A stretch of DNA of 64,000 bases from positions 1 through 64,000 of the forward strand of contig PESC01000032.1 of NCBI GenBank assembly GCA_002929135.1, written 5' to 3'. Each line of letters starts with the position of its first letter. Within the stretch, counting starts at the first letter, position 1. This DNA comes from Methylomonas sp. (GTDB lineage Bacteria > Pseudomonadota > Gammaproteobacteria > Methylococcales > Methylomonadaceae). The notes beneath the pieces were generated by a model. That model was not told the origin of the DNA and did no database searches. It saw only the letters and a list, made by a program, of their open reading frames with translations. Position numbers and translations under genes: made by a program. Shown here piece after piece: positions 1 to 64,000 of this stretch.

Positions 1-2
1 CT

Positions 3-214
3 GCCAGTTATTCCCTGCGTGTATCGATGGAGCGAATCGAGAAAGAAGGCTACAACCTGAATATCTCGCGCTATATCAGCACGGCGCAGGCGGAAGCAGA
101 AGTTGATTTGATGACAACCCATGCTGAACTGGAAACGCGGCTCAGCGAATCGACACCGCGCGAAACAGGCACAATGATTTTCTGAAAGAGCTGGGCTTGC
201 CGCCCTTGCCATGA
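3..214 (+). pseudogene. hsdM: Type I restriction-modification DNA methyltransferase subunit M, C-terminal end (truncated by window edge), apparent 1-bp frameshift
   Basis: Frame from nt 3 reads ASYSLRVSMERIEKEGYNLNISRYISTAQAEAEVDLMTTHAELETRLSE..., an HsdM C-terminal signature. The conserved tail ..IDTARNRHNDFLKELGLPPLP* continues in another frame (nt 149-214). Confidence 0.75.
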
Positions 215-313
215 CCGCATATCTTCCATGCAGGGCGCGGGAACGAGGAGGCGACTGGACTCTGAATAGTTGCGCCGAACTTTTTTACTCACCTGATTTA
301 CCGCCTTGGCGGA

Positions 314-1156
314 GTGTTTATGATCGAACTTGGAAAAATCAACAGCTTGTCAATCAAGGCGCATCGCGACGGCGTCTGCTATCTGGATGGCGAAGACCAT
401 GGCGAAATTCCGCTGGATGAGGCGGATACAAACAATTTAGCCATCGGCGGACGTGTCGATGTGTTCGTTTACATCGATGGCAAGAGCCGCTTGATTGCAA
501 CGCGACAACATCCGAAAGCACAGGTCAATGAGGTCGCTTGGTTGAAATGTGTGTCGCTGAGCCACGCTGGCGCCTTTCTGGACTGGGGTTTGCCCAAGGA
601 TTTACTGCTGCCGTTCAGTGAGCACAAAGGCAAGGTGGTGGAAGGGCGCAGCTATTTGGTTCGGTTGTTTCTGGATGAGGACAATCGCATCGCCGCCTCA
701 ATGCGACTGGACGAGTTCATTCAAGATCAGGCGTTTTATTACAAGGACGGCCAGGCCGTCGGCCTGATCGTTGCTGAACACACTGATCTGGGCTTCAAGG
801 TGATCGTCGATCACAAATACTGGGGTGTGCTTTACAAAAACGAGGTCTTCCAGCCGCTCAAGCGCGGCCAGTCTCTCGATGGCCTCATCAAAAAACTCCG
901 ACCTGACCACAAGCTCGATGTGATGCTGGTTCAAGGCCGCTATGGCGACAAGGTGGACAGCACGTCCGACAAAATCCTGTCATTACTCGAAGCACGGGGT
1001 GGTTTCCTTGCCTTGACCGACAAAAGCGACCCGCAGGTGATTTACGACACCTTCGGCGTCAGTAAAAAAGTGTTCAAACAGGCCATGGGCGGCTTGTACA
1101 AGGCTCGCAAAATTACCATCGATGACATAGGGCTACACAGCGTCGAAGCCGAATAG
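314..1156 (+). CDS. S1-like RNA-binding protein, CvfB/YitL family
   Basis: 280-aa ORF; MIELGKINSLSIKAHRDGVCYLDGEDHGEIPL... and the ...DWGLPKDLLLPFSEH.. S1-type repeat resemble CvfB; C-terminal winged-helix-like segment. Confidence 0.8.
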   Translation: MFMIELGKINSLSIKAHRDGVCYLDGEDHGEIPLDEADTNNLAIGGRVDVFVYIDGKSRLIATRQHPKAQVNEVAWLKCVSLSHAGAFLDWGLPKDLLLPFSEHKGKVVEGRSYLVRLFLDEDNRIAASMRLDEFIQDQAFYYKDGQAVGLIVAEHTDLGFKVIVDHKYWGVLYKNEVFQPLKRGQSLDGLIKKLRPDHKLDVMLVQGRYGDKVDSTSDKILSLLEARGGFLALTDKSDPQVIYDTFGVSKKVFKQAMGGLYKARKITIDDIGLHSVEAE

Positions 1157-1182
1157 GGGTAAACGCGCCAGCGCTGGATTTT

Positions 1183-1734
1183 TCAGGGCTGCTTCAATTG
1201 GGCAAGCCGTTGTTTTTGTCTGGCCAGGCGCTCGGCTTTTTCGTCCGCCAGACGAGCTTGTCGCTGCTGCTTGGCCTGGTAACGGCGTCGGCTGCGGTCG
1301 GCATCGTCCTGTGTCCATTCGGTGACAGCCGCAGGTTGCATGTGGATGCAGTTGACGGGGCAGGGGGCGATGCAAAGTTCGCAACCGGTGCATTCTGCGG
1401 CAATGACGGTGTGCAGGTGTTTTGCTGTACCCACGATGGCATCGGTGGGGCAGGGCGGCAGGCATAAGGTGCAACCGATGCAGAGGTTTTCGTCGATGAC
1501 GGCCACCTGACGTGGCCGTTCCAGACCGAATGCCGGATTCAGAGGTTTGGCGGGAATCTTCAGCAACTGCGCCAGCTTGACGATGCCGATTTCACCGCCC
1601 GGCGGGCAGCGATCGATGTCTGCCTGGCGGTCGGCGATGGCTTCGGCATAGGGCCTGCAACCGTTGAAGCCGCATTGCCTGCACTGGGTTTGCGGCAGCA
1701 GGCCGTCGATCTGATCCGCCAGCGACAGTGTCAT
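1183..1734 (-). CDS. rsxB: Electron transport complex subunit RnfB/RsxB (ferredoxin-type)
   Basis: [16 protein letters not shown] plus two 4Fe-4S motifs ([24 protein letters not shown]); next to metG. Confidence 0.88.
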
Positions 1735-1744
1735 GCGTGGCGGG

Positions 1745-3760
1745 CTATTTGACGCGCATACCGGGTTGCGCGCCTGAATCGGGCGACATCAGCCAAATGT
1801 CCTTGCCGCCAGGCCCTGCCGCCAGCACCATGCCTTCGGACAGGCCGAAGCGCATCTTTTTGGGCTTGAGGTTGGCAACGACCAAAGTCAGCTTGCCTAC
1901 CAGCTCGTCCGGCGTGTAGGCCGATTTGATGCCGGCAAAAATGCTGCGGCTTTCGTCGCCGATGTCGACGGTCAGGTGCAGCAGTTTATCGGCGCCTTCG
2001 ACCGATTCAGCCTTCAGAATTTTGCCGATACGCAAGTCGATTTTGGCGAAGTCATCGATTTCTATGGCTGTGGCGATGGGGTGACTGCGTTTCACCGGAG
2101 CGGGTGGTGTTTTTTGCAGGTTTTGTTTCGACGCTTCGATGATGGCGTTGATTTTTTCCGGCTCCACCCGCGTCATCAACGGCATGTAGGTGTTGATTCT
2201 GTGGCTCAGTAACGGCTGGGCCTGATTGGGCCAGGCTTGCGATTCGATATTGAGGAACTGTTCGGCGTTGGCGGCCAAGGTTGGGAGCACGGGTTTCAGA
2301 TAACTGACCAGCAAGCGGAACAGATCGATGCCGACGCTGCATACCTGTTGCAGTTCGACGTCCTTGCCGTCTGCCTTGGCGATAGTCCAGGGTTTTTTGT
2401 CATCGATGTAGAGGTTGGCCTTGTCGGCCAACGCCATGATTTCACGCATGGCCTTGCCGAATTCGCGGTTTTCGTAGAGTTCGGCAAGAGTGGCATGGGC
2501 ATCGACGAATTGCTGGAACAACCCGGGTTCCGCGCACTCGCCAGACAACAGGCCGTCGAAGCGTTTGCTGATGAAGCCGCTGCAACGACTGGCTATGTTG
2601 ACGACTTTGCCAACCAGGTCGGCGTTGACCCGCAATGTGAAGTCCTCGAAATTGAGGTCGATGTCATCGACACCCGAGCCGAGCTTGGCGGCGAAGTAGT
2701 AACGCAGATACTCCGGGTTCAGATGGTCGAGGTAAGTACGCGCCTTGATGAAGGTGCCGCGTGATTTCGACATTTTCTCGCCGTTCACGGTCAGGAAGCC
2801 ATGGGCAAAAATGGCGCTGGGCGTGCGCAGCCTAGCACCGTGCAGCATCGCGGGCCAGAACAACGCGTGGAAATAAATGATGTCCTTGCCGATGAAATGG
2901 TACAGCTCGGTCTGGCTGTCGGTTTGCCAGTAAGCGTCGAAGTCCAGCCCGCGTTGTTCGCACAGTGCCTTGAAACTGGCCATGTAGCCGATGGGCGCAT
3001 CCAGCCAGACGTAAAAATACTTGCCGGGCGCATCGGGGATTTCGAAACCAAAATACGGCGCGTCGCGGGAAATGTCCCATGCCTGCAAACCGTTTTGCAG
3101 CCATTCCGCCATTTTGTTGGCAACTTCGGGTTGCAAGTGGCCCGCGCGTATCCAGTCGTTCAGCATGGCGCTGAAGTGGCCCAGCTCGAAAAAGTAGTGT
3201 ACGGATTGTTTTTCGACGGGTTTCTCGCCGGAAATGGCGGATACGGCGTTTTTCAGCTCCATCGGCGAGTAGGTGGCGCCGCAGACTTCGCAATTGTCGC
3301 CGTATTGATCGGTCGCACCGCATTTGGGGCAATCGCCCTTGATGAAACGATCCGGCAAAAACATGTTTTTTACTGGATCGTAAGCCTGGGTGATGCTGCG
3401 GCTGCTGATATGACCGGCGTCGCGCAGGTTCAGGTAAATCTGGCTGGACAGTTGGCGGTTTTCGTCGGAATGGGTGCTGTGGTAATGATCGAAGGCGACG
3501 CCGAAGTCGGTGAAATCGGCACGGTGTTCCTGTTCGACCTGGGCAATGAGCTGTTCGGGGCTGATGCCTTCACGGTCGGCCCGCAGCATGATGGGGGTGC
3601 CGTGGGTATCGTCGGCACAGACGTAATGGCATTCATGGCCGCGCATTTTTTGAAACCGCACCCAGATGTCGGTTTGAATGTACTCGACTAGATGACCCAG
3701 ATGGATGGGGCCGTTGGCATAGGGCAGGGCGCTGGTGACCAGGATTTTTCGGGTATTCAT
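1745..3760 (-). CDS. metG: Methionyl-tRNA synthetase
   Basis: [32 protein letters not shown] motif (GEKMSKSRG), C-terminal tRNA-binding domain ([11 protein letters not shown]). Confidence 0.98.
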
Positions 3761-3917
3761 GAGCAAAAACGGCAGAAAAAACGGCAGCGGATTATGTCAC
3801 AAATCCACAGGCGACTCATGGTGCCGAGCCGCTGTGGCGGCTTGCCAACACGACGCAGGCTGCGACAATCGGCTAAAATCCGCCGCCTTCACCCCCCACC
3901 ATTTACAGGACTTCGGC

Positions 3918-4643
3918 ATGACCCGCTCTTTCGTATCCCGCAAACCCATCCCCGTTCGCGAACGTCTCATCATGGCGCTGGATGTGGCCAGCGTAGCCGA
4001 AGCCAAGGCGCTGGTCGAAGAACTGGGCGATTCGGTGCTGTTTTACAAAGTGGGCATGGAGCTGTTCATGTCGGACGATTATTTCGGCCTGATCGAATGG
4101 CTGAAAGCCCGTAGCAAAAAAGTGTTCGTCGACCTGAAGTTTTTCGACATCCCGGCCACGGTTGGCCGCGCCATCAAGGCCTTGAGCAGCAAAGGTGTCG
4201 ATCTGGCGACTATACACGGCAACGATGCCATCATGGAAGCCGCCGCCAGCGCCAAGGGCGACCTTAAAGTGTTGGCCGTGACCGCACTGACCAGCCTGGA
4301 TCGCGGCGACCTCGATGATCTTGGCTTTCAATGCGACATCGCGGAACTGGTACTGTCGCGCGCCAGACGCGCCCTGCAAATCGGCTGCGATGGCATCGTA
4401 TCGTCGGGTCTGGAAGTCGCGATGATCCGCGACCGGCTCGGCGACAAATTGCTGGTGATCACCCCCGGTATACGGCCTGTCGACAACCGCGAAGACGACG
4501 ACCAGAAACGCGCCGTCAGCGTCGAATCGGCCATCCAGAACGGTGCCGATTATCTGGTGGTGGGTCGCCCGATCCGCGATGCCAAAGACCGCAAAGCCAT
4601 GGCCGAAACCATTCAGACCCAGATTGCCGCACAGTTTGGCTGA
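3918..4643 (+). CDS. pyrF: Orotidine 5'-phosphate decarboxylase
   Basis: RLIMALDVASVAEAKALVEELGDSVLFYKVGMELF, DLKFFDIPATV, YLVVGRPI; internal ATG at 3918 chosen as start. Confidence 0.93.
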   Translation: MTRSFVSRKPIPVRERLIMALDVASVAEAKALVEELGDSVLFYKVGMELFMSDDYFGLIEWLKARSKKVFVDLKFFDIPATVGRAIKALSSKGVDLATIHGNDAIMEAAASAKGDLKVLAVTALTSLDRGDLDDLGFQCDIAELVLSRARRALQIGCDGIVSSGLEVAMIRDRLGDKLLVITPGIRPVDNREDDDQKRAVSVESAIQNGADYLVVGRPIRDAKDRKAMAETIQTQIAAQFG

Positions 4644-4899
4644 ATTCTCCCCTTGGCTTCGCCCACCCGCCACAAAACAGGGACAGTTTATTTGCTCGCT
4701 ACATTTTGCAAGTTCCTCCCATGACTTAAAACGCGTTTGCTTTTATAATGCCGCCCACCCAATGACGTAGCACACCCAGTGATGTAGCACTTGGCTTGAA
4801 AAGCCAAAAACCTGCCATCCGCTAAAAACCGTCCGTTGGTGTTCAAACATCGCAATGTCAATCAGCGGGTCTTGCCTATAGCGATACCCGCATTCTATT

Positions 4900-4976
4900 G
4901 CGCCCTTAGCTCAGCTGGATAGAGCGCGGCCCTCCGGAGGCCGAGGTCAGAGGTTCGAATCCTCTAGGGCGCGCCA
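4900..4976 (+). tRNA. tRNA-Arg (anticodon CCG), CCA encoded
   Basis: GCGCCCTTAGCTCAGCTGGATAGAGCGCGGCCCTCCGGAGGCCGAGGTCAGAGGTTCGAATCCTCTAGGGCGCGCCA folds as a cloverleaf; 7-bp acceptor GCGCCCT/AGGGCGC, TTCGAAT T-loop. Confidence 0.97.
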
Positions 4977-5134
4977 TTTTTGATAGTCACCCCCTTCCAG
5001 TTTTGCTTCCCATTGGTTGGGACGGTGCAGCCGTTTCATGATCGTGCTTTGCCCAACACACTCGCAATGACTTCGACGCCAACCCTGTCGCGGCGCCAAC
5101 TGAGGCCCTAAATTCGCTACGCGATCGGTATACA

Positions 5135-7258
5135 ATGGCCGCCATGAGCAACCGTTTTTCCATCGCAAAACCACGTTTTCCCGGCCTTTCAGACCATGAT
5201 CTCGAACAGGTCGCCAAAGCATTGGCGCTGGTGGATGAGGCAGGCGAACCGCAAAGCGATGCGCCACCGCGCCCCCGAGGCATAGACGTTGCCACCATTC
5301 TGATGACGGTTCATATCGACCTGGTGTCGATTCTGGCCGCGCTGCTGAGTGATTCCCGTATGGAATCCAGCCAGGACGAGGCCAGCATCGCGGCACGATT
5401 CGGCCCGGTGGTGGCGTCTCTGGTCAAGGATGTGCGCTGGCTGAACACGGTCAACATTTACAGCCCCGATATGGCCAACCAGCCCAATCAGGCGGAAATC
5501 CTGCGCCGCATGCTGCTGGCGATGACACACGATGTCCGGGCCGTGCTGATAAAACTGGCCTTCCGCATCCAGCGTTTGCGCAATCTTCACCGCGAAGACG
5601 CCAGCATCCGCCGTTTCATCGCCCGTGAAACCCTGGATATCTACGCGCCGCTGGCCAATCGTTTGGGCATCAGCCAGTTCAAGTGGGAACTCGAAGACCT
5701 GGCCTTTCACCAGCTCGACCCCGAGCATTATCAGGCCATCGAAAAATCGCTGGCCGATAGCCGCGACCAGCGCGAAGCCATCATTGCGCAGTTTGTGGAA
5801 ACCCTGCGCCACCAACTGGCGAGTCACGGCATCAAGGCCAAGGTGCATGGCAGACCGAAACACATCTACAGCATCTGGTGCAAGATGCGCCGCAAGCGTT
5901 TGACCATAGACGAACTGTACGACCTGCTGGCGGTGCGCGTCATCGTCGACGACCAAGCCGCCTGTTATAGCGTTCTGGGCCTGGCTCACAACCAATGGCA
6001 ATACATCCCCAAAGAATTCGACGACTACATTGCCAACCCCAAGGAAAACGGCTATCAGTCCTTGCACACCGTGGTTATCGACGGCCAGGGCAACCGCATC
6101 GAGATTCAGATTCGCAGCAAAGCCATGCACGAATTCGCCGAACTCGGTGTGGCCTCGCACTGGCGCTACAAGGAAGGCGGCAAGTACAACGCCGCCACCG
6201 AAAAAAACATCGCCTCGCTGCGGCAATTGCTGGAGGAACGCAATCACGACAACCTGCTGGAAAACTTCCGCACCGAGCTGTTTTCCGACCGGGTATTCGT
6301 GCTGACGCCGGCAGGCAAGTTGATCGACATGATAAAAGGCGCCACGCCGCTGGATTTTGCCTATGCCATTCACACCGACATCGGCCATGGCTGCCGTGGC
6401 GCCAAAGTCAATGGCCAGATCAAGCCCTTGACCTACACCCTGCGCTCGGGCGAACAGGTTGAAATCATCACCGCCAAAAACGGCAAGCCCAACCGCAACT
6501 GGCTGGATACCAACCTGGGCTATCTAAAAACGCCGCGCGCCATCGGCAAGGTTAAAAGCTGGTTCAAACATCAGGAACAAGACGACAACATCGCCGCCGG
6601 TAAAGCCGTGTTCGACAAGGAAGTCAAGCGTCTGGGAGTCAAACACATCGACCCTGCCGACCTGCTCAAACCGTTCAAACTGACCAGCGAAACCCAGTTG
6701 TTTCAGGCCATAGGCCGGGGCGACATCAACAGCCGTCAACTTGCCGCCGCTCTGCGTATCCCGGAACTGGCGCCCGCCAGCTTCAAACTCGCCCCGCTGA
6801 AAACCCGCTCGAATTCGGTGATTACCGTCGCTGATGCCGACAACATCGTCACCACGCTGGCGCATTGCTGCTCGCCGGTCAAAGGCGATGACATCATCGG
6901 CTTCATCTCTCATCGTCGCGGCATCACCATCCACAGAAGCGATTGCGACAACATTCGCCATTTGTCGCAGGAACAGCAAAAACAACTCATCAAGGCCGAG
7001 TGGAGCGGTCAGCACAAGGCCAGCCACAATGTGCCGGTCATCGTCGAAGCCAGCAGCGGACATGATCTGCTGATAGCCGTCTCGCGCCTGCTGCATGCCG
7101 CAAAAATCAACATTACCGAGGCCTCGCTGAAAACCCACCACGACGCATCGGCCACCCTGGACATGCGCATCGACATCGAAAGCACCGCGCAACTGAGCCA
7201 GGTACTGAGCCGCATCGAACAACTGCCCAACGTCGTCGAGGCCAGGCGCAAGGTTTAA
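5135..7258 (+). CDS. relA: GTP pyrophosphokinase RelA (stringent response)
   Basis: Full-length RelA/SpoT homolog with synthetase, TGS and ACT regions; degenerate HD hydrolase motif (LAALLSDSR) fits RelA rather than SpoT. Confidence 0.93.
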
Positions 7259-7355
7259 CGACCGAACGGCAAAAAACCGCAAACCGCCCTTGAAAAACGC
7301 CGTCCGCCCCCCCAGATTGCCAAAGTCCAATTTCTTTAACTTTAACGAATACACC

Positions 7356-9290
7356 ATGACTACCGAAGCCAGAAAACAAACATTGGGTTTTCAAACCGAA
7401 GTGAAACATCTGTTGCATCTGATGATTCACTCGCTGTACAGCAACAAGGAAATTTTCCTGCGCGAGCTGATTTCCAACGCTTCCGATGCCGCCGACAAAT
7501 TGCGCTTCGAAGCACTGGCCAACGACGGCCTGTATGAAGGCGACAGCGAACTGAAAATCCGCGTCGATTTCGACGAAAAAGCCAAAACCATCACCATCAC
7601 CGACAATGGCATTGGCATGAACCGCGACGAGGTGCAGGATCACATCGGCACCATCGCCAAGTCCGGCACCAAACAATTCTTCGAAAAGCTGACCGGCGAT
7701 CAAGCCAAGGACAGCGAGCTGATCGGTCAATTCGGTGTCGGCTTTTACTCGTCGTTCATCGTGGCCGACAAAGTGACGCTGACCACCCGCAAAGCAGGTG
7801 ATTCGGCCAGTGACGGCGTGCGCTGGGAATCCGACGGTCTGGGCGAGTACAGCATCGAATCAGTGGAAAAAGCCGCGCGCGGCACTGAAATCGTGCTGCA
7901 TTTGAAAGAAGGCGAAGACGAGTTTCTGAGCGGCTGGAAACTGCGTTCCATCATTAAAAAATACTCCGACCACATCTCCCTGCCCATTCTCATGAGCAAG
8001 GACATTCCGGCAGAAAAAGACGACGATGGCAACGAAACCGCACCGGCTCGCGTCGAAGACGAAACCGTCAACAGCGCCTCGGCCTTGTGGGCCAAATCCA
8101 GGGATGAAATCACGGAAGAACAGTACAACGAGTTCTACAAACACGTTGCCCACGACTTCCAGGATCCGCTGACCCACGTCCACAGCAAAGTCGAAGGCAC
8201 CAACGAATACACCCTGCTGCTGTACGTACCGACCCGCGCACCGTTCGATTTGTGGGACAGAGACGCCAAACACGGCGCCAAACTCTACATCAAGAAAGTC
8301 TTCATCACCGACGACCCGGAACAACTGATGCCGCGCTACCTGCGCTTCATCCGTGGTGTGATCGACACCGACAGCCTGCCGCTGAACGTATCGCGCGAAA
8401 TCCTGCAACAAAGCAAACAAATCAGTGCCATCAAATCCGGTGCGGTGAAAAAGGTACTGGGCATGCTGGAAGACCTGGCCGAAAACCATGCCGAGAAGTA
8501 TCAAACTTTCTGGGACATGTTCGGCAACGTCATCAAGGAAGGCCCGATCGAAGACCACAAAAACAAGGATCGCATCGCCAAACTGCTGCGCTTCTCGTCC
8601 ACCCACACCAACGACAAAACCCAAAACGTGTCGCTGGCCGATTACGTCAGCCGCATGAAAGAGGGCCAGGATAAAATCTACTTCATCACCGCCGACAACT
8701 TCGCCGCCGCCAAAAGCAGCCCACATCTGGAAGTGTTCCGCAAAAAAGGCATCGAAGTCTTGCTGCTGACCGACCGTATCGACGAATGGCTGGTGTCCAG
8801 CCTGACCGAGTTCGAAGATAAACACCTGCAATCCATCGCCAAAGGCGAACTCGACCTGGACAAATTCGACACGGAAGACGAGAAAAAACACCAGGAAGAC
8901 GTCAGCAAAGACTTCGAATCGGTAGTGAAACAAATCAGGGAGGTTTTGAGTGAAAAAGTCAGTGACGTCAAAGTCAGCCACCGCCTGACCGACTCACCTG
9001 CCTGTCTGGTCACCGGTGCCTACGACATGAGTTTGCACATGGAACGCATCATGAAGGAAGCCGGTCAGGCGGGTGGTATGTTCGGCATGGGGGGCAGCAA
9101 ACCCATCTTCGAGATCAATCCGGATCACGCCATCGTCAAGGCGCTGAAAAACGAGCAGGACGATGCCCGCTTTGCCGACATCAGCCACATCCTGTTCGAT
9201 CAGGCCATCCTCAGCGAAGGCGGCCAGTTGGACGACCCGGCAGCATTCGTGCACACGCTGAATGGTTTGTTGCAGGGCTTGTTGAGGTAA
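7356..9290 (+). CDS. htpG: Molecular chaperone HtpG (Hsp90)
   Basis: [50 protein letters not shown]; 644 aa from ATG 7356. Confidence 0.98.
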
Positions 9291-9303
9291 GCTGTCTGAC
9301 AGG

Positions 9304-9332
9304 AAAAAGGCCGGGTAACCGGCCTTTTTTTT
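9304..9332 (+). terminator. Rho-independent terminator downstream of htpG
   Basis: aaaaaggccgggtaaccggcctttttttt: GGCCGG/CCGGCC stem, 4-nt loop, T8 run. Confidence 0.9.
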
Positions 9333-9590
9333 GCTCTCGTTCCCACACTGGGCATAGGAACGAGAAAGCGCGAAATTGCAACAATTCTGCGCTCGCTGCT
9401 CAAACCTCAACATTTCATAAAGATTTCAAGCGCATAAAACTTTACCCTCACTCCCCAGTCAAATTGCGTCACATCCTTGATAAAAACAATAAATCATGCC
9501 ATCCAAATTCTTATCTCATCCTTCGCTTACCACATGCACCGCATCGCAGTGACTCTGTAACTTTTTGACTACCAGGTACATTGACTAGCA

Positions 9591-11972
9591 ATGGAAAAAC
9601 GTTTCCATGCCGATTTTCACGGCTTCGTCATCGACAGCGAGTACGGACTGAGCTTTGCCGGCAAGCCGGTGAATCTGCCACCGAAAGAATTCAGCATGCT
9701 GCTGATACTGGTGAAAAACACCGGTCAGCGCGTCACCAAGGAACAACTGATCGAAACGGTCTGGAACAGCGCGTCTATTTCCGACGAAAGCATATCGCGC
9801 TGTCTGTCGATGCTGAAATCGGCCTTACGCAAGGCCAACCCTGGCGCCGAGAGCCTGATTAAAACCGAATACGGTTAGGGGTATCGCTTCATCGGCCAGG
9901 TTGGTAAACCGGCAAGCTTCGTCAACGAGGAAAACTTTTTCTTGTTGATCAACTCATCGAACAACCTGGTTACGCTGAAAGACGGCCAGGGTCGCTGGCA
10001 GATTGCCAACCATGTGGCGTTGTCGGTGTACGGACTCAATGGCAAGCCATGGCAGGGCAAAACCGACCGTGAACTGGCCCGATTATGCGAGCCGTTGTAC
10101 CAGCCCTATTTCCGGGCCAGCATCGAGAGTGACGAACGGGCGTGGCAATCATCGCTGACATTGACAGAAGTTGCTCTGCCCAATGCCGTCAACGGCTTCG
10201 ATATCCGCACCTTCGAAATTGTCAAAAATCCGCTGTTCGAAGCCGATGGCAGCCGCAAGGCGCTGGTGGTGTTCGGTCTGGATATCACCGACAAACTGGA
10301 AAAGGAACGCCAGATACGCTTGACCGACCGGGTGCTGGCGCACAGCGACGAAGCCGTACTGATCAGCGATCAAAACAACGACATCGTTTACGTCAACGAA
10401 GCCTTCACCCGCATCACCGGTTACACCCAGGACGAAATCAAAGGCAAAAACCCGCGCATCCTGTCATCGCGGCGACAAGACCGGAAGTTCTACGATGACA
10501 TGTGGCGGCAGATTACGACGGAAGGCAGTTGGCATGGCGAAATCTGGGACAGACGCAAGAACGGCGAGGTCTACCCCAAGTGGCTGAACATCAGTTGTGT
10601 ACGCGACGACGACGGTCGTATCAGCAATTACATCGGCATCTTCACCGACATTTCCAAGGCCAAGGCCGACGAAGAATTGCTGGCCTTCCTGGCCTATCAC
10701 GACCCGCTGACCCGTTTGCCCAACCGGCTGATGCTGCGCGACCGTTTTTATCAGGCCACCGGCGAAATCGCCCGCCGCAATGGTGGCAGCGTGGCGCTGC
10801 TGTTTCTCGATCTCGACCAGTTCAAGGCCATCAACGACAGCCTGGGCCACGAAACCGGCGACCGTTTTCTGGTGGCGGTGGCACACCGGTTGCAAAGCTG
10901 TGTGCGCGAAGTCGATACCGTCAGCCGCCTGGGGGGCGACGAATTCGTGATCGTGCTCAGCCACGTCAGCGACACCCACTCGGTATCCATCGTCGCGCAA
11001 AAAATCCTCGATCATCTGTCGGCTGCCTTCGACATCACACCGCACCGCCTGACCTCGTCGGCCAGCATCGGCATTGCGCTGTATCCCGACGACGGCGACG
11101 ATTTCGAAACCGTGCTGAAAGTCGCCGACACCGCGATGTACAACGCCAAGGATTGCGGTCGCAACACCTACCGTTTCTACACCGACAAGATGAACATCGA
11201 TGCCATGGAACGGCTGCGCATGCGCACCGGCCTGTCGGAAGCCATCCGCAAGCAGGAATTCGTGCTGCACTATCAACCCCAATTCGATCTGGACAGCGGC
11301 AAGATGATAGGGCTGGAAGCCCTGATACGCTGGCAGCACCCCAAGGACGGCCTGATCTACCCCGGCAAATTCATTCCTGTCGCCGAAGAAACCGGGCAAA
11401 TCGTGCCGATTGGCGAATGGGTCATCAATGAGGCATGCCGTCAGGCGAAGCAATGGCAAGACGCCGGGTATCCGCCGGTTACCATCGCCGTCAACCTGTC
11501 TGCCCTGCAATTCAAACGCGGCGACGTGGTGAAAATGGTGGCCAATCTCACCCGCGACTACGGCCTGTTACCGGAACATCTGGAACTGGAACTGACCGAA
11601 ACCATCATGTTGCAGGATGTCGATTACATCATCGATGTCATCGATCAACTGAAATCGTTGCGGTTCACCCTGTCGGTCGACGACTTCGGCACCGGTTATT
11701 CCAGCCTGTCGTACCTGAAACGCTTCAAGGTCGACAAGCTAAAAATCGACCATTCCTTCGTGCGCAATCTGGAAGTCGACGACCACGACGTCGCCATCGT
11801 CCGCACCATCATACAACTGGCACACAACTTCGGCCTGCGCGCCATCGCCGAAGGCGTCGAAACCCCAGGCCAGCTCGACATCCTGCGCAGAGAAGGTTGC
11901 AACGAAGCGCAAGGTTATCTGTTCAGCTACCCGCTGACACCGGCGGGCATCGAGAAACTGTTTACGGTTTAG
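9591..11972 (+). pseudogene. wHTH (OmpR/PhoB-type)-PAS-GGDEF-EAL protein interrupted by in-frame TAG at 9876-9878; ORF track splits it into 9591-9878 and 9942-11972
   Basis: 9591-9878 gives a wHTH ending IKTEYG*; the same frame continues GYRFIGQVGKPAS.. directly into the PAS-GGDEF (LGGDEFVIV)-EAL (EALIRWQ, DDFGTGYSSLSYLK, EGVET) ORF. Confidence 0.75.
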
Positions 11973-12039
11973 GCTTTGTTCCCGCTTCTCGGACAGGCTC
12001 GTAGGCCAGATTCACGGCAGGTTCTGGAGTGAAACGTCG

Positions 12040-12765
12040 TCAGGATGATGGGATCACAAAACGCCGGTTACCCCAACCCAGCAAGCCTGCCAACCCCCAG
12101 GCAAACAGCCAGAAAGCAGTGGGGAGTGGCACCGGTGAGCCGACGAATTGCAGCACCGGCGCGGATGTGACCGTATTCGTACCCATCAGGTTTTCCCAGG
12201 CTCCGCCGTTGTAACTGGTGCCATCACCGGGAAACTCGGCACCGGCAGGCAGTGGGCCGCTGAAGCCATCGATAATCCAATTGATGCCGCCTCTTCCGTT
12301 ATTGCTGTAACGGTCGTTGATCCACCCGGACATGCCGACGAAGTAGCGGGTACCGGCATTGACCAGCAGCGGGGTTTCAAAAAAACCGCCGCGCCAGGGT
12401 TCATAGCCCGGCAAAAAATGGGCTGCATCGAAGCGGAATCTGGCCAGCTCAACACCACCAACGGCTGGGCGGTCGGTGAATACCCGCACGGTCATGTGAA
12501 AGCCGTTGTCATAGCCGGTATCTATATCGGCCAGTTTGGTCTGTATGCTTTCCAGGAACAGGGTTTCATTGGCTGTCCAGTACCAGCCTATGGTGTCGAC
12601 GTTCCAGGTGCAACAGGGTGGTCTGGGTAGTGCATAGCCGGGGCTTTTGTCTTCGTTATAGCTGTCGAACACGGTACTGGCATGAACCGGGCTGAACGCA
12701 GTCAAAAACAGGCCGACAGACCAGAGCCATCTGAATAATCTGAATAAAAGGTTGTTCTGGGTCAT
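12040..12765 (-). CDS. Secreted protein with VPLP-type PEP-CTERM-like sorting signal
   Basis: N-terminal signal peptide (LFLTAFSPVHAS); C-terminus VPLPTAFWLFAWGLAGLLGWGNRR = VPLP motif + TM helix + basic tail. Confidence 0.7.
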   Translation of the reverse strand: MTQNNLLFRLFRWLWSVGLFLTAFSPVHASTVFDSYNEDKSPGYALPRPPCCTWNVDTIGWYWTANETLFLESIQTKLADIDTGYDNGFHMTVRVFTDRPAVGGVELARFRFDAAHFLPGYEPWRGGFFETPLLVNAGTRYFVGMSGWINDRYSNNGRGGINWIIDGFSGPLPAGAEFPGDGTSYNGGAWENLMGTNTVTSAPVLQFVGSPVPLPTAFWLFAWGLAGLLGWGNRRFVIPSS

Positions 12766-12805
12766 AAATCCTCCTCAATTAAAATAAAAAATACTTTTGT
12801 TCCCG

Positions 12806-12841
12806 CGCTCTGCGCGGTGCAAGCGTTCGCTACGCAGAGCG
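12806..12841. repeat. Palindromic repeat CGCTCTGCG...CGCAGAGCG
   Basis: 9-bp inverted arms around an aagcgttcg-containing loop, near-copy of 24969-25008. Confidence 0.7.
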
Positions 12842-12905
12842 TCCCGGCCTGCATTCCTTTGCTGCGTACGGAAACGATAAAACAAAGCGGCTGCCTCATC
12901 GGCCA

Positions 12906-13844
12906 TCAGCTGTTGATGCGGTTGTCATGTCTGCGCCGAATCAACAGGCTGATGGCGATGGCGCCTGATATGAAGCTCCAGGCCGAGGTGGGTAACGGGA
13001 TGGGGTTGGGGCCGTACAAGGCCTGGATGCCCGCGATGTCGTCGGCTGCCAGCGTTCGTTGCAGGGCGTCGCAGCAGCCTGCACCGACGTACATGATGGC
13101 AAGCTCTTCACCCGGCGACAGGCCGTCGGCTTCCGGGTGTCCCAAGCCCAGGGCATGGCCCAGTTCGTGTATCAGTAGGCCTTCGATGTCGTTGGGAAAG
13201 CCGCCGGACGCATCGCCGTCCTGCAGGCCGGGGAAGTGCGAGAAAAATGCCAGGTTGTTCAACGAGATGTCGCCAGTGGTGGTCGGGTTCCATGTCGTGC
13301 GGAAGTTGGTGCCACCCGGCGGTTCGAAACCAAATCCGGCGCAGCAATCGAAAGGGTCGGTCAATGGAAACGCGCCGATGCGGATGTCGCCGGCATTGGT
13401 GCCGCTTGCGTCCGGATGCGCCATCGGCAGGCCGCTATCGACGATTTCGACGAACTGTAAATCGGCAACCGCTGCCCAGGTGGCGAAGGCTCGGGTCAGG
13501 GCGCTGCGGAAGATCAGCGCACCATTGGCAGGGTTGCTGTCGAGTTGGGTGTAGATGGATGTCAGATTGCTCGGCCCGCTCCAGAAATCCTGAAACAGGA
13601 ATTCGTTGGTTCCTGCGGGCAGGCTGGGCAGGTCGGCTGTGCGCAACACGTCGGTTCCGTCTGGAATCAGGCTCCAGGTGACGGTGGCACCGGTGCCCAG
13701 GGTGAAGTCACCCCATTTCGGTTGACCCTCAAACAGCAGGTAGGCGGCAGCGGACTGTCCATACAGCGCCAGGCAAGCCAGGCAAAAGACTTTTGGCCAG
13801 TGTTGTTTATGTCGAATCGTCATGTCGGTTCTCCCCAAAATCAT
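12906..13844 (-). CDS. Matrixin-like (metzincin, M10) zinc metalloprotease with PEP-CTERM-like C-terminus
   Basis: HELGHALGLGHPEADGLSPGEELAIMY zinc motif plus Met-turn; signal peptide; C-term IPLPTSAWSFISGAIAISLLIRRRHD. Confidence 0.82.
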   Translation of the reverse strand: MILGRTDMTIRHKQHWPKVFCLACLALYGQSAAAYLLFEGQPKWGDFTLGTGATVTWSLIPDGTDVLRTADLPSLPAGTNEFLFQDFWSGPSNLTSIYTQLDSNPANGALIFRSALTRAFATWAAVADLQFVEIVDSGLPMAHPDASGTNAGDIRIGAFPLTDPFDCCAGFGFEPPGGTNFRTTWNPTTTGDISLNNLAFFSHFPGLQDGDASGGFPNDIEGLLIHELGHALGLGHPEADGLSPGEELAIMYVGAGCCDALQRTLAADDIAGIQALYGPNPIPLPTSAWSFISGAIAISLLIRRRHDNRINS

Positions 13845-13982
13845 TCGTCGATGTCAGTGCCGTCTGGCACGGCGTAAGGTTTTACTCATGATTCAAACCC
13901 TTGACAATCCCGCCAAACGGGGGGTATTGCAATGTTGGCATGGTGGTCGCATCATCGCAGGTCACAGATTCACGGGTGGATA

Positions 13983-14600
13983 ATGAAAATACTGCTGCTC
14001 GATGACCATGCCTTGTTTCGCGCCGGTTTACGGCTGTTGCTGCAAACCTTGGCGCCTGCCGTCGAGGTGCTGGAAGCAGGCGACATGGACGGTGCGCTGT
14101 TGCTGATCGCTCGACATGCCGATACGGCGTTGTGTCTGCTTGATCTGGATTTACGCGGGCAGAACGGCATGAGCCTGATCGCCCGCATCAGGCAACCGAC
14201 GTCAACGCTTGGCGTGGTGGTGGTCTCCGCTCATGACGAGCTGGCAACGGTAAAAGCCTGTATCGATGCCGGTGCCATGAGTTTCATTTCCAAAGCCGCC
14301 TCGCCGGAGCAGTTGGCAACCGCGCTGCGCTACGTGCTGGCAGGCCAGGTGTATTTGCCGCCGCATTTGTTCGACAGCCATGCTGCCGAGGCCGATTCAT
14401 TGAAACTGACGCCCCGGCAACGGGACGTGCTGGCGGGCTTGTGTCAGGGGCTGTCGACCAAAGCCATTGCCCGCACGCTCGATTTATCCGAACACACGGT
14501 CAAGGACTACATTTCCGGCCTTTTCAAGCTGTTGGATGTACACAACCGTACCGAAGCCGTCATCAAAACCAACCGTCTGCGTCTGCTGCGCGAGGCTTGA
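13983..14600 (+). CDS. LuxR/NarL-family response regulator
   Basis: MKILLLDDHALFRAGLRLLLQ receiver, CLLDLDLRGQNG phospho-Asp, LTPRQRDVLAGLCQGLSTKAIARTLDLSEHTVKDYISGLFKLL HTH. Confidence 0.92.
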   Translation: MKILLLDDHALFRAGLRLLLQTLAPAVEVLEAGDMDGALLLIARHADTALCLLDLDLRGQNGMSLIARIRQPTSTLGVVVVSAHDELATVKACIDAGAMSFISKAASPEQLATALRYVLAGQVYLPPHLFDSHAAEADSLKLTPRQRDVLAGLCQGLSTKAIARTLDLSEHTVKDYISGLFKLLDVHNRTEAVIKTNRLRLLREA

Positions 14601-14601
14601 G

Positions 14602-16389
14602 ATGACAACATCCGCAAACCCGCAGCCAGCCAGTCGCGATGACCCCTCGTTGCGGCGGGCTGTCGTGCTGGAGCTGATACGGCTGCACGCCGGTATGCTG
14701 TTGCGTCTGCCCTGGGTGCTGCTGTTCATGGCCTGCGGCATAGGCTGGCTGATACATGCCCATGTTGTGGTCTCATCCTGGGTGGCCTGGGCTGGTGGCA
14801 CGGTGGCGGCGGAATGCTTGCGTGCGGCCTACGCCAAACGGGTTTTGCAACACATTCATCGCCTCGATCCCGACAAGGTGCATAGCCGCCTGACCTGGCT
14901 GGCCGCGTGTGCCGGAGGTATGGTCGGGCTTTGTCCGGTGCTGTTCCTGCGCTTCATGCCGATAGCGGATCAGGCGGTACTGGTCATCGTGCTGTTTGCC
15001 ACACCCGCAGCGGGTGTTTCCGTCGCGGTGTCGTCCCGGCAGATTCTGGCGGCTTATTCGCTATTGATACTGGCGCCGTGCGGGCTGAGCTGGATTATGC
15101 TGTATCCGCAACACACAGGCCCGGCCAGTGCGCTGACCGCGCTGTACTGGCTGTTTATTCTAGGCGTGGCTGGTGACGGTGAGCATTTGCTGCGCCGCGC
15201 CGTTTTGATCCGTAACCAGCGCGACCAGACTTTGCAAGACCTGGAACGACGCAATGCCGATGTGCAGGCTGCCATGGAACGCGCCGAACAGTCATCGCAG
15301 GCGCGTGATCGGGTGCTGGCGGCTGCCAGCCACGATTTGCGCCAGCCGCTGCATGCCTTGTCGGTGTACAGCGCCATCCTGGTAGCCAGGCCAAGTCAGG
15401 AAGTGCTGCCGGAAATCGCGCAAAACATCGACAAACTGGTGCGCAATCTGGGCGGCTTGCTGCATGGGTTGCTGGATTTGTCGCGGCTGTCTGCCGGGCA
15501 TTACGCCGTGGACAGGCAGCGCGTGTCGCTGGATCGGCTGGCGGAGGATATTTGCCGCGAGTTCGACGCCCAGGCCGCCGACAAAGACCTGACACTGCGG
15601 CGTGACCTGCAACATGTGCGCCTGTACGACGATCCGCTCGTCATTGGCCGCATCGTGCGTAATTTGCTGGATAACGCCATCAAGTACACCGATCACGGCC
15701 ATGTCGGCGTCCAGACCTGTAAAACCGGCAGCCGCGCAGTGCTGGCGATAACGGATACCGGCAGAGGCATTCCGCAGAGCGAACAGGATCGCATTTTCGA
15801 AGAGTTTTACCAGTTGGGCAATCCTGGCCGGGATTACGGGCGCGGCGTCGGGCTGGGGTTGGCCATCGTCAAGCGGCTGTGTGATTTGATAGGCGCCGAC
15901 ATCGGGCTGGTTTCACAACCTGGGCGCGGCACCCGTTTCGAAATTTTGTTCGACAGCCGGGATGACGGTCCTCATCGATACACCGGTACCGCCACGGCCA
16001 ATCTGAACAGCCTGCGCGGCAAAAGCGTTTATCTGGTCGATGACGAAACCGACATCCTTCATGCGATGAATCTGTTGCTGAAATCCTGGGGACTGAAGGT
16101 GCGGACGGCGGCGTCCATCGTGGCAGCGGAGGCCTTGTTCGAGCAACATGGCAAACCCGACTGGTTGATTGCCGATCTGCGCCTTGGCGAGCCGGAAGAC
16201 GGCTTGAGCATGGCCAGCCGCTTGCGCCAAATCCACGGCTACTTTCCGGTGCTCATCATTACCGGCGACAGGGCACCCGAGCAGTTTCAGACCTTTGCCG
16301 CATCCGGTTTTCGCTTGCTGCAAAAACCCATCGTCGCCGAAAAACTGGCTGGCAAACTGCTGTTCATGCACGATAGCCGGGTTGCCTGA
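14602..16389 (+). CDS. Membrane hybrid sensor histidine kinase (HisKA-HATPase-REC)
   Basis: N-terminal TM segments; ASHDLRQPLHALSVYS H-box; N/G boxes; C-terminal receiver VYLVDDETDIL..LIADLRLG. Start 2 nt after the response-regulator stop. Confidence 0.9.
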   Translation: MTTSANPQPASRDDPSLRRAVVLELIRLHAGMLLRLPWVLLFMACGIGWLIHAHVVVSSWVAWAGGTVAAECLRAAYAKRVLQHIHRLDPDKVHSRLTWLAACAGGMVGLCPVLFLRFMPIADQAVLVIVLFATPAAGVSVAVSSRQILAAYSLLILAPCGLSWIMLYPQHTGPASALTALYWLFILGVAGDGEHLLRRAVLIRNQRDQTLQDLERRNADVQAAMERAEQSSQARDRVLAAASHDLRQPLHALSVYSAILVARPSQEVLPEIAQNIDKLVRNLGGLLHGLLDLSRLSAGHYAVDRQRVSLDRLAEDICREFDAQAADKDLTLRRDLQHVRLYDDPLVIGRIVRNLLDNAIKYTDHGHVGVQTCKTGSRAVLAITDTGRGIPQSEQDRIFEEFYQLGNPGRDYGRGVGLGLAIVKRLCDLIGADIGLVSQPGRGTRFEILFDSRDDGPHRYTGTATANLNSLRGKSVYLVDDETDILHAMNLLLKSWGLKVRTAASIVAAEALFEQHGKPDWLIADLRLGEPEDGLSMASRLRQIHGYFPVLIITGDRAPEQFQTFAASGFRLLQKPIVAEKLAGKLLFMHDSRVA

Positions 16390-16957
16390 ATTCATCGATG
16401 TCGGGGTTGTCGACGCGGTCGTAAATGGCTTCGACGCTCAAGTCCAGACCGATAGCCTCGAATGTCACTACATCGCCCAGGAAGTAGTATTCCGGCAGCC
16501 ACTGGTTTTTCCGCCGCAATACCTGCACCGATACGATGTCGGCTTCGATCATCACGTATTCCTGCAACGACGGCAGGTTGATGTAGCGCAGCAATTTGGT
16601 GGTGGTATCGGTTTTGCGCGTCGAACGTGACAGCACTTCGACGATGATGACCGGCGAGGTCGATACGCTGTCGCTACCCGACAGTTTGCTGCAATCGACC
16701 AGTACATCGGGGTAGACGTAATCCTGGCCGATGCGGACTTTCATATCGGCCATGAAGGGTGCGCATGGCGTACCTTCCAGATGATTGCCGAATTTTCTCA
16801 GCATGTTTGCCGCGACGCAGTTGTGGTTGTAGCTGGCACCTGCCATGGCATGTACCTGGCTGCCGATGTATTCGTGTTTGACGGCTGATTCCGCCTCGCT
16901 GGCGAGATACTCGGCCTCGCTGATAAAGATCGGTTCTATGGTTTGTTGCAATGCCAT
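16364..16957 (-). CDS. Uma2 family endonuclease (DUF820)
   Basis: ISEAEYLASEAESAVKHEYIGSQVHAMAGASYNHN...YPDVLVDCSK...PVIIVEVLSRSTRKTDTTTKLLRYINLPSLQEYVMI, typical Uma2. Confidence 0.88.
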   Translation of the reverse strand: MALQQTIEPIFISEAEYLASEAESAVKHEYIGSQVHAMAGASYNHNCVAANMLRKFGNHLEGTPCAPFMADMKVRIGQDYVYPDVLVDCSKLSGSDSVSTSPVIIVEVLSRSTRKTDTTTKLLRYINLPSLQEYVMIEADIVSVQVLRRKNQWLPEYYFLGDVVTFEAIGLDLSVEAIYDRVDNPDIDEFRQPGYRA

Positions 16958-17059
16958 GGTTGATTGACTCCTTGGGGTTTAGTGGCTATTCAGCGCAAAC
17001 GGCTGAAAGGATTGGAAAAGCCGACGAAATCCGTTGCTCAGAATATCAGTGCCACCGTA

Positions 17060-17081
17060 GGGGCAGGCCTTGTGCCTGCCC
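17060..17081. repeat. Short palindrome GGGGCAGGC-cttgt-GCCTGCCC in the intergenic region 3' of the 722-aa minus-strand gene
   Basis: Perfect 8-bp arms, 5-nt loop (17061-17068 / 17074-17081). Confidence 0.6.
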
Positions 17082-17100
17082 TGCGCTAGGGGCAGGGTGC

Positions 17101-19269
17101 TCATTCCTGCGAACCCTGCAGACGGGTCACCCAGGCCTCCCTGGCCAGCGGGTCGACATGAAACGCCAGTGCCGTCGGTTTGTGCAGCAAACCTGTTTCA
17201 CCGGATGCATTGGGGTTGAGCTGACGTTTTTCGATGAAGTCGGTCAGACGGCGCAGGTGATACACCGCCAGCACGCGGTTGCTGTCGGCACCGGCATAAA
17301 TCAGATAAGCCACATTATCTTCACTCAGCGCCGGGTTGCGTTCGATCAAACGCACCAGTTCGTCATCGTCGCCAGCGGCCAGATGGCGTAACAGTGAGTC
17401 GTCATGCTGGTGGATCAGGGTCTTGCAATGGCCGGACAAGTCGCAGGCCAGTTGCGCGCGTTGCAGCGCACCGACGTCGGCATCGTCCAGCAGCAGGCTT
17501 TCCGCCACCAGATAATGGCGGTCGCGGTCGCCGTCGTTGGCGAACAGCGAGATTTTGTCGAGTGCGGTGTCTTGCAAGGCCAGCAAAAATTCCATGGGTG
17601 AACGGATGTGCTTGTCCACCGTCACCACCCACGGCAAGGCGCGACCTGTGGCGTCGAAGCGGTTTTTGACGCTGCCGATGACACCGGCACGCGACAATTC
17701 CTGTTCCCGCCCGACCGGTTTGACCAGAAAGGCATCGACCGCGACGATTTGGGTGTAAAACCCGGCGTCGTGAAACTGGCTGATGGTGGTCGAATAACGC
17801 GGGCGGTAAGGAATGCCGGTGCCGTCGTACAACAGGTTGATGCGCGTCAGGCGTGCATGGTCGGCCACCAGATCGCGCAGACGGTTGGCAAACGGTTCGA
17901 CGTAAACGTAATCGTCGCTGTGATGGTTGGCGGCGGTCAGCAAACGGTAGAGGTCGCTGAGTTTGCGAAATTCGTCCAGCGAGGCGGTGACGAAATTATC
18001 GCCACACTCGGCCTTGGCAATGTCCTCGACCACTGTTTTGCCTGCACCGGCACCGCCCATGCACATGAATAGTTTGGGCTGATCGCTGGGGGTTTTGCCT
18101 TGAAAAATGGCATCACGCGCGGTGAGCAACATGCGGTTGACCTTGGCCAGGCGCGGATAGGCAATCTCGACCGTGCGCATCAACCGGGTTTCGCCCTGGC
18201 AGGCGGCCAGCATTTTGTCGCGCAACAGCGGGTTGTCGGCCAGCATGAACAAATTGGCGCTGTCACCGGCGCATTGTTTGAGTACATCGATCAGTTCGGC
18301 ATGGCTGGGTGGTCTCAGCCCGGTCAGCATATTGATGTCCAGACAGAATAGCGGGGCGACGCCATCGTCGCGAATCGGAATGGCGTCGACTTCGCGTTTG
18401 CCGACTACGCGCAAATCCTCGGTGCCCGGCAGATAGCCGATGACATGTTCGGACACGCTGAGCGGATTGTCGGCGAAATGCTGGCCGGTGATGAAGCGGT
18501 CGACCTCGATGGATTGCAAGGCCACCAGACCGCCGGTGACAGTGACCAGGCATTCGATGCCGTCATCTGTCGTGTGCGACAAAAACGGGATGCCTTGCAG
18601 AAAACGCTTGTTCTCCGGCCATTTGCCGTAACCGTTGGCTTGGTTCAGCAGATTGTGATTGCGGGTTGGATCCAGGGCATGACCAAATGCGCGGGCGACC
18701 TCGCGATGGGTGCTGTCCAGGCAATGTAAAGCCTGGGTGTCCTCGGTACTTAGGCGGCGAAAGTCCATGCCTTGCTGATACACGGCTTTGAACGCCGGTA
18801 AATTGGCCAGGGCGATCATGAAAAAATCCAGTGTGATGCGGTTGCCGTATCCGAAAGGCCGGGTGGTGCGCACGGCGCAGTAGAACGCCGCCAGGCGGTC
18901 GGCAATGTCGGCGGTTTGCATGACAAAGCCGTTGTTGTCGAAAATCGCGCTGTCGCTGTTGCTGTCGCCGTCTAGCACCAGGGTTTCGATGGCAATGCGA
19001 AATTTCTTGCGTGAATCGGAATTGGGCATGGTGCCGGGGCGATGATCTACCGTGACCTGTTGCTTCCAGTCGCTGAACATGTCGCGGTGTATGCGGGAGA
19101 ACAGGCCGGTCAGATAGGTGACGCGCTTGGTTTGATCGTGCGATACCGTGGCTTCGAGTTCCTGCAACAGTACTGAGCGCAGACGCATGCCTTTGGCGAC
19201 GGCCAGCGCGGTGCGCAAGCGTTTGAGTGGCCGATAGGCGGGAATGCCCCGACCGGGATTTTGACTCAT
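17101..19269 (-). CDS. Large zeta-toxin-like P-loop kinase domain protein with uncharacterised N-terminal region
   Basis: 722 aa; Walker A MGGAGAGKT then ASLDEFRKL..., LLYDGTGIPYRPRY as in zeta-toxin/PNK-like kinases; N-terminal half contains RPFGYGNRITLDFFMIALA. Confidence 0.65.
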   Translation of the reverse strand: MSQNPGRGIPAYRPLKRLRTALAVAKGMRLRSVLLQELEATVSHDQTKRVTYLTGLFSRIHRDMFSDWKQQVTVDHRPGTMPNSDSRKKFRIAIETLVLDGDSNSDSAIFDNNGFVMQTADIADRLAAFYCAVRTTRPFGYGNRITLDFFMIALANLPAFKAVYQQGMDFRRLSTEDTQALHCLDSTHREVARAFGHALDPTRNHNLLNQANGYGKWPENKRFLQGIPFLSHTTDDGIECLVTVTGGLVALQSIEVDRFITGQHFADNPLSVSEHVIGYLPGTEDLRVVGKREVDAIPIRDDGVAPLFCLDINMLTGLRPPSHAELIDVLKQCAGDSANLFMLADNPLLRDKMLAACQGETRLMRTVEIAYPRLAKVNRMLLTARDAIFQGKTPSDQPKLFMCMGGAGAGKTVVEDIAKAECGDNFVTASLDEFRKLSDLYRLLTAANHHSDDYVYVEPFANRLRDLVADHARLTRINLLYDGTGIPYRPRYSTTISQFHDAGFYTQIVAVDAFLVKPVGREQELSRAGVIGSVKNRFDATGRALPWVVTVDKHIRSPMEFLLALQDTALDKISLFANDGDRDRHYLVAESLLLDDADVGALQRAQLACDLSGHCKTLIHQHDDSLLRHLAAGDDDELVRLIERNPALSEDNVAYLIYAGADSNRVLAVYHLRRLTDFIEKRQLNPNASGETGLLHKPTALAFHVDPLAREAWVTRLQGSQE

Positions 19270-19543
19270 CGTTCCCCCTTTTTTTTATTTTGGACGCATG
19301 ACCGGCGTTCGCCATCCCTGATGGCTTGTTGTCGTGTCGTCTTGGTATCGAATCCGGGTGCATCCTGGCGGTGCATGATAGCGTGTGTCGCGGCTTCACG
19401 CGATGACAGCGAGGAGGGCTTGAAGATGGGGAACGTTGATTTTGGCGCTTCTCGGCCAGCATGACGACCGGGACGTTGCTGCTTGGTCGTGCGCGGTTCT
19501 GGTCAGGTCATGACAGAATCCGCACGATCTTTATGGGGGTGTG

Positions 19544-19906
19544 TCATTTTTTTGCTTCGGTGGCCATCTGGCGGTGGAATTCGGCCATTTTGCGACTGTC
19601 TCCGATCGCTTTTTCCAGATCGCTCACCATATCGCTTCCCCTGGCCTTCAAATCATGGATGCGTTTGCCGTATTTCCACGGCGTGGCCTGATAGGCATCC
19701 AGCATTTCCCGCTCTTCCTGGGCGTCGGTCTCCAGGGTTTTGGCGATGTCTTCGTAATGTTCGGCCAAGCGCAGATGTTGATCACACGATACCGCATTCC
19801 GTACCGCGCTTCCCCACTGGTGGGGCGCAGTGACCGTTGGCTGTGAGGCACAAGCACTCAATGCGACGGCAACAGCACAGGCCGCCAGCGTTTTGTTCAG
19901 TTTCAT
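19544..19906 (-). CDS. Small predicted lipoprotein
   Basis: Signal peptide with lipobox-like LSAC (MKLNKTLAACAVAVALSACASQP). Confidence 0.65.
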   Translation of the reverse strand: MKLNKTLAACAVAVALSACASQPTVTAPHQWGSAVRNAVSCDQHLRLAEHYEDIAKTLETDAQEEREMLDAYQATPWKYGKRIHDLKARGSDMVSDLEKAIGDSRKMAEFHRQMATEAKK

Positions 19907-20043
19907 CGATGTTTTCCTGTAAAAGGGTTGAGGGATTTCATTCGTGTTGGACTATTCAACATTACGAGCACATCGATATTGACGTGTATCAACAGAATGG
20001 TAGGCGAGATGCGGTTTTTAGGCTGGGTATCGGCCTGATGGCA

Positions 20044-20514
20044 TCATGTATAGCGCCAATCGTCAAAACAGGCGGCCTGGCCACAATAAAGCCCGTTCGC
20101 ATCGTAGACATTCCAGATGACAGCATGGTTAATGACGAACCGGCGTCCCGATTTGGAAATTCGCACACCCGAGTAATGCTCGACATAACCTGCCGTTGCA
20201 ACCGTTTTAAGCAAATGGTCGCGCTGGCTGCGTTCCAAGGGTTCGGCGGAAAAGCGTGATGGCAATGCAATCAGTTCGGGCCAGGACAGCTCGAACAGTT
20301 TCAGGGCGGTGCGATTGGCGTAGTTGAACAGCGGGTCGGTAGCGGTATCGTGTGACAACACGGCAAAGTCGGCCTCGAATACGGCTTGTGCCAGGGTTTC
20401 GCCGTCGTCATGGGGTATCAGCGGGCGATGCAGCAAACGCTGATAACTGTCGCACACGCTCTGGATGTGGTGGTGGTGATAACGGTTGGCTGGGGCGGGT
20501 GGCGGGTTGTTCAT
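20044..20514 (-). CDS. MEKHLA/PAS-like domain protein
   Basis: ADFAVLSHDTATDPLFNYANRTALKLFELSWPELIALPSRFSAEPLERSQRDHLL...GYVEHYSGVRISKSGRRF. Confidence 0.75.
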   Translation of the reverse strand: MNNPPPAPANRYHHHHIQSVCDSYQRLLHRPLIPHDDGETLAQAVFEADFAVLSHDTATDPLFNYANRTALKLFELSWPELIALPSRFSAEPLERSQRDHLLKTVATAGYVEHYSGVRISKSGRRFVINHAVIWNVYDANGLYCGQAACFDDWRYT

Positions 20515-20565
20515 GGCGATAACGATTCTGACGCAGGGGGGCTGCTGTCAAATAAACCCAAGATG

Positions 20566-21870
20566 TCAGGTTTCGCCGCAAGTATCGGAAAACACGACGA
20601 TCCGGTCGCGTCCGCCGGTCTTGGCGGCATACAAGGCGTTGTCGGCTTTTTCGAACAAGGCTTCCAGTGATGGTAGTTCGTGGCCGGGGTAGCCGGACAT
20701 GCCGACACTGACCGTCAGGGCAAGACCGGCCAATCTGCGCTGTTTGAGGTGGCTCAGGGCTTTTTCGATCACGTTGAACGCATGATGGACATCGCACTGA
20801 TGCAGATAAACCACGAATTCCTCGCCGCCCCAGCGAAACACGTAATCGCCTTGGCGAAAGTAATCGCGCAGCCAGAGGCCGAGTTCGGCCAGAACCCGGT
20901 CGCCCTGTATGTGGCCGTGTTCGTCGTTGATTTTCTTGAAATGGTCGATGTCGATGATGGCCAGGCTGACCGGCATCTGGCTGCGCCTGGCGTTATCCAG
21001 CGCTTTGGGTAGCAGGCGGTTGAAGGCGTTGCGATTGTAGAGCTGGGTTACGGGGTCGATCAGTGCGATTTCTTTCAGTACCTCGCGCTCACTGTTGAGT
21101 TGTTTGATGCTGCGGTCGGCTTTGATGAGGTTAGCCACCCGAAACAGCAGTTCCTCCGGATTGACCGGTTTGGCCAGGTAGTCGTTGGCACCGATATTCA
21201 AAAGCTCCATGCGGCGGGAGGCGTCGTCATAAGCCGTCATAACGAAAATCGGCGTGGTCGATTGTGCGCCAGGCAGACGACGTATCGCGCGAATCAGGTT
21301 GAGGCCGCTCATTTTGCCCGCCAGTACGACATCGGTGATGATGCCGTCGTAATCGTTGTTGCTCAGCGCCTGCAATGCCGATTCGCCATCGCTGAAGCTG
21401 TCGACGTAATAACCTTGGGCCGACAGCAGGCTTTGCAGCCACAGCCGTTGCGACTGGGTATCCTCCACCAGCATCACCTTGGCCGCCATGGTTTGTTTGC
21501 ATTGTTCGGCAAAGCGGGCGATGTATATCTGGAACGAGGCAAATTCGCTCTTGTTGTAGATGTCGGTGGCGCCGGCCAGCAGGGCGGCCCTGAGCGTGTC
21601 TTCGTTATCTTCGGCGGTGAACAGGATGATTCTGACGTTTTTCAGCGTCGGCATGCCGCGCATGTAATGGCACAGCACCTCGCCGGACATGTCGGGTAAA
21701 TGATAGGCAATGCAGACCAGTTCGAAACTTTCGGTCTTGCAGGCGGCCAGCGCCTGTTTGCCGTTGTCACAGCACACCGTCGCGAAACCCTGGCTGGCCA
21801 TCAGTTCCGACAGCAGGTTGCGAAACACCCGGGAGCTTTCGACGATCAATACGCTTGGATTGGATGGCAT
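20566..21870 (-). CDS. REC-REC-GGDEF response regulator diguanylate cyclase (PleD-like)
   Basis: Two receiver domains (first with degenerate phospho-site CIAYHLPDMSG, second IITDVVLAGKMSG) and RWGGEEFVVYL. Confidence 0.88.
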   Translation of the reverse strand: MPSNPSVLIVESSRVFRNLLSELMASQGFATVCCDNGKQALAACKTESFELVCIAYHLPDMSGEVLCHYMRGMPTLKNVRIILFTAEDNEDTLRAALLAGATDIYNKSEFASFQIYIARFAEQCKQTMAAKVMLVEDTQSQRLWLQSLLSAQGYYVDSFSDGESALQALSNNDYDGIITDVVLAGKMSGLNLIRAIRRLPGAQSTTPIFVMTAYDDASRRMELLNIGANDYLAKPVNPEELLFRVANLIKADRSIKQLNSEREVLKEIALIDPVTQLYNRNAFNRLLPKALDNARRSQMPVSLAIIDIDHFKKINDEHGHIQGDRVLAELGLWLRDYFRQGDYVFRWGGEEFVVYLHQCDVHHAFNVIEKALSHLKQRRLAGLALTVSVGMSGYPGHELPSLEALFEKADNALYAAKTGGRDRIVVFSDTCGET

Positions 21871-21892
21871 GAGGCGACTGATGAGCAAAGGC

Positions 21893-22660
21893 TTAACGCG
21901 CCTGCAAGCGTTCGCTTACCCGGCGATAGTCGTCTGCGGTATCGACACCGGCTTCGGGGGTTCTGTCGACCACGACGATCCGTATCCTGGCACCGTGCCA
22001 AAGAATGCGCAATTGTTCCAGCGACTCGATGCTTTCCAGCGGTGAGGCACCCCAGGCGCAATAGCGCTTGAGGAAATCTACGGTGTAGGCATACATGCCG
22101 ATGTGTCTGAGGTAGGGCATCTCGTCGGTCAATGCCGTTTTTGTATCAGGGAAGAGCGCCCGGTTCCACGGAATGGGCGCTCGGCTGAAGTACAGGGCAT
22201 GGCCATCTTTGTCCACAACCACCTTGACCGCATTCGGGTTGAAGACGTCATCGGCATCGACGATGCGGGCAGCCAGGGTGGCGATGCCAGCCTGGTTTTG
22301 GCTTGCCAATGCCTCGGCCACCTGACGAATATAGGCGGGCGGAATCAGCGGTTCGTCGCTTTGCAGATTGACCACGATGTCGTCCGCCTGCCAGCCCAAT
22401 AGGCGGGCCACTTCCTCGATGCGTTCGGTGCCGGACTGATGGTCGGGCGAGGTCATCACCGCCTGCAAGCCCAGGGCGGAAACCGTATCGACGATGCGTT
22501 GATCGTCGGTTGCCACCACCACCTGTTCGGCCTTGGCCTCCAGCGCGCGCTGACAAACGTGAGCGATCATCGGTTTGCCGACGATGTCGAGCAAGGGCTT
22601 GCCCGGTAGGCGCGTCGAGCCATGACGCGCTGGTATCACCACTTTGAATGCGAGACTCAT
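21893..22660 (-). CDS. kdsB: 3-deoxy-manno-octulosonate cytidylyltransferase
   Basis: [35 protein letters not shown]. Confidence 0.97.
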
Positions 22661-22848
22661 TGGCGCAAGGCTTCGGCTTCGTCGAAACTCAGTTCACGCG
22701 CCTCATCTTCCAGCATGACCGGGATGCCGTCACGAACAGGAAACGCCAGGTTGCAGGGCTTGCAAATCAGCTCCTGCTGGTCTTTGTCATAAATCAGCGT
22801 GCTCTTGCAGATCGGGCAGGCCAGGATGTCGAGCAGTTTTTTATCCAT
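22657..22848 (-). CDS. ycaR: Trm112/YcaR family protein
   Basis: [53 protein letters not shown]. Confidence 0.93.
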
Positions 22849-23842
22849 GAGTTCGGGTCTTGAGCAGGTTCAGTAAGGAGGGAAAAAAGCCGTCATCGAC
22901 GCGAGCATCGATCGGCAGAAACCAATGATGAGGCTGGGCGAAGGCGCGGCATTTGACGGCATCTTTTTCGGTCATGATGAGTGGCAGACCGTCATTGAAA
23001 GCCATGTCACCGGCAGTAAAACCATGATGATCGGCAAAGGCCTTGGTGTCGCAATCAAGGCCCGCCGCCGCCAGGTGATCGAAGAAGCGCCCAGGGTTGC
23101 CGATACCGGCAATCGCGCGGCAACGAGTGCCTTTCATGGCCGCCAGTGGCTTGCGCTCGCCGGAAACCAGGTTGACCAAGGTATCGCCGACGCAGCGCAT
23201 GGCAATTTCGCCGTCGTTCAGTTCACCGTCGTTGACGACGACGAAATCGACGCTGCGCAAGCGTTCGGGTGGTTCGCGCAGCGGGCCGACCGGCAGGCAA
23301 TACCCATTGCCGAAGCGGCGTTTGCCATCGATGACGACGATTTCGATGTCGCGGGCCAGGGCAAGATGCTGTAAACCGTCATCGCAGACGATGACGTTGC
23401 AGCCATGCTGTTCGATCAACAATCGGCCAGCCGCCGGACGATCCGGGCAAACGGCCACCGGACAAGCGCTGCGCCGCGCCAGCACCACGGCTTCGTCGCC
23501 GACCAAGGCAGGATCGGCGTCGGCATCGACCGCTACCGGCGCGGTGTCATCGGACGAGCCGCCGTAACCGCGCGCAATGATGCCGGGCCGGTAGCCCTGG
23601 GCCAGCAGATACTCGGCGATGGCTATCGTCAACGGTGTTTTGCCGGTGCCGCCGACAGTCAGGTTGCCGACGATGATGACCGGCGCCGACAGTTTGTGGG
23701 TTTTGCGCAGCCCCAGACGATAGGCAAAACGACGAACGCGCAGCGCATCGACATACAACATGGCCAGCGGCGTGAACCAGGGTGTAACGTACATCTCCTG
23801 ATACCAGGCATCTTCAAACCAGCGACTAACGGTTTTTTTCAT
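22841..23842 (-). CDS. lpxK: Tetraacyldisaccharide 4'-kinase
   Basis: [17 protein letters not shown]-type P-loop ([19 protein letters not shown]), [23 protein letters not shown]. Confidence 0.96.
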
Positions 23843-24273
23843 GGTTGCTCCGGTGGATTGATGGCAAACGTGGCATGGGTGAAGCCCACCTGACGCGCTG
23901 CATCCAGAGCTGTCACCACCGCCTGATGCGGGGTTTTACCGTCGGCGTTGATGATGAACGGCAACTGGCGCTTATCGGCGGCAATGGCCGACAACGCGGC
24001 TTTCAAGCCTTCCAGGGTTTGATCCTCGATGCGACGGGCTTTGTCATGATCGCTGGCCAGCGCGTACTCGCCTTTGGCATCGATGAACAGATTGATGACC
24101 TGGTTGGCCTGGCTGACATCCTTGCCTTCGGCTTGCGGCAAGTTGATCTTCAGATCGGTGTGATGCCTGAAGGTAGTGGCTATCATAAAAAACAACAGCA
24201 GCACCAGTAACACGTCTATCATCGGAATCAGGCCGATTTCGACTGCTGACCGGCGTTTGCGACGAAAGTCCAT
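23839..24273 (-). CDS. exbD: ExbD/TolR family biopolymer transporter
   Basis: MDFRRKRRSAVEIGLIPMIDVLLVLLLFFMIATTF. Confidence 0.9.
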   Translation of the reverse strand: MDFRRKRRSAVEIGLIPMIDVLLVLLLFFMIATTFRHHTDLKINLPQAEGKDVSQANQVINLFIDAKGEYALASDHDKARRIEDQTLEGLKAALSAIAADKRQLPFIINADGKTPHQAVVTALDAARQVGFTHATFAINPPEQP

Positions 24274-24887
24274 CAGTCGGCCTCGCGGTTGCCCTGCATG
24301 ATGTCGATCAGTCTGAGCGCCTCTTCTTCCAGGCGCAGCACGTGCTCATCGACCAAACGCTCGAAGTGACGATGAAAAAACAGACTGGGTATCGCCACCG
24401 CCAGACCGGAAGCGGTACAGATCAATGCTTCGGAAATACCGGCGCTCAACAGGGTGGCATCGCCCATGCCGCCAACGGCGATGTCGGAAAACACGCGGAT
24501 GATGCCGCCCACCGTGCCCAGAAGCCCTAGTAAAGGCGTGATCGCCGCAATACTGCCCAAGGCCGTCAGATAACGCTCCAGTTCGTGCGCAACTTGGCGA
24601 CCGACTTCCTCGATGCTGGTTTTCATGATCTCGCGGCCATGCCTGCGGTTGCTGAGACCGGCCGCCAGAATTCGACCCAGCGGCGAACTCAATTTGATGC
24701 GGCGAACGGCGGTGTCATCGAGCTTGCCGTCGCGGTGCAGTTGCCAGATATAGGCCACGAGTTCGGCCGGAATGATGCGTTTGCGCTGCAACGACCACAA
24801 ACGCTCACCAATGATGGCCATGGCGACAATGGAGCACAAAATGATGGGGATCATCATCCAGCCGCCGTCTTTGACGATTTCAAACAC
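24273..24887 (-). CDS. exbB: ExbB/TolQ/MotA family proton channel
   Basis: MFEIVKDGGWMMIPIILCSIVAMAIIGERLW...AAITPLLGLLGTVGGIIRVF; conserved exbB-exbD-lpxK-ycaR-kdsB order. Confidence 0.9.
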   Translation of the reverse strand: MFEIVKDGGWMMIPIILCSIVAMAIIGERLWSLQRKRIIPAELVAYIWQLHRDGKLDDTAVRRIKLSSPLGRILAAGLSNRRHGREIMKTSIEEVGRQVAHELERYLTALGSIAAITPLLGLLGTVGGIIRVFSDIAVGGMGDATLLSAGISEALICTASGLAVAIPSLFFHRHFERLVDEHVLRLEEEALRLIDIMQGNREAD

Positions 24888-24933
24888 CTTGCTTTAGTCC
24901 TCGTTGTTGATGAGTTGGTTGGGGATTTGGTAA

Positions 24934-25013
24934 CAACTATTCAGCGTCCAGTCGCCTACTTGTGTTTCCACGCTCTGCGTGATGGAAGCGTTCGTTACGC
25001 AGAGCGTGAGAAC
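24934..25013. repeat. Intergenic repeat block: caactattcagcgtccagtcgcct plus palindrome CACGCTCTGCGT...ACGCAGAGCGTG
   Basis: 12-bp perfect inverted arms (24969-24980 / 24997-25008); similar palindrome at 12806-12841; first part matches 248-272 in inverse orientation. Confidence 0.75.
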
Positions 25014-25171
25014 GAGAATAAGTTTGATCGCCCGCTGTTTTTCCTGTTTTTTGCTTTTACCCCTTTCGCCCTCAGGGAGAGGGGCCGGGGATGAGGGGGC
25101 GAAGCGGGTTGGAGTGAGAGTTTGAGCCAGCAACTGCCGAATCCAGATTGCGCTGAACCGTTGCGCCGATT

Positions 25172-26326
25172 CTACCCCAGGGCCGCAGGTTTTTGCCGCG
25201 CCACGCCGACAAAAGCCACGATCAAGGCTAGGCCGCAAACCAGCGATGCCGCGACGAATACCAGGTTGCCGCCGAGTGCGTCCCACCAATAGCCGCTGAA
25301 ATAACTGCCCAATACACCGCCAACGCCGAAACTCAAACTGCTGTAAAGCGCCTGGCCCTTGCCCAGGTGGTGCTCGCCGAAATAACGATGCAGCAATTGC
25401 ATCGCCACTACGTGAGTAATGCCGAAACTGGCTGCATGCAATAGCTGGGCGAACACCAGTACCGGCAAATGCTCGGTGCCGTGGCCGATCAGCCACCAGC
25501 GCACACTGCTCAGCAGCAGGCTCAGCAATAGCAACGGCCTTAAACTCACCCGCTTCAACAAGCCGGACATGGCGATGAATACCCCGATTTCGGCCACCAC
25601 CCCCAGCGACCACAGCAGGCCGGTCAACGATGCCGGGTAGCCGTAGTACTGTAAATACACCGAATAAAACGTGTAATACGGGCCGTGTGCGACTTGCAAC
25701 AGCATATAAACCGTGAAAAACGCCAGCAATTCACCCAGAGGAGCCGACAGCTGTTGTGATTCACCGTCGTGATAGGCAATGCCACGGCGGGCATCCGGTG
25801 TGACCCAGGCCACCAGGGTATTGGCCAGCAACAAGCCGCCGATCAACCACGGCAAGCGCTCGATGGCGACAGTGTCGAGCAGGTGGCCGATACCCAGCAC
25901 TGCCGCGATGAATCCTATGGAGCCCCAAAGCCTGACACGGCTGTAGTGCTGAGGCCGCTCACGCAAGTGCAGCAGGGTTGCTGCCTCGAACAACGGCAGC
26001 GTCGCGTTCCAGAAAAAACTGAAACCCAGGGTGACTGCCATCACCCAGACATAATCGTGGCGTAGCTCAAAGCCGACGAAAACCAGCGCGGAAAACAGGG
26101 TGGTGATGCGGATCAAACCCAAGCTGCGCCCGGTTTTGTCGGCCAGCCAGCCCCACAGGTAGGGCGCGACGATTTTGGTGGCTATCATCGCTGCCGTCAG
26201 TTCGCCGATTTGTTCGGCAGCGAAGCCGACGGCCTGCAAATAGAGGCTCCAGAACGGCAGAAACGCGCCCAGCGTAGCGAAGTAGCAGAAATAAAATGTC
26301 GCCAGCCGCCCGTAAGGAACCGGCAT
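25172..26326 (-). CDS. MFS transporter (HcaT/nucleoside permease-like)
   Basis: MPVPYGRLATFYFCYFATLGAFLPFWSLYLQAVGFAAEQIGELTA.. multi-TM, MFS_1-like. Confidence 0.85.
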   Translation of the reverse strand: MPVPYGRLATFYFCYFATLGAFLPFWSLYLQAVGFAAEQIGELTAAMIATKIVAPYLWGWLADKTGRSLGLIRITTLFSALVFVGFELRHDYVWVMAVTLGFSFFWNATLPLFEAATLLHLRERPQHYSRVRLWGSIGFIAAVLGIGHLLDTVAIERLPWLIGGLLLANTLVAWVTPDARRGIAYHDGESQQLSAPLGELLAFFTVYMLLQVAHGPYYTFYSVYLQYYGYPASLTGLLWSLGVVAEIGVFIAMSGLLKRVSLRPLLLLSLLLSSVRWWLIGHGTEHLPVLVFAQLLHAASFGITHVVAMQLLHRYFGEHHLGKGQALYSSLSFGVGGVLGSYFSGYWWDALGGNLVFVAASLVCGLALIVAFVGVARQKPAALG

Positions 26327-27415
26327 TCAACGCAGAACCGGCAAGCCGCAATCGACGCCCGCGTTTTGCGCACGATGGCGCAGCAGATGATCCATCAACA
26401 CCAGTGCCACCATGGCTTCGGCGATTGGTGTGGCGCGGATGCCGACGCAAGGGTCGTGGCGGCCTTCGGTGACCACTTCGACCGGTTCGCCGCGTACATC
26501 GATGCTGCGACCGGGCAGGCGCAAACTGGAGGTTGGTTTCAGGGCGATGCGGGCGATGATGTCCTGGCCGGTCGAGATGCCGCCGAGTATGCCGCCGGCA
26601 TGATTGCTCAGGAAGCCGGTGGGGGTGATTTCATCGCGGAACTGGCTGCCTTTGGTGGCGATGCAAGCGAAACCGTCGCCGATTTCCACACCTTTGACGG
26701 CGTTGATGCTCATCAAGGCGTGGGCCAGATCGGCATCGAGACGGTCGAATACCGGCTCGCCCAAACCGGGCAGCACGTTGCTGGCCACTACGTCGATTTG
26801 GGCGCCGATGGATTCGCCCTCCTTGCGCAAGGCATCCATGTAGGCGGCCATTTCATCGACTTTGTTGGCATCCGGGCAAAAGAACGGGTTGTTGTCGACG
26901 ACCGCCCAGTCGAACTGCTCGATGGCTATCGGTCCCAATTGCGACAGAAAACCGCGCACCAGAATGTCGTGGCGCTCGAACAGGTATTTTTTGGCAATGG
27001 CCCCTGCGGCTACCCGCATCGCGGTTTCCCGCGCCGATGAACGGCCACCGCCGCGATAATCGCGGATGCCGTATTTGTGGTGGTAGCTGTAATCGGCATG
27101 GCCGGGCCGGAAGCGTTCGGCAATCTTGCCGTAATCCTTCGAGCGCTGATCGGTGTTCTCGATCAGCAGACCGATGGGTGTGCCGGTGGTTTTGCCTTCG
27201 AACACCCCCGACAGTATCCGTACCTGATCGGCTTCGCGACGCTGCGTGGTATGGCGCGAGGTGCCAGGCTTGCGGCGGTCGAGGTCGATTTGCAAATCGG
27301 CTTCCGACAAGGCCAGGCCTGGCGGACAGCCATCGACGATGGCGCCCAGCGCCGGGCCATGGCTTTCGCCGAAGGTGGTGACGGTGAACAGTTTTCCGAA
27401 GCTATTGCCAGACAT
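26327..27415 (-). CDS. aroC: Chorismate synthase
   Basis: [52 protein letters not shown]. Confidence 0.98.
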
Positions 27416-27417
27416 GG

Positions 27418-28356
27418 TTACAGGGCACTTTTGAACAAGGTGTGATACGCCGCGACTTGTTGCGCGGTCAGCAGGAACACGCCGTCGCCGCCGCGTTCGA
27501 ATTCCAGCCAGTGAAATGGCACTTGCGGGAAGGTATCCTGCAAGGTTTGCGCACTGCTGCCGACTTCAACCACCAGTATGCCTTGCTCGGACAAATAGCG
27601 GCTGGCATCGGCCAGCATGCGCAGTACCAAATCCAGGCCATTGTCACCGCCCTTGAAACCCATGGCGGGTTCGGCATGAAATTCCGCTGGCAAAGCCTGC
27701 CATTCTGCGCTGCTGACATACGGCGGATTGCTGACGATGATGTCGTAAGACTTTTCCGGCAGGTCATCGAACAGATCGGAGCGATGCAGTTCGACCTGCT
27801 CCGCCAGGTCGTGTTTGTCGATATTGATGGCGGCAACGGCAAGCGCATCGTCGGACAATTCCACTGCATCAATGTGTGCTTCGGGAAAGGCATAAGCGCA
27901 GGCAATGGCGATGCAGCCGCTGCCGCTGCACAAATCCAGGATATGGATGACATCGGATTCGTCGATCCATGGTTCGAAACGTTGGTCTATCAGCTCGGCG
28001 ATCGGCGAGCGCGGCACCAGTACCCGCTCGTCGACATAAAACGCCAAACCGGCGAACAAGGCCTCGTGGGTCAGATAGGCCGACGGCAGGCGTTCGACGA
28101 TGCGGCGCTCGATCAGCTCGATGACGGCCTCGCGCTCGGCTAGGGTCAGTACGCTGCCGAGGTAGGCATCGGCCAGATCGTAGGGTTGGTGTACGGTATG
28201 CAGCACGATGGCAGCCGCCTCATCCAGTGCCGTGGCCGTGCCGTGGCCGAGAAACACGCCCTGCTCGGTGAAGCGGCTGGCGCCCCAGCGTATGTAATCC
28301 CGTATCGTCGTCAGGGTTGAGATAAGGTCAGGCGCTGCTATAGTCATGAACGTCAT
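27418..28356 (-). CDS. prmB: 50S ribosomal protein L3 N(5)-glutamine methyltransferase
   Basis: [46 protein letters not shown] motif; adjacent to aroC. Confidence 0.93.
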
Positions 28357-28458
28357 CCGTCAAAATGGCGGGCGATTTTAAACCAAAGCGTGCTAGCTTG
28401 CCCGATATAGTGTTGGACGCTATTTCCATGAATGAGGCTTGCGTGTATTGTGCGGCTG

Positions 28459-28698
28459 ATGAGTCCAACAGTTTTCCGCGAAGCAGGTTTCCGATTTTAC
28501 TTTTTCTCTCGGGAAGAGCCGAGAATGCATGTCCATGTTCAAGGGCAAAACGGTGAAGCCAAGTACTGGCTTGAGCCTAAAATTGAGCTTGCTCAATCTG
28601 TGGGTCTTTCCCAGCGTGAAATCAATGAAGCACTTCGTCTTGTACAGGAACATGAATATGACATCCGCAGCGCTTGGCACAAGCATTTCCCCGGTTGA
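28459..28698 (+). CDS. DUF4160 domain protein (TA-like)
   Basis: MSPTVFREAGFRFYFFSREEPRMHVHVQGQNGEAKYWLEP, typical DUF4160. Confidence 0.85.
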   Translation: MSPTVFREAGFRFYFFSREEPRMHVHVQGQNGEAKYWLEPKIELAQSVGLSQREINEALRLVQEHEYDIRSAWHKHFPG

Positions 28699-28927
28699 GG
28701 TTACCAACATCTCTCAATATGGTTTGTGGCTGTTATTGGGGGATGAGGAGCTTTTCCTGCCATTTTCTGAATTCCCCTGGTTTCGGAATGCCTCGGTTGA
28801 AAATATCTTGCATGTCGAGCACCCATCCTCAAATCACCTGTATTGGCCCGAACTGGATATTGACCTGGACGTTGAGTCAATTCGTCATCCCGAAAAGTTT
28901 CCACTTGTAAGCCAGGTCAATGTTTAA
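28652..28927 (+). CDS. DUF2442 domain protein (TA-like partner)
   Basis: VEVTNISQYGLWLLLGDEELFLPFSEFPWFRNASVENILHVEHPSSNHLYWPELDIDLDVESI; overlaps the DUF4160 gene. Confidence 0.85.
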   Translation: MNMTSAALGTSISPVEVTNISQYGLWLLLGDEELFLPFSEFPWFRNASVENILHVEHPSSNHLYWPELDIDLDVESIRHPEKFPLVSQVNV

Positions 28928-29040
28928 TCCATCGGTAAAGGGGGCGCCGACTCAAGGCTGTTTCGAGGGGGCATCAGTAGTTAGAGTCGGATGCGTTCTG
29001 GTGTCGGCACATCCTGCGAAGTTGTTGAGGGACAACCCCG

Positions 29041-29361
29041 GAAAAACTTGATGAATATGAAGAAGAAATCGTAACGGCCTATGAAAAGGGCGGGCTTAAA
29101 TCTACTTGCCCTTCAAAAGCCGAATTATCCAAATTCAAAGCAGCAGCCACCGCGACCTTTACCAAGGATAGGCGCATCAACATCCGCTTGTCTTCTCCCG
29201 ATCCGATGGATATACAGGCGCGAGCATTGGAGGAGGGCATCCCATGACAAACGTTTATCGCCAGCGTGTTGCATGAATATGTCTCTGGTCGCTTGATTGA
29301 GAAAACATCCAGTCTGACTTCGCGATCAAACGGACGCACCGACAAGCGGCGCACCGCTTAG
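29041..29361 (+). pseudogene. Degraded CopG/BrnA-like type II antitoxin remnant
   Basis: Frame reads LDEYEEEIVTAYEKGGLKSTCPSKAELSKFKAAATATFTKDRRINIRLSSPDPMDIQARALEEGIP*QTFIASVLHEYVSGRLIEK; in-frame TGA at 29245-29247; no ATG in frame at the 5' end. Confidence 0.7.
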
Positions 29362-29376
29362 CTGGCGTAGCAGAAC

Positions 29377-29420
29377 CGCAGGATGGGTTTCGCTTACGCT
29401 TACGTTCTATCCATCCTGCG
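29377..29420. repeat. Palindromic intergenic element CGCAGGATGG...CCATCCTGCG
   Basis: Perfect 10-bp inverted arms (29377-29386 / 29411-29420). Confidence 0.75.
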
Positions 29421-29447
29421 AATTTGAGTTCGACAACCCGAAAATCG

Positions 29448-30326
29448 ATGACCGAAACCCCATCCACAACCAACCCCGCAAACCTGGCCAGAAACCGGCT
29501 GTATCTCGACTGTCACCGCTTCATGCAGGCCGACGAACTGGTGCTGCCGACCATCCCCGATGTCGCCGTCAAGATACGTCGAGCCATCAACGAACCCAAC
29601 GCCAATAGCGCCAAAATCGCCCGTGTGGTGCAGGTCGATCCCAGCATCACCGCCCGCCTGGTCAACATTGCCAACAGTCCGCTGTACCGGGGCCGCCGCA
29701 AGATCGAAAGCTGTCCGGAAGCCTTGACCCGCCTCGGCCTGAAAGCCGCGCAGGACATCATCACCGCTTTCGCGCTGAAAGCCGTGTTCAATGCCAAATC
29801 CGGCGTCATTCGGCGCAAGATGCAAGAGCTGTGGTCGCACAGCAGTCATGTGGCCGCCATCAGTGCCGTGCTGGCCCACAAGACGCCCGGCTTCGACCCG
29901 GATCGCGCCATGCTGGCGGGTCTGATTCACGACATCGGCATCGTGCCGATTCTGGCCTATGCCGACCGCCAACCCGAGATTCTGGCCAACCCGGTCGATC
30001 TGGTCGAAGCCGTGCGTGAATTGCGCACTCCCATCGGTGTGCAAATCATCCGCAAATGGGATTTTCCTGCCGATTTCGAAGACGTCATCGCCCACGCCGA
30101 AGACTGGTGCCACGACGGTGGTGGCCAGGCCAGCTACGCTGACATCGTGATGATTTCGCAATTGCACAGCTTTATTGGCAAGGTCGACATCAAAAAAATG
30201 CCGCGCATGGATGAGCTGCCCGCCTACAAAAAACTTGCCGCCGGTACTCTCGATGCCAGTCTCAGCATCAACATTCTCGATCAGGTGCGCGACGACATCG
30301 AAGCCATTCGGCACATGTTGAATTGA
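29448..30326 (+). CDS. HDOD domain protein
   Basis: LVLPTIPDVAVKIRRAINEPNANSAKIARVVQVDPSITARLVNIANSPLYRG..; HDIG-like LAGLIHDIGIVPIL. Confidence 0.9.
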   Translation: MTETPSTTNPANLARNRLYLDCHRFMQADELVLPTIPDVAVKIRRAINEPNANSAKIARVVQVDPSITARLVNIANSPLYRGRRKIESCPEALTRLGLKAAQDIITAFALKAVFNAKSGVIRRKMQELWSHSSHVAAISAVLAHKTPGFDPDRAMLAGLIHDIGIVPILAYADRQPEILANPVDLVEAVRELRTPIGVQIIRKWDFPADFEDVIAHAEDWCHDGGGQASYADIVMISQLHSFIGKVDIKKMPRMDELPAYKKLAAGTLDASLSINILDQVRDDIEAIRHMLN

Positions 30327-30408
30327 CGCCCGCCGGACGCTCACCGTCCGGTCAAGGATGGACTAGACTTGCGGCCAATCCGCCTTTCCCGACCGTCCAT
30401 TCAGCCTC

Positions 30409-33087
30409 ATGTCCAGATTCCGCTTTCTTTACCGATGTGCTGCATTCCTTTGTCAGGTGTTGATCTTGGCCACCTGCGTATTGCTGGCACAAACGGTAGT
30501 GATGCAGGGCATGCAATGGTGGCTGGCCCACACCGGTGTCAGTACGGCGCTGTTGCCGTGGCTGGATGTCATGGCCGTCACCGTACTGATCCTGCCGGGG
30601 TTTTATGGGCTGTTGTACTGGAACAGGCGTCGCTATCAGATGCAGGCCGCGTATCAGGCCGAGCTGTTTCGCCACAACCGGCTGATGAACGACCTCATCA
30701 AAACCCTGCCCGACCTGATCTGGGCAAAAGATGCCGAAGGCCGCTATCTGATGTGCAATCCGGCGTTCGAACGTTTCTTCGGGGTTCGGCAGGCCGACAT
30801 CATCGGCAAGGCCGACGCTGATTTCATCGAACCGGCCCTGGCTGATTTCTTGCAGCATCAGTACATACGGGTCAGGGCATCGACAGCAGCTCCGGTCGAC
30901 GAGCAATGGCAAACCATCAATTCCAGCCATTACCGGGCCTCGCTGGCAACCCGCAAAATCGCGATTCGCGATTCGCAAGGCCAGCTGACCGGCATACTCG
31001 GCATCGCCCGCGACATCACTGCCAGCCACAGGGCACAGGAAGAGCTGGAACTGGCGGCCAGCGTGTTCGACCATGCCGACGAAGCCATTCTGATTGCCGA
31101 CGCCGACGGCACCATCCGCGATGTCAATGCCGCCTTCGTCCGCATCTCGGGTTATGACCGTGCCGAGATCATAGGCCGCAATCCCCGAATGTTCGCCTCC
31201 GGCTTGCACGAACCGGGGTTTTATCAGGTGTTATGGCGCGATCTGGCCGAGCACGGCCACTGGCAGGGTGAAATCCGCAACCGCCGCAAGGACGGCGCCC
31301 TGATTACCGAACGTGTCACCATCAGCGCGGTGCATAACCAGGACGGCACGGTGCGGCATTACGTTGCCCTGTACACCGACATCAGCGAACTCAAACGTCA
31401 TTTCGACCAACTGGAATTCATGGCCCGGCACGACCTGCTGACCGGCCTGCCCAATCGCATGCTGATTACCGATCGCCTGCAACAAGCCATGCACAAGAAT
31501 CTGCGCCATGCCCGGACGCTGGTGGTGGCCTTCATCGACCTCGACGGCTTCAAGGCCGTCAACGACCTGTACGGCCACGAGATGGGCGATCATCTACTGG
31601 TTGCCATCGCCAAACGCATGAACCTGGTCTTGCGGGCTGGTGACACCCTGGCACGGCTGGGTGGCGATGAATTCGTTGTCTTGATCGACGAACTCGATGA
31701 GGTATCCACCTGTGAAGCTGTGGTATCACGGTTGATCGAACAAGCGGCGCTGCCGGTGCTGGTGGGTGAAATAAAATTGCAGGTATCGGCCAGCATCGGT
31801 CTTAGTGCCTTTCCGCAAACCAACGACATCAGCCCCGATCAGTTGTTGCGCCAGGCGGATCACGCCATGTATGCCGCCAAACTGGCAGGAAAGAACCGCT
31901 ACATGTTCTTCGATAATCAGGAAGCCGATCAGCAGCAGCGCCATCACACCACGTTGAATCGTATCCGCCAGGCACTGGAGGGCGGTGAACTGGTGTTGTA
32001 CTACCAGCCCAAGGTCAATCTGCGTAGCGGCCAGGTGATCGGTGCTGAAGCCCTGATCCGCTGGCAGCATCCCGAACAAGGCTTGTTGCCGCCCGCCGCG
32101 TTTTTGCTGAGTCTGCAATACGCCGATCCGTCGCTGGCGATCGACATCAGCAGCTGGGTTATAGCCACTGCCCTGCGGCAGATGAGTGCCTGGCAGGCCC
32201 AGGGTTTGATTCTGCCGGTCAGTGTCAATGTCGATACCCAGCATTTGCAGCAAGCCGATTTTGCCGAACAATTATGCCGCTTGCTGGCCGATCACCCGGA
32301 GCTGCCGCCCGACAGCCTGGGGCTGGAGATTCTGGAATCCAGCGCGCTGGAAGACCTGGCCCACATCGCCGACATCATCGCCACCTGCAAACGACAGCAG
32401 ATCGAAATGGCGCTGGACGATTTCGGCACCGGCTATTCGTCGCTGGCCTATCTCAAGCATTTGCCGGTCGATCTGTTGAAGATCGACCGCGAATTCGTCC
32501 ACCACATGGATGCCGATCCGCTGGATTTGTCGATTCTGAACGCCGTCATTGGTATCGGTAGCGCCTTTCATGCCCGGGTCATCGCCGAGGGCGTGGAAAC
32601 CGTGGAACAAGGCAATCTGCTGTTGTGTCTGGGCTGCGATCTGGCGCAGGGCTATGGCATTGCCCGGCCCATGTCGGCGGCAGACATCCCCGGCTGGGTG
32701 GCCACCTGGCGGCCCTATCCCGACTGGCAGGCACAGCGGCGCCTGGGGCGTCGCCATCTACCCTTGCTGTTCGCCATGGTGGAACACCGCGACTGGATAG
32801 CCAAACTGACGACTTGGCTGACGTCGCCAACACCGTCTACACCCAGGGTGCACGACTGCTCACTGGAACACTGGCTGAAGGACGACGGCGCGGTGTATTT
32901 CAGTCAGCAACCGGTGTTCGCCGAACTGCGCGAAACCCATCGCCAGTTGCACGACCTGGCTGGTGTGCTGATCGGCTGGCGGTCATCGCCCGATGCCGAG
33001 GACATAACGCTGGCCCTGAAAGAATTGCGCATACTGGGCGACAGGTTGTTGGTGCAACTGGAATCGTGCATTGCGCTCGATGAATGA
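30409..33087 (+). CDS. Membrane PAS-PAS-GGDEF-EAL protein with C-terminal CZB (zinc-binding)-like domain
   Basis: N-terminal TM; two PAS; LGGDEFVVL; EALIRWQ, DDFGTGYSSLAYLK, EGVET; C-term VEHRDWIAKL..VHDCSLEHWL..RETHRQLHDLAG. Confidence 0.88.
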   Translation: MSRFRFLYRCAAFLCQVLILATCVLLAQTVVMQGMQWWLAHTGVSTALLPWLDVMAVTVLILPGFYGLLYWNRRRYQMQAAYQAELFRHNRLMNDLIKTLPDLIWAKDAEGRYLMCNPAFERFFGVRQADIIGKADADFIEPALADFLQHQYIRVRASTAAPVDEQWQTINSSHYRASLATRKIAIRDSQGQLTGILGIARDITASHRAQEELELAASVFDHADEAILIADADGTIRDVNAAFVRISGYDRAEIIGRNPRMFASGLHEPGFYQVLWRDLAEHGHWQGEIRNRRKDGALITERVTISAVHNQDGTVRHYVALYTDISELKRHFDQLEFMARHDLLTGLPNRMLITDRLQQAMHKNLRHARTLVVAFIDLDGFKAVNDLYGHEMGDHLLVAIAKRMNLVLRAGDTLARLGGDEFVVLIDELDEVSTCEAVVSRLIEQAALPVLVGEIKLQVSASIGLSAFPQTNDISPDQLLRQADHAMYAAKLAGKNRYMFFDNQEADQQQRHHTTLNRIRQALEGGELVLYYQPKVNLRSGQVIGAEALIRWQHPEQGLLPPAAFLLSLQYADPSLAIDISSWVIATALRQMSAWQAQGLILPVSVNVDTQHLQQADFAEQLCRLLADHPELPPDSLGLEILESSALEDLAHIADIIATCKRQQIEMALDDFGTGYSSLAYLKHLPVDLLKIDREFVHHMDADPLDLSILNAVIGIGSAFHARVIAEGVETVEQGNLLLCLGCDLAQGYGIARPMSAADIPGWVATWRPYPDWQAQRRLGRRHLPLLFAMVEHRDWIAKLTTWLTSPTPSTPRVHDCSLEHWLKDDGAVYFSQQPVFAELRETHRQLHDLAGVLIGWRSSPDAEDITLALKELRILGDRLLVQLESCIALDE

Positions 33088-33100
33088 CGGAGGCTGGACT

Positions 33101-36031
33101 ATGAACCAACCCTCCCCCGTGTTATCACCCTGGCTGCTGCAAGAAGGGCTGGCCGCCTCCAGCGACATGATCATGCTGTGCGATACCGATGGCCTGATCC
33201 TCTACGCCAATCCGGCTTTGTGCCTTGCAACCGGCTGGCAGGCCGATGACTTGCGGGGACAGTCGCCGACGCTATTCGACAGCCCGGCGATGGCGGCGGG
33301 CACGCTCAACGACCTGGAACACTGCCTGCGGCAGGGACTGTCCTGGTCGGGACGATTGCTTTATCGCCGACGCGCTGCCGAGCCGTTCCGTATCGCAGGC
33401 CAGACCACGCCGCCCGATAGCCGCGATTTCTGGGTGTTTGCCAGCATCACGCCGATCTTCGATGACAGTGGCAGCACCTTGCAGGGCTATCTGCAAATCC
33501 AGCGCGACATTTCCGCCGAGGTCAGGCAGCAACAGATCGAACGCCAGGCCCATGCCGATACCGCCGTCCGCCTGCGCATTGTCGATGTGTTGCAGCAACC
33601 CGTTCCGATTGAGCAGCGCCTGCGGCAAACCCTGGAGCTGCTGTTCACGCTGGAAGGCTTCTCGCTGCAATGCAAGGCCGGTGTGTTCCTGAAAGACCCG
33701 GATCACGATGTGCTCAACCTGTTTCTGCTGGAAGGCGAATTCAGCGAGGATTTCATTCGCCGCGAGCAGCGGGTGGTGTTCGGCGCCTGTTTATGCGGAC
33801 GCGCCGCCGTCAGCCAGACCTTGCAGGTGTCCGATGACTGTTTTTGCGACCCCAACCACGAGCACGTTTTCGACAACATGCAGGCCCATGGGCATTACAT
33901 CGTGCCGATTGTTTGGGCGGGCCAACTGCACGGCGTTTTGTTTCTGTACACCGACCCGTACCCGACCCGTGATGATGCTCGTTTGACCATGCTGCAACAG
34001 GTCGGCGATTCCATCGCTTTGGCATTGTTGCAGGAGCAGGCGCGGCAGACGTTGGAAATGGCCCGCCACGAAGCCGAACAGGCCACGCGAATCAAGGCCG
34101 AATTTCTGGCCAACATGAGTCATGAAATCAGAACGCCGATGAATGGGGTGCTGGGTATGCTGGAATTGCTGGCCGACACCGAACTGAGCCGTGAGCAGCG
34201 CGATTTGCTGCAAACCGCCGCGCAATCGGCTGAGGCACTGCTCGACATCCTCAACGATATTCTCGACTTCTCCAAGCTGGAAGCCGGTAAATTCGATCTG
34301 GAACACATCGAGTTCAATCTGGTATCGCTGGTCGAAGAAATATGTGCCTTGCTGGCTGGCCGGGGGCATGGTAAAGGCTTGGAGATTCACTGCTTCGTCC
34401 CGCCCGATTTGCCGAAACGCTGGCTGGGCGATCCCGGTCGTTTGCGGCAGATTTTGACCAATCTGATTGGCAATGCGGTCAAATTCACCGATCAGGGTGA
34501 GGTTTCGGTGTCCATCAGTCTGCAAACGTCGTCGGAGAGCGGGTCGGCGCTACGCTTCGAAGTGCGCGATACCGGTATCGGTTTGAGTGTCGATGCCCAG
34601 GCGCGGCTGTTCCAACCCTTCACCCAGGCCGACAGTTCCACCGCCCGCCGCTTCGGTGGCACCGGGCTGGGCTTGTCGATTTGCAAACAGCTCGTCACTT
34701 TGATGCGGGGCGTGATCGGCGTCGAAAGTGCACCGGGGCAGGGTGCCTGTTTCTGGTTCAGCCTGCCGTTGACGGCTGCCGATGACGCAGTGGGCAACGG
34801 CAGTGAAGCTGTCGATTTGACCGACATTCGTGTGCTGCTGGTCGATGACAACCCGACCAATTGCAAAATCCTGCTGCATTATCTCGGGCATTGGGGCATG
34901 GATGTCACCACCACCGACTGCGCGACGGCGGCGCTGGCGGAACTGGACAGGGCCGCCGGACAGGACGAAGCCTACGCCTTGCTGCTTAGCGATCTGCACA
35001 TGCCGGACATGGACGGCTACGCCTTGGCGTGGGCCGTCAACGCCAGTTCAGCGCTCGCTGCCATGCCCAAAATACTGCTGTCTTCAGGTGGTCTGGGCAA
35101 TGAAGGCACCCGGCGCGAACTGGGCTTTGCCCAGTGTCTGCTGAAGCCAGTCCGTCAGACACAACTGCGCGATGCCATTGTTCATGCCTTGGGCAAAGGC
35201 ACGGCAGCCGAGGCATCGCGCATGCTGGCGCACGAAATGGCCGATTTCAGCACCTGGCGCCTGCTAGTGGTGGAAGACAACCCGGTTAACCAGAAAGTGA
35301 TCGTGCGTTTGCTGGAAAAACTCGGTTATCGCTGCGATCTGGCCGATGACGGCCAGCAGGCGCTGGACAAACTGGCGCAGAACCACTACGACCTGGTGCT
35401 GATGGATTGCCAGATGCCGGTGATGGACGGCTATGAAGCCGTGCGTACCTTGCGCGGTCTTGAACTGGCCACTGCGGAGCGCCGCACCGTGGTGGTGGCA
35501 TTGACCGCCCATGCGGGCATCGATGAGCGCGAAAAATGTTTGAGCGCCGGTATGGATGATTTTCTGACCAAACCGGTCAACCGCGCCGCGTTGTCGGTGC
35601 TATTGGCCCACTGGCTGGCGCCGGTGGCCGGTGACATGTCCCTTGCCGTGAACCAGACAACCGATGCGGTGTCACCCGTCAGCGCCTGCTGGAACCGGCA
35701 GGCGGCGCTGAAACAGGTCGACGACGATCACGACCTGCTCGACGACATGATAGGGCTGTTTCTGGCGGAAGTACCCAAACGCTTGCAGGCGCTAAACCAC
35801 GCTGTCGCCAGCAATGACCTGGCCGCACTGGCCGATGCCGCTCATGCCATCAAGGGCATGGCGGCTCATTTCTGTGTCGATGATTTGTGCCAGCTTGCCG
35901 CCAGTCTGGAACAGCAGGCCAGACGGCGCGATACTGTCGACTACCGGCCACTGTGTCAGACTGTCGAAACCATGTTGTACGCCTTGGCGCATGCGATGCG
36001 GCAAGGCTGGGGAGATTCAGGAGTAATTTAA
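33101..36031 (+). CDS. Hybrid sensor histidine kinase PAS-GAF-HisKA-HATPase-REC-REC-Hpt
   Basis: NMSHEIRTPMNGVLGMLELL; GTGLGLSICKQL; receivers (LLLSDLHMPDMDG, LVLMDCQMPVMDG); Hpt AHAIKGMAAHFCVDDL. Confidence 0.9.
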   Translation: MNQPSPVLSPWLLQEGLAASSDMIMLCDTDGLILYANPALCLATGWQADDLRGQSPTLFDSPAMAAGTLNDLEHCLRQGLSWSGRLLYRRRAAEPFRIAGQTTPPDSRDFWVFASITPIFDDSGSTLQGYLQIQRDISAEVRQQQIERQAHADTAVRLRIVDVLQQPVPIEQRLRQTLELLFTLEGFSLQCKAGVFLKDPDHDVLNLFLLEGEFSEDFIRREQRVVFGACLCGRAAVSQTLQVSDDCFCDPNHEHVFDNMQAHGHYIVPIVWAGQLHGVLFLYTDPYPTRDDARLTMLQQVGDSIALALLQEQARQTLEMARHEAEQATRIKAEFLANMSHEIRTPMNGVLGMLELLADTELSREQRDLLQTAAQSAEALLDILNDILDFSKLEAGKFDLEHIEFNLVSLVEEICALLAGRGHGKGLEIHCFVPPDLPKRWLGDPGRLRQILTNLIGNAVKFTDQGEVSVSISLQTSSESGSALRFEVRDTGIGLSVDAQARLFQPFTQADSSTARRFGGTGLGLSICKQLVTLMRGVIGVESAPGQGACFWFSLPLTAADDAVGNGSEAVDLTDIRVLLVDDNPTNCKILLHYLGHWGMDVTTTDCATAALAELDRAAGQDEAYALLLSDLHMPDMDGYALAWAVNASSALAAMPKILLSSGGLGNEGTRRELGFAQCLLKPVRQTQLRDAIVHALGKGTAAEASRMLAHEMADFSTWRLLVVEDNPVNQKVIVRLLEKLGYRCDLADDGQQALDKLAQNHYDLVLMDCQMPVMDGYEAVRTLRGLELATAERRTVVVALTAHAGIDEREKCLSAGMDDFLTKPVNRAALSVLLAHWLAPVAGDMSLAVNQTTDAVSPVSACWNRQAALKQVDDDHDLLDDMIGLFLAEVPKRLQALNHAVASNDLAALADAAHAIKGMAAHFCVDDLCQLAASLEQQARRRDTVDYRPLCQTVETMLYALAHAMRQGWGDSGVI

Positions 36032-36034
36032 GCC

Positions 36035-37912
36035 ATGCATAGCGAATTCAATCTGCACGAACTCAAAACTGCCCAGCGTCTGCCGTCGCCATCCGGTACG
36101 GCGCTGGCCATCATGCGGCTGGTGCAGGATAGCGATGCCACCGTCGAAGCCCTGGCTGCTCTGGTCAAGACCGACCCGGCACTGACCTCCCGTGTTCTGG
36201 CCTTCGCCAACTCGGCCGAGCAGGGTGCCCGGCGACCGGTCGCCAGCATCCACGATGCCATCATCCGTACCGGTATGCTGGCGGTGCGCAATTTCGCCTT
36301 GAGCTTGTCGGTGCTCAGCCGTTACCGCAGTGGTTGTCCTGGGTTCGATTACGACGCTTACTGGAGCCAGGCGCTGGCCATGGCGGTGGCGGCTTCAACA
36401 TTGATCGCCCGCGAACGCACGGTGCCGCAGGAAGAGGCATTTACCTTGGGGCTGTTGTCGGACATCGGTCGTCTGGCGTTGGCAACTGCCTGGGCTGAGC
36501 AGTATGGCGACTGCCTGGGTTCGGCCAATGGCGAGGCTTTGCTGCATCTGGAGCGCGAGCGTTTTGCCGTCGATCACGAAGAACTCACTTTGCTGTTACT
36601 CCAGGACTGGGGTTTGCCCGCGATTTTTCTCGACGGTTTGAAAGCCAGTTTCGATCCGCCAGTGGCGCCTGAGGGCCGGGTCGAACGTTTGGCCCAGCAA
36701 CTGGCCATGGCTCGGCTCACGGCACGTTATTGCGTTGCCGATGACGACTACCGCGAAAAACTCATGCCCGCGCTGGCAGAGCTTGGCCCGCTACATGGCT
36801 TGAATGGTGATGTGTTGCAGGATTTTCTGGCCAGCATCGAGCAGGCTTGGTACCAGTGGGGGCGGATGATCGATGTCGGCACCGAGCTGCGTCAGTCCGC
36901 GCCCGATGACGTGGACAAGCAAAAAGCGGCGGCGGGGCTCGACATTTTGCTGGTGGACGACGACCCCATGCTGTTGATGCGGTTGTCGAAGCAACTCACC
37001 GCCGTCGGTCACCGGGTAGCGACGTGTCAGGACGGCGAAGCGGCGTTGAAGCGGGTGATAGAGCAAAAACCCCAGGTCATTGTCACCGATTGGCACATGA
37101 AGCCGGTGGATGGCCTGGCTTTGTGCCGTTCCTTGCGGCAGACCGAGATCGGCAAGGATATCTATCTGATCATGTTGACGGCCAGCGAAAGCGAAGACGA
37201 ATTGGTCGAGGCCTTCGATGCCGGTATCGATGATTACGTCACCAAACCGGTCAGCATCCGCATATTGCAGGCTCGACTGCGAGCCGGTCAGCGTATCGTA
37301 TCGCTGCAAGCCGAAGTGGAACTGGAAAAGCAGGCCATATTGCGCTACAGCGACGAATTGTCGTTGGCCAACCGCCGCTTGAGCCAGATGGCCAATACCG
37401 ACGTGCTGACTGGCCTGCCCAATCGGCGTTACGCACTGCAACGGCTGAAGCAGGAATGGGAGTCGGCGCAGCGTTATCATCGGCCCTTGAGCGTGCTGAT
37501 ACTCGATCTGGATCATTTCAAGTCCATCAATGACACACTGGGCCATGATGCCGGTGACATTGCGCTGATCCATGCCGCCAAAGTCATCCGCTCAGCCTGT
37601 CGTTCATCGGACGTCGCCTGTCGTCTGGGTGGTGAGGAGTTTGTAGTCATCGCCACCAATACTGACGGTGCCACAGCCGCCCGCCTGGCTGAACGCATAC
37701 GCAGCGCAATTCACAGTCGGCAACCGGATAGCCTTGATTTGTCAAAGCCCCTGACCGTCAGCATCGGTGTCGCCGGTTCCACGGCAGCGCTGTCGCAGAC
37801 CGATGCCGCTGCCGCAGGCTGGCAGAATCTGATGAAACTGGCCGACAAGGCCTTGTACCAGGTCAAGGCCGAGAGTCGAAACGCCGTCCGCCTGGCGGCC
37901 AGCCTGGTTTGA
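36035..37912 (+). CDS. HDOD-REC-GGDEF protein
   Basis: N-terminal HDOD (LVKTDPALTSRVLAFANSAEQGARR), REC (DILLVDDDPM..VIVTDWHMKPVDG), GGDEF (LGGEEFVVIATN). Confidence 0.9.
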   Translation: MHSEFNLHELKTAQRLPSPSGTALAIMRLVQDSDATVEALAALVKTDPALTSRVLAFANSAEQGARRPVASIHDAIIRTGMLAVRNFALSLSVLSRYRSGCPGFDYDAYWSQALAMAVAASTLIARERTVPQEEAFTLGLLSDIGRLALATAWAEQYGDCLGSANGEALLHLERERFAVDHEELTLLLLQDWGLPAIFLDGLKASFDPPVAPEGRVERLAQQLAMARLTARYCVADDDYREKLMPALAELGPLHGLNGDVLQDFLASIEQAWYQWGRMIDVGTELRQSAPDDVDKQKAAAGLDILLVDDDPMLLMRLSKQLTAVGHRVATCQDGEAALKRVIEQKPQVIVTDWHMKPVDGLALCRSLRQTEIGKDIYLIMLTASESEDELVEAFDAGIDDYVTKPVSIRILQARLRAGQRIVSLQAEVELEKQAILRYSDELSLANRRLSQMANTDVLTGLPNRRYALQRLKQEWESAQRYHRPLSVLILDLDHFKSINDTLGHDAGDIALIHAAKVIRSACRSSDVACRLGGEEFVVIATNTDGATAARLAERIRSAIHSRQPDSLDLSKPLTVSIGVAGSTAALSQTDAAAAGWQNLMKLADKALYQVKAESRNAVRLAASLV

Positions 37913-38121
37913 ACCGGCAAGGCCAGGGTTTCTCGTTCCCGCACTCTGCGTGGGGGTATGCGTGCCAAAGCTGCACATCGAATGGACGGTGGCACTATAA
38001 TTTGCCGCATTGAATTCCCCAAAAGTTCTTGTACGGCAGGTTCAAAACACCAAGGTCGGGCGCTTTTGAGGCAATCAATATCCATTCAGCAAGTTTCCCG
38101 CAATGACTATCCAGGTGTGTA

Positions 38122-40860
38122 ATGAATCCGCAATACAGCTTCTCATTCGATAAGGGCGACGGCAAAAACAAGGTGTTACTGGGCGGCAAGGGCGCCAATC
38201 TCTGCGAGATGACGCAACTGGGCCTGAACGTGCCGCCAGGCTTCGTGATAACGACTTCCACCTGTCTGCACTACCTGGAAAACAAGCAATTACCGCCGGG
38301 TTTGATGGACGAGGTGCGTTGGCAGATCAGCGAAATCGAGCGTAAAACCGGCAAGACTTTCGGTGGCTCGACCGATCCCTTGCTGGTGTCGGTGCGCTCC
38401 GGCTCGGCGATTTCGATGCCGGGCATGATGGATACCATCCTCAATCTGGGGCTGAACAAGCAAACCCTGGCAGCCTTGATCGAGGAAACCTCCGATCCCC
38501 GTTTCGCTTACGATGCCTATCGCCGCTTCATTCAATTGTTCGGCAAGGTTGGCCTCGGCATAGCCGACGAAAAATTCGACGAGTGTTTCAATGCCGTCAA
38601 ACGCAATGTCGGCATCAAGGCCGATGTGGCGCTGAGCGCCGACCAGCTTCAGGACATCAGTGAACTGTTCTTGCAGGTGGTGCGCGAGGAAACCGGCCAA
38701 CCATTCCCGGAAGACGTTTACCAACAGCTCGAAATCGCGGTCAAGGCCGTGTTCAACTCGTGGATGGGCCGCCGGGCGGTCGATTATCGCCGCGAATTCC
38801 ACATCACCCCCGACATTGCCAACGGCACGGCGGTCAACATCGTCACCATGGTATTCGGCAACATGGGTGACGACTGCGCTACAGGCGTCGGTTTCACCCG
38901 CAACCCCGGCACCGGCGTCAACGAAATGTATGGCGAATATCTGGTCAATGCCCAGGGCGAAGACGTGGTGGCCGGTATCCGTACCCCGAAGCCGGTGCAG
39001 GACATGGCGCAGGAAATGCCCGAGCAGTACCGCCAACTGGTGGCGCTGCGCAACAAGCTGGAGGCACATTACCAGGAGGTGCAGGATTACGAATACACCA
39101 TCGAACGCGGCGTGCTGTACTGTTTGCAAACCCGTAACGGCAAGATGAATGCGGCAGCGATGGTGAAAACCTCGATCGACATGGTGGCCGAAGGCCTGAT
39201 CACCAGGGAACGCGCTTTGCTGCGCATCAACCCGGAGCTGCTGGAGCAGTTGCTGCATCCGCAACTGGCCGCCGATCACGGTCAAAAAGCCCTGGCCCAG
39301 GGTTTGCCTGCATCGCCTGGCGCTGCCTGCGGCAAATGCGTGTTCGATGCCGACACCGCCGTTCGTCTGGGCAAGACCGGCGAAGACATCATTCTGCTGC
39401 GCGAGGAAACCAAGCCGGAAGACATTCACGGCTTCTTTGCTGCGCAAGGTGTGTTGACCAGTCGTGGCGGCAAGACCTCGCACGCGGCGGTGGTTGCTCG
39501 TGGCATGGGCAAAGCCTGCGTTGCCGGTGCCGAGGACATCAAGGTGGATGTGCGCGCTCGTCTGGCCATCGTCGGCGACATTCAGATCAAGGAAGGCGAT
39601 CTGATTACCATCGACGGCGGCACCGGCAATATCTATCTTGGCCGTCTGCCGACGCTAGCGCCGTCATTCTCCAGCGAGCTGAAAACCCTGCTGGGCTGGG
39701 CCGACGACATTGCCCGCTTGCGCGTCCATGCCAACGTCGATACGCCGGACATGGCGCGGTTGGCCGTCAGTTACGGTGCCAAGGGTGTCGGCCTGTGCCG
39801 TACCGAACGCATGTTCAATGCCGTCGACCGCTTGCCGCTGGTGATCGACATGATCCTGGCCAACGATACCGAACAACGCGAAGAAGCCTTGGCCAAATTG
39901 TTCCCGATTCAGCGCAGCGACTTCCAGCAACTGTTCGAGGCTATGTCGCCCCATCCCGTCACCGTTCGCTTGCTCGACCCGCCGATGCACGAATTCCTGC
40001 CCGACGAACGCCAGTTGATCGATGAAATTGCGGCATTGCAACAGTATTTGACGGTGGTCAGGGGGCAGCGGGTGACGCTGGAAACCTTGGGTCATCAAGC
40101 CAGCCTGCCGTCACCGTTCGACAGGCTGACCGAAGAAGTGGTGCTGGAAGCCATCGCAAAGAAAAACATGATGCTGGCCAAGGTGCTGGAGCTTTATGAA
40201 GTCAATCCCATGCTGGGGCATCGCGGTGTGCGCCTGGGTATGAGCTATCCGGAAATTTACAAAATGCAGATACGCTCGATTCTGGAAGCCGCCGCGTTGT
40301 GCATGAAGCAGCGTATCCCGGTCGAACCGGAAATCATGGTGCCGCAGGTCATCACCGCGCAGGAGCTGAGGAAGGTCAAACAGTTCGTCGACGAGATTCA
40401 GGCCGATGTTGAATCGCAGTACCGCATCAGTCTGACTTTCAAATTTGGCACCATGATCGAAACCGTGCGCGCCTGCACCCGCGCCGACCGGCTGGCCGAA
40501 ATCGCCGCCTTCTTCTCGTTCGGCACCAACGATCTGACCCAGGCTGCCTTCTCGTTTTCGCGCGAGGATGCCGAGAACAAGTTTCTGCCCTTGTACGAGG
40601 ATTCCGGCTTGCTACAGGATAACCCGTTCGAAACCCTGGACATTCAGGGCTTGGGCAAACTGATGAAAATGGCTGTGGAATGGGGGCGCGCACAGCGTCC
40701 CGATTTGAAAGTCGGCATCTGCGGCGAGCATGGCGGCCATCCGCAATCAATCCGCTTCTGCCACGACCTGGGGCTGGATTATGTGTCGTGCTCGGCGCCG
40801 AGGATACCGGTGGCGCGGCTGGCGGCAGCACACGCCAAACTGCTGGAAAGCCGGACGTGA
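38122..40860 (+). CDS. ppdK: Pyruvate, phosphate dikinase
   Basis: GGKGANLCEMTQLGLNVPPGFVITTSTC; GGKTSHAAVVARGMGKACVAG; FFSFGTNDLTQ; GICGEHGG. Confidence 0.98.
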   Translation: MNPQYSFSFDKGDGKNKVLLGGKGANLCEMTQLGLNVPPGFVITTSTCLHYLENKQLPPGLMDEVRWQISEIERKTGKTFGGSTDPLLVSVRSGSAISMPGMMDTILNLGLNKQTLAALIEETSDPRFAYDAYRRFIQLFGKVGLGIADEKFDECFNAVKRNVGIKADVALSADQLQDISELFLQVVREETGQPFPEDVYQQLEIAVKAVFNSWMGRRAVDYRREFHITPDIANGTAVNIVTMVFGNMGDDCATGVGFTRNPGTGVNEMYGEYLVNAQGEDVVAGIRTPKPVQDMAQEMPEQYRQLVALRNKLEAHYQEVQDYEYTIERGVLYCLQTRNGKMNAAAMVKTSIDMVAEGLITRERALLRINPELLEQLLHPQLAADHGQKALAQGLPASPGAACGKCVFDADTAVRLGKTGEDIILLREETKPEDIHGFFAAQGVLTSRGGKTSHAAVVARGMGKACVAGAEDIKVDVRARLAIVGDIQIKEGDLITIDGGTGNIYLGRLPTLAPSFSSELKTLLGWADDIARLRVHANVDTPDMARLAVSYGAKGVGLCRTERMFNAVDRLPLVIDMILANDTEQREEALAKLFPIQRSDFQQLFEAMSPHPVTVRLLDPPMHEFLPDERQLIDEIAALQQYLTVVRGQRVTLETLGHQASLPSPFDRLTEEVVLEAIAKKNMMLAKVLELYEVNPMLGHRGVRLGMSYPEIYKMQIRSILEAAALCMKQRIPVEPEIMVPQVITAQELRKVKQFVDEIQADVESQYRISLTFKFGTMIETVRACTRADRLAEIAAFFSFGTNDLTQAAFSFSREDAENKFLPLYEDSGLLQDNPFETLDIQGLGKLMKMAVEWGRAQRPDLKVGICGEHGGHPQSIRFCHDLGLDYVSCSAPRIPVARLAAAHAKLLESRT

Positions 40861-40902
40861 TGGCTGATAATCGCCAATCAATTTGAAATTTGGAGCTTGG
40901 TC

Positions 40903-41112
40903 GTGAGAGTTTATTCTGCTGTGATCGAACGCTGTCCCCAAACTGGGCTGTTTGTTGGCTTCGTTCCTGGTTTTTCTGGAGCACATGCCCAAGGTGCAAC
41001 GCTCGATGAGCTCAATCGCAATCTCCAGGATGTGATCGCCATGCTGCTGGAAGATGGAGAACCTCAGCTTGAGTCTGAGTTTGTAGGGATTCAGAACGTT
41101 GCTGTTGCATAG
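40903..41112 (+). CDS. hicB: HicB-family antitoxin
   Basis: VRVYSAVIERCPQTGLFVGFVPGFSGAHAQGATLDELNRNLQDVIAMLLEDGEP. Confidence 0.88.
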   Translation: MRVYSAVIERCPQTGLFVGFVPGFSGAHAQGATLDELNRNLQDVIAMLLEDGEPQLESEFVGIQNVAVA

Positions 41113-41114
41113 GC

Positions 41115-41339
41115 ATGGGCAGTGTCCCGGTTCTCAAGCCGGTAGAGGTCGTGGTTATTCTCGTCGCGCTTGGTTTCTCGGAGGTCAGGCAGCGTGGTTC
41201 GCACAAGCAGTTTCGTGACGATACTGGGCGTTTCACCACCGTGCCGTTTCATCAGGGGAGGGATATTTCGCCAATCTTGCTTCGGCAAATTGCCAAGGAT
41301 ATTGGGATCACTGTGGATGACTTGCTCAAGTATCGCTAG
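41115..41339 (+). CDS. hicA: HicA-family mRNA interferase toxin
   Basis: VILVALGFSEVRQRGSHKQFRDDTGRFTTVPFHQGRDISPILLRQIAKDIGITVDDLL; catalytic GSH. Confidence 0.9.
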   Translation: MGSVPVLKPVEVVVILVALGFSEVRQRGSHKQFRDDTGRFTTVPFHQGRDISPILLRQIAKDIGITVDDLLKYR

Positions 41340-41403
41340 CTCAACCACACATTGGGCAGCTACGTTACTTGATGCTCATGAAGCCGGTCTATCGCCCCAG
41401 GAA

Positions 41404-42060
41404 ATGAAAGTCGCCGCTCCCACGATGATCGGCGTCTACGGTGGCACTTTCAACCCGGTTCATTTCGGACATTTGCGTACCGCGCTTGAAGTCAGGGAGC
41501 AGTTCGGCTTGGACGAGTTACGGCTGATTCCGTGTCGGCTGCCGCCTCACCGTTGCCAGCCGTCGGTATCGGCTGCCGACAGGCTGGCCATGCTGCAACT
41601 AGCCTGTGCCGACATCGATGGCTTCGTCGTCGATGGCCGGGAGCTGGCGCGCGAGGGGCCTTCGTACACGGTGGATACGTTGGTCTCGTTGCGGCAGGAA
41701 TACCCGCAAACGCCTTTGTTGCTGTTCATGGGGCAGGACGCCTTCGAAGGTTTGATGCGCTGGCATCGCTGGCAACATCTGTTCGACCATGCCCATGTCG
41801 TGGTGATGACCCGCCCCGGTTATCAGTGCTTGGCCTTGCCGACGTTTCTGCAGGTGCGGTTGACACAGGAGCCGTCAGCATTGAATGTCCACAACGCTGG
41901 CAAGCTGTTTTTTACCACAGTGACGGCGCTGGCTATTTCGGCAACAGCAATCCGGGCCATGATTGCTGAACAGCGTAACCCCAAATTTTTACTGCCCGAT
42001 GCGGTGATAGCCTACATACACCAGCATCGTCTTTATTTTTCTTCCGATACAGGATTTTGA
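41404..42060 (+). CDS. nadD: Nicotinate-nucleotide adenylyltransferase
   Basis: IGVYGGTFNPVHFGHLRTALEVREQFGLDELRLIPCRLPPHR. Confidence 0.96.
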   Translation: MKVAAPTMIGVYGGTFNPVHFGHLRTALEVREQFGLDELRLIPCRLPPHRCQPSVSAADRLAMLQLACADIDGFVVDGRELAREGPSYTVDTLVSLRQEYPQTPLLLFMGQDAFEGLMRWHRWQHLFDHAHVVVMTRPGYQCLALPTFLQVRLTQEPSALNVHNAGKLFFTTVTALAISATAIRAMIAEQRNPKFLLPDAVIAYIHQHRLYFSSDTGF

Positions 42061-42405
42061 ATGCAAGCTGAACAATTATTGAACCTGGTTGAAACGGTGC
42101 TGAACGATCACAAAGCTCAGCGCGTTACGGTTTTGGACGTGCGCGGCAAAACCAGCGTTACCGATTACATGGTGATCGCCACGGCGACATCCTCGCGACA
42201 CGCCAGTGCCTTGTCGGGCCATCTGGCCGGAAAAATCAAGGAAAACGGCTTGCTGCCGTTAGGAGTGGAAGGCGCGACGGGTTCCGACTGGGTGTTGATC
42301 GATCTGGGTGATGTGGTCGTGCATTTGATGACGGTGCAGAGCCGCGAGTTTTATCAGCTTGAAAAGCTGTGGTCGGTCAGCGGTGAAAAACAGATGGGGG
42401 CTTGA
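42061..42405 (+). CDS. rsfS: Ribosome silencing factor RsfS
   Basis: KTSVTDYMVIATATSSRHASAL...GVEGATGSDWVLIDLGDVVVHLMTVQSREFYQLEKLW. Confidence 0.96.
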   Translation: MQAEQLLNLVETVLNDHKAQRVTVLDVRGKTSVTDYMVIATATSSRHASALSGHLAGKIKENGLLPLGVEGATGSDWVLIDLGDVVVHLMTVQSREFYQLEKLWSVSGEKQMGA

Positions 42406-42497
42406 GCTTGTCATCCAGGCGCCTGTCGAATTTCACCTGAATACCAGCTTTCGCTGAATAACAACTACCTGATACCTTTTTTCGATTCGAGGCTCAC

Positions 42498-43343
42498 ATG
42501 TTTGTAATCATTGGTTATGTCGTCATTCTGGGCTGCGTACTTGGCGGCTTTTTGATGGCGGGCGGCCACCTGGGTGTATTGATGCAACCCGTCGAAGTTT
42601 TGATTATCGTCGGTGCCGCGTTTGGTGCGTTTCTGGCCAGCAACAGCATGAATACGGTCAAGGCGGCCATCGCGGGCGGCATGGGTACGCTGAAGGGCAG
42701 CACCTACAACAAGGATTTTTACATGGACTTGCTGATGAGCTTCAACGCGCTGGGCCAGAAAGCGCGCAAGGAAGGTTTGTTGTCACTGGAAAAAGTGGTG
42801 GACAACCCGGAAAGCAGCTCGATTTTCGCCGACAAGGTGGCGCACGACCATCATCTGATGGAGTTCATCTGCGACAAGCTGCGGCTGATTTTGACCGGCG
42901 TCGATGTCAACCAGCTCGAAGACATCATGGATGCCGAGATAGAGGTTCACCACGAGGCCGGTCATGCGCCAATCAAAGCCGTGCAGCGTATCGGTGATGG
43001 TATGCCTGCTTTCGGTATCGTCGCGGCGGTCATGGGGGTGGTGCATACCATGGAATCGGTCGGTATACCGCCTGCCGAACTCGGGAAACTAATCGCGGCA
43101 GCACTGGTCGGTACGTTCCTGGGTATCTTGCTGGCCTACGGTTTCATCGCGCCGGTGTCGGCGGTGATGGAAGACCGGCTGGAGGAAGAGGCCAATGCCT
43201 ATAAATGTGCGCAAAAAGGCTTGCTGAATTGCGCCAAGGGCGCATCACCCGCCATGACGGTGGAGTTCATGCGCACCATCATTCCTCATCACTTGCGGCC
43301 TTCATTCAGCGACGTGGAAGCCCAACTCAAAGGTGGCAAATAA
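42498..43343 (+). CDS. motA: Flagellar motor stator protein MotA
   Basis: MFVIIGYVVILGCVLGGFLMAGGHLGVLMQPVEVLIIVGAAFGAFL; PAFGIVAAVMGVVHTM. Confidence 0.96.
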   Translation: MFVIIGYVVILGCVLGGFLMAGGHLGVLMQPVEVLIIVGAAFGAFLASNSMNTVKAAIAGGMGTLKGSTYNKDFYMDLLMSFNALGQKARKEGLLSLEKVVDNPESSSIFADKVAHDHHLMEFICDKLRLILTGVDVNQLEDIMDAEIEVHHEAGHAPIKAVQRIGDGMPAFGIVAAVMGVVHTMESVGIPPAELGKLIAAALVGTFLGILLAYGFIAPVSAVMEDRLEEEANAYKCAQKGLLNCAKGASPAMTVEFMRTIIPHHLRPSFSDVEAQLKGGK

Positions 43344-44294
43344 ATGGCGACAGCAGAACAACCCATCATCATCAAGAAAATCAAGAAAAAGGCCGGCCAT
43401 GGCCATCATGGCGGTGCCTGGAAAATTGCCTATGCCGATTTCGTGACGGCGATGATGGCGTTCTTCCTGCTGATGTGGTTGCTCGGCTCCACCGATGAAG
43501 CGACGAAAAAAGGTATTGCCGATTACTTTCAAGACCCTACCGCCCTGTCGCTGAACGCGGGCGAGGGCATCGGTGACAGGACGGCCATCATCCAGGGTGG
43601 CGGCACCGATCTGACCAGGCAGGACGACGGCCAGGTTCATCAAGGCGAAGAAACACCGGCGGAGCCGACGCCGGAAGACGTCGAAAAACTGGCCGAAGAG
43701 CAGGAAAAGATACAGCTCGAAAAATTGCAGACGAAAATCGAATCCATGCTGGATGCCAACGCGCGGCTGGCCGAATTTCGCGATCAGGTCAAGCTGGAAT
43801 CGACCCCCGAGGGCCTGAAAATTCAGATCATCGATGCCAAAAACCGGCCCATGTTCAAGCTGGCTAGTGCCGGTATCGAGGATTACGCCCGGATGATTAT
43901 CAGAGAGTTGGCACCGGTCATCAACGAGCTGCCCAACAAGATCACCATCAATGGCCATACCGACGCCTTGCCGTTTCCCGCCAATTCGTCGGGTTATTCC
44001 AACTGGGAGCTGTCGAGCAACCGGGCCAACGTGGCCCGCCATGAACTCACCCAGGGCGGGTTGGCCGAAGACAAAATCCTGCGAGTCGTCGGCCTGGCAT
44101 CGAGCATTCCTTACAATGCCGCCAACCCGAACGATCCGATGAACCGGCGGATTTCCATCATCGTCATGAACAAGAAGGCGGAAAACCAGGTCATCCACGA
44201 AGGCGCAGCGCCGCCTGTCGCCGAACCCAGTCTGCAAGGTGTCAGCGGCGAAACCCAGAAAAGCATGGTGATAACACCGTCCATGCCACACTGA
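43344..44294 (+). CDS. motB: Flagellar motor protein MotB
   Basis: HHGGAWKIAYADFVTAMMAFFLLMWLLGS; OmpA-like peptidoglycan-binding domain. Confidence 0.96.
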   Translation: MATAEQPIIIKKIKKKAGHGHHGGAWKIAYADFVTAMMAFFLLMWLLGSTDEATKKGIADYFQDPTALSLNAGEGIGDRTAIIQGGGTDLTRQDDGQVHQGEETPAEPTPEDVEKLAEEQEKIQLEKLQTKIESMLDANARLAEFRDQVKLESTPEGLKIQIIDAKNRPMFKLASAGIEDYARMIIRELAPVINELPNKITINGHTDALPFPANSSGYSNWELSSNRANVARHELTQGGLAEDKILRVVGLASSIPYNAANPNDPMNRRISIIVMNKKAENQVIHEGAAPPVAEPSLQGVSGETQKSMVITPSMPH

Positions 44295-44311
44295 TCTGGT
44301 CTGAGATCGTC

Positions 44312-45070
44312 ATGCGGCTCGCCAAGGCTGTTGTCTGCCAGTTGCTGGCATTCGGATTGACCCGGCTTGTGGCCGGGCATTTGTTTGCCATTCTTCCTCA
44401 CCCAGTCGTTCCGTTTGTCGCGCAAGGCGTGATCGCTGCCTGCCTGGCCCGGCTTTGGGGTCAGGAGCGCTGGTGGCAAGGTCTGCATCTGCTGTTGCCG
44501 ATCAGCGCCTGGCTGCTGCTCACGCTGTCTATTCCACCCTGGCTGTATCTCTTGGGCTTCTTGGCTTTGGTGCTGGTGTTCTGGGGGACGGCGTGGGGTG
44601 ATGTGCCGCTGTTTTTGTCGTCGAATGCGGTCATCGAGGCCTTGGTTCCCATCATCGAGCAGGAACGTCCCGCCCGGCTTGCCGAGCTGGGTGCCGGTAT
44701 CGGCAGCGTGGTGATTCCGCTGGCGCGACGTTTTCCCGATCTGAAAATACACGCCATCGAGAAGGCGCCGCTGCCCTGGCTGGTTTTACGCTGGCGTTGC
44801 CGGTCATTCGACAATGTCGAAGTTCTGCGTCAAGACTTCTGGCAACACAGTCTGAAGCCTTATTCGGTGGTTTATGCCTTTCTGTCGCCGCTGGTGATGG
44901 TGCGGCTCGGTGAGCAGGCCGCCCGCGATATGCGGTGTGGTGGTTTGTTGCTGTCGGCGGCATTCGACATTCCCGGCTGGACGCCGGAAACCCGGCTTGC
45001 GTTGATGGGCGGGGCGCAGAAAGACCTGTTTTGCTATCGCCTGCCGTCTGCGGCTAACGGCGGGACTTGA
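44312..45070 (+). CDS. Membrane-anchored class I SAM-dependent methyltransferase-like protein
   Basis: Several N-terminal hydrophobic segments followed by LAELGAGIGSVVIPLARRFPDLKIHAIEKAPLPWLVLRWR (motif I). Confidence 0.7.
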   Translation: MRLAKAVVCQLLAFGLTRLVAGHLFAILPHPVVPFVAQGVIAACLARLWGQERWWQGLHLLLPISAWLLLTLSIPPWLYLLGFLALVLVFWGTAWGDVPLFLSSNAVIEALVPIIEQERPARLAELGAGIGSVVIPLARRFPDLKIHAIEKAPLPWLVLRWRCRSFDNVEVLRQDFWQHSLKPYSVVYAFLSPLVMVRLGEQAARDMRCGGLLLSAAFDIPGWTPETRLALMGGAQKDLFCYRLPSAANGGT

Positions 45071-45518
45071 AAAAATCGGTCAACAAGGTGGCGCACGCCG
45101 ATTCCAGAACTCCGCCTGTCCAGGTGATGCGGTGATTGAGAAAGGGCGCATCGCTCAGTTGCAAGGCATGGCACACCGCGCCGCGCTTGGGGTCGAAGGC
45201 ACCAAATACTAGGCGCTTGACTCTGGCATGCGCTAGGGCGCCCATGCACATGACGCAGGGTTCCAGCGTGACGTACAGCGTGCTATCAATCAGGCGATAA
45301 TTTCCGACCATCGCGCCAGCGCGCCGCAAGGCGACGATTTCGGCATGGGCGCTGGGGTCGTGGGTTTGAATCGGTTGATTCCAGCCTTCGGCAAGACAGC
45401 GTTCACCCTGAACCAATACCGCACCTACCGGCACTTCACCCTGCTGTTCGGCACGCTGCGCCAATCGAATGGCGTGACGCATCCAGGCGGCGTCCTGTTC
45501 GGAAAAGTCCGCATCCAT
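45054..45518 (-). CDS. tadA: tRNA-specific adenosine deaminase
   Basis: HAEIVALRRAG, LYVTLEPCVMCMGALAHARVKRLVFGA. Confidence 0.96.
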   Translation of the reverse strand: MDADFSEQDAAWMRHAIRLAQRAEQQGEVPVGAVLVQGERCLAEGWNQPIQTHDPSAHAEIVALRRAGAMVGNYRLIDSTLYVTLEPCVMCMGALAHARVKRLVFGAFDPKRGAVCHALQLSDAPFLNHRITWTGGVLESACATLLTDFFKSRR

Positions 45519-45522
45519 GGCC

Positions 45523-46521
45523 TTATTCGCCTTGAACGGTGGCTTTTGCCAGCCTGTCGTTGACGGCTTGCCAGGCCTCGTCTTGCGGTGGCTGTTCGAT
45601 GAGAATCAGATCGCACACGGCTTGATCCAGTTGCCTCAAGGCGCGATACAGTTCGGGTTCGTAAGTCTCTGGTTTGCACGGCAAGGCAATGGTGGGGTGG
45701 TCAGGCCAGTCGGCATCGTGGCGTTCGAATACCAGTAACCCTAAACGTCGGCCCTGGGCGGCTTGTTCGCGGGCATTTTCCAGCAAAGTGTCCGACGGGC
45801 AGAGATAGGCCGTGGTGTTGGGCGCGTAGTGTACGGCCATCATGCCGGGGGCCCGGATGGTATGTGCGGTCTTGACGGCGATGTCGGTTTGCAGGAATGC
45901 TTCCAGCTCGCTACGCAGTATGCGGCCCGGTCGCAACAGTACGGGGCGATTGCCGCTCAGGTCGAGTATCGTCGACTCCACGCCCACCATGCACGGCCCG
46001 CCATCCAGCACACAGGCCACGGCATCGCCGAGATCGGCTATGACATGGCGGGCTTCGGTCGGACTGATGCGGCCAAAGCGATTGGCCGACGGCGCGGCGA
46101 TGCCGCCGCCAAATTCGCGCAGCAACCACAAGGCGGCGGGGTGGCTGGGTACACGCAAGGCCACGGTGCTCTGGCCACCGGTGACTTCCAGCGGCACCGA
46201 GTTTTTTTTGTTCAAAATCAGTGTTAAAGGCCCAGGCCAGAATTGCGCGGCCAGACGTCGGGCCTGGTTGGGCACATCGCAAGCCCAGTCGGCCATTTGC
46301 TTCGGGTAGGCCAAATGGACGATCAAGGGATGATCGACCGGCCTGTTTTTGGCGGCAAAAATTTTGCGTACCGCAGCCGGATTGGACGCATCGCCCCCCA
46401 AGCCGTAGACGGTTTCGGTGGGTATGACGACCAGTTTGTCCTGGCGTAGTAACTCGGCGGCCAGCGCGATGGATTGAGCATTGACAGGGGTGGGGTTCAA
46501 AACGGCGACGAGCGAAGACAA
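45523..46521 (-). CDS. L-threonylcarbamoyladenylate synthase (Sua5/YciO/YrdC)
   Basis: KLVVIPTETVYGLGGDASNPAAVRKIFAAKNRPVDHPLIVHL; C-terminal Sua5 domain (APGMMAVHYAPNT). Confidence 0.95.
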   Translation of the reverse strand: MSSLVAVLNPTPVNAQSIALAAELLRQDKLVVIPTETVYGLGGDASNPAAVRKIFAAKNRPVDHPLIVHLAYPKQMADWACDVPNQARRLAAQFWPGPLTLILNKKNSVPLEVTGGQSTVALRVPSHPAALWLLREFGGGIAAPSANRFGRISPTEARHVIADLGDAVACVLDGGPCMVGVESTILDLSGNRPVLLRPGRILRSELEAFLQTDIAVKTAHTIRAPGMMAVHYAPNTTAYLCPSDTLLENAREQAAQGRRLGLLVFERHDADWPDHPTIALPCKPETYEPELYRALRQLDQAVCDLILIEQPPQDEAWQAVNDRLAKATVQGE

Positions 46522-46698
46522 TGAAGAAAATCGCGCCCGGTATGAGCGCGTTCGAGGAGCGGCATTTTATAGTGTTCGCGGCCAGGATTCCGGCTTTTTG
46601 CCCCTTCTTCTGTCGGGAGTCTGCAAAATCTCAGGCCGCCGCCGCGAATCGCCGAAAAAGTCGTGGCACAGGATTCGACGTAATTGCGGATTTTTGCT

Positions 46699-46725
46699 TT
46701 GCCATTGGCCCGAGGTATGTATAAT
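46699..46725 (+). promoter_or_regulatory. Putative sigma-70-like promoter of the cold-shock gene
   Basis: TTGCCA (46699-46704), 15-nt spacer, TATAAT (46720-46725), about 110 nt upstream of the csp ATG; short spacer lowers confidence. Confidence 0.4.
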
Positions 46726-46837
46726 GCCTCCCGATTTAGCTAGGTAATCGTTGTCGCTTTACACGTCTACTGCTACCCGCTTTATTCACCACCCGTAACA
46801 CCAACGCCGGTAACGGCAATTTAGTAAGAGATCGATT

Positions 46838-47047
46838 ATGTCAGTACAAGTAGAAGGCAAAGTAAAATGGTTCAACGATGAAAAAGGCTTCGGTTTCATC
46901 GAACAGGAAGGTGGCAAGGATGTATTCGTACATTTCAGCGCAATCAACGGCAATGGCCGCAAAACCTTGAAAGACGGCCAGCGCGTGATGATGGAAGTCA
47001 CCAATGGTCAAAAAGGCCCACAAGCCGAGAACGTAACACCGCTATAA
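46838..47047 (+). CDS. Cold-shock protein (CspA family)
   Basis: [30 protein letters not shown]. Confidence 0.97.
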
Positions 47048-47068
47048 ATTACCGGTTATCCGGTAAAC

Positions 47069-47096
47069 AAAAAGCCGCCTCCGGGCGGCTTTTTTG
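47069..47096 (+). terminator. Rho-independent terminator of csp gene
   Basis: aaaaagccgcctccgggcggcttttttg: GCCGCC/GGCGGC stem and T-run. Confidence 0.92.
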
Positions 47097-47228
47097 TGCT
47101 GTGAAGAAAGGCTGGTTGGTATTGAATGCACCAGATGCCCACGATTCGCAAGCCACAACTAAATTCCGGCCTTGAATTCTCGGGTGCCACGGTATAATCC
47201 GCTTTTATTTTCTTGAACAGAAAACCCC

Positions 47229-48893
47229 ATGGCGCAATACATTTTCTCGATGAACCGGGTTGGCAAGGTGGTGCCGCCCAAAAAATACATTCTAAAAGAC
47301 ATTTCGCTATCGTTTTTTCCGGGTGCCAAAATCGGTGTGCTCGGTCTGAACGGTTCCGGTAAATCGACACTGCTACGCATCATGGCCGGTGTCGATAAAG
47401 AAATCGAAGGCGAAGCCATTCCGCTGAAAGGCATCAACATCGGCTATTTGCCGCAAGAACCGCAGCTCGATCCGAACAAAACCGTGCGTGGCAACGTGGA
47501 AGAAGTCGTGCAACACATCAAGGATGCGTTGGCAAAACTCGATGCCGTGTACGCGGGCTATGCTGATCCTGAGGCCGATTTCGACAAGCTGGCCGCCGAG
47601 CAGGCCAAGCTGGAAGACATCATCAACGCCTGCGATGGCCACAATCTGGACAGACAGTTGGAAATTGCCGCCGACGCCTTGCGTCTGCCGGATTGGGATG
47701 CCGATGTCACCAAGCTATCGGGTGGCGAGAAACGCCGTGTTGCCTTGTGCCGTTTGTTGTTGTCCAAGCCCGACATGCTGCTGCTGGACGAGCCGACCAA
47801 CCATCTGGACGCCGACTCGGTGGCCTGGCTGGAGCGATTCCTGCACGAATATGCCGGTACCGTCGTCGCAGTGACTCACGACCGTTATTTTCTCGACAAC
47901 GTCGCAGGCTGGATATTGGAGCTTGATCGTGGAATGGGCATTCCCTGGGAAGGCAATTACTCATCCTGGCTGGAACAAAAAGAAAAACGTCTGGAATTAG
48001 AAGAGCGGCAAGAAAGCTCGCGGCAGAAAGCCATGAAAGCCGAGCTGGAATGGGTGCGTTCCAATCCGAAAGGTCGTCATGCCAAGAGCAAGGCACGTCT
48101 GGCGCGCTTCGAGGAGCTGTCCTCAGTCGAGGTGCAAAAACGCAACGAGACCCAAGAAATTTACATTCCACCTGGGCCGCGTCTGGGTGATGTCGTTATC
48201 GAAGCCGAAAATGTCAGCAAAGGCTACGGCGACCGTTTATTGATCGGCAACCTGAGCTTCAAACTGCCGCCCGGTGGCATCGTCGGCATCATCGGGCCAA
48301 ATGGCGCCGGTAAAACCACGTTGTTTCGCATGATGGCCGGTTTCGAAAAACCGGATTCCGGCACGTTTACCATGGGTCAAACCGTGCAGTTGTCGTATGT
48401 CGAACAGTTCCGCGACAACATGGACGGCAGCAAGACGGTCTGGGAAGAAATTTCCGATGGACTGGATGTCATCACGGTGGGTAAGTACGAAACCCCGTCG
48501 CGGGCGTATTGCGGCCGCTTCAATTTCAAGGGATCGGATCAGCAAAAGCGCATCGGCGAACTGTCGGGTGGTGAACGCAACCGGGTGCATCTGGCGAAAT
48601 TGCTCAAAAGCGGCGGCAACGTGTTACTGCTGGACGAGCCGACCAACGACCTGGATGTCGAAACCTTACGTGCACTGGAAGAGGCTTTACTGGCGTTTCC
48701 CGGCTGCGCGGTCGTCATTTCGCACGATCGCTGGTTCCTGGACAGGATTGCGACCCATATCCTGGCTTTCGAGGGTGACAGCGAAGTCATCTGGTTTGAG
48801 GGCAATTATGCCGATTACGAGTCAGACCGCCGTCGCCGTCTGGGTATCGATGCCGATACGCCACATCGCATCCGTTACAAGAAAATTGCCTGA
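47229..48893 (+). CDS. ettA: Energy-dependent translational throttle protein EttA (ABC-F)
   Basis: [54 protein letters not shown]; two ABC domains. Confidence 0.97.
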
Positions 48894-48952
48894 TATCCCA
48901 ATGGCGCCTGGATTATGCAAGGTTTAAGCCCAGGCTAAGCCTGGAGCGTTTC

Positions 48953-49096
48953 AATCCACGCCGCCTAGGTAGGGGTGATTGCAAGCCTTTTTTGCGATAA
49001 GCCGCCAGTGGGAACTCGACCATCAACGCTAGTTCTAACGCTGCGTTTTATGCCACCTTTATTTGATGGTAACGCAACGTTAGTCAAGCGTGGATT
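48953..49096. repeat. Nested inverted-repeat element between ettA and hfq
   Basis: Outer arms AATCCACGC (48953-48961)/GCGTGGATT (49088-49096); inner arms CTAACGCTGCGTT (49035-49047)/AACGCAACGTTAG (49071-49083). Confidence 0.65.
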
Positions 49097-49185
49097 AGTC
49101 GCCCAACCCTACGGGTTATGTGTTGAATCAGAGTGGTTTAGCGGGTAATGCATCCCCGCGCCCAACAATAATAAGGAGAAAGAGG

Positions 49186-49437
49186 ATGTCGAAAGCTCAA
49201 AACCTGCAAGACAGTTTCCTGAATGCGCTCAGAAAGGAGCACACACCCGTGTCGATCTTTTTGGTAAATGGCATCAAGCTGCAAGGCCGGGTCGATTCGT
49301 TCGACCAGTACGTCGTGATGCTGAAAAACACGGTCAATCAAATGGTTTACAAGCACGCCATTTCCACCATCGTTCCCAGCAAGAACGTCAGCATGCATCG
49401 CAGCGATAGCGATACTGTAACCACAGAAGAAAGCTGA
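49186..49437 (+). CDS. hfq: RNA chaperone Hfq
   Basis: [65 protein letters not shown]. Confidence 0.98.
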
Positions 49438-49448
49438 GAGGTCTATCG

Positions 49449-50708
49449 TTGTTTGAACGTCCCGACGCAGGTGAACGAGCCATCCTCGTTCACCTGAACC
49501 TGCAAGCCGGTCAAGAAGACCTCGATGAACTCAAGGAACTCACCCAATCTGCGGGTGCCCAGCCCATACATGTAGTAACCGGCAGCCGTCATCGACCCGA
49601 CCCCAAGTATTTCGTTGGAACCGGCAAGCTGGATGAAATCAAGTCAGCCACCATTGAGTACGGTGCCGACATTGTCATCGTCAATCATCCCTTGTCGCCG
49701 AGCCAGGAACGCAATCTGGAAAAAGCGCTTGAGGTGCGCGTAGTCGATCGCAACGGCTTGATTCTCGACATATTCGCCCAGCGCGCACAAACCTTCGAGG
49801 GTAAATTGCAGGTCGAACTGGCCCAGCTCAAACATCTGTCGACGCGCTTGATTCGTGGCTGGACTCATTTGGAGCGGCAAAAGGGCGGTATCGGTCTGCG
49901 CGGCCCTGGCGAAACCCAATTGGAAACCGACCGGCGTTTGTTGGCCGTCCGCATCAAACAAATTCAGCAACGGCTGGAAAAAGTCGAAAAGCAACGTCAT
50001 CAAGGCCGCAGCAAGCGCAAAAAAGCCGAAATTCCAACGGTTTCGTTGGTCGGTTACACCAATGCTGGCAAATCGACCTTGTTCAACACCTTGACCGGTG
50101 CCGACATCTACGCCGCCGATCAATTATTTGCCACACTGGATCCCACATTACGCAATTTGCCGCTGGCAAACGGTGGCGACATCGTGCTGGCCGATACGGT
50201 GGGCTTCATTCGGCATCTGCCGCATGAACTGGTTGCGGCGTTCCGTTCCACGTTACAGGAAGCTAGCGAGGCCGATTTACTACTGCACGTCATCGATGCC
50301 AGCGCCGAAGAGCGCGACGACACCATTATTCAGGTCAATCGGGTTTTGAATGACATTGATGCGGGCAACATTCCGCAGATTCGTGTCTACAACAAGATTG
50401 ATCTGCTGGAAAGCGTTTCACCGCACATCGATTACGACGCGCACGGCAAACCGGTTGCCGTCTGGATTTCGGCACAAAATGGCGACGGCATAGATCTGTT
50501 GCATCGCGCACTGGCCGAGTGTTTTGCATCGAGCAAAGTCGTCAAAACCTGCTACATCCCTGCATCGAAAGCCGGTTTGAAAGCCAAATGGTTCGGCCAT
50601 GTGAAAGTCCTGTCGGAAACCCTGGACGAGCAAGGCAACAGCACCATCAAAATCGAAATCGATCAAAAGCATTTGGGATTATTGAAAGACATCAGTATCG
50701 ATGCCTGA
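49449..50708 (+). CDS. hflX: GTPase HflX (probable TTG start)
   Basis: GGIGLRGPGETQLETDRRLL; VSLVGYTNAGKSTLFNTLTG; ADTVGFIRHLPHELVAAF. Confidence 0.96.
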   Translation: MFERPDAGERAILVHLNLQAGQEDLDELKELTQSAGAQPIHVVTGSRHRPDPKYFVGTGKLDEIKSATIEYGADIVIVNHPLSPSQERNLEKALEVRVVDRNGLILDIFAQRAQTFEGKLQVELAQLKHLSTRLIRGWTHLERQKGGIGLRGPGETQLETDRRLLAVRIKQIQQRLEKVEKQRHQGRSKRKKAEIPTVSLVGYTNAGKSTLFNTLTGADIYAADQLFATLDPTLRNLPLANGGDIVLADTVGFIRHLPHELVAAFRSTLQEASEADLLLHVIDASAEERDDTIIQVNRVLNDIDAGNIPQIRVYNKIDLLESVSPHIDYDAHGKPVAVWISAQNGDGIDLLHRALAECFASSKVVKTCYIPASKAGLKAKWFGHVKVLSETLDEQGNSTIKIEIDQKHLGLLKDISIDA

Positions 50709-50867
50709 AACCCTGTTGCCGGGATTGCCCCCGATTGGTCGTCCCCGATTGGCCCGCCAATACCCGAGTTACGGTAGAATGCCTGCCAGCCCGGACATGG
50801 CCCATCGGGATTGTGTTGGCAGTGAATCATAGACATTACGTTTTGAAATCAGATTGGAGCATTTGCT

Positions 50868-52079
50868 ATGTCCTGGAATGAACCCGGTGGCGACAAGAAA
50901 GACCCCTGGAGCGGTCGTAAAGACCAAAACAACCCACCCGACCTGGATGAAGTCGTTCGTTCGATTCAGGAAAAACTGGGCGGTCTGTTTGGTGGTGGCT
51001 CGGGCGGCGGCTCGTCGAACCATGCCTCGTCTGCCGTCCTTGGCCTGGTTGCCGGAGGTGCATTGATCTTGTGGGGTTTGAGCGGGCTTTACACCGTCGA
51101 TCAAGGTACACGCGGTGTCGTGACTCGTTTCGGCGCCTATGTCGAAACCACAGGGCCGGGCTTGAACTGGCACATGCCCGCGCCGATCGAGCGGGTCGAA
51201 ATCGTCAACGTTGAACAGCAACGCTTCATCGAGATTGGTTACCGCTCGGGTGGTGGCCAGGCCATGGGCGCTGTGCCCAAGGAATCCCTGATGCTGACCC
51301 GCGATGAAAATATCGTCGACGTTCGTCTGGCTGTGCAATATCAGGTCAAGGATGCCAAGGATTTCGCCTTCAATGTGCACGATCCGATGTCGACATTGAA
51401 GCAGGCGACCGAAAGCGCCTTGAGAGGTGCTGTTGGCGCCAGCAACATGGATTTCGTGCTGACGGAAGGCCGTACTGAAATCGTGGCCCAGATTGCAACG
51501 GAAATTCAGGCCGTGATGGATGCCTACAAAGCCGGCATCATCATCAAAAGCGTCAACCTGCAAGATGTCCAGCCGCCCGAACAGGTGCAAGGTGCTTTCG
51601 AAGATGCCATCAAATCGCGTGAAGACAAACAGCGCCTGATCAACGAAGCCGAAGCCTATTCCAATGATGTGATACCCAGAGCAAGAGGTGCCGCATCACG
51701 ACTGGAACAAGAAGCCGAAGGTTACAGGCAGCGTGCCGTCGCACAGGCTGAGGGCGATACCAGCCGTTTTACCCAGTTACTGACCGAATACAAGAAAGCA
51801 CCGGCAGTCACCCGCCAGCGCATGTTCATCGAAACCATGGAAGGCGTACTGGACAAAACCAGCAATGTCTTCGTCGATGTCAAAGCTAGTGGCAACCTGA
51901 TGTATTTACCGCTCGACAAGCTTGGGTCGGCCATTGCCGGTTCGACTGCCGCGGCACAGCCTCAGCCCGCGGCGGCCATCGCTCATGAGCAGCCTGCGGC
52001 CACCTTGCCAGCGCCATTCAGAGACCCCAGAACCGATATCCGCGCTTCAGCCCGCGAACGTGATGTGAGAGGACGCTAA
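50868..52079 (+). CDS. hflK: FtsH protease activity modulator HflK
   Basis: MSWNEPGGDKKDPWSGR; GLYTVDQGTRGVVTRFGAYVETTGPGLNWHMPAPIE. Confidence 0.97.
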   Translation: MSWNEPGGDKKDPWSGRKDQNNPPDLDEVVRSIQEKLGGLFGGGSGGGSSNHASSAVLGLVAGGALILWGLSGLYTVDQGTRGVVTRFGAYVETTGPGLNWHMPAPIERVEIVNVEQQRFIEIGYRSGGGQAMGAVPKESLMLTRDENIVDVRLAVQYQVKDAKDFAFNVHDPMSTLKQATESALRGAVGASNMDFVLTEGRTEIVAQIATEIQAVMDAYKAGIIIKSVNLQDVQPPEQVQGAFEDAIKSREDKQRLINEAEAYSNDVIPRARGAASRLEQEAEGYRQRAVAQAEGDTSRFTQLLTEYKKAPAVTRQRMFIETMEGVLDKTSNVFVDVKASGNLMYLPLDKLGSAIAGSTAAAQPQPAAAIAHEQPAATLPAPFRDPRTDIRASARERDVRGR

Positions 52080-52081
52080 AC

Positions 52082-52936
52082 ATGGTAAACAAAATTTTGG
52101 TAGCCGTTGCTGCGGCCTTCATTCTGCTGTCGATGTCGATGTTCACCGTCTCGGAAACCGAGCGGGCCATCAAATTTCAATTGGGTGAAGTCGTCGCTGC
52201 GGACTATGAGCCAGGGCTGCACTTCAAGCTGCCGTTCGTCAACAACGTCAAGAAGTTCGACGCCCGCATCCTGACCATGGATGTCACGCCCGAGCGTTTT
52301 CTGACGGCGGAGAAAAAGAACGTCATCGTCGATTCCTTCGTCAAATGGCGTATCAACGACGTCAAAAGGTTTTATACCTCGGTTGGTGGTGATATCACCC
52401 AGGCCAACATCCGCCTGGATCAGATCATCAAAAACGTCGCGCGTGGTGAATTCAGTCGGCGTGAAATCAGGCAACTGGTTTCCACTGACCGCGCCGTGAT
52501 TCGCGAGACACTGATAGCCAATGTCGCCCGCGACGCTGCTGGTCTTGGCGTCGAGATCGTCGATGTTCAGGTCAAGCGCATCGACCTCCCCCCCGAAGTC
52601 AGTACGTCAGTTTTTCAGCGCATGGAAGCCGAACGCGCCCGGGTGGCGCGTGAATTCCGTTCGCAAGGCGCGGAAGCCGCCGAACGCATCCGTGCCGCTG
52701 CCGATCAACAGCGTGTAATCATCATGGCCAATGCTTATCGCAAATCCGAAACCTTGCGCGGTGAAGGTGACGCCAACGCAGCCGACACCTATGCCAAGGC
52801 TTTTGGCCAAGACAGCGAGTTCTTCGGCTTTTACCGCAGCCTGCAAGCCTACAGACAAAGCGTAGGCAAGCCGGGCAATATCATGGTGATGGAACCCGAT
52901 TCGGATTTCTTCCGCTATTTCAAGAATCAGAAATAA
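52082..52936 (+). CDS. hflC: Protease modulator HflC
   Basis: SMFTVSETERAIKFQLGEVVAADYEPGLHFKLPFVNNVKKFDARILT; follows hflK. Confidence 0.97.
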   Translation: MVNKILVAVAAAFILLSMSMFTVSETERAIKFQLGEVVAADYEPGLHFKLPFVNNVKKFDARILTMDVTPERFLTAEKKNVIVDSFVKWRINDVKRFYTSVGGDITQANIRLDQIIKNVARGEFSRREIRQLVSTDRAVIRETLIANVARDAAGLGVEIVDVQVKRIDLPPEVSTSVFQRMEAERARVAREFRSQGAEAAERIRAAADQQRVIIMANAYRKSETLRGEGDANAADTYAKAFGQDSEFFGFYRSLQAYRQSVGKPGNIMVMEPDSDFFRYFKNQK

Positions 52937-53003
52937 CCCTTCTTACGGCTAGATGGCAGACGGTGCTCCGGCTTTATGCGGGCGCCGTCTGCGGCTCGGA
53001 CAC

Positions 53004-54200
53004 ATGAAAATACAGAAAAAAGACCCCTGGCTACTTCCCGAAGGCATAACCGAAGTCTTGCCTGACGATGCGGCCCGTCTCGAAGGCTTACGACGGACGT
53101 TGTTGGACACCTTCGCTACCTGGGGTTACCAGCTCGTCATTCCGCCTTTCGTCGATTTTCTGGATTCTTTGCTGACCGGCTCCGGTCACGATCTTGACCT
53201 GCAAACCTTCAAACTGACCGACCAGCTCAGCGGCAAATTGCTGGGGGTGCGTTCCGACATGACACCGCAAGTCGCCCGTATCGATGCCCACAACCTGCAC
53301 CATGACTGGCCAACCCGCTTGTGTTACGTCGGCACCACCCTGCAAACCCTGGGCGACGCGCTGGAAAAGAATCGCAGCCCTATGCAAATCGGTGCCGAGC
53401 TGTATGGCCACGCCGGTATCGAAAGCGACTACGAAATCATTTGCCTGATGTTGGAAATGCTGGCTATCAGCGGCTTGCAAAACGTCCATCTCGATTTGGG
53501 CCATGTCGGCATTTACCGGGCGCTGGCCGATATGGCCGGTCTGGACGATCAACAGGAAGCCGAACTGTTCGAAGTCTTGCAGCGCAAGGCCAGGCCGGAG
53601 TTGTTCGCCATGATAGACGGCTGGGCCATCGACACCCGTTTCAAGACCCTGTTCAATGCGTTGCCGACCTTGAATGGCGGCGCCGATGTCATCGAACGGG
53701 CGGCAAGCTTGCTGACCATCGGCAACCCCGTCCTGGATCGTGCACTTGCCGACTTGCGCGATCTGGCGTCACGATTAAGCATCGATTTTCCTTCATTGGC
53801 CATCAGTTTCGATCTCGCCGAACTGCGTGGCTACCACTATCACACCGGCATCGTGTTTGCGGCATTCGTGCCGACCGTAGGCCGTGAAATTGCCCGTGGC
53901 GGTCGTTATGACAACATCGGTGGCGTATTCGGTCGCGCCCGGCCTGCAACCGGCTTCAGCGCCGATCTGAAAGTGCTGGCATCGTTATTGGCGCAAGACG
54001 AATGCGAGGTCGTGCAAACCGTATTCGCACCCGCCGTGAACGATCGTGCGCTGACGCAAACCGTGCGCGATTTGCGCGTCGACGGCCTCAAGGTCATTCA
54101 ACAATTACCGGGCCAGATGGGTGGAGCGGTGGAGCTGGGCTGCAATGCAGTTTTGCAATGGGATGGACAGCGCTGGGTTGTCAACCCTCATTCTCCCTGA
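53004..54200 (+). CDS. hisZ: ATP phosphoribosyltransferase regulatory subunit
   Basis: WLLPEGITEVLPDDAARLEGLRR; HisRS-like core without a tRNA-binding domain; precedes purA. Confidence 0.93.
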   Translation: MKIQKKDPWLLPEGITEVLPDDAARLEGLRRTLLDTFATWGYQLVIPPFVDFLDSLLTGSGHDLDLQTFKLTDQLSGKLLGVRSDMTPQVARIDAHNLHHDWPTRLCYVGTTLQTLGDALEKNRSPMQIGAELYGHAGIESDYEIICLMLEMLAISGLQNVHLDLGHVGIYRALADMAGLDDQQEAELFEVLQRKARPELFAMIDGWAIDTRFKTLFNALPTLNGGADVIERAASLLTIGNPVLDRALADLRDLASRLSIDFPSLAISFDLAELRGYHYHTGIVFAAFVPTVGREIARGGRYDNIGGVFGRARPATGFSADLKVLASLLAQDECEVVQTVFAPAVNDRALTQTVRDLRVDGLKVIQQLPGQMGGAVELGCNAVLQWDGQRWVVNPHSP

Positions 54201-54356
54201 GGGAGAAGGGAGCAAAAAGCCCTCCCTAAGGGGAGAGCGAAGCGAGGGGGGCGAAGCCGGTTGGGGTGAGGGGAAGAGGGTGACGGCCATTCGGTAACGT
54301 GCAGCCGCCATTACTGCGAAATTAGCCCAAGCGCCTTCCAGTGGTCCGGGTGATGA

Positions 54357-55688
<1,332 letters not shown>

Positions 55689-55930
55689 CGCCTGCTGCAA
55701 AGCCAGCAACACAAACGGGCGTGATCGGGGCAGGTACAGGCGGCTGCGCAGTACGCAGAAGCCTGTAAAGCCACTCCTCATGACAGGTTAAGTCAATTAA
55801 CAGGGTTTTTTCCCCGTAAACGCGCCGTCATTTCGGCGTGGGGCACGCAATTGACAAGCCTCTGTGACGTCAGTAATTTAACGCCCCTTGTCGACTATCC
55901 GCCCAATTTTGAATTTCAAAGAGTCTGTTA

Positions 55931-57115
55931 ATGGAAGAATTTCATCGCATCAGCCGCCTACCGCCTTATGTATTCAACATCGTCAATGAACTGAAAGCCA
56001 AAGCCAGAGCGGAGGGTGAAGACATCATCGATTTCGGCATGGGCAACCCTGACCAACCTACACCGCCGCATATTCTCGATAAGCTGGTGGAAGTGGCGCA
56101 ACGCGGCGACACTCACCGTTATTCGGTATCCAAAGGCATTCCCAGGCTGCGCAAAGCCATTTGTAGTTGGTACAAACAGCGTTTCGACGTCGACCTCGAT
56201 TACAACACCGAAGCCATCGTTACCATAGGCTCCAAAGAAGGTTTGTCGCATCTGGCATTGGCCACGCTGGGGCCGGGTGATGTCGTGTTGGTGCCGAATC
56301 CGGCTTACCCGATTCATCCTTATGGTGTCGTCATCGCCGGAGCCGACATACGCCATGTGCCGATGACGCCGGATACCGATTTCTTCGAGGAATTGCAAAA
56401 AGCCATCACCGAATGCTGGCCCAAGCCCAAAATGTTGATTCTGAATTTTCCGGGCAATCCAACCTGTCAGTGCGTCGAGCTGGATTTCTTTGAAAAAGTG
56501 GTCGGCATTGCCAAGGAACACGCGATTTGGATCGTGCACGATATTGCTTATGCCGACATCGTGTTCGACGGCTACGTCGCGCCGTCTATTCTGCAAGTAC
56601 CAGGTGCCAAAGATATTGCCGTCGAGTTTTTCTCCCTGTCGAAAAGCTACAACATGCCGGGTTGGCGCGTTGGTTTCATGTGCGGCAACCCCACCCTGGT
56701 CGCTGCGCTGACTCGCATCAAATCCTACATGGATTACGGTACTTTCACGCCGATTCAGGTGGCCGCCATCACCGCACTGGAAGGCCCGCAGGATTGCGTC
56801 AAAGACATCTGCGATATGTACCGGGTACGGCGCGACATCTTGTGCGACGGCCTCAATGCCATGGGCTGGCCGGTGGAAAAACCCAAAGCCACCATGTTCG
56901 TCTGGGCCAAAATCCCCGAAGCCTACCGCGCGATGGGATCCATCGAATTCGCCAAAAAACTCATCATCGACGCCAAGGTGGCGGTATCGCCCGGTGTCGG
57001 TTTCGGCCATTTCGGTGACGACCACATCCGTTTCAGCCTGATCGAAAACGAACACCGTACCCGCCAGGCCTTGCGCAGCATCCGCAATATGCTGAAAAAA
57101 GACGGCGTTGTATAA
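55931..57115 (+). CDS. alaC: Alanine transaminase (AlaC-type aminotransferase)
   Basis: [63 protein letters not shown]-Lys motif. Confidence 0.93.
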
Positions 57116-57152
57116 TCGCCGCCATTTTTGGATTTAGCGCGAGGAGGCAGCT

Positions 57153-58463
57153 TTGAAGCCGGTAAACGTGGGGATACTGGGGTTGGGAACCGTCGGTGGC
57201 GGCACGGTCAATGTGCTGAAGCGTAACGCCGAGGAAATTGCCCGTCGGGCAGGACGGGACATCGTCGTCGCCCGCGCATCGGCCCGCGACCTGGGCCGCT
57301 CAAGAATTTGTGACACCCAAGGCATGGCTTTGACGACCGACCCCTTCGAAATCGTCAACGATCCCGACATTGATGTCATCGTCGAACTGATAGGCGGCTG
57401 TGACCTCGCCAAACAACTGGTGTTGACTGCCATCGCCAACGGCAAGCAGGTCGTCACCGCCAACAAGGCACTGATCGCACTGCACGGTAACGAAGTCTTC
57501 GCCGAAGCCAGTCGCAAAGGCGTCATGGTGTTGTTCGAAGCGGCTGTGGCAGGTGGCATCCCCATCATCAAAGCCCTGCGCGAAGGTCTGGCCGGTAACC
57601 GCATCCAATGGCTGGCGGGCATCATCAACGGCACCGGCAATTACATCCTCAGTGAAATGCGCGACAAAGGCCGGGACTTCGACGACGTATTGAAAGAAGC
57701 CCAAGCCCTGGGTTATGCCGAAGCCGATCCGAGCTTCGACGTCGAAGGCATCGATGCCGGTCATAAACTGACGATACTGGCCTCCATCGCCTTTGGCATT
57801 CCCTTGCAATTCGACAAGGTTTATACCGAAGGCATCAGCCAGATCACCCGGCTGGATGTCGAATATGCCGAAGCCTTGGGCTATCGCATCAAAAACTTAG
57901 GTATTGCCCGCAAGACCGAGACCGGTATCGAGCTGCGTGTGCACCCCACCCTGATTCCCAAACGTCGGTTGATCGCCAATGTCGATGGCGTGATGAACGC
58001 CGTGCTGGTCTGCGGTGATGCCGTCGGGCCCACCTTGTATTACGGTGCCGGTGCCGGTGCCGACCCTACTGCGTCGGCTGTCGTCGCCGATCTGGTAGAT
58101 GTCGTGCGCGCCATGACCTGCGACCCGGAAAACCGCGTACCGCATCTGGCCTTCCAGCCGGATGCAATCGTCGACATTCCGGTATTGCCTGTTGATCGCA
58201 TCGAAACCGCCTATTACCTGCGGTTGACCGCCGAAGACAAACCCGGTGTGCTTGCCGACGTCACCCGCATCTTGGCGGCGCACCACATCAGCATCGAAGC
58301 CCTGATTCAAAAAGAACCGGCCAAAGGCGAAATCCAGGTGCCAGTCATCCTGCTGACCCAGCGCACGCTGGAAAAAGAAATGAACGCGGCCATTGCCGAC
58401 ATTGAAGCTCTGGCCACCGTCAGCGGCAAGGTGGCACGTATCCGCATGGAAACCCTAGGATAA
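57153..58463 (+). CDS. hom: Homoserine dehydrogenase
   Basis: MKPVNVGILGLGTVGGGTVNVLKRN; ACT domain (YYLRLTAEDKPGVLADVT). Confidence 0.97.
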   Translation: MKPVNVGILGLGTVGGGTVNVLKRNAEEIARRAGRDIVVARASARDLGRSRICDTQGMALTTDPFEIVNDPDIDVIVELIGGCDLAKQLVLTAIANGKQVVTANKALIALHGNEVFAEASRKGVMVLFEAAVAGGIPIIKALREGLAGNRIQWLAGIINGTGNYILSEMRDKGRDFDDVLKEAQALGYAEADPSFDVEGIDAGHKLTILASIAFGIPLQFDKVYTEGISQITRLDVEYAEALGYRIKNLGIARKTETGIELRVHPTLIPKRRLIANVDGVMNAVLVCGDAVGPTLYYGAGAGADPTASAVVADLVDVVRAMTCDPENRVPHLAFQPDAIVDIPVLPVDRIETAYYLRLTAEDKPGVLADVTRILAAHHISIEALIQKEPAKGEIQVPVILLTQRTLEKEMNAAIADIEALATVSGKVARIRMETLG

Positions 58464-58466
58464 ACC

Positions 58467-59561
58467 ATGACCAAACCTGCACACTACACCGGCCTGATCG
58501 AACGCTATCGCGACCGTCTGCCGGTTGCCGACGACACCCGCATCATCAGTTTGTGCGAAGGCAATACCCCGCTGATTCAATTGCACAACATCCCGCGACT
58601 GATCGGCAAAGCCGTCGATATTTACGTCAAATTCGAAGGCCTGAATCCAACGGGTTCGTTCAAGGATCGCGGCATGACGCTGGCCGTCACCAAGGCGGTA
58701 GAGGAGGGCAGTCAGGCCATCATCTGCGCCTCGACCGGCAACACCTCGGCGGCGGCGGCGGCCTATGCCGTGCGTGCCGGCATTCGTGCTTTCGTGTTGA
58801 TTCCTGAAGGCAAAATCGCCCTAGGCAAGCTGGCGCAAACCATGATGTACGGCGCCCGCATCATTCAAATCAAAGGCAATTTCGATGCGGGCATGGCCAT
58901 TGTCAAAGACATCGCCAACCATGCGCCGGTGACCATCGTCAACTCGATCAACCCCTACCGGTTGGAGGGCCAGAAAACCGCCGCGTTCGAAATTGTCGAC
59001 GCCTTGGGCGATGCACCCGATTTCCACTGCCTGCCGGTCGGCAACGCCGGTAACATCACGGCTTACTGGCGAGGCTACAAGGAGTATTCGACCGACACGG
59101 CAAGCCACAAGGCCGTCACCGCAAAACGGCCGGTGATGTGCGGCTATCAGGCTGCCGGTGCCGCACCGTTCCTGGCGGGCCATCCGGTCGAAAACCCGGA
59201 AACCGTCGCTACGGCCATCCGCATCGGCAATCCGCAATCCTGGGATGGTGCCTGGGCTGCGCAGAAACAATCCGGCGGCTGGTTTACCGCCTTCACCGAT
59301 GAGCAAATCCTGGCCGCGCAAAAAATGTTGTCAGCCTACGAAGGCATATTCTGCGAACCCGCCTCGGCGACATCGCTGGCCGGTGCTTTGCACGATATAG
59401 CCAATGGCAATATCCCGGAAGGCAGCACCATCGTCTGCACCCTGACCGGCAACGGCATCAAAGACCCGGACACCGCCATCGCTCAATGCAAGGACGATCA
59501 GCCGATTACCGTCGAGGCCAGTCTGGACGCCGTCAAGCGGGCCATTCTCGACGACATCTGA
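58467..59561 (+). CDS. thrC: Threonine synthase
   Basis: [25 protein letters not shown] site; follows hom. Confidence 0.97.
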
Positions 59562-59712
59562 TTGGCTTGGAAGGGCAGGGCATGCCGCATCCCCGCGCAC
59601 TGCAAAGCTGTGTGCGCTGCTTGCTCGTTCATCGTGCATCGGGTTTGGCAGAGGTTCCTGCGGTTTTGCCAAATCCCTGTCCTTTTTCAATTGCCGAACT
59701 TCAGTATCATCG

Positions 59713-60126
59713 ATGACTCAAACATTCCGCAACACCCCGTTCGATTGGCCGGTGCGTGTGTATTACGAAGATACCGACGCCGGTGGCGTGGTGTTTTACG
59801 CCAATTACCTGAAATTTTTCGAACGTGCCAGAACCGAAATGCTGCGCAGTCTGGGCTTTGAACAGGATGTCTTGCGCTTGGAACAAAATGTGATTTTCGT
59901 CGTGCGCTCGGTGCGTGTAGACTATCTCAAACCAGCCCGTTTCAATGACATGCTGAATGTCACCGCAAAAATTTCCGAATACACCAAAACCACGCTCAGC
60001 TTCGAGCAAACCATCATTCGCCACGACCAGACGCTGTGCACAGGCGACGTTCGCATTGCCTGTCTCGATGCCCAAACCCTGAAACCCAAAGCCATTCCCT
60101 CTGCCATTTTGGAGCTATTACGCTAG
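59713..60126 (+). CDS. ybgC: Tol-Pal-associated acyl-CoA thioesterase YbgC
   Basis: WPVRVYYEDTDAGGVVFYANYLKFFERARTEMLR. Confidence 0.96.
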   Translation: MTQTFRNTPFDWPVRVYYEDTDAGGVVFYANYLKFFERARTEMLRSLGFEQDVLRLEQNVIFVVRSVRVDYLKPARFNDMLNVTAKISEYTKTTLSFEQTIIRHDQTLCTGDVRIACLDAQTLKPKAIPSAILELLR

Positions 60127-60804
60127 ATGAACACCGATTTATCCATACTCACACTGGTGAAGGAAGCCAGTTTCGTCGTTCAATTCGTCATGTTCATACT
60201 GCTGGCAGCGTCGGTGACATCCTGGACCTTCATTTTTTCCAAGCGTAAAGACCTGAAGCAGGCCACCGAAATCACCGATGACTTCGAAGACGAATTCTGG
60301 TCGGGTGTCGGCCTTGCCGAGCTTTACAAGAAAATGTCCAGCGACCGCTTCGAACCGGAAGGCATCGAAAAGATTTTTCTGGCGGGCTACCGCGAATTTG
60401 CCCGTATGCGGCAAAAAGGTGATGTCGAACCTGTCGTGCAAGTTGAAAGTGCGCAACGCGCCATGCGCATCGAACTGGCGCGTGAACTCGACAGATTGGA
60501 CGAAACCCTGCCTTTTCTCGCCACCGTCGGTTCCACCAGTCCGTACATTGGTTTGTTTGGTACGGTGTGGGGCATCATGAACTCGTTCAGGGCCTTGGGT
60601 GAAGTCAAGAATGCAACCCTGGCCCATGTGGCGCCGGGGATTTCCGAAGCCCTGATTGCCACCGCGATCGGCCTGTTCGCGGCGATTCCGGCGGTCATAG
60701 CCTACAACCGCTTCTCGACACGGCTGGACAGGTTGGCCGGGCGTTATGAGTTGTTCATCGACGAATTCGTCGTGTTGTTGCAAAGACAGGCGCACAACAA
60801 ATGA
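60127..60804 (+). CDS. tolQ: Tol-Pal system protein TolQ
   Basis: ATVGSTSPYIGLFGTVWGIMNSFRALG; operon context. Confidence 0.97.
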   Translation: MNTDLSILTLVKEASFVVQFVMFILLAASVTSWTFIFSKRKDLKQATEITDDFEDEFWSGVGLAELYKKMSSDRFEPEGIEKIFLAGYREFARMRQKGDVEPVVQVESAQRAMRIELARELDRLDETLPFLATVGSTSPYIGLFGTVWGIMNSFRALGEVKNATLAHVAPGISEALIATAIGLFAAIPAVIAYNRFSTRLDRLAGRYELFIDEFVVLLQRQAHNK

Positions 60805-61259
60805 ACGTATCCGGCGGCAATCGCAAATCCCGCAAGCGTCGCGGCCCCATGGCCGAGATCAACGTCGTTCCCTACATCGACGTTACCTTCGTACTGCTGA
60901 TTATTTTCATGATTACCGCGCCCCTGGTGCAGACCGGTGTCGATGTCGATTTGCCGCAGGCCGAGGCGGAACAGATCGATGTTCAGGATCAAATACCGGT
61001 GATCGTGTCGATCAAAAAAGACGGCAGCTTTTACTTGAATGTCGGTGGCAACGACGAAGAGGCCGAAACCGCGATCGACGAGGCTATTCTGGTCGAGCGT
61101 GTGTCTCAGGTATTCAGAGACAACCCCAAGGCGCAGTTGTACGTGCGCGGCGATCACGAAGTCGATTACGGCAGCATCGTTAAAATCATGGTCGAACTGA
61201 AAAAAACTGGCGCACCCAAAGTGGGCCTGATGACGTCACCCCCTCCCGAAAGCCCATGA
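60801..61259 (+). CDS. tolR: Tol-Pal system protein TolR
   Basis: GPMAEINVVPYIDVTFVLLIIFMITAPLVQTGVDVDLPQA. Confidence 0.97.
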   Translation: MNVSGGNRKSRKRRGPMAEINVVPYIDVTFVLLIIFMITAPLVQTGVDVDLPQAEAEQIDVQDQIPVIVSIKKDGSFYLNVGGNDEEAETAIDEAILVERVSQVFRDNPKAQLYVRGDHEVDYGSIVKIMVELKKTGAPKVGLMTSPPPESP

Positions 61260-61269
61260 TTCACCCTTC

Positions 61270-62892
61270 ATGAGACGTTACAAAGCTTCGCTCGTTCTGG
61301 CAGTAGGTCTGCACGTTCTGATCGTGCTGCTGTTCGGCCTCAGCTTCATGCCCGATCATGAAACCGTCAACGTACCGCAACCATCGGATGTCATAGAAGC
61401 CACCGTCCTCGATGGTGCCGCCATCGATGCGGAAGCCGCGCGTGTGCGGCAAGCCGAGAATGTCCGACAGCACGCCGAAGTGCAGCGTCAGCAAGCCATC
61501 GAACAAACCAAAAAAGCCGAACAACGAGCGGCGCAGCAAGCCCGTGAACAGCGTGTTCTGGAAGAAAAACAGGCGTTGGCCGCCGCCGAACGCCGAAAAC
61601 AGGAGGCTCTCGAAGCCAGACAGCGCCAGGAACAGGAAGCCCGACGCAAGGAAGAGGAACACAAACAGCAGGAATTGAAGGCAAAACAGGCACTGGATGC
61701 GCAAAAAGCCAAAGAAGCCGCCGAAAGACAGCACAAGGCTGAACTCGACAAGCAAAAACACGATGCCGAAGTGCGCGAAGCCAAGCTGAAAGAGCAGCAA
61801 AAACTTGCGGAAGCGGCCAAGCAGAAAGAGCTGGAAGTCAAAAGGCTGGTGGAAGAAAAGGCACAGCAGGAGCACAAGGCATTGGAGCAAAAGCTGCTTC
61901 AGGAGCGCAAAGCTCAGGAGCAGAAGGCGCAAGAGCAGAAGGCGCAAGAGCAGAAGGCGCAAGAGCAGAAGGCGCAAGAGCAGAAGGCGCAAGAGCAGAA
62001 GGCACTGGAGCAGAAAAAGCTCGAACAGCAAAAAATCGAGACAGCCAAACGACAGGAGCAGCTCAAACAAGCCGAAGCCAGGGCTGAAAAAGAAAAGCAA
62101 GCGAGCGAAGAAAAAGCCAGAGCGGAAAAAGCGCGTCAAGCTGCCGATGCCGCAGCCAAAGCTAAAGCCGAGGCTGAAGCCCGTTTGAAAGCGGAGAAAG
62201 CCGCTGTCGACGCCAAAATTAAAACCGAGGCTGAAGCTCGTGCGAAAGCTGAAAAAGCGGCAGCCGACGCCAAGATCAAAGCCGATGCAGACGCTCGGCT
62301 GAAAGCAGAGAAAGCGGCTGCGGAGGCCAAAGCCAAAGCCGAGGCCGATGCGCGGGCAAAAGCTGAAAAAGCGGCAGCCGAAGCCCGCGCCAGAGCCGAG
62401 GCCGATGCGAAAGCCAAAGCTGAAAAAGCAGCGGCTGAAGCCAAAGTCAGGGCGGATGCCGAAGCCAAAGCCAGAGCGGAAGCTGACGCCAGAGCCAGGG
62501 CCGAACGTGATCGTCTGGCTGCCGAGGCTGCCGCCAAGGCTCGAGCCGAGGCTGAAGCCGCAGCCGCCGCTGCTGCCAAAGCCGAGCAGGATCGTTTGGC
62601 TGCCGCCGCAGCCGAAGAGGCAAAGCTGAACGCCATGATAAAAAACAGAACGGAGGCGGCCTGGATCAGGCCAGCAACCTCGGCGGCGGGCCTGAGATGC
62701 ACGATTCGGGTAAAATTGCTGCCCAGCGGCGATGTGATGGATGCACAAGTCATCGTCAGCAGTGGTGATCCGGCATTCGACCGCTCGGCAGAAAATGCGG
62801 TCAGGAAGGCATCACCGCTGCCGGTGCCGCAAGACAAAATTTTATTCAATCAGAAGTATCGGGTGTTCAACCTGTTGTTCAACCCGTCGTAG
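61270..62892 (+). CDS. tolA: Cell envelope integrity protein TolA
   Basis: N-terminal TM, long K/E/A-rich helical domain, C-terminal TolA-III (GLRCTIRVKLLPSGDVMDAQVIVSSGDPAFDRSAENAVRKASPLPVP). Confidence 0.95.
   Translation: MRRYKASLVLAVGLHVLIVLLFGLSFMPDHETVNVPQPSDVIEATVLDGAAIDAEAARVRQAENVRQHAEVQRQQAIEQTKKAEQRAAQQAREQRVLEEKQALAAAERRKQEALEARQRQEQEARRKEEEHKQQELKAKQALDAQKAKEAAERQHKAELDKQKHDAEVREAKLKEQQKLAEAAKQKELEVKRLVEEKAQQEHKALEQKLLQERKAQEQKAQEQKAQEQKAQEQKAQEQKAQEQKALEQKKLEQQKIETAKRQEQLKQAEARAEKEKQASEEKARAEKARQAADAAAKAKAEAEARLKAEKAAVDAKIKTEAEARAKAEKAAADAKIKADADARLKAEKAAAEAKAKAEADARAKAEKAAAEARARAEADAKAKAEKAAAEAKVRADAEAKARAEADARARAERDRLAAEAAAKARAEAEAAAAAAAKAEQDRLAAAAAEEAKLNAMIKNRTEAAWIRPATSAAGLRCTIRVKLLPSGDVMDAQVIVSSGDPAFDRSAENAVRKASPLPVPQDKILFNQKYRVFNLLFNPS
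61921..61995 (+). repeat. 15-bp perfect tandem repeat (5 copies) inside tolA
   Basis: cagaaggcgcaagag x5 encoding QKAQE, flanked by diverged units. Confidence 0.95.
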
Positions 62893-62911
62893 CGCAAAAA
62901 CGGAAAAATCA

Positions 62912-64000
62912 ATGTTTTCATTAGTACGCATAATTTTGATCGGATTGCTCATGGCCTTGTCGCCTTGGGTGCACGCCGAAGGTCTGACCATCGAAATCAC
63001 CAAGGGCGCACAAACAGCCATGCCCATTGCCATTGTGCCCTTTGGTCAGCAAGGCGGGATCGGCAACGTCAAACTCAGCGATGTCATATCGTCCGATCTG
63101 GCGGGTAGCGGTTTTTTCAAAACCTTGTCGGAAGATGAGATGTTGAGCCAGCCCAATGACCCCGAGCGCATCAATTTCCGCGAATGGCAGGCACTGGGCC
63201 AGGAATACATGGTCATCGGCCAGGTACAGGGCAACGGTAATGCATTCAACATCGTGTTTCATCTGTTCAATGTTCACAATGGCCAGTTGATCATGGGCTA
63301 CCGCATGACGGCGGGCGGCCACGAACTGCGTCGCGCTGCCCATCACATCAGCGATCTGATTTTCGAGAAACTGACCGGTCGCAAAGGTGTGTTCAATACC
63401 CGCATTGCCTATGTCACCACGACAACGCGCGGCAACGCCCGGCAGTTCATGTTACAGATAGCCGATGCCGACGGTTCCAACCCCCGTACGATTGCCGAAT
63501 CGCCCGAACCCATCATGGCACCGGCTTGGTCACCGGATGGCAGCCGCATCGCTTACGTGTCGTTCCACACCAAGCGCTCGGAAATTTTCGTGCAGACGCT
63601 GGCCACCGGTCAGCGTGAAAGCGTGTCGTCTTTTCCTGGCATCAACGGTGCACCCGCTTGGTCGCCCGATGGCAGCCGCCTGGCGATAACCTTGTCCAAG
63701 GATGGTAGCCCCGATGTCTATGTGCTGAACTTGGCGGGCAAAGGCTTGACCCGACTGACCTCGGGTTTGTCTATCGATACGGAACCGACCTGGTCGCCCG
63801 ATGGCAGCACTATCGTATTTACCTCCGATCAAGGCGGCAAACCCCAGCTTTATACGATACCCAGCGGCGGTGGCCGGGCAACACGGTTGACCTTCCAGGG
63901 CGACTACAATGCCCGCCCCCGGTTTTCGCCCGATGGCCGTAGCCTGGCCATGGTTCACGGCAGCGGCGGTGGCTATAAAATTGCTGTCATGGATATGGCC
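62912..64000 (+). CDS. tolB: Tol-Pal system protein TolB (truncated at window end)
   Basis: ATG 62912: MFSLVRIILIGLLMALSPWVHAEGLTIEITKGAQTAMPIAIVPFGQQGG..., open to 64000; WSPDGS beta-propeller repeats. Confidence 0.95.
   Translation, partial: MFSLVRIILIGLLMALSPWVHAEGLTIEITKGAQTAMPIAIVPFGQQGGIGNVKLSDVISSDLAGSGFFKTLSEDEMLSQPNDPERINFREWQALGQEYMVIGQVQGNGNAFNIVFHLFNVHNGQLIMGYRMTAGGHELRRAAHHISDLIFEKLTGRKGVFNTRIAYVTTTTRGNARQFMLQIADADGSNPRTIAESPEPIMAPAWSPDGSRIAYVSFHTKRSEIFVQTLATGQRESVSSFPGINGAPAWSPDGSRLAITLSKDGSPDVYVLNLAGKGLTRLTSGLSIDTEPTWSPDGSTIVFTSDQGGKPQLYTIPSGGGRATRLTFQGDYNARPRFSPDGRSLAMVHGSGGGYKIAVMDMA

Follow-up and report, generated by a model that had tools for sequence, protein, structure and literature searches.

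The gene at positions 17101–19269 (minus strand) of the window, a stretch of 64,000 nucleotides from a Methylomonas sp. contig, encodes a 722-residue protein in which a zeta-type kinase is fused to a domain of predicted Fic fold that lacks the AMP-transfer motif. We explain it as an antitoxin-free chromosomal kinase controlled in cis by the Fic-fold domain, a reading for which we judge the chances to be evenly balanced; its architecture is well supported, and its mechanism we infer.

Overall architecture

The ORF, first noted from the letters alone, was confirmed on the minus strand, with an ATG start and an AG-rich stretch (AAAAAAAGGGGGAACG) upstream of it. The gene is complete (722 aa plus stop), as judged from the ORF call and from orthologs that align over the full length. 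From the N-terminus, the protein comprises a Fic-fold domain, a β region, a helical linker, the zeta-type kinase and a conserved C-terminal tail, and all parts described below are encoded on the minus strand.

The Fic-fold domain (residues about 12–200, positions 18670–19236) was delimited by AlphaFold2 helices and PDB fold matches, the predicted helices spanning residues 12–40, 49–68, 84–95, 122–136, 141–155 and onward. Residues 69–83 (19021–19065) form the putative counterpart of the Fic flap, assigned from the element order of EcFicT and from conservation, and include HRPG 76–79, which is invariant in the ortholog alignment. An insert ahead of the motif helix (residues 97–117, 18919–18981), recognized from homolog column counts and the AlphaFold2 model, holds the invariant F110-D111-x-N113-G114-F115. 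The altered Fic motif itself, RPFGYGNRITLD (residues 137–148, 18826–18861), was placed by the columns of 84 homologs and an ungapped register with EcFicT.

In the AlphaFold2 model, a β-strand-rich region follows (residues 201–321, 18307–18669), for which the Pfam search gave no family match, and then a helical linker (residues 322–388, 18106–18306) whose long helix 361–388 runs straight into the kinase. The kinase domain (Pfam PF06414, residues 386–574, 17548–18114) was defined by Pfam and Foldseek. The C-terminal tail, KRQLNPNASGETGLLHKPTALAFHVDP (residues 681–707, 17149–17229; KRQLNPNASGE-x-GLLHKP-x-ALAFHVDP), was delimited by conservation in homologs and few other stretches of the protein are as strongly conserved, despite pLDDT values below 50 at residues 682–704 in the AlphaFold2 model; it is possibly a docking or active-site tail.

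The C-terminal half has an intact zeta-type kinase signature

Pfam assigned residues 386–574 to Zeta_toxin with E=1.5e-14 (54.4 bits against a cut-off of 22.3), and PF06414 matched 28 of the 28 family members scanned. The zeta-toxin-like kinase that the sequence-only reading had proposed is thereby upheld, as are the three motifs on which it had relied, GGAGAGKT (405–412), ASLDEF (429–434) and LLYDGTG (479–485). By sequence and by fold alike, the best solved relatives of this half are PezT and zeta; Foldseek of the full-length model against zeta 1gvn and PezT 2p5t returned E values of about 1e-7 to 1e-6 and TMt of 0.57–0.61. In a viral fold library, the matches were zeta and kinase proteins only, all to the C-terminal half.

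Five residues are invariant in 84/84 homologs: K411, D432, T484, R537 and R543. K411 belongs to the Walker A motif (residues 405–412, 18034–18057). D432 (17974–17976) aligns with Asp67 of zeta, the proposed catalytic base, and is the counterpart of Asp66 of PezT, which is needed for activity and toxicity, whereas T484, within YDGT 481–484 (17818–17829), aligns with the substrate-contacting Thr118 of zeta. Arginines R521, R527, R537 and R543, candidates for the two substrate-loop arginines of zeta toxins, are invariant or nearly so, in a loop that differs in length from that of zeta and has pLDDT below 50; the region carrying them, residues 514–555, is poorly predicted by AlphaFold2. The catalytic Asp, and the Arg residues, whose loss would have counted against the earlier proposal, are thus invariant or nearly so. 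Judged by profile and residues, the kinase signature is intact and the protein belongs to the Zeta_toxin family.

In the same genome, PF06414 also scored above its curated cut-off on an FtsY-type SRP GTPase, an Ffh-type SRP GTPase and an APH-AAA_33 protein. Because the model recognizes such proteins too, a Zeta_toxin annotation based on it alone is unsafe.

Zeta, PezT and the Neisseria enzyme ng-zeta1 phosphorylate UDP-amino-sugars, ng-zeta1 acting on UDP-MurNAc/UDP-GlcNAc, and by analogy with this family the substrate here is probably a UDP-amino-sugar as well. It is possible, if rather doubtful, that the kinase instead targets another small molecule or a nucleic acid rather than cell-wall precursors: PF06414 extends to AAA_33, APH-AAA_33 and even SRP GTPases, and an insert at about residues 515–536, between a strand and the arginine motif, is absent from the zeta sequences aligned. 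Against this, the top sequence and fold matches are specifically zeta and PezT, and the counterparts of Asp67 and Thr118 are invariant.

A Fic fold is predicted for the N-terminal half

Searches by sequence (HMMER, Pfam, NCBIfam and hhalign) all left the relation to Fic below significance. The NCBIfam model PRK10347 gave E=0.1 with the window protein and E=0.021 with the best member (7 of 28 members matched), and EcFicT of E. coli (5jff) gave E=0.1–0.3; both hints fall at about residues 45–162. Pfam Fic (PF02661) yielded nothing above the cut-off (best E=0.07, two of 28 members), and the hhalign comparison with Fic proteins was not significant (probability 0.5%, P=0.13), yet placed the motif in register.

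Since kinase matches dominated the fold search with the full-length model, the N-terminal part was modeled separately: an AlphaFold2 model of residues 8–331, built on a 59-sequence alignment, had a mean pLDDT of 74.6, with values of about 78–93 in the blocks of ten residues that surround the motif. In Foldseek, the 50 PDB entries ranked highest for this model were without exception Fic proteins, the top match reaching a probability of 1.00, with TM-scores mostly at 0.45–0.55 of the target. The order of elements (helix, flap, helix, and the motif between α4 and α5) is that described for EcFicT. The structure check that had been proposed for this half predicted a Fic fold rather than a non-Fic one.

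An accidental resemblance, in which the N-terminal domain would be an unrelated helical bundle, appears very unlikely to us. Such a bundle would accord with sequence matches that stay below significance and with Foldseek results among which none reached E≤0.001 (best 2.9e-3), but it leaves unexplained why the best 50 PDB matches are all Fic, at probabilities up to 1.00, and why the motif sits at the α4–α5 turn, as in Fic proteins. The predicted Fic fold of this half is accordingly supported because the ranking is unanimous and the motif position agrees with it, not because of any single score.

The Fic motif is replaced at conserved positions

The sequence-only reading had quoted a Fic-core-like stretch with the His and the acidic residue replaced; the stretch is present and the replacements go further. 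In the ungapped register with EcFicT, HPFx[D/E]GNGRxxR becomes RPFxYGNRITLD in the window protein. Across the 84 homologs, the His position is occupied by Arg (82/84) or Lys (2/84) and the acidic position by Tyr (81/84) or Phe (3/84); Gly142-Asn143 is invariant, the Gly that follows is Arg in 83/84, the first motif Arg is mainly Ile/Leu, and the second is Asp in 84/84. The pattern HxFx[D/E]GNGRxxR with its His and both Arg was therefore not found in these homologs, which carry Arg, Tyr, Arg, Ile/Leu and Asp instead, and the canonical pattern survives only at F/Y139 and Gly142-Asn143. Nor is an inhibitory (S/T)xxxE(G/N) helix kept: the candidate E190 occurs in 35/84 homologs, and an N-terminal T33xxxE37 lacks the G/N, T33 being present in 58/84. 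With the catalytic motif replaced, canonical AMP transfer by the Fic-fold domain is, from its residues, very unlikely. The same genome has five separate loci that match Pfam Fic above the cut-off, and the one inspected has an intact HPFFDGNGR.

The near-fixation of Arg137, Tyr141 and Asp148 in homologs indicates that the replacements were selected and that the domain is not decaying. Simple Nei-Gojobori estimates of dN/dS in the Fic-fold region were about 0.02–0.17, similar to the kinase, and are rough, with dS often near saturation; as estimated from the sequences, purifying selection acts strongly on both halves.

The replaced positions being almost invariant, the protein might be a bifunctional enzyme, in which the Fic fold runs a new reaction through Arg137, Tyr141, Asn143, Arg144 and Asp148 and the kinase supplies or uses the same nucleotide sugar. 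The Fido fold does host other chemistries, as in AvrB, which lacks the motif and is a reported glycosyltransferase (PMC10866546), and EcFicT likewise has an altered motif and a proposed substrate that is unknown. We nevertheless regard this arrangement as fairly improbable, given that the pocket lacks a catalytic base of known type and that conservation alone cannot tell catalysis from ligand binding.

Distribution and inheritance

Full-length orthologs with 58–75% identity occur in Methylococcales. They were found in 67 of 101 genomes of the same family, a few cut by contig ends, and in 108 of the 201 Methylococcales genomes sampled, full length in nearly all, with one locus per genome and two genomes that show the gene in two pieces. 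The carriers span four families of the order and include Methylomonas, Methylovulum, Methylobacter, Crenothrix, an endosymbiont of Gigantopelta aegis and other Methylococcales. Absence from nearly half of the sampled genomes of the order implies that the gene is dispensable in some lineages.

Outside the family, samples of 369 genomes of the class and 399 of the phylum gave matches to the zeta kinase only, in two genomes, and the profile of the N-terminal half found nothing convincing above noise outside Methylococcales. Plasmids and viral contigs held zero homologs, and phages only distant streptococcal zeta toxins. Among 229 genomes of the class, PF06414 had 13 strong matches, and the architecture was spanned by the window protein alone; the longer PF06414 proteins scanned among those 13 were AAA_33 or APH-AAA_33.

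In the tree, the window gene falls within a Methylomonas clade, and the pairwise distances in the Fic-fold part correlate with those in the kinase part (r=0.82), from which it follows that the fusion is old and has traveled as a unit. The gene is chromosomal, restricted to the order and mostly vertically inherited. A link to methane oxidation itself was considered and rejected: pmoA is present in 166/201 Methylococcales genomes, many of them without the gene, which thus does not simply track methane oxidation.

Genomic neighborhood

The gene is flanked by a Uma2-family gene (143 bases away) and a small lipoprotein-like ORF (274 bases). The former, a putative nuclease gene at 16364–16957 (minus strand), lies directly downstream, and Uma2-like neighbors were seen in few loci only. 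No neighbor is conserved: the commonest cluster, which lies on the opposite strand, accompanies the gene at 13 of 73 loci. Scans for promoters and terminators yielded no signal exceeding that of shuffled sequences, and PADLOC returned no match. Elsewhere in the window, 12906–13844 (minus strand) encodes a Matrixin-type metalloprotease (Peptidase_M10) whose hydrophobic, arginine-containing C-terminus resembles a PEP-CTERM sorting signal, and 20566–21888 (minus strand) encodes two response-regulator receiver domains and a GGDEF domain, adjoining a MEKHLA-domain gene at 20044–20514.

An epsilon-type antitoxin, noticed as missing when the sequence was first read, is absent beside the gene and across its orthologs, and within 600 bases no small ORF is common to more than 13/84 loci. 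The protein could be a toxin-antitoxin system in one chain, its N-terminal half a fused, permanently present antitoxin that blocks the kinase until proteolysis or a conformational trigger frees it as a toxic enzyme: a separate antitoxin is lacking in every ortholog neighborhood, yet the kinase signature is intact, and the long helix 361–388 enters the kinase directly. We consider this unlikely, as the prediction for the N-terminal half is a Fic fold, not an epsilon fold, and the distribution is vertical and chromosomal, unlike that of most toxin-antitoxin modules.

Fic domains, like zeta domains, are found in toxins and effectors. The gene had been suspected to encode a Fic-zeta fusion effector or a standalone toxin. 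The fusion, its degenerate motif and the intact kinase stand; the role of effector or toxin is not supported. A secreted effector or inter-bacterial toxin is extremely improbable for a strongly constrained, single-locus chromosomal gene that is confined to one order, has no partner conserved alongside it, shows no mobile-element association and is missing from plasmids, phages and viral contigs.

A model of control in cis

In the preferred reading, an antitoxin-free kinase governed by its Fic-fold domain, the kinase, like characterized zeta toxins, would phosphorylate a sugar nucleotide, for which UDP-GlcNAc or UDP-MurNAc is the likeliest candidate. The Fic-fold module would bind a nucleotide or peptide without AMPylating and set kinase activity in cis, in the role that epsilon plays for free zeta. 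Under stress, the protein would then slow the use of cell-wall precursors in a regulated way, rather than serve as a toxin for addiction or against other bacteria. What speaks most strongly for a regulatory N-terminal half is the need for internal restraint, which is likely because a constitutively active zeta kinase without antitoxin is expected to harm its own cell. A regulatory role is proposed for the Fic-fold half; a new enzymatic activity would fit the invariant pocket equally well.

What the conserved replacements suggest is not a classical pair of toxin and antitoxin but a cell-wall-type kinase that carries its own sensor or regulator. In a more specific and quite tentative version, the repurposed Fic fold, with its new invariant pocket (Arg137, Tyr141, Asn143, Arg144, Asp148), either senses or produces a ligand through which the zeta kinase is controlled in cis. 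If this were true, methane-oxidizing Gammaproteobacteria would have a housekeeping cell-wall-precursor switch built from two toxin folds, forming an enzyme class. Zeta kinases and Fic domains have mainly been studied as toxins; here a single conserved chromosomal protein without antitoxin unites them in Methylococcales, an environmentally and industrially important order. The protein offers a clean case of how a toxin-type kinase gets tamed and of what role a Fic fold takes on once its catalytic residues have given way to others that selection then fixed.

Comparison with known systems

Each part of the protein is of a known kind, and no published description of their combination, a Fic-zeta fusion, was found in the titles and abstracts of the open-access papers listed. 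With zeta and PezT (PF06414; 1gvn, 3q8x, 2p5t) it shares the P-loop kinase fold, Walker A, catalytic Asp and substrate Thr, but it differs in having no epsilon antitoxin, a 380-residue Fic-fold N-terminal extension, a conserved C-terminal tail and order-wide, mostly vertical inheritance. It is not a member of the epsilon/zeta (PezAT) toxin-antitoxin system, as it has no adjacent antitoxin and its distribution is not mobile or patchy. Neisseria gonorrhoeae ng-zeta1 (6eph, 6epg) is likewise a longer zeta-type kinase from a Gram-negative host, but it works with an epsilon antitoxin and is a weaker fold match (TMt about 0.25).

With Fic AMP-transferases (PF02661; E. faecalis Fic 5nv5, N. meningitidis Fic, Bartonella Beps) the protein shares the predicted fold and the motif position, whereas the His, Asp/Glu, Gly and both Arg of HxFx[D/E]GNGRxxR are replaced; on the model, it is Fic-like by fold and not a Fic AMP-transferase. 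Among Fic proteins, EcFicT (5jff, 5jfz) gave the best sequence match. Its motif is altered too, the acidic residue and the first Arg having given way to hydrophobic ones, but EcFicT keeps the His and second Arg, has a separate antitoxin, EcFicA, and carries no kinase. AvrB has a Fido-type fold and, like the window protein, no Fic motif; it differs in having no kinase and was not within the best 50 fold matches of the 8–331 model.
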